DNA of 29,342 bases from an uncultured Eubacteriales bacterium. Its GTDB lineage: Bacteria; Bacillota; Clostridia; Christensenellales; Aristaeellaceae. The notes below the pieces were generated by a model, which was not told the DNA's origin, did not search any database, and saw only the letters and a list, made by a program, of their open reading frames with translations. The translations under genes and the position numbers were made by a program. Location of the stretch: contig UQEF01000028.1 of NCBI GenBank assembly GCA_900540045.1, forward strand, positions 1 to 29,342, in the 5' to 3' direction. Shown here one piece after another: positions 1 to 29,342 of the stretch; within the stretch, counting starts at the first letter, position 1; the number at the start of each line of letters is the position of its first letter.

Positions 1-132
1 CTGGAGCAGTACAAGAAGGACGCCGACATCACCGTTAACCCCATGCCTAAGGACGGTCCCCCGCAGGGGCCGCCTTTTGCGTGCCTGTCGGATTACACCG
101 CCGCGCTCAGCAGCCGCAAAAGCAGCACATAG
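1..132 (+). CDS. Possible 3' end of an unidentified gene (partial)
   Basis: Frame 1 is open from the first base to a TAG at 130-132. The first 17 or so codons look like real coding sequence (Leu-Glu-Gln-Tyr-Lys-Lys-Asp-Ala-Asp-Ile-Thr-Val), with GC-ending codons like the neighbours. From about base 51 the frame runs through a terminator-like hairpin and then overlaps the end of azlD by 40 bases. Either the protein really continues through the hairpin or the true end is obscured. The family cannot be recognised from so short a piece. Confidence 0.3.
   Translation: MEQYKKDADITVNPMPKDGPPQGPPFACLSDYTAALSSRKSST
51..78 (+). terminator. Terminator-like hairpin before azlD
   Basis: CCCC at 58-61 pairs with GGGG at 66-69 around a CGCA loop. 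The stem extends outward through GG and CGG pairings with single-base bulges and is followed by TTTT at 75-78. It would end transcription of whatever gene enters from the left. Read from the other strand it lies just past the azlD stop but has no good U-run. Confidence 0.5.
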
Positions 133-437
133 ACCGCCGTGCCGCCCGCGATGCTCAGCAGCGCATTATGCTTCATCCGGTGCAAAACATAGATCACCGC
201 CAGCGCCACAATTTCGGGAATTGCGTGTGTAGGACCCAGCACATCCGTCCCCTTGAGGCAATAGATCACCAGCAGGCCCATCATGGCCGGAGGAAGCGCC
301 TGCCCCAGAAAAGCCACCACGCGCGGAATGCCTTTGCTTTCCGGGAACAGCCAGAAGGGCAAAAAGCGGGTAATCACCGTACCCGCCGCCACGGCCAGAA
401 TCATCGCCATCGTTTCCAGCGGCGTCATCACCTGCAT
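93..437 (-). CDS. azlD: AzlD-family branched-chain amino acid export subunit
   Basis: A 114-residue, highly hydrophobic protein with about four membrane segments, the size and profile of AzlD (PF05437). AzlD pairs with AzlC to form an exporter of branched-chain amino acids in the cytoplasmic membrane. I chose the start at 437 because GGGGAGG lies 8 bases upstream. The frame is open further back to 581, but that part has frame-shadow composition. The start overlaps the end of azlC by 10 bases, so the two are translationally coupled. The motif around residues 20-30 (Gly-Thr-Val-Ile-Thr-Arg-Phe-Leu-Pro-Phe) is typical of the family. The exact substrate is inferred from family only. Confidence 0.85.
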   Translation of the reverse strand: MQVMTPLETMAMILAVAAGTVITRFLPFWLFPESKGIPRVVAFLGQALPPAMMGLLVIYCLKGTDVLGPTHAIPEIVALAVIYVLHRMKHNALLSIAGGTAVYVLLLRLLSAAV

Positions 438-1147
438 AGCCTGTTCCTCCCCAGCAAAAGCGCCGCCAAAATGACCCCCATCGCGGGGATGATGAAGCTG
501 TCCTGACCAAACACAGCCAGACAAGCGACCGCCGCTCCCAGCCCGATGAGCGCGGATGGACGGTCCTCCCGCCGGTCCCATCTGTCCAGAAACAGCACGA
601 AGATCAGCGCCGTGAGCACAAAATCCAGCCCGGTCAGGTCCGCATGAAGCATGCCTCCGATCAGCCCGCCCACGAACGAGGCCGTCACCCAGTACAGATA
701 GTCCAGCAGCGATACGGCCAGGTAAAAGTCTTTGGCGGGAATGCCGGCAGGCGGCTCCGCAGCGCAGTTGATGGAAAAGGTCTCGTCACACAGGAGGAAC
801 ACCAGCGCATTGCGTACCCGGCCCATGCCCCGGTAGCGGGGCAGCATGCTCAGGCCATAAAACAGGTGGCGGGCATTGACCATCAGGCTCATCAGAAATG
901 CCTGAAGCGGATCAAATGCCACCGTGAGAAGCGAAATAGCCACATACTGCATACTGCCGCCGAAGGCCAGCGCGCTCATCAAAAACGACCACAGCGCGCC
1001 ATAGCCCTTGGAGGCCATCAGTACGCCATAGGTCAGCCCCAGGCAGGAAAAGCCCATCAAAACGGGCAGCGTGTGGGGAAAGGCGGCCCGAACCGCGGCC
1101 GCGGCGCGTCCGGCGGGGCCTGCCGCCGTATTGCCCGGTGATTGCAT
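428..1147 (-). CDS. azlC: AzlC-family branched-chain amino acid export permease
   Basis: A 239-residue polytopic membrane protein of the AzlC family (PF03591), the large subunit of the AzlCD exporter. Family signatures include Ala-Phe-Gly-Gly-Ser-Met-Gln-Tyr at about residues 61-68 and Asn-Ala-Arg-His-Leu-Phe-Tyr-Gly-Leu-Ser at 91-100. The start at 1147 has an AAAGGAG about 10 bases upstream. It is first in a two-gene unit with azlD. A strong terminator separates it from the LCP gene upstream on the same strand. I see no clear promoter in the short gap, so transcription may depend on read-through or on a weak promoter. Confidence 0.9.
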   Translation of the reverse strand: MQSPGNTAAGPAGRAAAAVRAAFPHTLPVLMGFSCLGLTYGVLMASKGYGALWSFLMSALAFGGSMQYVAISLLTVAFDPLQAFLMSLMVNARHLFYGLSMLPRYRGMGRVRNALVFLLCDETFSINCAAEPPAGIPAKDFYLAVSLLDYLYWVTASFVGGLIGGMLHADLTGLDFVLTALIFVLFLDRWDRREDRPSALIGLGAAVACLAVFGQDSFIIPAMGVILAALLLGRNRLCR

Positions 1148-1169
1148 CGCATCATTTGCTCCTTTTGCA

Positions 1170-1201
1170 GAAAAGTGCCCGCGCCCCGTCAGGGCGCGGG
1201 C
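1170..1201 (-). terminator. Intrinsic terminator after the LCP gene
   Basis: A perfect 10-base-pair GC stem (1177-1186 with 1192-1201) has a five-base loop (1187-1191). On the minus strand it is followed by ACTTTT. It lies 25 bases past the LCP stop codon and just ahead of azlC. Confidence 0.85.
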
Positions 1202-1225
1202 GCGGCATGCCGGTTTTCTTCCGGC

Positions 1226-2398
1226 TTATTTGACATAGCTCTGACCGTAGATAAATTCCTGCATGGCGGTCAGCGTGGTCTGCATGCGCTTATCGCTGAT
1301 GTACACCAGGCTCTCGCCGTTGAACTCGCGGTAGCCATACTGCTTTTCCATGGGGATGCCGAACTGGCCCACCACCTCGCCGCCGGAGGCCAGGTTCTGC
1401 ATCGCGCTGCCGGAAAGCACCGTCATGCCCAGCGAAAGCAACTCGTCGGCGGTCAGGTTGGTTTTGCCATAGGGCAGGGCGGTTTCAATCAGGTTGAGGA
1501 ACTTGGTAATATCCATATCCTCCATTACCTTTTTGAGAAGCGCCTCCAGGAGCTTTCTCTGGCGTTCGTTGCGGTTGAGGTCGTTCTGGCCCTGCAGATT
1601 GCGGATGCGCCCGTAGGTCACGGCCTCCATGCCGTCGAGGTGCTGAACGCCATCGGCCACCTCCAGCTTGTCGCGCTGGACGTCGTCCATCGGCTCCTTG
1701 ACGTGCAGCTCATAGTTGATGGCCTGCGCCTCGCCCTTGGTCAGCTCCATGTCCACGCCGCCCAGCGCCTCGATGATGTCGGCCAGCCCATGAATGTTGA
1801 CCACGACATAGCGCTTGATGTTCATCTGGAAATTGCGGTTGACGGTCTTCATGGCCAGCTCGGCGCCCTTTGCAACATCGCCGTCCTTGCTGCCGAACTT
1901 GAAGGCGGTGTTCAGGCGCTTTTTGCTCTTGTAGCCGGGCACTTCCACAGCCGTATCGCGGGCGATGGAGGTCAGCTTGATGGATCCGTCCTGCGTGTTG
2001 ATGGAACAGATGATGTTGGCGTCCGCCCGTCCGCTGACCAGCTCGACGCTGCGGTTGTCCACGCCCAGCAGCAGAATATTCACCACATAATCGGGCAAAG
2101 CCTCGTTGGGTTCCAGGTTGGACAGGTCCACCTCCGTACTGACGGTGGTATCCTCCAGCATGGAGGCCATTTCCGCCATGAGCGACTCCTCCTCGGGGGT
2201 CAGCTCGGCGGCGTTGGCGGCGGTGGCGTCGCTATCGCCCATGCCCTCCTCGGCCCATTCCTGCCACTGGGCCAGTTCTTCCTCCGTCAATGCGTCAGGC
2301 ACAAAATTTTCGAGGCTGTCCTCAGCCAGGCAGCTGCCCGCCAGCAGCAGCATGCAAAGGCACAGCGCCAGGGCACGTTTCAGGATCTTTCCGCTCAT
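1226..2398 (-). CDS. LytR-CpsA-Psr (LCP) family protein, secreted
   Basis: A 390-residue protein with an N-terminal export signal (residues 1-25) and an acidic spacer (26-100). The LCP domain spans about 107-290. Landmarks are Asn-Ile-Leu-Leu-Leu-Gly-Val-Asp at 107-114, Gly-Arg-Ala-Asp at 123-126, Ser-Ile-Ala-Arg-Asp at 144-148 and Tyr-Gly-Arg-Ile-Arg at 262-266, followed by a basic Arg-rich helix (277-290). LCP proteins transfer undecaprenyl-linked polymers (teichoic acid or capsule precursors) onto peptidoglycan outside the membrane. Unlike most LCP proteins, the N-terminus looks like a cleavable signal rather than a long cytoplasmic anchor. The start is supported by AAGGAGG 7 bases upstream. 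It lies 23 bases after the large MBG-repeat gene, probably in one operon. Confidence 0.88.
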   Translation of the reverse strand: MSGKILKRALALCLCMLLLAGSCLAEDSLENFVPDALTEEELAQWQEWAEEGMGDSDATAANAAELTPEEESLMAEMASMLEDTTVSTEVDLSNLEPNEALPDYVVNILLLGVDNRSVELVSGRADANIICSINTQDGSIKLTSIARDTAVEVPGYKSKKRLNTAFKFGSKDGDVAKGAELAMKTVNRNFQMNIKRYVVVNIHGLADIIEALGGVDMELTKGEAQAINYELHVKEPMDDVQRDKLEVADGVQHLDGMEAVTYGRIRNLQGQNDLNRNERQRKLLEALLKKVMEDMDITKFLNLIETALPYGKTNLTADELLSLGMTVLSGSAMQNLASGGEVVGQFGIPMEKQYGYREFNGESLVYISDKRMQTTLTAMQEFIYGQSYVK

Positions 2399-2421
2399 GG
2401 TTATCCTCCTTCACAAATGGG

Positions 2422-5400
2422 TCAAATTCCGTCAACGGACGCTTCACCCAGGCCGTACAGCCCGCTTTTGGTCAGCTGAGCCGTCAGGTAAGGCCGGGTC
2501 CGCATGACTGCCCGGAACATGGCCCGGTTGGATTCGGATGCAGTATAGGGCACCACAGCCGTTGTGTCAAGCGTCTTTTCGCCGCCGTCATAGCGCAGCA
2601 GCGTAGTGGAATGAAGGCGGATATGGTCGTTGAGCAGCTGCAGGGTCCAATCCAGCAGCTCCTCATCCGCCGCGGCCTCTCCCTTGGCCGCGGCCACGGC
2701 GGCCTGCATGCGCTCATCCTGTCCGTCTTCGGTTACCGGTTTTCCGGCCACGGTTTCGGTCACATCTCCACTGGCCTGCGTCACGGCGAGATCGCTTTCC
2801 AGCAGGCCGCTGGCGTCAAAGAGCACGCTGGCGTTTTTCAGCACGGGCGCGATATCCACCCGGCGGGAACCGCTGCTGACCTTGACGCTGACGCGCATGA
2901 GCTTTTCGCCCAGATCAGCGGCCTCCTGCGCGCTGGCCTCGCTCTGGGCCAGCTGGGTATCTGCGGTCACAGGCTCCAGGTCCACCTGGAAGCGCGTGCC
3001 GCTGGATTTGCTGATTCCTTCCCGTTCCATCAGCTCAGCCACCGCCTCACCGCTGCGGAGCTCCTGCAGATCCACCAGCGCCATCACGCCATCCAGCCCA
3101 AAGGCGATATAATCCACATTCTGACGGGCCAGGTTGTTGAGCATGCTGTAGCTGATGGTGAGCCTGCGGCCGCGCACCAGCTTGTTGCCGTCCAGGTCGG
3201 TAGCATAGCCGCCGTCGGCGTTGAGCTCCGGCTCGGCGTTGAGGATGAGCAGCGCGGAGTCATACCCGCCGCGCAGGCGCAAGGTGGGTGTGGCGGGACG
3301 CTCCCGTCCGTCAATAAGGTCGGTCACCGGCGCGCCATAGTAGGTATCGCCCACCTTGAGCACGTCGATGGTGCGGATCTGGGTGCGGAGCGTCTTGCCG
3401 CTGGAAAAGCGCAGCTCGTCGTAGACGGGATCAATGCGCGCCAGCGGATCATAGGGCAGATAGTGGTGGATGTTCCAGTCGATGAAAAACAGCGGGCTGT
3501 CGGGCGCGATGACCAGCTCGTAATAGTCCGGCGCAGACAGCGAGCCGACTAGATAGGGATAGTTGCCGTACGTCTCGCCCTTCACGCGGGACAGCGAGCC
3601 GGTCACCTCATCGTCCTCCAGCATGACGCTCTCGTCATACTCATAGTAGAAGTCCGGGTCTTCCTGTCCCTTCTGCTTGCTAGCGGCCTCCGGATAAATC
3701 AGGACCACGATGCGCTTGATGGTCATGCGCACATCATAGCTGCCCGGCAGGTACTGCGCATCGCCGGCAGGCACCGTTACGCGGGCGATGTATTCGCCCA
3801 CCTTGACGGGAGCGCGCTGCATAAGCTCTCCATCCTGAAAATAGCTGACGGTGGCGCTCTGCGGGTACAGCTTTTTGCTGAGCTGAAAGGCCTTGCCGTT
3901 GTAGGTGCGCTCCTGGTCGGCGATGACCAGCGGCTGGCGCTCCTCCTTGACGGTAAAGACCACCTTTTCGCTGAAGGCAAAGGCGGAGGCGGTGTCGCCC
4001 GAAAGGGTGACGCCGGCCTGCGCGCAGGCAAAGGCGCGGAAGGTGACCACATCCCCGTCCTTGAGGCCCGGGATGGTGCATTCCCCGCCCCGAAGCAGGG
4101 CCACGCCGGCGGTGGGTACCCAGGTATCGGCCATCTCCTCCTCCTTGTCCGATACGATGTACTGCACGCCCAGCGTGTTTCCGGTATCGGTTTCAAAGGT
4201 GATGGAGCCATAGGGCGTGGCCTTGACATTGCGGATGACGGGCAGTGCGTCAGGGCTGGCAGCGCCGCCATTGATGACGGCGGCGTAGGTGTCCTGATCG
4301 CTGAGCACCACCACGTCCGTGCCGCTCAGCGCCTGTGCGCGCCAGAGGGTCACGGTTCCGCTTCTGCCGGTGGTGACGTTGAAGGGTTCCTCGTTTCCCA
4401 GCTTCAGCACGATTTGCGTGCGCGCCATCGGCGCGTTTTCATCGTTGGTTACGGCGATGACGGTGGGTTGAAGGGCGCTGCCGGGCAGCGCCGTACCGCT
4501 GGAAAGGCTGAGGTTGGTGGTTTCACTGATGGTGACCGTACCGCCGCCGGAGGCGCTGGATGCATCCAGCGCGCCCGTACCGCTCACCGACAGGGCGGCG
4601 CCCTCGCCCAGCACCAGCGGGCCTACGGCATTGGCGCCCTGGAGCACCAGCGTAACCGACGCGCCCGCGCCAATGCGAAGATCCCCGCTGGTAAAGGCCC
4701 CGGCCAACGTAAGCTTGACGCTCACGCCGTCTGCCACGATGATCTTGCCGGAGGTGCCGCCCTCGCTGACGACGCGGTAGTTTCCGGAGGCGTCAAACGT
4801 ATGGTCCGACGCGCCCAGCGTGACCGACGCGCCCTGCTCGTCCTCCACGGCTTCCAGCAGCAGCCTGCTGCCCTGCACCGTGGCCGCATAATGGTAGCCG
4901 GCCGCCGCCTGGGGCAGCGGCGCATAGGCCGTCTGCGGGTTTGCGGAAAAAAACAGCACCGGCACGGCGGCGCCATTATGCTCCGCGGTCAAATCCAGCG
5001 CCATCTCGCCGCCCGATACCGCTACGGCGGTCCAGGCCGGGGGTGCGTCGCCCGCAGCCGCGCGGAAGGTGAGCCCGCCCTGCGCCGTCAGCCCGGCGCC
5101 GGAGAGCGTGCCCACATGCAGCCGTCCCGTACCGGAAACGGCATACGGCCCGGACAGCGCGCTGAGATAGGTATCTCCGCTCACATACAGCGTTCCTCCG
5201 CCGCCCTGAAAGGTGGGTGCGGAACCCTCCGTGCCGGCCGCGGTCAGCGTGAACGAAGCTCCTGCGGCGCCGTTGATGAAGCGGTCCTGATCGGCGGGGT
5301 CCGTGGCGTAGAGGGTGTAGCTCTTGCCCGCTTCCGCCTGGAAGGGCTCCGCCACGCTCAAATCCACCTTATCATCTTCGGCGGGCGGCTCGGCCAGGGA

Positions 5401-6630
5401 GCTGACCTCCAGCGTGTTGCCGTTCATGCGGCCCCAATAGCTCCCGCCTTCTCCGGGGGCGGGCAGCCACAGCGTAACCTTTCCGTCCGAACCGGCCTTG
5501 ACGTAGGTGAAAAACTTGCCGTCCACATAGACCTGTTCCGCTCCGGGCGCCTCAAAAACGACCGGCCTGCGGCCATTATCGCTGACGGCCCCCGAAGGCA
5601 GGCGCACGTTGCCGCGCTCCACATTGAGCACGCCGTAGTTGAGGTTGTTGGCCACCGTGAGGCAGCCGGAGCCGCTCAGCTTTACGGCCGCGTCGGGGGC
5701 GGTAAGGGTCTGGATGGTGGTGTAGCCCTGGAAACCGATGGTGACCACGGACTTTTGCGACACGCGCAAGGTGAGCAGCTGCACCCCGTCCAGCTCGATG
5801 GACAGGACCATGTTGTCGCGGATATAGAGCGTGGCGTTCTCCCCGCCGCCGGTCAGATGGTAGCTGCCGCTGCGGTAGAGGATGTTTTCTCCGTCTACCA
5901 GCTCCATTTCGATGGGCGCGGTGGCGGCCAGCATCATGATGCCGCTCTCCGGGCTCGATCCCACTTCCATCAGCCACTGGCCCAGCCCGCAGAGCGCCAC
6001 CACGTCGCCCGCCTCGTTGACGCCGATATGGCGGCAGCCCGGTACGGTGCATTTGGGCGCACGTTCACAGTGCTCGTTCATATGGTCGCACTGGCTCTCA
6101 TCCCAGACGGGAGCGGGGCTGACTGAGGGCAGCTCCGTAATAACGGGAGGCGTGCTTCCCTCCGGGGTGGATGCGGGAACAGCCGTGGGAGTCCCGGATG
6201 CCTCCGGAACCGGCGTAGGCGTCTCGGTCGTCTCCGGCGTAGGCGTCTCGGACGTCTCCGGCGTGGGCGTCTCGGTCGTCTCCGGTGTGGGGGTCTCGGA
6301 CGTCTCCGGTACCGGCGTGGGCGTCTCGGAAGCCGCCGGGGTTAACGTAGCCGTCGGAACTGCGGTTGACCCCGGATTGGCCGTAGGCGTCCCGGAATCC
6401 GTACCGCCCGGCTCGTTCGTGGGGGTAGACGGCTCCGGTGTGGGAGTCTCGTCGGTCACGGGGGTGGCGTTTTCCGACGTGTTCTGGATGTCCTCCGCGG
6501 GTATCAGGGTGGGCGTGGGCAGGGGCGCGGCCGCATTTTCGGCCAGCGCTTCCAGCAGCGGCAGGGCGCACAGGCACACGCACAGGCACACGCAGGCGCC
6601 ACGCATATGCCGCTTCTTGACGGAACGCAT
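2422..6630 (-). CDS. Large secreted Pro/Thr-rich protein with MBG-type repeats
   Basis: A 1402-residue exported protein. I chose the start at 6630 because GGAGGAGGAGG lies 6 bases upstream; the frame is open to 6720 without another ribosome site. Parts in order: signal peptide (1 to about 31); a Pro/Thr/Glu-rich stalk to about 170 with tandem Glu-Thr-Pro-Thr-Pro units; a short Cys/His cluster (two Cys-rich turns near residues 175-195); a long run of beta-rich Gly/Ala/Thr-rich repeats; two adjacent MBG-like Ig folds at about 905-1050 (Arg-Thr-Tyr-Asn-Gly-Lys, then a segment ending in Tyr-Tyr-Glu-Leu); and a unique C-terminal region. I see no LPxTG sorting motif or SLH domain, so how it is held at the surface is unclear. 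It precedes the LCP gene, which suggests an envelope role. The function is unknown. Confidence 0.75.
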   Translation of the reverse strand: MRSVKKRHMRGACVCLCVCLCALPLLEALAENAAAPLPTPTLIPAEDIQNTSENATPVTDETPTPEPSTPTNEPGGTDSGTPTANPGSTAVPTATLTPAASETPTPVPETSETPTPETTETPTPETSETPTPETTETPTPVPEASGTPTAVPASTPEGSTPPVITELPSVSPAPVWDESQCDHMNEHCERAPKCTVPGCRHIGVNEAGDVVALCGLGQWLMEVGSSPESGIMMLAATAPIEMELVDGENILYRSGSYHLTGGGENATLYIRDNMVLSIELDGVQLLTLRVSQKSVVTIGFQGYTTIQTLTAPDAAVKLSGSGCLTVANNLNYGVLNVERGNVRLPSGAVSDNGRRPVVFEAPGAEQVYVDGKFFTYVKAGSDGKVTLWLPAPGEGGSYWGRMNGNTLEVSSLAEPPAEDDKVDLSVAEPFQAEAGKSYTLYATDPADQDRFINGAAGASFTLTAAGTEGSAPTFQGGGGTLYVSGDTYLSALSGPYAVSGTGRLHVGTLSGAGLTAQGGLTFRAAAGDAPPAWTAVAVSGGEMALDLTAEHNGAAVPVLFFSANPQTAYAPLPQAAAGYHYAATVQGSRLLLEAVEDEQGASVTLGASDHTFDASGNYRVVSEGGTSGKIIVADGVSVKLTLAGAFTSGDLRIGAGASVTLVLQGANAVGPLVLGEGAALSVSGTGALDASSASGGGTVTISETTNLSLSSGTALPGSALQPTVIAVTNDENAPMARTQIVLKLGNEEPFNVTTGRSGTVTLWRAQALSGTDVVVLSDQDTYAAVINGGAASPDALPVIRNVKATPYGSITFETDTGNTLGVQYIVSDKEEEMADTWVPTAGVALLRGGECTIPGLKDGDVVTFRAFACAQAGVTLSGDTASAFAFSEKVVFTVKEERQPLVIADQERTYNGKAFQLSKKLYPQSATVSYFQDGELMQRAPVKVGEYIARVTVPAGDAQYLPGSYDVRMTIKRIVVLIYPEAASKQKGQEDPDFYYEYDESVMLEDDEVTGSLSRVKGETYGNYPYLVGSLSAPDYYELVIAPDSPLFFIDWNIHHYLPYDPLARIDPVYDELRFSSGKTLRTQIRTIDVLKVGDTYYGAPVTDLIDGRERPATPTLRLRGGYDSALLILNAEPELNADGGYATDLDGNKLVRGRRLTISYSMLNNLARQNVDYIAFGLDGVMALVDLQELRSGEAVAELMEREGISKSSGTRFQVDLEPVTADTQLAQSEASAQEAADLGEKLMRVSVKVSSGSRRVDIAPVLKNASVLFDASGLLESDLAVTQASGDVTETVAGKPVTEDGQDERMQAAVAAAKGEAAADEELLDWTLQLLNDHIRLHSTTLLRYDGGEKTLDTTAVVPYTASESNRAMFRAVMRTRPYLTAQLTKSGLYGLGEASVDGI
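6212..6334 (-). repeat. 24-bp tandem repeat encoding Glu-Thr-Pro-Thr-Pro units
   Basis: Four consecutive 24-base units (6212-6235, 6236-6259, 6260-6283, 6284-6307) and a diverged fifth encode the Pro/Thr stalk of the secreted protein. Units alternate at one position (gtcgtc versus gacgtc on the plus strand), so the real period is 48 bases, encoding Thr-Thr and Thr-Ser alternately. Such repeats are prone to copy-number change. Confidence 0.8.
6569..6592 (-). repeat. Two perfect 12-bp repeats inside the signal-peptide coding region
   Basis: CACAGGCACACG occurs twice head to tail. Read on the minus strand the repeat encodes Val-Cys-Leu-Cys twice, forming most of the hydrophobic core of the signal peptide. 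Confidence 0.8.
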
Positions 6631-6660
6631 GCTCAACCTCCTCCTCCAAACGCATGGGTT

Positions 6661-6679
6661 GGGCGCATCAAAGGCGCCC
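6661..6679 (-). other. 5' leader hairpin of the large secreted-protein gene
   Basis: GGGCGC (6661-6666) pairs with GCGCCC (6674-6679) around a seven-base loop, between the promoter and the ribosome site at about 6637-6647. There is no U-run, so it is not a terminator. It may stabilise the mRNA. Confidence 0.35.
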
Positions 6680-6696
6680 CCCGATGATATAGAACG

Positions 6697-6727
6697 AATT
6701 ACCATGGCATTGCCATCCATCTGTCAA
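6697..6727 (-). promoter_or_regulatory. Probable sigma-A promoter with a palindrome in its spacer
   Basis: On the minus strand a perfect -35 TTGACA (6722-6727) is followed after 18 bases by GGTAAT (6698-6703), a weak -10. The inverted repeat ATGGCA-A-TGCCAT (6704-6716) fills most of the spacer, where repressors often bind. It would drive the large secreted protein and the LCP gene. The -35 lies just past the queT stop codon. Confidence 0.4.
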
Positions 6728-6732
6728 AATCT

Positions 6733-7230
6733 TTAGGCCTGCCAGCGGCTGAGATCCTGTCGGGAAAGCAGTTTGATCATGGGCACGCCCAGCACGTAGC
6801 ACACGACCGCCTCGCCCAGGCCCACGGTGAGCATGTTCATCCACAGCATATCAATGCCGTAGGCATAGGTCAGCACCAGCCCCACAATGACCGCGTTGCA
6901 CAGCACCGGCGGCAGCGCCCTGACCCAGATGCTCGCCCGCATGCGCCAGGTGATCACGGCAGCGATCAGCGTAGCCAGCGTGCCGAATACCACGTCATAC
7001 ACCGTAGCGCCCATGGGATTGAACAGATTGCTTATCAGGCAACCCAGCGTAAGGCCGGGTACCGCCTGGGGAAACAGCACGGGCAAAAGCGTCAGCGCCT
7101 CCGAGATGCGAAACTGCACCGCGCCATAGCTGATGGGCTGAAACGCCAGCGTCAGCGCCGCATACAGCGCCGCGATCAGGGCAGACAGGCAGAGGTTCTT
7201 CGTGTTTCGACGGGAAAACAAACTGTGCAT
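6733..7230 (-). CDS. queT: QueT-family queuosine-precursor transporter subunit
   Basis: A 165-residue membrane protein of the QueT family (PF06177), the substrate-binding component of an ECF-type importer for queuosine precursors such as preQ1. The family motif Tyr-Gly-Ala-Val-Gln-Phe-Arg-Ile-Ser-Glu-Ala-Leu-Thr-Leu-Leu-Pro is at about residues 35-50, followed by Pro-Gly-Leu-Thr-Leu-Gly-Cys and Asn-Leu-Phe-Asn-Pro-Met-Gly. About five or six membrane segments are visible. The start is supported by AGGAGG about 8 bases upstream. It has its own extended -10 promoter. I searched the leader for the preQ1-I riboswitch pattern by eye and did not find it. Confidence 0.88.
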   Translation of the reverse strand: MHSLFSRRNTKNLCLSALIAALYAALTLAFQPISYGAVQFRISEALTLLPVLFPQAVPGLTLGCLISNLFNPMGATVYDVVFGTLATLIAAVITWRMRASIWVRALPPVLCNAVIVGLVLTYAYGIDMLWMNMLTVGLGEAVVCYVLGVPMIKLLSRQDLSRWQA

Positions 7231-7251
7231 TCTTCATTCCTCCTGATTGCA

Positions 7252-7275
7252 TGGCGTGTTGCCGATATCACGCCA
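7252..7275 (-). other. Hairpin in the queT leader
   Basis: TGGCGTG and CACGCCA form a 7-base-pair stem with a 10-base loop, between the promoter and the ribosome binding site of queT. It is not followed by a U-run. A regulatory role is possible but unproven. Confidence 0.3.
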
Positions 7276-7282
7276 GTGTGTA

Positions 7283-7311
7283 AGTATAGCACAACTTGCT
7301 TTCTGCGTCGA
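7283..7311 (-). promoter_or_regulatory. Extended -10 promoter of queT
   Basis: On the minus strand TATACT (7283-7288) is preceded by TG one base upstream (extended -10). TCGACG (7306-7311) lies 17 bases away as a partial -35. Transcription would begin about 45 bases before the queT start codon. Confidence 0.6.
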
Positions 7312-7316
7312 CAGGT

Positions 7317-7346
7317 GCATACGAAGCCCTTCAAAAGCGCATACTG
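7317..7346 (+). promoter_or_regulatory. Sigma-G-like promoter of the DUF1540 gene
   Basis: GCATA (7317-7321) and CATACTG (7340-7346) are separated by 18 bases. This closely fits the forespore sigma-G pattern (GMATR, 17-18 bases, CATMMTA), with a mismatch only at the last base. It sits about 30 bases before the DUF1540 start codon. The sigma factor assignment is an inference from consensus. Confidence 0.4.
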
Positions 7347-7376
7347 AAGCCATCAACAGAAAGGGAGGTGAGTGAA

Positions 7377-7544
7377 ATGTCGTTTCCCAACAAAAATCAG
7401 AGCGTCCAGTGCGATGTGAGAAGCTGCAAGCACCACACCAACGACGGCATGTGCGAGTTGGACGTGATCAAGGTGGCGCCCCGCGGCAATTGCCATACCG
7501 GCACCTGTGACGAAAGCGAATGCGCCAGCTATCACGCCCGGTAA
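7377..7544 (+). CDS. DUF1540 small six-cysteine protein
   Basis: A 55-residue protein with cysteines at 12, 17, 26, 39, 44 and 49, matching the DUF1540 pattern (PF07561), a small Cys-rich family of Clostridia and relatives with no settled function. The cysteine spacing suggests metal binding or disulphides. The start at 7377 is set by GGGAGGTGAG about 6 bases upstream; an open frame further 5' lacks a ribosome site. It is a single-gene unit with its own promoter and terminator. The upstream sigma-G-like promoter hints at expression in the forespore. Confidence 0.82.
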   Translation: MSFPNKNQSVQCDVRSCKHHTNDGMCELDVIKVAPRGNCHTGTCDESECASYHAR

Positions 7545-7562
7545 GGGCTGCGGAAACGCAGA

Positions 7563-7591
7563 GCGGAGAGGGCCTTCCTCTCCGCCTTTTT
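7563..7591 (+). terminator. Intrinsic terminator of the DUF1540 gene
   Basis: A perfect 9-base-pair stem (7563-7571 with 7577-7585) has a five-base loop and is followed by CTTTTT. It lies between convergent genes and ends 4 bases before the stop codon of the next minus-strand gene. Confidence 0.9.
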
Positions 7592-7594
7592 GCG

Positions 7595-9202
7595 TCAGTC
7601 CACAGTGATGCCCGTCAGTTTTTTCCACGCATTGCGAATGGTGTTCTGGTTTTGCACACCGTAATCGGGATCGTTCTGCTTGCACTCGTCCATATCGCGC
7701 AGGAAATGCACGCAGTTCTGGCCGTCGAAATTGTTGCCCGAAATGGTCTGGCCGCCATGCGCCACATTATGGGTGGAAGCGATGGACCACCGGCCGTCCG
7801 GCAGTTTGACATACACGACCTTGGGACCCCAGCTTTCCTTGTTGCCAAAGGCCTCGAACATCGCCGCGGTATCCGCCGCGGTGAGGGGCTCTACATCAGC
7901 GTGATTGCCGCGGCTCATGATGCGCAGCGTCCAGCTGATGCCGGTCTCGGGATCATAGGCGATCAGGTTCTGCCCGTTTTTGAGGGTGGGCTTGACATCG
8001 TTAAACCAGTGCAGCAGCTGGATGGTGGCGCCGTTGGGAGCGACGGTCGTACCCGTGCCGCCGGAGGAAGAGCCGCCCGAGGACGAGCCGCCGGAGGAAG
8101 ATCCACTATTGGAGGACGAATCATAGCGCTTGGCGTTGCCGCTGTAGAGCACCGTCTGCGTCTTGGCGCCCGCTATACCGTCGTCATCCAGGCCGTTGAG
8201 CTTCTGGAAGGCGGTGACCGCGGCCACGGTGATGGGGCCGTAGGTGCCGTCGGCGCTGACGTTATAGCCCAGGTCCTTCAGGGCCTGCTGCAGCTTTTTG
8301 ACCTCCGTGCCCTTGTCTCCGGACTGCAGCTTGACATACGCGCCGGAAGAGCTGCTGGAGCCGGAAGAGCTGGAGCCGGAAGAACCAGCTGCCACGGCCG
8401 AGCTGGAAAACAGCGCCGCATAGGTGCTCTGGCCGGTCAGTCCATCCACCTTGAGGCCGTTGTTCTTCTGAAACGCCGTAGCCGCGGCGATGGAGCCGCT
8501 GCCGTACACGCCGTCGATGCTCCCGGTATAGTAGCCCAGCTCCTTCAGCCGCTGCTGGACGGTGACGACATCATCGCCCGTATACCCCCTGCGCAGTGTG
8601 CGCGTAAGACCGGAGGATGTGCCGGAACCGGAAGAGGAGCTTGTCCCGTCCGCCTTCTTATAAAGAAGCTCCAGGGTTTTGGTCCCTGCAAGACCGTCGG
8701 CCTCCAGACCGTTATCTTTCTGAAAGGAAATCACCGCGCGCTGCGTGCCGGCACCAAAACGGCCGTCCACGCCGTTGGTATTATACCCAAGTTTGACCAG
8801 CGCAGTTTGCATCTCGGTTACGCGGCTGCCGCTGTCGCCGTACTTGAGGGTGTTGGGATTGGTGGTCACCGGCGTGGTCACCGTAGCGCTCTGCCCATCC
8901 GTTTCCGCGTAAAGCTTTGTCAGCGTCAACGTGCCCGCCTTTCCGTCCGCCTCCAGTCCCCTGGCGGCCTGATAGGCCTTGACCGCCGTTTCCGTGCCGC
9001 GGCCGAATTTTCCGTCCGTTCCGTTGGGGTTGAAGCCCAGCTCCAGAAGCGCCTTTTGCAGCTTCAACACATCCGACCCGCGCGATCCAAACTCCAGCGT
9101 GGCATACTTGGTTGCCGCCAGGGCCTGCGGCACGGCCAGCAGCGTCAGGATCAGCGCAAGCGCCAGCATCCGAAAAGACAGCGCGCGCAGAAAAGTTCTC
9201 AT
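7595..9202 (-). CDS. Secreted protein with four peptidoglycan-binding domains and a C-terminal His/Cys domain
   Basis: A 535-residue protein. It has a signal peptide (1-30) and four PG_binding_1 domains (PF01471) at about 34-98, 118-181, 202-265 and 290-352. Each carries the typical Leu-x2-Leu-Gly-(Tyr/Phe) and Asp-Gly-x-(Phe/Tyr)-Gly core. Ser/Gly linkers join domains 3 and 4 and lead into a C-terminal domain at about 393-530. That last domain carries His434-Ala-Asp-Val-Glu-Pro-Leu-Thr, His478, His482-Gly-Gly and Cys497-Val-His499, a conserved-looking arrangement known after peptidoglycan-binding repeats in other Clostridia. The residues suggest an enzyme but I cannot assign a reaction. The start is supported by AAGGAGG 8 bases upstream. 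It has its own promoter and a short leader with a GC hairpin. Confidence 0.82.
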   Translation of the reverse strand: MRTFLRALSFRMLALALILTLLAVPQALAATKYATLEFGSRGSDVLKLQKALLELGFNPNGTDGKFGRGTETAVKAYQAARGLEADGKAGTLTLTKLYAETDGQSATVTTPVTTNPNTLKYGDSGSRVTEMQTALVKLGYNTNGVDGRFGAGTQRAVISFQKDNGLEADGLAGTKTLELLYKKADGTSSSSGSGTSSGLTRTLRRGYTGDDVVTVQQRLKELGYYTGSIDGVYGSGSIAAATAFQKNNGLKVDGLTGQSTYAALFSSSAVAAGSSGSSSSGSSSSSGAYVKLQSGDKGTEVKKLQQALKDLGYNVSADGTYGPITVAAVTAFQKLNGLDDDGIAGAKTQTVLYSGNAKRYDSSSNSGSSSGGSSSGGSSSGGTGTTVAPNGATIQLLHWFNDVKPTLKNGQNLIAYDPETGISWTLRIMSRGNHADVEPLTAADTAAMFEAFGNKESWGPKVVYVKLPDGRWSIASTHNVAHGGQTISGNNFDGQNCVHFLRDMDECKQNDPDYGVQNQNTIRNAWKKLTGITVD

Positions 9203-9241
9203 GATCCGGTTCCTCCTTGGGTCACTGCGGTGTGTGATAAA

Positions 9242-9257
9242 GCCCGCCGGAGCGGGC
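9242..9257 (-). other. GC hairpin in the leader of the peptidoglycan-binding gene
   Basis: GCCCGC (9242-9247) pairs with GCGGGC (9252-9257) around a CGGA loop. On the minus strand it is followed by TTTA, so it could act as a weak attenuator or a 5' stabiliser. It lies between the promoter and the ribosome site. Confidence 0.35.
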
Positions 9258-9266
9258 CGCGTTTCA

Positions 9267-9295
9267 AGTATAACAAAGCTTTTCCAAAAAGTAAA
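9267..9295 (-). promoter_or_regulatory. Sigma-A promoter of the peptidoglycan-binding gene
   Basis: On the minus strand TTTACT (9290-9295) and TATACT (9267-9272) are 17 bases apart, four and five matches to consensus. The surrounding sequence is strikingly AT-rich for this genome. Confidence 0.6.
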
Positions 9296-9447
9296 TGCTA
9301 TATTACAGTTTTGTTACGAAAAAGTCGTATTTTTGTATCGTGTTTTCAAAATTCCGAAGCAAATTTGATGCATGAAAATGGTAGACTTAATCGTTAGGAT
9401 CAATGGATGGGTACCTACAGCGCCCATCATCAAAGGAGAAACCATCC

Positions 9448-10722
9448 ATGAAGAAACGCATGTGGCTTTGCGTGGCGTTGTGCGCGCTGCTGGTGTGGAC
9501 GTCCGTTCCCTCCCTGGCGGAGGACTGCTTCACCATCGACGTGGATACGCTGGATATGAACAGCCTGAACAGCGACGAATATGTGGCGCAATATCTTTCT
9601 GCAAGCGCCCAGGGCGTGCGGGTCAGAAAATACATCAGTGATTCCAGCGAACTGGCGGCTCCGGTGCGGCTCACACTGATGCAGATGGATTCGCAGACGT
9701 TGCTTTTTGACAAAGACTATGGTTTGCAAAGCGGCACCTTTGACAGCGGCGTGATTTACCTGCCCTATGTGGCGGACCGGACCATTCCCTATCTGGTAAC
9801 CCTGACCGTGGGGGATTATGTATATGCCATGCCCTTTATGCACCAGCAGGCCCGGCTGGTAGCCAACAATGCCTGCACCTACGGCGTGCGGCTCAACGAC
9901 CTGGCGGTGGCTTTCTACGGCGACTGGATGATGGGGACCATGGTGGATTTGAACGCCCTGGCCGGCCAGGGTTCCATGAGCGTGGATATCTGTGCCAGCA
10001 ACCGCTATATCATTGGCCAGGCCACGCTTTCCATGCAGGGTTCCTCGCTGTGCGTTTCCGTTTCCTTCAACAGCCAGGCCAATGTAACCGTGCAGAACCA
10101 GAGTGTCTGGGTTGTAATCAACTGTGCGGACTTTGCCGCCGGGGTGCAGCCGCCCTCTCACCAGCCGGGCGAATGGGTGGACGTGAGCGGAGCGGGCAGC
10201 GCGTTGATCGTGCTGTCCCTCCGGGTAGATTACGACCCCGCCGGACTTCCCGCTTTCTATTATGACCTGTCCTCGTCCCAGCTGCAAAGCCAGCTGTCGC
10301 TTTGGGAGCAGAACCGCGCCGGCGGACAGAGCACCGGCGGATTGAGCGGCGAGACCGTAGATCCCTTCGCCTTTTCGGAGGACATCGGCTGGATTGACAA
10401 TTCCGGCTGGGTCGATGAGGACGGCTGGTATGACGACGGTTCCGGCTGGGTCGATGATGGCTCCGGCTGGTATGACGACGGCTCCGGATGGGTCGATGAT
10501 GGCTCCGGTTGGGTTGATAACGGTTCCGGCTGGACGGACGGCAGCGGCTCATCCGGCTCCGGCTGGGTCGACAGCGGTTCCGGCTGGACGGATGGCAGCG
10601 GCTCATCCGGCTCCGGTTGGGTTGATAACGGTTCCGGCTGGACGGACGGCAGCGGATCATCCGACAGCGGGTGGGTCGATAACGGTTCCGGCTGGACGGA
10701 CGAGGCAGCGGCCAACTTCTAA
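9448..10722 (+). CDS. Secreted protein with a C-terminal array of 14 Gly-Trp repeats
   Basis: A 424-residue exported protein with a signal peptide (1-25, ending Ser-Leu-Ala), a globular beta-rich region (26 to about 300) and a C-terminal array from about residue 314. The array repeats Gly-Trp-(Val/Tyr/Thr/Ile)-Asp 14 times, with Asp/Asn-Gly-Ser spacers every 7 residues that lengthen to 11 in the later part. I do not recognise the globular part. The Trp/Asp-rich array could bind carbohydrate or Ca2+, or act as an adhesive stalk; this is inference. The start is set by AAAGGAG 9 bases upstream. It stands alone and diverges from the peptidoglycan-binding gene. I found no convincing promoter of its own in the AT-rich gap. 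Confidence 0.75.
   Translation: MKKRMWLCVALCALLVWTSVPSLAEDCFTIDVDTLDMNSLNSDEYVAQYLSASAQGVRVRKYISDSSELAAPVRLTLMQMDSQTLLFDKDYGLQSGTFDSGVIYLPYVADRTIPYLVTLTVGDYVYAMPFMHQQARLVANNACTYGVRLNDLAVAFYGDWMMGTMVDLNALAGQGSMSVDICASNRYIIGQATLSMQGSSLCVSVSFNSQANVTVQNQSVWVVINCADFAAGVQPPSHQPGEWVDVSGAGSALIVLSLRVDYDPAGLPAFYYDLSSSQLQSQLSLWEQNRAGGQSTGGLSGETVDPFAFSEDIGWIDNSGWVDEDGWYDDGSGWVDDGSGWYDDGSGWVDDGSGWVDNGSGWTDGSGSSGSGWVDSGSGWTDGSGSSGSGWVDNGSGWTDGSGSSDSGWVDNGSGWTDEAAANF
10387..10704 (+). repeat. Degenerate 21/33-bp tandem repeats encoding Gly-Trp-x-Asp units
   Basis: The core ggctcc/ggttcc-ggctgg-gtcgat recurs every 21 bases, then in a higher-order 54-base pattern (a Val unit plus a Thr unit with extended Ser-Gly spacer). 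Codon variants between copies show that the array has diverged after duplication. Confidence 0.8.
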
Positions 10723-10735
10723 TAAATAGAACAAG

Positions 10736-10777
10736 GCGGTGGCAATTCAGAGAAATACTGAATCGTCACCGCTTTTT
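10736..10777 (+). terminator. Intrinsic terminator after the Gly-Trp repeat gene
   Basis: A long stem pairs 10736-10750 with 10758-10772, about 14 of 15 pairs allowing one G-U, with a seven-base loop. It is followed by TTTTT at 10773-10777. It overlaps the stop codon of the convergent dehydrogenase gene. Confidence 0.88.
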
Positions 10778-11492
10778 ATGCGCCAAAGCCGCCGCCCACC
10801 CCGATGACCTGCCCGGTCACAAAGGCCGCGTCCCCCTGGCACAGCCACAGGATAGCCGCGGCTACCTCCTGGGGTGTACCCAGGCGTCCCAGTGGGGTTT
10901 CTTCGGCCAGCGCTGCCAGGTCACGCCCGGTGAAGTCTCCCAGCATATCTGTCTGAATCACACCGGGACATACGCAGTTGACCGTCACGCCGCTGGGGCC
11001 GACCTCTTTGGCCAGTGCGCGCGTAAGGCCGATGAGCCCGGCCTTGGCCGCGGAATAATGCACCTCGCAGCTGGCTCCCACCTGCCCCCAGACGCTGGAT
11101 ACGTTGACAATGCTGCCGCTTTTTAGGCTGATCATGCCGGGAAGCACCGCGCGTGTCACGTAAAACGCCCCCGACAGGTTCACATCCAGCATGCGCCGCC
11201 AGTCCTCGTCGGTGATATCGGTCAGAAGCTTTTGCTGGGCGATGCCGGCATTGTTCACCAGCGCGTCGATGTGGCCCAGCGTTTTTTCGGCCTCGGCGCA
11301 CGCCTTGCGCACGCGGTCCGGGTCGCTTACATCGCAGCGGATGGCCGCCGCGCCCGTTTCACGCGCCACCGTCTGTGCCGCCGCCTCATCCGCCCGATAG
11401 AAAAACGCGGCGCGAAAGCCCGCGCGCGCAAACGCGCGCACCGCCGCCGCGCCGATGCCCCGGCTTCCGCCCGTGATGAGTGCCGTGCGCAC
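10776..11492 (-). CDS. Short-chain dehydrogenase/reductase (FabG-like)
   Basis: A 238-residue classical SDR. It has the NAD(P)-binding Thr-Gly-Gly-Ser-Arg-Gly-Ile-Gly at 7-14, Asn-Asn-Ala-Gly at 80-83, the catalytic Asn near 105, Ser132/133, and Tyr146-x3-Lys150. It resembles 3-oxoacyl-ACP reductases, but the lone context (no other fatty-acid genes) leaves the substrate open. Arg11 in the cofactor motif suits NADPH. The start is a GTG at 11492 with GAGGGGGA about 8 bases upstream. It follows corA after 12 bases and is probably co-transcribed with it. It ends inside the terminator of the convergent gene. Confidence 0.85.
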   Translation of the reverse strand: MRTALITGGSRGIGAAAVRAFARAGFRAAFFYRADEAAAQTVARETGAAAIRCDVSDPDRVRKACAEAEKTLGHIDALVNNAGIAQQKLLTDITDEDWRRMLDVNLSGAFYVTRAVLPGMISLKSGSIVNVSSVWGQVGASCEVHYSAAKAGLIGLTRALAKEVGPSGVTVNCVCPGVIQTDMLGDFTGRDLAALAEETPLGRLGTPQEVAAAILWLCQGDAAFVTGQVIGVGGGFGA

Positions 11493-11504
11493 AAAAAATC
11501 CCCC

Positions 11505-12437
11505 TCAGAACATCTTCTTGCGCCACAAGAGCACGAACGCCGCCACGCTGGCCACCACCGAGATGCCCAGCACCATCCAGAATCCGAAGGGCGCGTTTTC
11601 AAAGGGCACGCCCACATTCATGCCCCACAGGGAGGCAAACAGCGTGGGGATGGACAAAACCACCGTCAGGCTGGTCAATACCTTCATGACGACGTTGAGG
11701 TTATTGGAAATGATGGAGGCGAACGCATCCATCGTGCCGGACATGATGTCGCGGTAGATGGCGCACATCTCCATGGCCTGCTTGTTTTCGATGATTACAT
11801 CCTCCAGCAGGTCGCTGTCATCGGGGTATTTGCGCAGCATGTCCATGCGCAGCATCTTTTCCAGCACCATCTCATTGCCCTTGAGGCTGGTGGAGAAGTA
11901 CACCAGGCTTTTTTCCAGCTTCATCATCTGCAGCAGCTCCTGGTTGCGCATGCTGGCCTCCAGGCGGGTCTGCACAAACATGCTGGCCTTGTCGATCTGC
12001 TTGAGGTAGGCCAGGAAGCGCGAGGCGTTGCGGTGCAAAAGCTGCAGAATGAAGCGCGTGCGCTTGAACGTCCAGAATCCGCGGATGCGCTCCTCGGTAA
12101 AGTCGGTGATGATGGTGGATTCACGGGTGGAGACGGTGATGATTACGTCATCCACCATGATGATGCCAAGCGGCACGGTGGTGTAGCTGTAGCCGTTGCC
12201 CTCGGCCTCCACATAGGGAATGTCCACGATGATGAGGGTCTGGTCGCCGTCGCGCTCGATGCGGGCGCTTTCCTCCTCGTCCAGCGCGGACTGGATATAG
12301 GTCGGGTCCAGCGCAAAACGCGCGTTGATGCCATCGATCTCCTCGCGCGTGGGATTTTGCAGATGGACCCAGCATCCCTTTTCAAAAGTATTGATTTCGT
12401 TGAGGTGGTCCTCCACCGTCAGATAGATCCGCTTCAT
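11505..12437 (-). CDS. corA: CorA-family magnesium/divalent cation channel
   Basis: A 310-residue CorA/MIT-family protein (PF01544). It has a soluble N-terminal domain, a long charged helix region (about 140-250), and two C-terminal membrane helices. The signature Gly-Met-Asn at 272-274 lies between the helices in the context Leu-Trp-Gly-Met-Asn-Val-Gly-Val-Pro. It forms a pentameric Mg2+ channel in the cytoplasmic membrane; some relatives prefer Co2+ or Zn2+. I chose the start at 12437 with GGCAGG 8 bases upstream. An in-frame ATG at 12494 has no ribosome site and would place the terminator-like hairpin inside the coding sequence. The gene is preceded by an unusual 210-base leader containing a small frame and competing RNA structures. 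Confidence 0.9.
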   Translation of the reverse strand: MKRIYLTVEDHLNEINTFEKGCWVHLQNPTREEIDGINARFALDPTYIQSALDEEESARIERDGDQTLIIVDIPYVEAEGNGYSYTTVPLGIIMVDDVIITVSTRESTIITDFTEERIRGFWTFKRTRFILQLLHRNASRFLAYLKQIDKASMFVQTRLEASMRNQELLQMMKLEKSLVYFSTSLKGNEMVLEKMLRMDMLRKYPDDSDLLEDVIIENKQAMEMCAIYRDIMSGTMDAFASIISNNLNVVMKVLTSLTVVLSIPTLFASLWGMNVGVPFENAPFGFWMVLGISVVASVAAFVLLWRKKMF

Positions 12438-12438
12438 C

Positions 12439-12489
12439 AAAAAAACCTGCCTTTCTGCGGCCGCCAAGGCGGCTTCGCTTCCGGGCAGG
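12439..12489 (-). terminator. Intrinsic terminator/attenuator hairpin covering the corA ribosome binding site
   Basis: On the minus strand CCTGCC (12484-12489) pairs with GGCAGG (12446-12451), enclosing an inner GC-rich hairpin (GCCGC/GCGGC extended by GCG/CGC with an AA bulge, about 12457-12478). Seven U follow at once (12439-12445). The U-run ends one base before the corA ATG. The same GGCAGG is the corA ribosome site, so the structure could stop both transcription and translation. Confidence 0.65.
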
Positions 12490-12546
12490 CGCATGCCTAT
12501 GCAGGCGCAATCTGCGCGTCAACGCGCGCCGCGCCTATCGCCCGGA
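12480..12546 (-). promoter_or_regulatory. Antiterminator pairing in the corA leader
   Basis: The upstream arm at 12531-12546 (minus strand TCCGGGC-gat-AGGCGC) is complementary to the downstream arm at 12480-12492 (GCGCCTGCCCGGA). Thirteen pairs form with only a three-base bulge. The downstream arm contains the left arm of the terminator, so the two structures exclude each other. A small hairpin (12514-12527) lies between the arms. Confidence 0.55.
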
Positions 12547-12610
12547 GCCTGTGAACCTGTGCCCATGGAAATGTCAAAACGTCGTTTCGACTATACGGGT
12601 CGGCATCCAC
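12497..12610 (-). CDS. Candidate 37-residue leader peptide upstream of corA
   Basis: A GTG at 12608-12610 has GGAGGAG six bases upstream and opens a 37-codon frame ending in TAG at 12497-12499. It begins Met-Asp-Ala-Asp-Pro-Tyr-Ser-Arg and ends Gln-Ile-Ala-Pro-Ala. It lies wholly within the corA leader, 40 bases after the predicted transcription start, and codons 22-27 form the upstream arm of the antiterminator. The acidic/Pro start resembles the ribosome-destabilising start of the enterobacterial MgtL leader. No homologue is known to me; the main evidence is the ribosome site and the position. ATG-TAG just upstream (12610-12615) is an alternative start-stop element. Confidence 0.4.
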   Translation of the reverse strand: MDADPYSRNDVLTFPWAQVHRLRAIGAARVDAQIAPA

Positions 12611-12657
12611 TACATGCTCCTCCTTCCGGCGGATAAGCGCCTTTTGTTCCGATTCCC

Positions 12658-12686
12658 ATGATAGCGGTTTTGCAGGGCCGTGTCAA
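12658..12686 (-). promoter_or_regulatory. Strong sigma-A promoter of the corA leader
   Basis: On the minus strand a perfect TTGACA (12681-12686) is followed after exactly 17 bases by TATCAT (12658-12663), five of six matches. A-tracts just upstream (12692-12716) resemble an UP element. Transcription would begin near 12650, about 210 bases before corA. Confidence 0.8.
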
Positions 12687-12744
12687 TCAGGTTTTTCGCA
12701 AGATTTTTGGTTTTTTCCCCGCCGGGGCACGCCGTGCTTCCCCT

Positions 12745-12767
12745 TGCCCACGCGGGCATGATATAAT
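12745..12767 (+). promoter_or_regulatory. Extended -10 promoter of ispG with an overlapping dyad
   Basis: TATAAT (12762-12767) is preceded by TG at 12759-12760. No good -35 is present. The inverted repeat TGCCC-ACGC-GGGCA (12745-12758) sits where the -35/spacer would be and could be an operator. The start codon follows after 49 bases. Confidence 0.6.
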
Positions 12768-12816
12768 GAAGGCGTACCCACACCCGATAGCCCAGGTATT
12801 GAGGAGGTATATCCCC

Positions 12817-13926
12817 ATGCGCAACACCCGCTCCTTTTTCATCGGCCCGCTTCCCATCGGCGGCGGCGCGCCCGTCACCGTGCAGAGCATGACCAACACC
12901 GATACCCGCGATGCCGCAGCCACCCTTTCCCAGGTGCGCGCCCTGGCCCAGGCCGGATGCGACATCGTGCGCCTGAGCGTGTACGACGAGCAGTGCCTGG
13001 AGGCGCTGCCCACCATCATCGAAGGGTCTCCCGTGCCGCTGGTGGCGGATATCCACTACCGGGCCGACCTGGCCGTGGGAGCCATGGAGCGCGGCATCGC
13101 CAAGGTGCGCATCAACCCCGGCAACATCGGCAGCGTGCGCGAGGTGCGGCGTGTGGCGGACTGCGCCAAAATGCACCATGTGCCCATCCGCATCGGCGTC
13201 AATTCCGGCAGCGTGGAAAAGGAGATTCTGGCCCAGGAGGGCGGCGTGACGGCGCGCGGCATGCTCAGAAGCGCGCTGGGACACGCCCGGCTTCTGGAGG
13301 AGGCGGGGTTTCACGACATCGTGCTCAGCCTCAAGGCTTCCAGCGTACCCCTGACCGTGGAGGCCTACCGCCTGGCCGCAAAGGAAACCGACTATCCCCT
13401 GCACGTGGGCGTGACCGAAGCCGGCCTGCCCGGCGCGGGCAATATCAAAAGCGCCATCGGCATCGGCGCGCTGCTTCTGGACGGTATTGGGGACACCATC
13501 CGTGTGTCTCTCACCGGCAGTCCCATCCCGGAAGCTGCCGCCGCCATCGACATTTTGCGCGCAGTGGGCCTGCGCACGGGCTATGTCAACGTGGTCAGCT
13601 GCCCCACCTGCGGCCGTACCGGCATCGACGTGGCCGCCATCGCCCGACGGGTGGAAAGCGAGCTTGCGGACATCCGCGTGCCCTTGACCGTGGCTGTGAT
13701 GGGCTGCGTGGTCAATGGCCCCGGCGAGGCGCGCGAGGCGGACATCGGCCTGGCAGGCGGCGGGCTCAGCCGTGCAGGCGGCTCGGCCGGCGGCGAGGGC
13801 AGTTCCTACGCCGTGGGCGCGATCTTTGAAAAGGGCAAGGCCCCGGAGAAGGTCGAGGGGGATCTGGCCGCCATTCTGATCGAGCGGGCGCGCAGGCTGG
13901 CCCAGGAACGGGCCGCACAGGCGTAA
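12817..13926 (+). CDS. ispG: 4-hydroxy-3-methylbut-2-enyl diphosphate synthase (flavodoxin/ferredoxin-dependent)
   Basis: A 369-residue IspG/GcpE, the penultimate enzyme of the MEP isoprenoid pathway, a cytosolic [4Fe-4S] enzyme that converts MEcPP to HMBPP. The N-terminal TIM-barrel part has Val-Gln-Ser-Met-Thr-Asn-Thr-Asp-Thr and Ala-Asp-Ile-His-Tyr. It also has Val-Arg-Ile-Asn-Pro-Gly-Asn-Ile-Gly. The C-terminal cluster domain has Ser-Cys-Pro-Thr-Cys-Gly-Arg-Thr and Gly-Cys-Val-Val-Asn-Gly-Pro-Gly-Glu. The start at 12817 has GAGGAGG nine bases upstream; a longer open frame back to 12658 overlaps the promoter. A strong terminator follows, so it is monocistronic here, although in many Clostridia it is directly joined to rseP upstream and polC downstream. 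Confidence 0.95.
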   Translation: MRNTRSFFIGPLPIGGGAPVTVQSMTNTDTRDAAATLSQVRALAQAGCDIVRLSVYDEQCLEALPTIIEGSPVPLVADIHYRADLAVGAMERGIAKVRINPGNIGSVREVRRVADCAKMHHVPIRIGVNSGSVEKEILAQEGGVTARGMLRSALGHARLLEEAGFHDIVLSLKASSVPLTVEAYRLAAKETDYPLHVGVTEAGLPGAGNIKSAIGIGALLLDGIGDTIRVSLTGSPIPEAAAAIDILRAVGLRTGYVNVVSCPTCGRTGIDVAAIARRVESELADIRVPLTVAVMGCVVNGPGEAREADIGLAGGGLSRAGGSAGGEGSSYAVGAIFEKGKAPEKVEGDLAAILIERARRLAQERAAQA

Positions 13927-13934
13927 GCGAAGAA

Positions 13935-13984
13935 GAGAGCGGCCCGGAAAAGGCGTTTCTGCCTTTTCCGGGCCGCTCTCTTTT
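13935..13984 (+). terminator. Intrinsic terminator of ispG
   Basis: A perfect 20-base-pair stem (13935-13954 with 13961-13980) has a six-base loop and is followed by TTTT. It is one of the strongest hairpins in the window. It lies between ispG and the convergent EAL gene and may serve both. Confidence 0.93.
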
Positions 13985-14001
13985 CACACCGGCGGCAGGC
14001 A

Positions 14002-14784
14002 TCAGCCATGCCTGCGCCTGACGGCATATTTGCGGATGTAGTCGCTCATCTGCGCCATGTCCATGGGCTTGCCGATGAGGAAGCCCTGGCCCTTGAAGCA
14101 GCCCAGCTCCTCGAAGAACTCAAACTGGTCCTGGTTTTCGATGCCCTTGGCGCACACATGCAGGTCCAGCGTATGCGCCATGTGCAGGATCGCCACCACC
14201 AGGCGGCAGGTCTGCTCATGTCCGGGCACGAGCGCCCCATAGGATTTGTCCAGCTCCAGGCCGTCGAAGTGCACCTCGCGCAGCAGATCGACATTGGAGT
14301 GTCCCGTGCCGAAATTGGCCAGCCACAGGCCGATGCCACGCTCGTCGTGCAGGGCGTTGAGGTTGGCGATGCCCCGCTCGGTCAGGTCCTGCGCCTCGCT
14401 GACCTCAAACTGCATTTTCTGAGGCTTGAGGCCGGTTTTTTTGAGCATGGCCAGCACATCATCCACAAAGGATTCGCGATCGGCATAGAGGGGCAGCAGG
14501 TTCATGGACAGCGTCACGTTGGAATCCGTCTGCTCGGTCAGGTCGCAGGCCGAACGCATGGCGTTTTCCAAAAACCAGCGTGAAAACAGAAGCGTCAGCG
14601 CCTCATCCCGCTCAATCAGCTCGACCACCGGCCAGGCGGGGATTACGTCGCCGTCGGGCATATGCACCTTTTCGACAAACACCTCATAGGTGTTGCAGGT
14701 ATTCTTGCCAAAGGTCCATTTTGGCTGCCCGTAGAGTTCCAGGGCATCGTTGAGAATCAGGTCTCCGATCATGTTATGGTTCAT
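14002..14784 (-). CDS. Degenerate EAL-domain protein, probably catalytically inactive
   Basis: A 260-residue protein that is a single EAL domain (PF00563), normally a c-di-GMP phosphodiesterase. Recognisable blocks are Tyr-Glu34-Val-Phe at the EAL position, Ser-Met-Asn95-Leu, Phe-Glu127-Val-Ser-Glu, Phe158-Gly-Thr-Gly-His-Ser-Asn, Leu-Glu-Leu-Asp179, and Gly-Gln-Gly-Phe near 232. Several catalytic or metal residues have changed. EAL reads EVF. The DDFG motif reads Ala156-Asn-Phe-Gly, losing both aspartates. The AEGVE motif reads Ala-Lys213-Gly-Ile-Glu. It is probably a c-di-GMP binder or a protein-interaction domain rather than an enzyme. There is no GGDEF, PAS or membrane segment. The start is supported by AGGAAGGGAG about 8 bases upstream. 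Confidence 0.8.
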   Translation of the reverse strand: MNHNMIGDLILNDALELYGQPKWTFGKNTCNTYEVFVEKVHMPDGDVIPAWPVVELIERDEALTLLFSRWFLENAMRSACDLTEQTDSNVTLSMNLLPLYADRESFVDDVLAMLKKTGLKPQKMQFEVSEAQDLTERGIANLNALHDERGIGLWLANFGTGHSNVDLLREVHFDGLELDKSYGALVPGHEQTCRLVVAILHMAHTLDLHVCAKGIENQDQFEFFEELGCFKGQGFLIGKPMDMAQMSDYIRKYAVRRRHG

Positions 14785-14924
14785 GCCAGAAGCTCCCTTC
14801 CTATGCGGTTTTCAGCCATCGCGGGCTCGCTGCTGCGTCCGTGGCATAAAAATGCCGATATATTTGCATGTATTCGCCGCCGGGCGCGGGTTTTCCTGCC
14901 GGATAAACGCGTGTTCCGGCCGCT

Positions 14925-14953
14925 TTGCGCTTTTTTACCGCGCGTGTTATAAT
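14925..14953 (+). promoter_or_regulatory. Extended -10 promoter of polC
   Basis: TATAAT (14948-14953) has TG one base upstream, and TTGCGC (14925-14930) lies 17 bases away. The polC start codon follows after 59 bases. Confidence 0.65.
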
Positions 14954-15012
14954 ACCGTAGCATCCTGCCGCGCGTGCGGCTTCCATCCTGATTGACCTGC
15001 CGAGGCGTACCA

Positions 15013-18000
15013 ATGAACAAAACCGAGCTGCTTCATCTTCTTGAGGAAACGGTTCCTCCCCTGCGTGGCAAGCTGCATATTGAGCGCGTGCTCTATCAGA
15101 AAGCCGCCAACAAGGCCTATATGAGCTTTCTAAGCGATGAGCTGGTTACCGAGCACGACTACCTGCTGTTGGAGCGCAGGCTGCGTGAGCTGTTTCCCAG
15201 GCTGACGGTGGCGCTGCGCATCGCCAGCCCCTCCCTGGGCGAAAAGTTTCTTGCCGACCTGAACCGCTACAAACCGGTCCTGACCGATTTTTTGCGCCGC
15301 CAGAGCCCCGCGCTGGCCGCCTGGATTGCCGATACCGGCTGGAGCCTGGAGGACGGGCGGATTCTGCTCACCTGTCCGGACCAGATCGCGATGGGCTTTT
15401 TTCGCTCGCACCACCTGGATGAGAAGCTGTCGCAGGCCATCTATGATATCTTCCGCGTGCGCACCCCCGTGGCGCTGACCGTATGCGGCGAGCGCGAGGC
15501 CTGGGTGGAGAAGATGCGGGCCGATCGGGGCTTTTCCTTCGCTGCCTCTCCCACGCCCGACGACGAGCCGCCGCCGTGGGATGACGCCGAGCTGGACGCC
15601 CAGGCTGCCGCGCTGTTCGGCGGCGCGCCGGGCGAAGGCGCCGGCCCTGCCGCGCCTGCCGCTCCGGCCCCGCGCACGGCACATGCCGCTCCCCGCGCCG
15701 CCGCGCCCAAAAAGCCCGCCGCACCCAAGGGCGGACCTGTGCTCAAAGGTCGCGCCGTGGGCGATGTGCCCGTCCCGATTGGTGAGCTGGCCGAGGACAG
15801 CGGTATCGTGGTCATCGAGGGCACCGTGACCGGCGTGAACGACCCCAAGGAACTCAAGGGCGGCGAAACGGTGCTGGCCTCCTTCGCCGTCTATGACGAT
15901 ACCTCCACCATCTACTGCAAGGCCTTTTACAACTACCGCATGCGCCGCGCCGCGCGCGGCGAAACGCCCGATCCCCCCACCAAGGAGGAGCGGGCGCGGG
16001 TGATGGAGCAGATTGGTCAGATCAAAAACGGCATGCGCGTGCGCCTCAGGGGAGACTGCCGCATGGACCCGTTTTTGAACGAATTGTCCGTAAGCGTGCG
16101 CGACATGCAGCAGATGCCCAAAATCGAACGCATGGATACCGCCCCCGAAAAGCGCATCGAACTGCACATGCACACCACCATGTCCACCATGGATGCCACC
16201 GCGGACGCCGGCGTGCTCATTGCACAGGCGGCCAAATGGGGCCACCCCGCCGTGGCCATCACCGACCACGGCAGCGCGCAGGCATTCCCCGCGGCCTTCG
16301 GCGCGGCCAAGAAGCAGGGCATCAAGCTCATTCCCGGTGTGGAGGGGTATCTGTGCGACCTGGTCCCCATCGTAACCGACGCGGACGACCGCCCCATCGA
16401 CGGCCCCATCGTGGTGCTGGACTTTGAAACCACGGGGCTTTCGCACGCCATGGACCGCATCATCGAAGTGGGCGCCGTCAAGCTGGAAAACGGGCAGATC
16501 GTGGACGAGCTGAGCCTCCTGTGCGACCCCGGCGTGCCCCTCAAGCCCAAAATCAGCGAAATCACCGGCATTACGGACCTGATGCTCCGCGGCAAGGAAA
16601 GCCCCGCCGAGGGCGTAAGAAAGCTCCTGGACTTCATCGGAGACTGCCCCGTGGCCGCGCACAATGCGCCCTTTGACATGGGCATGCTTCAGGCCGAGTG
16701 CAAGCGCATGGGCGTGAGCTTCCACGCGCCGGTGCTGGATACGCTCACCTTCTCGCGCAAGCTCTATCCTCAGCAAAAGAGCCACAAGCTCGGCGCGGTA
16801 TGCCGGCTGCTCGGCGTGTCGCTCAAAAACGCGCACCGGGCCGTACACGACGCGGCGGCCACGGCCAAGTGCCTTGCGCGCATGTTTGACGCGGCCAAGG
16901 AAAAGGGCGCTGCGACCCTCAAGGACATCGACGCCGTCATCAGCGGCGATACCATCGGGCAAAGCTACCACATCATTCTGCTGTGCACCAGCCAGAAGGG
17001 CATGCAGAACCTCAATCACCTCATTTCCGACAGCAACCTGCGCTACTTCTACCGCCATCCCTGCATGCCCCGGCACCTCATCAATCAGTACCGCGAGGGG
17101 CTTATTCTGGGCAGCGCGTGCGAGGCGGGCGAGCTGTTTCAGGCCATCGTCAACGACCGGCCGCAGGAGGAGATCGAACGCATCGCCAGCTGGTACGACT
17201 ATCTGGAGATTCAGCCCATCGGCAACAACGGCTTCATGATCCGCAACGGCACCGCCCGCGACGAGGAGCACCTGCGGGAATTCAACCGCAGGATCGTCGC
17301 GCTGGGTGAAAAGCTGAACAAGCCCGTGGTCGCCACCGGGGACGTGCATTTTCTCAACCCCGAGGACGCCATCTACCGCACCATTTTGCAGGCGGGCCTC
17401 GGCTATGACGACTGCGACAACCAGCCGCCCCTCTACTTCAAAACCACCGACGAAATGCTGGAAGAATTCAGCTACCTGGGCAAGGAAAAGGCGCACGAGG
17501 TCGTGATCGACGCGCCGCGCAGGATTGCCGAGCAGGTGGGGGAACTTCGCCTGTTCCCCAAGCATCCGGAGGGCAAGGACACCTTCCAGCCCTACTGGGA
17601 GGAGGCCGCGGGGGACATCGAAAGCCGCGCCTGGGGCCGCGCCAAGGAGCTTTATGGGGACCCCCTGCCCGAGATTATCCGGAAGCGGCTGGAAAAGGAG
17701 CTGGGCTCCATCATCGGCTACGGCTTCTCCACCTTGTATTCCATCGCGCAGAAGCTGGTCAGCAAGTCGCTTTCGGATGGCTACCTGGTGGGCAGCCGCG
17801 GCAGCGTGGGGTCCAGCTTCGTGGCCACCATGTGCGGCATCACCGAGGTCAATCCCCTGCCGCCGCACTACCGCTGCGACCACTGCCACAAGATGTTCCT
17901 CACCCCGCCGGAGCTGGCCAGCGTGGGCGTGGACCTGCCGGACAAGAATTGCGAAATCTGCGGCCACAAGCTGGCCAAGGACGGCTTTGACATCCCCTTC

Positions 18001-19470
18001 GAGGTATTCCTGGGCTTCAAGGGCGACAAGGTGCCCGACATCGACCTCAACTTCTCCGGCGAATACCAGCCGCGCGCCCATGCCTACATCGAGGAGCTCT
18101 TCGGCAAGGGCTACGTCTACCGCGCCGGCACCATCTCCGGCCTCGCGGAAAAGACGGCCTACGGCTTTGCCGCCAAGTACCTGGAGGAGCGCGGCATCCA
18201 TGCGGGCCGCGCCCACAAGGAACGGCTGGCGGCGGGCTGTGTGGGCGTTAAGCGCACCACAGGCCAGCACCCCGGCGGCATCGTGGTGCTGCCCAAGGAG
18301 TATGACATCTGCCAGTTTACGGCCATCCAGCATCCCGCCGACGACGTGGAAGGCACCACCATCACCACGCACTACGACTTCAACTCCATGCACGATATTC
18401 TGGTCAAGCTCGACTGTCTGGGCCACGACGATCCGACCATGATGCACCGGCTGGAGGAGCTCACCGGCGTCAACTTCCGCGAAATCCCGCTGGACGACCG
18501 CAAGGTGATGAGTCTGTTTTCCAGCCCCGAGGCCCTGGGCGTCACCCAGGAGCAGATCATGTGGGAAACCGGCACGCTGGGCATCCCGGAGTTCGGCACG
18601 AGCTTCGTGCGCGGCATGCTCATGGAAACGCGCCCCACCACCATGGAGGAGCTCATCCGCATCTCCGGCCTCTCGCACGGAACGGACGTGTGGCTGGGCA
18701 ACGCGCAGGACATCATCAATTCCGGCACGGCCAAGCTGGCTCAGTGCTTCTGTACCCGCGACGACATCATGAACTTCCTGATCTCCAAGGGCATGCAGGA
18801 GAAGATGAGCTTCGACATCATGGAAAGCGTGCGCAAGGGCCGCGGACTCAAACCCGAATGGGAGGAGGCCATGCGCGAGCACGACGTGCCCCAGTGGGCC
18901 ATCGACAGCTGCCACAAGATCAAGTATATGTTCCCGCGCGGACACGCCGTAGCCTATGTGACCATGGGCCTGCGCGTGGCGTGGTACAAGGTGTACCGTC
19001 CGCAGGCGTACTACGCTGCCTACTTCACCATTCGCGGCGATGGATTTGACGCGGGGCGCATGCTGCTCAGCCCCGAAACCCTGCGCGATCGCCTCACCGA
19101 TTTCCAAAACCGCGAGGAAAAGATGAGCGTGCGCGAGAAGCAGGAGGAAAACGCCTATCACATGCTGCTGGAGATGCAGATGCGCGGTATTCACATGCTG
19201 CCCGTGGATCTCTATAAGAGCGACGCAACCCGCTTTTTGATCGAGGACGGCAACCTGCGCTGTCCCTTCACGGCCATCAACGGCTTTGGCGACTCGGCCG
19301 TAGAGGGCATCATCGCCTCGCGCGACCCAAGCCGTCCCTACATCAGCATCGAGGATCTGCAAAACCGCGCGCACATCGGCCAGAGCATCGTGGAGATGCT
19401 GCGGGGCCAGGGCGCGCTGGAAGGACTGCCGGAAACCAGTCAGGTCGATCTGTTTTCCCTGCTGGGGTGA
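15013..19470 (+). CDS. polC: DNA polymerase III alpha subunit, PolC type
   Basis: A 1485-residue PolC, the replicative polymerase of low-GC-type Bacillota, with built-in 3'-5' proofreading. Order: N-terminal domain (to about 190); Ala/Pro-rich linker (about 200-240); OB fold (about 246-365); PHP domain starting Glu-Leu-His-Met-His-Thr; an inserted DEDDh exonuclease (about 463-623, Asp-Phe-Glu-Thr-Thr-Gly, with His-Asn-Ala-Pro-Phe-Asp and His-Asp-Ala-Ala-Ala); the rest of PHP; then palm, thumb and fingers. Gly-Ser-Arg-Gly-Ser-Val-Gly-Ser-Ser is near 925. A four-cysteine zinc module spans about 953-985, and the catalytic Pro-Asp-Ile-Asp-Leu-Asn-Phe-Ser is near 1010. The start at 15013 has a modest GAGG 7 bases upstream; an in-frame TTG at 14992 is less likely. 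No terminator follows; the next gene begins after 37 bases. Confidence 0.96.
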   Translation: MNKTELLHLLEETVPPLRGKLHIERVLYQKAANKAYMSFLSDELVTEHDYLLLERRLRELFPRLTVALRIASPSLGEKFLADLNRYKPVLTDFLRRQSPALAAWIADTGWSLEDGRILLTCPDQIAMGFFRSHHLDEKLSQAIYDIFRVRTPVALTVCGEREAWVEKMRADRGFSFAASPTPDDEPPPWDDAELDAQAAALFGGAPGEGAGPAAPAAPAPRTAHAAPRAAAPKKPAAPKGGPVLKGRAVGDVPVPIGELAEDSGIVVIEGTVTGVNDPKELKGGETVLASFAVYDDTSTIYCKAFYNYRMRRAARGETPDPPTKEERARVMEQIGQIKNGMRVRLRGDCRMDPFLNELSVSVRDMQQMPKIERMDTAPEKRIELHMHTTMSTMDATADAGVLIAQAAKWGHPAVAITDHGSAQAFPAAFGAAKKQGIKLIPGVEGYLCDLVPIVTDADDRPIDGPIVVLDFETTGLSHAMDRIIEVGAVKLENGQIVDELSLLCDPGVPLKPKISEITGITDLMLRGKESPAEGVRKLLDFIGDCPVAAHNAPFDMGMLQAECKRMGVSFHAPVLDTLTFSRKLYPQQKSHKLGAVCRLLGVSLKNAHRAVHDAAATAKCLARMFDAAKEKGAATLKDIDAVISGDTIGQSYHIILLCTSQKGMQNLNHLISDSNLRYFYRHPCMPRHLINQYREGLILGSACEAGELFQAIVNDRPQEEIERIASWYDYLEIQPIGNNGFMIRNGTARDEEHLREFNRRIVALGEKLNKPVVATGDVHFLNPEDAIYRTILQAGLGYDDCDNQPPLYFKTTDEMLEEFSYLGKEKAHEVVIDAPRRIAEQVGELRLFPKHPEGKDTFQPYWEEAAGDIESRAWGRAKELYGDPLPEIIRKRLEKELGSIIGYGFSTLYSIAQKLVSKSLSDGYLVGSRGSVGSSFVATMCGITEVNPLPPHYRCDHCHKMFLTPPELASVGVDLPDKNCEICGHKLAKDGFDIPFEVFLGFKGDKVPDIDLNFSGEYQPRAHAYIEELFGKGYVYRAGTISGLAEKTAYGFAAKYLEERGIHAGRAHKERLAAGCVGVKRTTGQHPGGIVVLPKEYDICQFTAIQHPADDVEGTTITTHYDFNSMHDILVKLDCLGHDDPTMMHRLEELTGVNFREIPLDDRKVMSLFSSPEALGVTQEQIMWETGTLGIPEFGTSFVRGMLMETRPTTMEELIRISGLSHGTDVWLGNAQDIINSGTAKLAQCFCTRDDIMNFLISKGMQEKMSFDIMESVRKGRGLKPEWEEAMREHDVPQWAIDSCHKIKYMFPRGHAVAYVTMGLRVAWYKVYRPQAYYAAYFTIRGDGFDAGRMLLSPETLRDRLTDFQNREEKMSVREKQEENAYHMLLEMQMRGIHMLPVDLYKSDATRFLIEDGNLRCPFTAINGFGDSAVEGIIASRDPSRPYISIEDLQNRAHIGQSIVEMLRGQGALEGLPETSQVDLFSLLG

Positions 19471-19507
19471 GGGGCTTCACAAGTCGAACGGGCAAGGGAG
19501 GATTCGC

Positions 19508-21199
19508 ATGGAGCATGCGTCGATTCTGGCACAGAAATCCTTTTGGCCACGCCTGCTTGCGGCGCTTGCGCTGCTGGCGATGCTGATCGTGGGCCGCTAT
19601 ACCTACAGGGATTATGGGATCACGGTTGATGAGACTGTCGAACGGGATAGTACGCTCATCAACTATCAATATGCGTTTCAAACACTTTTCGGAAGAGATT
19701 TGTCGCTTAGCGATCAACCCTTGGAAACCTATAAGGACCGTCATTACGGCGTGACGCTTCAGATGCCCACCGTGATGGTGGAGCATCTCACAGGCTTCAC
19801 CATGCCCTCACGCGACATTTACATGCTTCGTCATCTGTGGACCTTTCTGCTCTGTCTGTCGGGGCTGGCATGCTTCTACCTCTTTCTGGAAAGGGTCTTA
19901 TCCAACAGATGGTATGCGCTGCTGGGCCTGTTGATGCTGGCGCTGTACCCGCGCTTTTGGGGCGAGCAGTTTACCAACATCAAGGACATGGTCTTCATGG
20001 CCGCCTGCTGCTGGGCGTTGCTTGCCACGGCGCTGAGCCTCCGCCATGAAGGAAAATGGCGATGGGAGATTTTAAGCGCCCTTCTCTTTGCCCTCTGCGC
20101 CAATACCCGCGTCATCGGATTTCTCTTTCCGTCGCTGTTGTTTGGCTACCGGGTGCTGCGCGACGGCGTGCTGACGCCCGTGTGGAAGAAAGGCGGCGCC
20201 CGGCGGTTCTTTGCTCAGCTGGCAAAACACGCTCTGGCGCTCCTGTTGATGCTGGTGTGCTATGTGCTGGTCACGCCCGCTGCATGGGCTTCTCCGCTTA
20301 CGTTCCTCATAGAAACATTCCAAGAGTTCTCGAACTACAACATCTGGAACGGGACGGTCTATTTCCTGGGAGACTGGTATTCCGGCAACGCGCTTCCCTG
20401 GTATTACCTTCCCGTATGGCTGTGCCTTTCCATCCCGCTGTGGTATCTGGCCTTCATGCTCGCCGGGGCCGCTGGGGCGGCAGCGTTTGTCCTGCGCAGC
20501 CGTCGCCGGTTGGGGATTGCGTTGCGCCGCGTGCTACTTGGACCGGGCCGCTGGTTCGTGCTGTGCCTGACCGTGGCCGTATTGCCCGTGGCTGCCGCCA
20601 TCCTGATGCACAGCACGCTCTATAATGGCTGGCGGCACATGTACTTTATTTTCCCGGAGCTGGTGGTGGTTGCGCTGTTTGGCGTGCAATGGCTGTTTCG
20701 CCTGCTGCGCGGCCGCCGCTGGCCACGTCGGCTTTTGGCGGGCGGGCTGGCCGCCCTGCTGGCGGGACAGGCCTGCTGGATCGGCTGGATGCATCCGTTT
20801 GAGAAATTCTATCTCAATCCGGTCGGGCAATCCATGTGCGATCTGCTTGAAAAGGATTACTGGTATGAAAGCACCACAGCGCAGCTCCAGCGCATTCTTG
20901 AGGTCGATGACTCGCGTCGTATCAATTTGTCGCACAATGCCTTTTCCTATCTTCCCGCCTTCCATTACCTTTCCGATGAGGATGCCCGGCGTGTCTATGT
21001 CTACAATTCCTTAACCTATACGGATTGGACGCCCATTGACTATATCATTGACGAGAGCTGCGGGCCTGTGAGCAGCACCTTTCCCGGCTTCACCCCGGTT
21101 TACGAACTGCGCTGCGCCAACGGCATGCTGCTTTCAACAATCTATATGAGAGACGAGGCGCTTGCTGAGCGTTTCGGCGGCCGGTGGCCGCAGCAATAA
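19508..21199 (+). CDS. GT-C type polytopic membrane glycosyltransferase (GT39/ArnT-like)
   Basis: A 563-residue membrane protein with about ten or more hydrophobic segments and a soluble C-terminal tail. The architecture fits GT-C glycosyltransferases (dolichyl/undecaprenyl-phosphate sugar dependent, PMT/ArnT-like). The first extracellular loop carries Gly-Ile-Thr-Val-Asp-Glu (about residues 38-43), the acidic spot where GT-C enzymes keep their catalytic Asp/Glu. Arg-Phe-Trp-Gly-Glu-Gln-Phe-Thr-Asn near 148-156 and Trp-Arg-His-Met-Tyr near 376-380 also look functional. Acceptor and donor are unknown. The start has GGGAGG 7 bases upstream. It lies 37 bases after polC with no terminator between, so at least partial co-transcription with polC is likely. 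Confidence 0.7.
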   Translation: MEHASILAQKSFWPRLLAALALLAMLIVGRYTYRDYGITVDETVERDSTLINYQYAFQTLFGRDLSLSDQPLETYKDRHYGVTLQMPTVMVEHLTGFTMPSRDIYMLRHLWTFLLCLSGLACFYLFLERVLSNRWYALLGLLMLALYPRFWGEQFTNIKDMVFMAACCWALLATALSLRHEGKWRWEILSALLFALCANTRVIGFLFPSLLFGYRVLRDGVLTPVWKKGGARRFFAQLAKHALALLLMLVCYVLVTPAAWASPLTFLIETFQEFSNYNIWNGTVYFLGDWYSGNALPWYYLPVWLCLSIPLWYLAFMLAGAAGAAAFVLRSRRRLGIALRRVLLGPGRWFVLCLTVAVLPVAAAILMHSTLYNGWRHMYFIFPELVVVALFGVQWLFRLLRGRRWPRRLLAGGLAALLAGQACWIGWMHPFEKFYLNPVGQSMCDLLEKDYWYESTTAQLQRILEVDDSRRINLSHNAFSYLPAFHYLSDEDARRVYVYNSLTYTDWTPIDYIIDESCGPVSSTFPGFTPVYELRCANGMLLSTIYMRDEALAERFGGRWPQQ

Positions 21200-21212
21200 A
21201 GGAGGGAAAATC

Positions 21213-21740
21213 TTGGATGCCTTAGCACAAAACCTGACCGGCGTCATCGTGGAGATGGCCCTCAAGATGGGCCTGAGCCGCGCGCCCCTGTCGCTCAACT
21301 ACCCGTGCGCGTCCCTTGCGCGCATGCTGGGCGTGCCAGCCGGACCGCAGGCGGTTAAGGCGGCGCTGGACGCATTTTTCGCCGCGCGCACCAGCCTGTT
21401 CGGTGCGGTCCAGGTTGAAGCTCACGAAGACGGGTTCTGCCTCACCATTCCCGCCGAGGGCGTGGCGCGCGTAGTATCGCAGGCTCCTGCCGCGGCGTTT
21501 CTGCGCGACCTGATCCATACGGCCCAGCTTCCCGGCGCGACGGCGGAGGATCTGCTGGCGGCCTTTCGCCGCCATTCGTCCCATGTGCATGTCGAACCCG
21601 TTGACAATGACGAATTTGACTGGCTGGTCTACTTTGAGGACGGGGTGCCGGACGATTTCCGCTACTGCATCGACACGCACGACGGCTTTGCCAGCTATCA
21701 CCGCTTTTCCAGGGAGGATTACGAAGCATTCGGCTTCTGA
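21213..21740 (+). CDS. DUF3877-like protein of unknown function, TTG start
   Basis: A 175-residue soluble protein. Length and the N-terminal block (Leu-Ser-Leu-Asn-Tyr-Pro-Cys-Ala-Ser-Leu-Ala-Arg-Met-Leu-Gly) recall DUF3877 (PF12993), a family of gut Clostridia with no known role; I assign this from memory with moderate confidence. The C-terminal part is rich in Asp/Glu and His. The start is a TTG at 21213 with a very strong AAAGGAGGG seven bases upstream. The nearby ATG at 21217 is out of frame, and an upstream in-frame ATG at 21162 lies inside the previous gene. The ribosome site overlaps the stop codon of the glycosyltransferase, so the two are coupled. Confidence 0.7.
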   Translation: MDALAQNLTGVIVEMALKMGLSRAPLSLNYPCASLARMLGVPAGPQAVKAALDAFFAARTSLFGAVQVEAHEDGFCLTIPAEGVARVVSQAPAAAFLRDLIHTAQLPGATAEDLLAAFRRHSSHVHVEPVDNDEFDWLVYFEDGVPDDFRYCIDTHDGFASYHRFSREDYEAFGF

Positions 21741-21879
21741 CCGCGCCGACATTTCCGCCGGTTTTCTGCAACTAACAAAATCTTTTTTCACAAGTGGAAC
21801 CTTTGGGCCGGTCCATTCGTCTGTTCCTCTGAAGGCCCCGGCAGACGGCCGGACGCCGCTCAAAGGAGGATGCATCAAG

Positions 21880-22893
21880 ATGAAGAAGAACCGCTTTCTT
21901 GCCCTGGCGCTCTCGCTGCTGATGGCGCTGGCCCTGCCCCTTGGCGCTTTTGCCGAGGAGAATGAGCCCGACACCCTGCTGGAAGGCCTGGTGACGGAGG
22001 TGCTTGAGCAGGGCTTTGTGATGGAGGATATCGAGTTGGGCAGCGTATTGCTCAATGTGGATGAAACCACCGTGATGGACGGGATTCTGGCCGAGGGCGA
22101 CATCGAGGTAGGCCAGTACGTGTTCGTGGAATATGACGGCCGCCTCACGCGCAGCCTTCCCCCGCAGGCGCATGCCGACCGCGTGGGCTGCTACCGGCTG
22201 ACCGGCACGGTGGACCTTTCCCTGTCCATGGGCGTGCTGCTCACCGGCGACCCGACCTTCGGCGATGTGATCATCCGCGTGGACGGGTCCATGCCGCATC
22301 TGTATCAGGGCATGCCCATCACCGTCTACTATAACGGCGTGATGGCCATGAGCTACCCCGGTCAGGTCACGGCCCGCCACATCGTGGTGCCCGAGCTCAC
22401 CGGCGTGGTCAGCGACCGCGACAGCGCAGGCTTCACCCTGACCGACGCCGAGGGGAACGAATACCGTGTGCTGCTTTCCGAGCAGACCTTCACCGGCGTG
22501 TTGTCCGCCTCGGTGGAGGATGCGCCCGTCGTGGAGGATGCGGTGCAGGAGGACGCCGCGGAGGCCGAAACCGCGGAGAATGCCGAAGCGACTGCTGATG
22601 ACGAACCGGCTGCGGAGCCCCCGGCGGACGAGCCTGCCACGCAGGAGCCTGAAACGGAGGATCCCGCCGCAGCGGAACCGGCTGATGGCGAATCCGCCAC
22701 AGACGAGCCCCTCCTGGAGGAATCCGTCACGGATGAGCCCGCCAGCGATGCCGCGGATGCTTCCCAGGCCGCTCCCCTGCCCACCGTGGAATGGGGCGAC
22801 GGCGATACCGTCACTGTGTACTATAACGGCGTTATGACCCGCAGCATTCCGCCCCAGGTGACCGCCCTGGAGGTGCTGGTGCTTCGGAACTAA
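21880..22893 (+). CDS. Secreted protein with three beta-rich repeats and an acidic insert
   Basis: A 337-residue exported protein with a signal peptide (1-25, Ala-Phe-Ala). Three homologous modules each end in Tyr-(Tyr/Asp)-(Asn/Asp)-Gly-(Val/Arg)-(Met/Leu)-x-x-Ser-x-Pro-x-Gln: residues 80-98, 147-163 and 312-327. Each begins with a Gly-x-Val turn (about 36, 109 and 175). An Asp/Glu/Pro/Ala-rich segment (about 213-297) interrupts the third module. The folds look like small OB or beta-barrel units, similar in flavour to DUF3221-type secreted domains, but I cannot assign a family or function. The start at 21880 has AAAGGAGGA nine bases upstream. A 139-base gap without a terminator separates it from the DUF3877-like gene. 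Confidence 0.7.
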   Translation: MKKNRFLALALSLLMALALPLGAFAEENEPDTLLEGLVTEVLEQGFVMEDIELGSVLLNVDETTVMDGILAEGDIEVGQYVFVEYDGRLTRSLPPQAHADRVGCYRLTGTVDLSLSMGVLLTGDPTFGDVIIRVDGSMPHLYQGMPITVYYNGVMAMSYPGQVTARHIVVPELTGVVSDRDSAGFTLTDAEGNEYRVLLSEQTFTGVLSASVEDAPVVEDAVQEDAAEAETAENAEATADDEPAAEPPADEPATQEPETEDPAAAEPADGESATDEPLLEESVTDEPASDAADASQAAPLPTVEWGDGDTVTVYYNGVMTRSIPPQVTALEVLVLRN

Positions 22894-22903
22894 AGCCGGC
22901 ATC

Positions 22904-22937
22904 CGGCGCGGCGCGCATTGCGCCGCGCCGCTTTTTT
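22904..22937 (+). terminator. Intrinsic terminator after the triple-repeat gene
   Basis: A perfect 11-base-pair stem (22904-22914 with 22920-22930) has a five-base loop and is followed by CTTTTTT. Confidence 0.92.
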
Positions 22938-22938
22938 A

Positions 22939-22947
22939 TGTTACAAT
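22939..22947 (+). promoter_or_regulatory. Extended -10 promoter of the GNAT gene
   Basis: TG (22939-22940), one base, then TACAAT (22942-22947) directly abut the preceding terminator, whose stem occupies the -35 position. The start codon follows after 55 bases. Confidence 0.5.
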
Positions 22948-23002
22948 AAAGGATAGAAGCGCTGCGTTTTGAACCGCCAATCACGCATAAGGAGGCCCGG
23001 TC

Positions 23003-23557
23003 ATGAATCTGCCCCGCAACCCCGACCCGTTTCTATTGAAAGGCTTTTCCCTGCGCCAGCTCTACGAAGGCGACAAGGCGCAGATGATGCGCATGCAGGA
23101 TGAGGTGCTCTCCACACTGGCCGATCCCGCGTGGTTCTTTCCTTCGGAGGAATGGGAATTTGACGAATGGCTCTTAAACCGCGAGGCGTTCGGGTATTTT
23201 GACGGGGATATGCTGGCGGGATACGCGGCCATGGCCTCTTGGCGCACACGCGGCGACCGCGGCTACGCCCGCAAGCTGGGTGAACCGGAGGAAAACACCT
23301 ACGATTTTCACGATGTGCTGGTGCTGCCCCGCTATCGGGGGCGCGGTATGCACACCCGGTTTTTGAATCTGTTTGAGGAAATGGCGCTCAGCATGGGCGG
23401 ACGCGCCATCTACGCCACTGTGGACCCCGGCAACAGCGCATCCTGGCACAACTTTGAAAAGGCAGGCTACGCGCTGGTTTGCACCCGTCCCGCCTATGAC
23501 GGGCGCATGCGCCGGTATTACAAACGCACGTTGGATGAACAATCCGGGAGGCCCTGA
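23003..23557 (+). CDS. GNAT-family N-acetyltransferase
   Basis: A 184-residue cytosolic acetyltransferase of the GNAT superfamily. The acetyl-CoA binding motif A is clear: Val-Leu-Val-Leu-Pro-Arg-Tyr-Arg-Gly-Arg-Gly-Met-His-Thr at about 105-118. Motif B follows with Asp-Pro-Gly-Asn-Ser-Ala-Ser-Trp-His-Asn-Phe-Glu-Lys-Ala-Gly-Tyr at about 141-156. The substrate cannot be read from the sequence. The start has AAGGAGG eight bases upstream. Its stop codon (TGA) is two bases before the ATG of the iron-sulphur gene, so the two are translationally coupled and may act together. Confidence 0.87.
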   Translation: MNLPRNPDPFLLKGFSLRQLYEGDKAQMMRMQDEVLSTLADPAWFFPSEEWEFDEWLLNREAFGYFDGDMLAGYAAMASWRTRGDRGYARKLGEPEENTYDFHDVLVLPRYRGRGMHTRFLNLFEEMALSMGGRAIYATVDPGNSASWHNFEKAGYALVCTRPAYDGRMRRYYKRTLDEQSGRP

Positions 23558-23559
23558 GT

Positions 23560-24372
23560 ATGGATGCTGCACGTTTGGAAAATCTGGCTGCTGATTTTAC
23601 GTCGCAATCCCCGCTGAACCACGTGTGTATCGAGCTGAGCGGCGAGGAGCTGACGCTGTTCGACCGCCCCCTTCTGGGCTACGCCTGCGCCGGGGACCCC
23701 CTGTTTGAAGCGTTTCTGGCTCCCGGCGTCATCGGGCCGCATTACCGCCCTCCCCAGGCATGGCTGGAAACAGCGCAGACAGTGGTCAGCTTTTTCCTGC
23801 CCTTCAGCCAGGCCGTGCGTGCTCAAAACCGCGCCGCTCAATCCCTGCCCAGTCAGGCCTGGCTCTATGGCCGGGTGGAGGGCCAGCGCTTTGTGGAGGC
23901 GCTGAGCCTTCGTCTGCTCCAGGCGCTGCAGGAAGCGGGCTTTGAGGCCGTCGCACCCTCTCTCTCGCCGGATTTCTGGACGGTGTCCGAGCCGGAGGCG
24001 CCGGATGGACCCGCCTTTACCAGCAACTGGTCCGAGCGGCACGCCGCCTATGCGTGCGGCCTGGGCACCTTCGGCCTGTCGAAGGGACTCATCACACGGC
24101 ACGGTATGGCCGGGCGCTTCGGAAGCCTGGTCACCAGCTGGCAAACCCCTCCCACCCCGCGCGAATATGATGGCCCCTATGACTGGTGCATCCGCTGCGG
24201 CGCGTGCGCCACTCGCTGCCCCGGCGGAGCGATCTCGCTGGAGCAAGGCAAGAATCATCACCTTTGTCTTTCATACCAGACCACCATTCTGCCCCAGTGC
24301 CGGCCCCGCTTCGGTTGCGGCCTGTGCCAGACGGGCGTGCCGTGCGAGTCTGCCCGTCCTCTCTCCCGGTGA
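23560..24372 (+). CDS. 4Fe-4S protein related to the epoxyqueuosine reductase C-terminal region
   Basis: A 270-residue protein with a typical [4Fe-4S] motif Cys210-x2-Cys213-x2-Cys216-x3-Cys220-Pro. A second cysteine set follows at 236, 247, 253, 256 and 262, able to hold another cluster. The segment before it (Asn156-Trp-Ser-Glu-Arg-His-Ala-Ala-Tyr-Ala-Cys-Gly-Leu-Gly-Thr-Phe-Gly-Leu) recalls the QueG-like family of epoxyqueuosine reductases and their paralogues in Clostridia. It is shorter than QueG (about 350-380) and lacks its C-terminal HEAT region, so it is more likely a paralogue with a different redox role. It starts two bases after the GNAT stop codon. The frame before residue 150 has no recognisable domain. 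Confidence 0.72.
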   Translation: MDAARLENLAADFTSQSPLNHVCIELSGEELTLFDRPLLGYACAGDPLFEAFLAPGVIGPHYRPPQAWLETAQTVVSFFLPFSQAVRAQNRAAQSLPSQAWLYGRVEGQRFVEALSLRLLQALQEAGFEAVAPSLSPDFWTVSEPEAPDGPAFTSNWSERHAAYACGLGTFGLSKGLITRHGMAGRFGSLVTSWQTPPTPREYDGPYDWCIRCGACATRCPGGAISLEQGKNHHLCLSYQTTILPQCRPRFGCGLCQTGVPCESARPLSR

Positions 24373-24381
24373 AGGCGGCAG

Positions 24382-24431
24382 AAAACCCGCCGGACGGCCG
24401 GAGCGTATGCTTCGGCCATTCGGCGGGTTTT
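24382..24431. terminator. Bidirectional terminator between the Fe-S gene and the SipL-like gene
   Basis: AAAACCCGCCG (24382-24392) pairs with CGGCGGGTTTT (24421-24431). Between them an inner hairpin GGCCG-AGC/GC-CGGCC caps the structure. U-rich sequence follows in both orientations, which suits two convergent genes. Confidence 0.85.
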
Positions 24432-24504
24432 GCTTTTCTACTTTTTGGGCGAATTGCGCCTCGTTCCGCTTGCCCTCATCCATGTTCCCGTGTCGTTGTG
24501 CCGT

Positions 24505-26085
24505 TTATTTTCGCCACAAGATCACGCGCTGCGCCTGAGTGCTTCCTTCTTCCTCCAGATCGGGGTTCATGCGCTTGAGGCTGTCACAGCTGACGCGATA
24601 GCGCTTGGCGATATCCCACAGGCTTTCGCCCGGTTGGCTGAAATACATCAGGATGCCCGGTTCGGCTTCCTCGGCGGGCTCCTGCTCCACCTGCGTCACC
24701 AGTGCTTCGCTTGCCAGCTGTACATCATGGCAGTCCAGATGCAGGATGTATTTCACCTCGACGCGATCGCTGGTGATGCCGTTGACGTCGATGTTGCTGG
24801 TGGTCAGCACCAGGCTTTCCGGCAGGCTCACATCGCACGCGAAGCACATGCGGAAGGGTTCCTCCGTCTGATAGGTCTGGGGCGTTTCCGTATCGTCGGT
24901 CATGTACAGAAGGGTCACTTCCATCATGCCTTCCACGCTGAGCTTGCTGCCCGCCTGGGTCATGTCCGTCACCACGGGCCGAAGCGCCGCGCGCAGGGGC
25001 GTGCGCACGGGCGTCTGGCCGTCCAGCAGGAGGGTGAGCTTGCCGCTTTCGGCGGTATGCACCTGCTTGTGCGCCAGCGCCCGCCGGACTTCCTGCTTCT
25101 CCAGCGACAGGCAGTCGCCCTGGGTGGTATAGGCGTCCAGCAGCAGGCACAGGTCCCTCTGCCTCGCCGCCTGCGCGTTCAAGCCCAGCAGCACCTCCGC
25201 CCGAAGCGTGCGGCTGCCCTCCTCCTGCCCTTCCTGGGAGAGCACGGCCACATCCTTGACCACCGCGCCCGCGCAGAGCGAATCCCCCTCGTCACCCGTG
25301 AGGGATACCGTCTCCTCAAAGGGAATGGTGTGGCGTGTGACCACCAGCGGACGCGAGGGCATGGCGCTGCGGTGCACCACTTCCAACAAAATGTTGCCCG
25401 ACAGCGTAGCCCGCTCCTCGCCGCCCATCACGTCCTGGACAGTGGCAATGGCCGTGGCATACAGCGTATCGGTGATCTGCAAGACCGCGCCCAGGTCGCA
25501 TTCGTCGCGCACAAGCACGTCCTGTTCTCCCCGCGCCACGGTCTGACAGCCGCTGAGCGTTTCAGTGCGCAGCATCAGGCCATCGATCCCGCGAATGCCC
25601 GTGACCACCTCCATGGGCTCGTCCGAGAAAACACGCACCTGTACCCGCAAAATCGCCATCAGATGCAGACGTCCGCCCTGAGCGCCGGCCTCCACATGCT
25701 CCACCATCAGGCTGACGGGTGCGTTCATCCCCGACTGCGCGCCGGCCAGCTCCACCGGATGGCTGAACTCGGCCGAGGCCTCCAGCGCGCTTACATGCGT
25801 GGGGTCGCCCTGGGTGTAGAGCACATGAAAGACCACCTTGCCTTCAGCAGTCACGCGATCGGCCTCCGCCGCGCTGCGGTCCAGCACCGCCATGGCTTCG
25901 GCGCTAAGCACGGTGGTTTCCTCGCGCAGGCCGCCTGGCAGCGCTACCTCGCCCTCCACCACGGCCTGGCTCAGGCTTTCGCCCACAAAACGCTGGAGGG
26001 GCAGTTCCTCCCGGAGCACCTCCAGCGCTTTGGCGGCGCTGGAACCCTGCTTTTCCAAAAAATCCATGCTTTTATCCGTCATCAT
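24505..26085 (-). CDS. sipL: SipL-like spore morphogenesis protein (SPOCS domains plus LysM)
   Basis: A 526-residue protein with several SPOCS/DUF3794 domains (PF12673), roughly at 30-150, 185-300 and 335-455. A C-terminal LysM motif starts near 480 (Pro-Gly-Glu-Ser-Leu-Trp-Asp-Ile-Ala-Lys-Arg-Tyr). This layout is that of SipL, the mother-cell protein that works with SpoIVA to encase the forespore in Clostridia. No signal peptide is present, as expected for a mother-cell cytosolic coat factor. The start is one of two adjacent ATGs (26085 or 26082) after AGGAGGAG; the second is better spaced. A sigma-E-like promoter lies just upstream. It ends at the bidirectional terminator. Confidence 0.82.
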   Translation of the reverse strand: MMTDKSMDFLEKQGSSAAKALEVLREELPLQRFVGESLSQAVVEGEVALPGGLREETTVLSAEAMAVLDRSAAEADRVTAEGKVVFHVLYTQGDPTHVSALEASAEFSHPVELAGAQSGMNAPVSLMVEHVEAGAQGGRLHLMAILRVQVRVFSDEPMEVVTGIRGIDGLMLRTETLSGCQTVARGEQDVLVRDECDLGAVLQITDTLYATAIATVQDVMGGEERATLSGNILLEVVHRSAMPSRPLVVTRHTIPFEETVSLTGDEGDSLCAGAVVKDVAVLSQEGQEEGSRTLRAEVLLGLNAQAARQRDLCLLLDAYTTQGDCLSLEKQEVRRALAHKQVHTAESGKLTLLLDGQTPVRTPLRAALRPVVTDMTQAGSKLSVEGMMEVTLLYMTDDTETPQTYQTEEPFRMCFACDVSLPESLVLTTSNIDVNGITSDRVEVKYILHLDCHDVQLASEALVTQVEQEPAEEAEPGILMYFSQPGESLWDIAKRYRVSCDSLKRMNPDLEEEGSTQAQRVILWRK

Positions 26086-26112
26086 GACTCCTCCTAAAGC
26101 GGCTTTGTAGGT

Positions 26113-26139
26113 AGGCTATGCGCCCCTTTGCAAGGATAT
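26113..26139 (-). promoter_or_regulatory. Sigma-E-like promoter of the SipL-like gene
   Basis: On the minus strand ATATC (26135-26139) and CATAGCCT (26113-26120) are 14 bases apart. They approximate the mother-cell sigma-E pattern (ATATT, 14-15 bases, CATACAnT). A start about 20 bases before the coding sequence would result. The match is imperfect. Confidence 0.4.
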
Positions 26140-26188
26140 GACCCCGCGACGTCTGAGCTGTCCAAAGGTGGTTTTGGATCGTCTTCAC

Positions 26189-26218
26189 TTGCCCATCAGC
26201 GTTTGACTATGCTACAAT
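26189..26218 (+). promoter_or_regulatory. Extended -10 promoter of the acyltransferase fusion gene
   Basis: TTGCCC (26189-26194), 18 bases, then TACAAT (26213-26218), with TG one base upstream of the -10. The start codon follows 42 bases later. Confidence 0.65.
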
Positions 26219-26260
26219 ACAGACGGTTTTACAGGGATTATTCCGCAAGGGGAGCCGGTC

Positions 26261-28384
26261 ATGCACAAGAAAAAGGAGCAGAAAAAAATTTATGTGGCAT
26301 CATCCCGCCGCGTCATGCTGGTGCTGATGTCGTTGAGTACGATCTACCAATACATGTACTCCAGCCTGTTTTCCAGCGCGTTGGGCATGCTGCCGGTATT
26401 CGGCGGAGCCATGTTCATGAGCGCGCGCATGGCGGGCGCTTTTGCACACACCTTTCTCAGTGACCGCCACAAGTACCTGACGCGGCGCACGCGTGTGGTT
26501 TTTTGCGCGCTTACGGCGGTTACGCTGCTGTGCAGCCTTGCGCTCATCGCCCTTTACCCGGTGCTCTGGACGGCTACGCCGGTATGGCTTACCTTTGCGG
26601 CGGTGCTGTCCATCGCGCTGCGCAGCGTGGCGGGCCGCCGGCTGATCGGCCGGCGCATGCGGCGCACCATCGGCGCGCGCGCCTACTGGCTTTTGACGGT
26701 ACTGGTGCATCTGGTCCCGTTGGCGGCCATGGCATGGATTTTGTCCGCCAACCTGGATGCGGCTGCCGCCTGGCAGCTGTGGGGCGGCTTTGCCGCGGGC
26801 GGCGTGCTGGAGCTCTACAGCCAGTGGCGCGAGCGCGACCTGCTGGCCCTGGAGGACCTGCCCGACGACACAGACCCGCAGACCGCAGCGCAAATGGCCG
26901 CGGATCTTCGGGAGGTCAACGCATTCGACGCCTTTCAGCGCATGCATACGCTGGTGCTGATCGCATTGCAGCTTACACTCGTCATGGTGTACACCTTCAT
27001 TGGCCTGAGCACGCAGGAGCTGCTGGTGTGCATGCTCCTGGCGGTTGCCTGCACAGTGATCATGCGCGAGGTATCGCTTCTGTGTCTGCGCCTTGTCAAA
27101 CGTCCCTTTGACACACAGCTGCTTTTGGTGGGGCTGTTTTTGTGGCTGTACGGCCTGATTCTGCTTTACCGTCAGCTGGACAGCAGGCCGGAGCTGCTCA
27201 TGAGCGCCCTGGCCGTGGCGCTGTGCACCAGCGGGCTGGCTGTGAGCGTGACGGCACTGGCGGAGCTGGAGCGCCGCATGACCGATGTGGCGCAGTTCCG
27301 TCTGAAGGACCGCATGCGCGGCTATGCCCAGCTGCGCGCCTCAAGCACCGAAATTGCCATCTTGCTGGGACAGATGCTTGCGCTGATTCTGCTGACCCTC
27401 CTGTGCATGCCCTCCGTGCCGCTTGCGGGGCTGGATCTGCCCTCGCTCATTTCCGCCTTCCGGCCGCTGATGGTGATCCCGCCGGCACTGCTACTGCTGG
27501 CAGCGATCATCTCCACGCTGCGCTTTCCCATGAACAACCGTCATTTTCAGAAGCTGGCGCGTTGGCTCACCCTGGAGAGCGAAGGCTTGGACAATCCGGC
27601 CCTTCGCCAGCAGCTGGACAGCGTGGTGGTCAAGCGCCACAAGAACCGCTTCGGGGTGCGGATCATCATCACGCTCCTGCGCCCGCTGTACTACCATCGG
27701 GTGATCGGCAGGGAAAACCTCAATGGCTATGAGGACGGCACCATGGTGCTCATCTGCAACCATGGCGAAATTTACGGCCCCGTGGTGGCCAACCTGTATG
27801 TGCCCATCACGTTCCGTCCGTGGGTCATCAGCAACATGATGGAAAAAGAAGCGATTGTGGAACACATCTATCAGGGAACCATGGTTCGCCAGCGCTGGCT
27901 GCCGGAGCGCTGGAAGCGTCCTCTGATCAACCTGATCTCACCGCTGCTGGTATGGGTATTCAACAGTCTGGAGGCCATCCCTGTCTACCGGGGGCAGCCC
28001 AAAGAGCTGATGCGCACCTTCCGCGAAACGCTCAACGCCATGCAGGCGGGCGACAACATTCTGGTCTTTCCTGAAAATGCCGAAAACCACGCGCCCGGCG
28101 AGGGCGGTTATGCCCGCGAGGGCGTGGGGCAGCTCTATACCGGCTTTGCAATGATTGCGCCCATGTACTATGCCAAGACCCATAAGCGGGCGGTGTTTGT
28201 GCCCATCTATGCCAGCCGGAAACACCGTACCCTGACCATCGGCCAGGGTGTGGTATACGACCCTGACAACAACGCCACAGCGGAAAAGCTGCGCATTGTG
28301 GATGCGCTGCTGGACTCCATGCAGGCCATGTACGAGCAGGAAACGGTGGATGAATCCCCCACATCCCGCCCCAGTGCCTGCTGA
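26261..28384 (+). CDS. Polytopic membrane protein fused to a PlsC-like acyltransferase domain
   Basis: A 707-residue protein. About 430 residues at the N-terminus are membrane-embedded with roughly ten or more hydrophobic segments. The C-terminal domain (about 465-690) resembles 1-acyl-glycerol-3-phosphate acyltransferases (PF01553). The catalytic block reads Asn500-His501-Gly-Glu-Ile-Tyr-Gly506, where the canonical HX4D has Asp at the last place; here it is Gly. Phe603-Pro-Glu-Asn matches the FPEG-type block. The protein may acylate a lipid or carry it across the membrane, or the C-terminal domain may be a binding module. The start has AAGGGGAG about 7 bases upstream. It is monocistronic, with its own promoter and terminator. 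Confidence 0.72.
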   Translation: MHKKKEQKKIYVASSRRVMLVLMSLSTIYQYMYSSLFSSALGMLPVFGGAMFMSARMAGAFAHTFLSDRHKYLTRRTRVVFCALTAVTLLCSLALIALYPVLWTATPVWLTFAAVLSIALRSVAGRRLIGRRMRRTIGARAYWLLTVLVHLVPLAAMAWILSANLDAAAAWQLWGGFAAGGVLELYSQWRERDLLALEDLPDDTDPQTAAQMAADLREVNAFDAFQRMHTLVLIALQLTLVMVYTFIGLSTQELLVCMLLAVACTVIMREVSLLCLRLVKRPFDTQLLLVGLFLWLYGLILLYRQLDSRPELLMSALAVALCTSGLAVSVTALAELERRMTDVAQFRLKDRMRGYAQLRASSTEIAILLGQMLALILLTLLCMPSVPLAGLDLPSLISAFRPLMVIPPALLLLAAIISTLRFPMNNRHFQKLARWLTLESEGLDNPALRQQLDSVVVKRHKNRFGVRIIITLLRPLYYHRVIGRENLNGYEDGTMVLICNHGEIYGPVVANLYVPITFRPWVISNMMEKEAIVEHIYQGTMVRQRWLPERWKRPLINLISPLLVWVFNSLEAIPVYRGQPKELMRTFRETLNAMQAGDNILVFPENAENHAPGEGGYAREGVGQLYTGFAMIAPMYYAKTHKRAVFVPIYASRKHRTLTIGQGVVYDPDNNATAEKLRIVDALLDSMQAMYEQETVDESPTSRPSAC

Positions 28385-28407
28385 AAAGCGCCATTCATGC
28401 GGCTTTT
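28384..28407 (+). terminator. Intrinsic terminator after the acyltransferase gene
   Basis: AAAAGCGC (28384-28391) pairs with GC-G-GCTTTT (28399-28407), eight pairs with one bulged G and a seven-base loop, ending in TTTT. It overlaps the stop codon. Confidence 0.6.
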
Positions 28408-28421
28408 GCAGGGGTTTGGGA

Positions 28422-28428
28422 TGTCGAA
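28422..28428 (+). promoter_or_regulatory. Perfect 0A box upstream of spo0A
   Basis: TGTCGAA is the exact Spo0A-binding heptamer. It lies about 100 bases before the spo0A start codon, in the only non-coding gap ahead of the gene, which suggests autoregulation. Confidence 0.6.
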
Positions 28429-28430
28429 AG

Positions 28431-28459
28431 ATAGGACATTGGTTCTAATTTCCACGAAT
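28431..28459 (+). promoter_or_regulatory. Sigma-H-like promoter of spo0A
   Basis: ATAGGACAT (28431-28439) and CACGAAT (28453-28459) approximate the sigma-H elements (RnAGGAwWW and RnnGAAT). The spacer is one base longer than usual and the first -10 base is not a purine. It lies just after the 0A box. Confidence 0.35.
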
Positions 28460-28482
28460 TCCCCTTCTGGCGGCGGTTCCTG

Positions 28483-28491
28483 TGCTATAAT
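28483..28491 (+). promoter_or_regulatory. Extended -10 promoter of spo0A
   Basis: TG, C, then a perfect TATAAT (28486-28491). No good -35 is visible. The coding start follows 32 bases later, a likely vegetative promoter. Confidence 0.65.
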
Positions 28492-28523
28492 GCGGAAAAC
28501 AAACACTCAGGAGGGGACCGACC

Positions 28524-29342
28524 GTGCTCAACATCCGCATTCTCGTGGTGGACGACCATGGAACGCTGCGCAAGCGTATCGCTGATTACCTTCGCGCCCA
28601 GGAGGGCGTGGAGGAGGTGGCAGAGGCCGCCAATGGCGTAGAAGCCCTGAAATGCCTGCGTGAGAGCCGCTTCGACGTGATGATTACCGATCTGGTGATG
28701 CCGCTGATGGACGGCTACATGCTTCTGGAGGAGCTTCCCCGTCAGATCGACTCCCCGCCAAAGACCATTGTGATGTCGGCGCTTAGCCGCGATGACTTCG
28801 TGACCCGCGCGATCGACCTGGGCGCGGTATTCTACATGGTCAAGCCGTTTGAGCCGGAGCATCTGCTCAGCCATATCCGTGACATTCAGGAGGAGCGCTC
28901 CGTGCTGCCCCAGGCCCAGGCCCCTGTCAAACCCCACGTGCAGAGCCTGGACGAGCGTCTGGGGAGCCTGTTTTTGACCATCGGCATCCCGGCTCATATC
29001 AAGGGCTACCAGTTCCTGCGCTGCGGGGTCAAGATGGTGATCGAGCAACCCGACCGCATCAACCGCATCACCAAGGAGCTCTATCCCAGCATCGCCCGTC
29101 AGTTCGGTACCACCGCCAGCAAGGTCGAGCGCGCCATCCGCCATGCCATCGAGGTGGCCTGGAACCGCGGGCGCGTGGATACGCTCAACCGTGCCTTCGG
29201 CTGCCGTGTCTGCACCCCGGAGGACAAGCCTACCAACGGGGAGTTCATCGCCATGCTGGCAGACAAGATGAGCATGGAAAGAAGTGCAGTACCTGCCACC
29301 GGCGTTACGATGGCCCGGTCAAAACCGGCCATCAGGTTCAGC
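28524..29342 (+). CDS. spo0A: Stage 0 sporulation response regulator Spo0A (open at the window end)
   Basis: 273 codons are visible. The receiver domain (1 to about 122) has the acidic pocket Asp10-Asp11, phosphoacceptor Asp56 in Thr-Asp-Leu-Val-Met-Pro, Ser85 and Lys107-Pro. A Pro/Gln-rich linker follows to about 142. The C-terminal Spo0A DNA-binding domain has Gly-Ile-Pro-Ala-His-Ile-Lys-Gly-Tyr, Thr-Lys-Glu-Leu-Tyr-Pro, and Thr-Thr-Ala-Ser-Lys-Val-Glu-Arg-Ala-Ile-Arg-His-Ala-Ile-Glu-Val-Ala-Trp. It is the master regulator of entry into sporulation. The start is a GTG with AGGAGGGG 7 bases upstream. The usual C-terminus (Asn-Gly-Glu-Phe-Ile-Ala-Met-Leu-Ala-Asp-Lys) ends near residue 249, but the frame stays open for 24 more codons to the window edge. 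The usual upstream neighbour spoIVB is absent. Confidence 0.94.
   Translation, partial: MLNIRILVVDDHGTLRKRIADYLRAQEGVEEVAEAANGVEALKCLRESRFDVMITDLVMPLMDGYMLLEELPRQIDSPPKTIVMSALSRDDFVTRAIDLGAVFYMVKPFEPEHLLSHIRDIQEERSVLPQAQAPVKPHVQSLDERLGSLFLTIGIPAHIKGYQFLRCGVKMVIEQPDRINRITKELYPSIARQFGTTASKVERAIRHAIEVAWNRGRVDTLNRAFGCRVCTPEDKPTNGEFIAMLADKMSMERSAVPATGVTMARSKPAIRFS

Follow-up and report, generated by a model that had tools for sequence, protein, structure and literature searches.

The corA gene in the window, by which we mean the whole 29,342-nucleotide stretch of DNA analysed here, is preceded by a leader that we read as an attenuator in which the ribosome is the sensor and a Mg2+ importer the target, comparable in mechanism to MgtL but found in Bacillota, and to this reading we assign a probability of about 0.78. 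The leader consists of a small reading frame followed by a set of pairing arms; it is conserved in relatives of the window, its arms co-vary, and it is associated with Mg2+-transport genes. The interpretation given in the initial annotation, which was that of a Mg2+-linked leader-peptide attenuator of corA, is thereby supported.

Short ORFs that open with the same residues in the same register were identified before several Mg2+ transporter families in Bacillota, and their RNA arms co-vary. If our reading is correct, ribosome destabilisation would be a general and probably repeatedly evolved Mg2+ sensor, and possible control of Mg2+ uptake in lineages without an M-box would be accounted for. 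A sequence rule, namely a short ORF of the type SD-M[DE]x[DE]P, could then be used to find Mg2+ transporters, among them a candidate ABC system, and the question of what the ribosome senses would become testable in a Gram-positive model.

Organization of the corA leader

All features of the leader are located on the minus strand. The corA gene (11505..12437, with the ATG at 12437) encodes a protein of 310 amino acids with a match to PF01544 (1.5e-55), which is 100% identical to the CorA proteins of the closest relatives found, Candidatus Limiplasma pullicola (L001) and an uncultured Eubacteriales bin (L002). A sigma-70-type promoter was identified at 12658..12686, in which TTGACA (12686-12681) and TATCAT (12663-12658) are separated by a 17-nt spacer; it was the one promoter-like site returned by a promoter scan of 12300-12900, as compared with 0.2 in shuffled sequences. 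The Shine-Dalgarno (SD) sequence GGAGGAG (12617..12623) precedes a leader-peptide ORF (uORF) of 37 codons, VDADPYSRNDVLTFPWAQVHRLRAIGAARVDAQIAPA (12497..12610), which has a GTG start at 12610. The first 7 residues are MDADPYS (12590..12610), with acidic residues at positions 2 and 4, Pro at position 5 and the codon AGT (12592-12590) at position 7. We found no Pfam or NCBIfam family for the leader peptide.

The leader contains 4 regions with the potential to pair. Region 1 is the SD sequence of the uORF, which is complementary to GCTCC of region 2, arm A. Arm A is located within the uORF (12531..12548, codons 21-27) and has the core GCTCCGGGC at 12548-12540, extended to 12531. Region 3, arm B (12477..12492), includes both GCCCGGAAGC (12486-12477), which pairs with A, and CCTGCC (12489-12484), which pairs with C. 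Region 4, arm C (12439..12451), consists of GGCAGG (12451-12446) and U7 (12445-12439), and overlaps the likely corA ribosome site AAAGG (12454-12450). The uORF VDADPYSRNDVLTFPWAQVHRLRAIGAARVDAQIAPA is followed on its 3' side by CCTGCCCGGAAGC, the inner hairpin of the terminator stem (12460..12473), the sequence of which turns over between species, GGCAGG, U7, a single G and the corA ATG at 12437. The promoter, the SD sequence with the 37-codon GTG-initiated uORF and the two mutually exclusive pairings had all been described in the initial annotation, and each was recovered at the same minus-strand position. Features that go beyond it are the participation of the uORF SD sequence in pairing, which makes it a fourth region, the invariant AGT at codon 7, the range of transporter families involved and the existence of leaders that resemble SD sequestration instead of a terminator.

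An alternative corA start at the in-frame ATG 12494 was considered and rejected. The start at 12437 was preferred because relatives such as L082, L091 and L155 have zero in-frame start codons from the uORF to the Met that matches 12437; inspection by eye also showed no SD sequence ahead of ATG 12494. A start at 12494 would add 19 codons to corA and reach into the attenuator, and automatic annotation may choose it. It was also noted that a short-chain dehydrogenase gene (10779-11492) is located on the same strand directly downstream of corA, and that L083 and L086 have a similar ORF after corA.

Taken alone, the window gave no significant result in the shuffle tests for the A:B duplex (z -1.18, p 0.109), the B:C hairpin (z -1.18, p 0.149) or the pairing of the SD sequence with the late uORF (z -0.79, p 0.199), and the whole-leader fold (z -0.86) was equalled by 44 of 200 shuffles. 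A consensus terminator scan yielded 0 matches, probably because the stem, in which CCTGCC/GGCAGG and U7 are present and which is conserved, contains internal loops. Judged by sequence comparison, the features of the leader are far beyond chance across the relatives, though weak in the single window.

Conservation of the leader peptide

The conservation of the uORF was examined in 80 corA loci fetched by CorA homology, which were the best 80 of the 118 found. An SD-preceded uORF with the start M[DE]x[DE]P at most 450 nt from corA was present in 36 of these best 80 loci and absent by the same test in 44, and all 19 loci with a CorA protein at least 71% identical contained it; one further corA locus, L021, has the start MDAGP. 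No such uORF was obtained in 30 rounds of dinucleotide-shuffled upstream sequences or ahead of any of the 612 other ORFs in the same loci that encode 150 or more amino acids, and 36/80 versus 0/612 are the unbiased figures for the uORF. The Met-Asp-x-Asp-Pro small frame that the initial annotation expected to find in related genomes is thus conserved, and the uORF, with its SD sequence and GTG start in the window, can be taken as a short, putatively translated frame within the 5' leader of the Mg2+ transporter gene corA. A start pattern was matched in 15 of the 17 genomes searched in the genus of L001, and an order-wide search with the tight pattern MDADPY gave matches in only 6 of 297 genomes.

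To describe the peptide we used a set of 64 leaders, consisting of the window, 37 CorA-homology loci and 26 loci found by pattern. The homology loci had been retained if residues 2-5 of the start fitted [DE][AGTSVIP][DG]P, and the patterns behind the other 26 fix D2, D4 and P5 and restrict residue 3, in addition to Tyr6 and the AG of codon 7 for L139-L143, and part of codon 6 for L170-L172, L176 and L177. The conservation of residues 2-5 within the set is therefore partly by construction, because the selection fixes those residues, and with this limit residue 2 was D in 59 and E in 3 of the 62 distinct leaders, D4 was found in 61 and P5 in all 62. Residue 3 was mostly Ala or Gly, residue 6 was Y in 30 and G in 20, residue 7 was S in 45, and the consensus ended after codon 8. 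The codons used for D2, D4 and P5 vary, and it is therefore the peptide that is kept. Acidic residues 2 and 4 together with Pro 5 of the nascent chain correspond to the register described for MgtL in excerpts of PMC11282234. Upstream of the uORF, the best promoter-like pair had a 17-nt spacer in 49 of the 64 leaders, when spacers of only 16 to 18 nt were tried.

The codon for Ser7 was AGT in 45 of the 45 distinct leaders with this residue. Codon 7 is free in the 36 distinct CorA-homology leaders, the window included, and here Ser7 was found in 29, with AGT in 29/29. AGT is a rare codon, with 5 uses as compared with 118 for AGC in seven ORFs of the window. No conserved pairing partner for the AGT codon was apparent by eye in the leader listing; our guess is that the codon might be read slowly just where the ribosome is unstable.

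Pairing between the regions of the leader

In each of the 20 genus-type leaders arm A is located within the uORF, and it starts between codons 12 and 23, after the MDxDP codons. For the covariation and ensemble tests the arms were anchored by hand, in 20 and 19 genus-type leaders, respectively. Arms A and B change together between leaders, as seen in the partner sequences CTCCGGGC/GCCCGG, CTCCGAG/CTCGG, CTCCAAGC/GCTTTGG, CTCCGGAC/GTCCGG and TTCCAGGC/GCCTGAA.

In swap tests, which may profit from base composition common to one genome, the hand-anchored arms of 10 distinct A/B types paired better with their own partner than with swapped ones (-17.8 versus -13.5 kcal/mol, p 5e-5), as did the A and B regions of 56 leaders without hand-chosen arms (-35.5 versus -28.5, p 0.0002) and the SD sequence with the late uORF of 62 leaders (-15.5 versus -12.2 kcal/mol, p 1e-4). 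In the shuffle tests, the z-scores of which are free of that effect but weaker, the mean z was -1.53 for A:B (p<=0.05 in 23/56 leaders), -2.32 for the hairpin (p<=0.05 in 34/56) and -1.6 for the SD sequence with the late uORF (p<=0.05 in 23/62); single folds often fell short of significance, for example those of A:B in L074, L075, L079 and L111. The pairings proposed for the window are thus conserved across the corA leaders, as the initial annotation had predicted, with co-variation between A and B. Since the SD sequence pairs with the late uORF, we read the leader as a four-region switch, SD:A, A:B and B:C.

The outer B:C stem hardly varies and shows no co-variation (swap p 0.30), and the swap test is uninformative for this reason; the sequence of its inner hairpin changes freely among the leaders. 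In L012-L016 the hairpin apparently, as judged by eye, buries the corA ribosome site in place of the U-run, and in some corA leaders (such as L122, L125 and L127-L130) the uORF ends on or beside this site. The anatomy suggests that the leader acts through a terminator-like hairpin with U7 or through SD sequestration, and not through Rho-dependent termination.

Ensemble folding of the window predicted A:B at 0.95 for a nascent transcript ending after B, and B:C at 0.98 when a ribosome-sized mask was placed on A, in agreement with the polarity that had been proposed. Nascent A:B was above 0.5 in 13 and below 0.5 in 6 of 19 leaders, and masked B:C was above 0.5 in 16 of 19, with lower values in L001 (0.04, a clear exception), L005 (0.32) and L176 (0.42). 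Finished full leaders favour B:C at equilibrium (mean 0.72, window 0.51), and the ON state must therefore be kinetic, reached during transcription. Mutually exclusive folds with one arm inside the uORF are accordingly predicted for the leader by comparison with relatives; the folds of the window alone were not significant.

A model for the regulation of corA

By analogy with the enterobacterial leaders we infer that Mg2+ is the signal, ribosome drop-off the event and termination the output. Transcription would probably start about 40 nt before the uORF, and ribosomes would load on GGAGGAG and begin to synthesize MDADPYS. At low cytosolic Mg2+ the ribosome would become unstable on the acidic-Pro start (D2, D4, P5) and drop off or pause, while loading ribosomes would keep region 1, the uORF SD sequence, occupied; arm A would stay free and pair with B, which would block the terminator or SD-sequestering hairpin B:C (3:4), so that corA would be transcribed and translated. 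At ample Mg2+ the ribosome would run on and cover A, B would pair with C, transcription would end at U7 and the corA ribosome site would be buried. Without any ribosome, SD:A (1:2) would likewise let B:C form.

The same switch could operate, and this overlaps with our reading, if the ribosome instead stalled stably on MDxDPYS as on an arrest peptide, possibly aided by the rare AGU codon 7, with Mg2+ or another elongation stress as the signal; we consider this possible but rather doubtful. The use of AGT at 45/45 Ser7 codons, given the 5 AGT and 118 AGC in seven window ORFs, speaks for such a stall, and because in none of the 20 leaders does arm A start before codon 12, the geometry would give the same output. 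The leader peptides are, however, without consensus after codon 8, which is unlike known arrest peptides. Acidic residues pause ribosomes, and EttA relieves the pausing, according to excerpts of PMC11282234, but MgtL with its EPDP sequence, the closest precedent, works by drop-off in the account given there.

It is quite unlikely that the uORF serves only to have the corA leader translated and that the hairpin, as a plain constitutive attenuator or a hairpin at the ribosome site, responds to no signal. The unremarkable folds of the window alone would fit this explanation, but residue conservation is limited to about codons 1-8 and the interior of the uORF co-varies with a downstream arm.

Comparison with known leader systems

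Ribosome drop-off remains our preferred event, and the leader would work like MgtL, the likeness being one of mechanism and residue register, and would be new for Bacillota. To our knowledge, Mg2+ sensing by a ribosome-destabilising acidic-Pro nascent chain is known from enterobacterial leaders only; the paper on this intrinsic ribosome destabilization (IRD) is reportedly that of Chadani et al. 2017. We found no Bacillota MDxDP leader among openly licensed PMC papers, an absence that is provisional.

In E. coli, the drop-off motif EPDP occupies residues 2-5 of MgtL, and drop-off at low Mg2+ turns mgtA on, as reported in the sections of PMC11282234 on which we rely. Translation of the uORF represses mgtA, and early drop-off activates it through alternative RNA folds (PMC11282234, in part). 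With Glu2 changed to Gln and Asp4 to Asn, the mgtL fusion rose to the wild-type level in an ettA deletion and the mgtA fusion was undetected in the same excerpts (PMC11282234). The MgtL leader of mgtA in Escherichia coli and Salmonella, with its IRD, shares with the leaders described here a uORF before a Mg2+ transporter gene, an acidic residue 2, Asp4 and Pro5. It differs in that position 3 is Pro, whereas here it is mostly Ala or Gly, in that it belongs to another phylum, and in that it contains a Rho site where we find a terminator-like hairpin or SD sequestration. In contrast to MgtL, the uORF SD sequence is here a pairing arm, and several transporter families are involved.

CorL of E. coli and Salmonella is likewise encoded by a uORF before corA, and in E. 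coli the expression levels of corL and corA are inverse to each other and depend on Mg2+ (PMC11552253, in part). In E. coli, loss of the corL start codon leads to the ON state (PMC11552253, in part). CorL differs from our leaders in being Rho-dependent, in its UUG start and in having fewer acidic or Pro residues, and an IRD is uncertain for this last reason, according to the portion of PMC11552253 on which we rely.

The uORF mgtQ, located between mgtC and mgtB in Salmonella, encodes Asp2, Pro4 and Glu5, and its acidic residues are needed (PMC8092293, in part). It shares with the corA leader the stems 1:2, 2:3 and 3:4, of which 3:4 buries the mgtB ribosome site, but it occupies an intergenic position within an operon, the effect of its Pro codon comes from base pairing and not from the residue, and its ON state depends on disruption of 1:2 (excerpts of PMC8092293).

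The motif ahead of other Mg2+ transporter genes

Searches with the motif only, at the levels of class, family and phylum, identified 42 short uORFs, of which 25 precede corA, mgtE or PRC-MgtE_N-CBS genes (12/18, 5/11 and 8/13, respectively), where the classification covered only newly fetched loci, at 26, 22 and 28 distinct places, and not every match, earlier-fetched corA and CNNM leaders were not recounted, and several classified loci are close relatives of each other. The other 17 of the 42 had no Mg2+ gene behind them, and some of these were inside genes. Outside the 42, the motif frame in L208 overlaps the mgtE gene behind it. In L197 the PRC-MgtE_N-CBS gene is followed by a Pfam Nramp gene, an arrangement like that of the mgtE-nramp operons of NrmT Mg2+ transporters reported in part of PMC4072509.

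A second leader, with the SD sequence GGAGTGTGATNTCGCC and the start VDGDP[GA], was identified before a CNNM/CorC-like gene in six relatives of the window (L195, L090, L104, L106, L087 and L196, from genomes G001-G005 and G007), with the CNNM assignment checked against Pfam in L104 only. The stop of this uORF is next to the ribosome site of the CNNM gene in L195, L104 and L106, but not in L087 or L196. Furthermore, three CNNM-like proteins (L113:239, L164 and L165) have M/VDADPL as their own N-terminus behind a good SD sequence and are candidate self-regulating Mg2+ exporters. These starts resemble that of CorC/YbeX, a CorC-domain protein with a ribosome-destabilising N-terminal IRD, for which, as for YoaL-mgpA, higher expression is expected at high Mg2+ (PMC12421838, in part); those two systems are enterobacterial, whereas the CNNM counterpart is known from sequence alone. 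A polarity opposite to that of corA is suggested for the CNNM genes, either by the position of the uORF stop in L195, L104 and L106 or by the place of the motif at the very start of the protein itself, which has also been described for CorC/YbeX in the excerpt of PMC12421838.

We put at about even odds a wider scheme in which one MDxDP nascent-peptide sensor reads a Bacillota-wide Mg2+ regulon. In this scheme importers (CorA, MgtE, MgtE_N-CBS/Nramp) would be ON at low Mg2+, CNNM/CorC exporters would be ON at high Mg2+, through MDxDP either as their own N-terminus or in a uORF whose stop is located, in some loci, on their ribosome site, and the sensor would replace the M-box in some lineages, act in tandem with it in others, and point to a new Mg2+ ABC transporter (L228, L229).

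Relation to the M-box

The M-box (ykoK, RF00380) controls corA, mgtE, mgtA and NrmT genes (PMC4072509, in part), and differs from the leaders described here in being an aptamer without a peptide. We identified M-boxes directly before MDxDP uORFs in 6 loci, L228, L229, L230, L210 and L231, at distances of about 57-116 nt, and L252, and 0 in the window; each of these tandems would combine two Mg2+ sensors in one leader. An M-box before a small uORF has been reported in Mycobacterium, and the relevant excerpt of PMC12810186 gives no MDxDP-type motif. Gene identity and the tandem M-boxes thus point to Mg2+ independently, and the Mg2+ link is strengthened because motif-only matches precede mgtE, MgtE_N-CBS and CNNM genes, as well as by the tandems.

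The M-box survey covered 42 M-boxes in 38 genomes, and of the 30 loci fetched and inspected only 3 carried the uORF. The RF00380 search, for which Bacillus subtilis and Lactococcus lactis served as positive controls, gave no M-box in any of the 19 genomes that carry the corA leader, an absence that falls short of proof as genome completeness is not given. Genome G281 has the leader before a PRC-MgtE_N-CBS gene and an M-box elsewhere in the genome, and G744, with the corA leader L222, has a weak M-box of 44.1 bits.

That the RNA itself binds Mg2+ as a riboswitch, with the uORF secondary, would suit the Mg2+ genes downstream and the M-boxes found in tandem with the uORF elsewhere, yet we regard it as scarcely likely. 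The window contained 0 tRNA genes and 0 Rfam families at gathering score, M-box RF00380 included, the leader sequences and the uORF-to-corA distances (86-192 nt) vary widely, and inspection by eye showed no shared aptamer-like core apart from the SD sequence, the MDxDP codons and the complementary arms. Classical amino-acid attenuation, in which scarcity of Asp- or Pro-tRNA would stall the ribosome at the two Asp codons and one Pro codon near the uORF start, is very improbable, given that there are just 3 such codons, that Glu replaces Asp at position 2 in 3/62 leaders, that the genes behind the motif encode Mg2+ transporters of several families, that M-boxes occur in tandem with the motif, and that the peptides read contain no run of codons for an amino acid made by the operon, as in attenuators of the trp kind.

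In L228 and L229 (genomes G736 and G779) the M-box and a 63-codon MDxDP uORF precede a gene for a binding-protein-dependent ABC permease of 575-576 amino acids and an ORF that by eye resembles an ABC ATPase. PF00528 was matched in a 430-amino-acid piece (L207), and the ABC pair of L228 and L229 is a candidate for a new Mg2+ importer. It was also noted that c-di-GMP-II riboswitches are located on the opposite strand near the ABC and mgtE leaders (L228:6604-6687 and L210:1719-1801).
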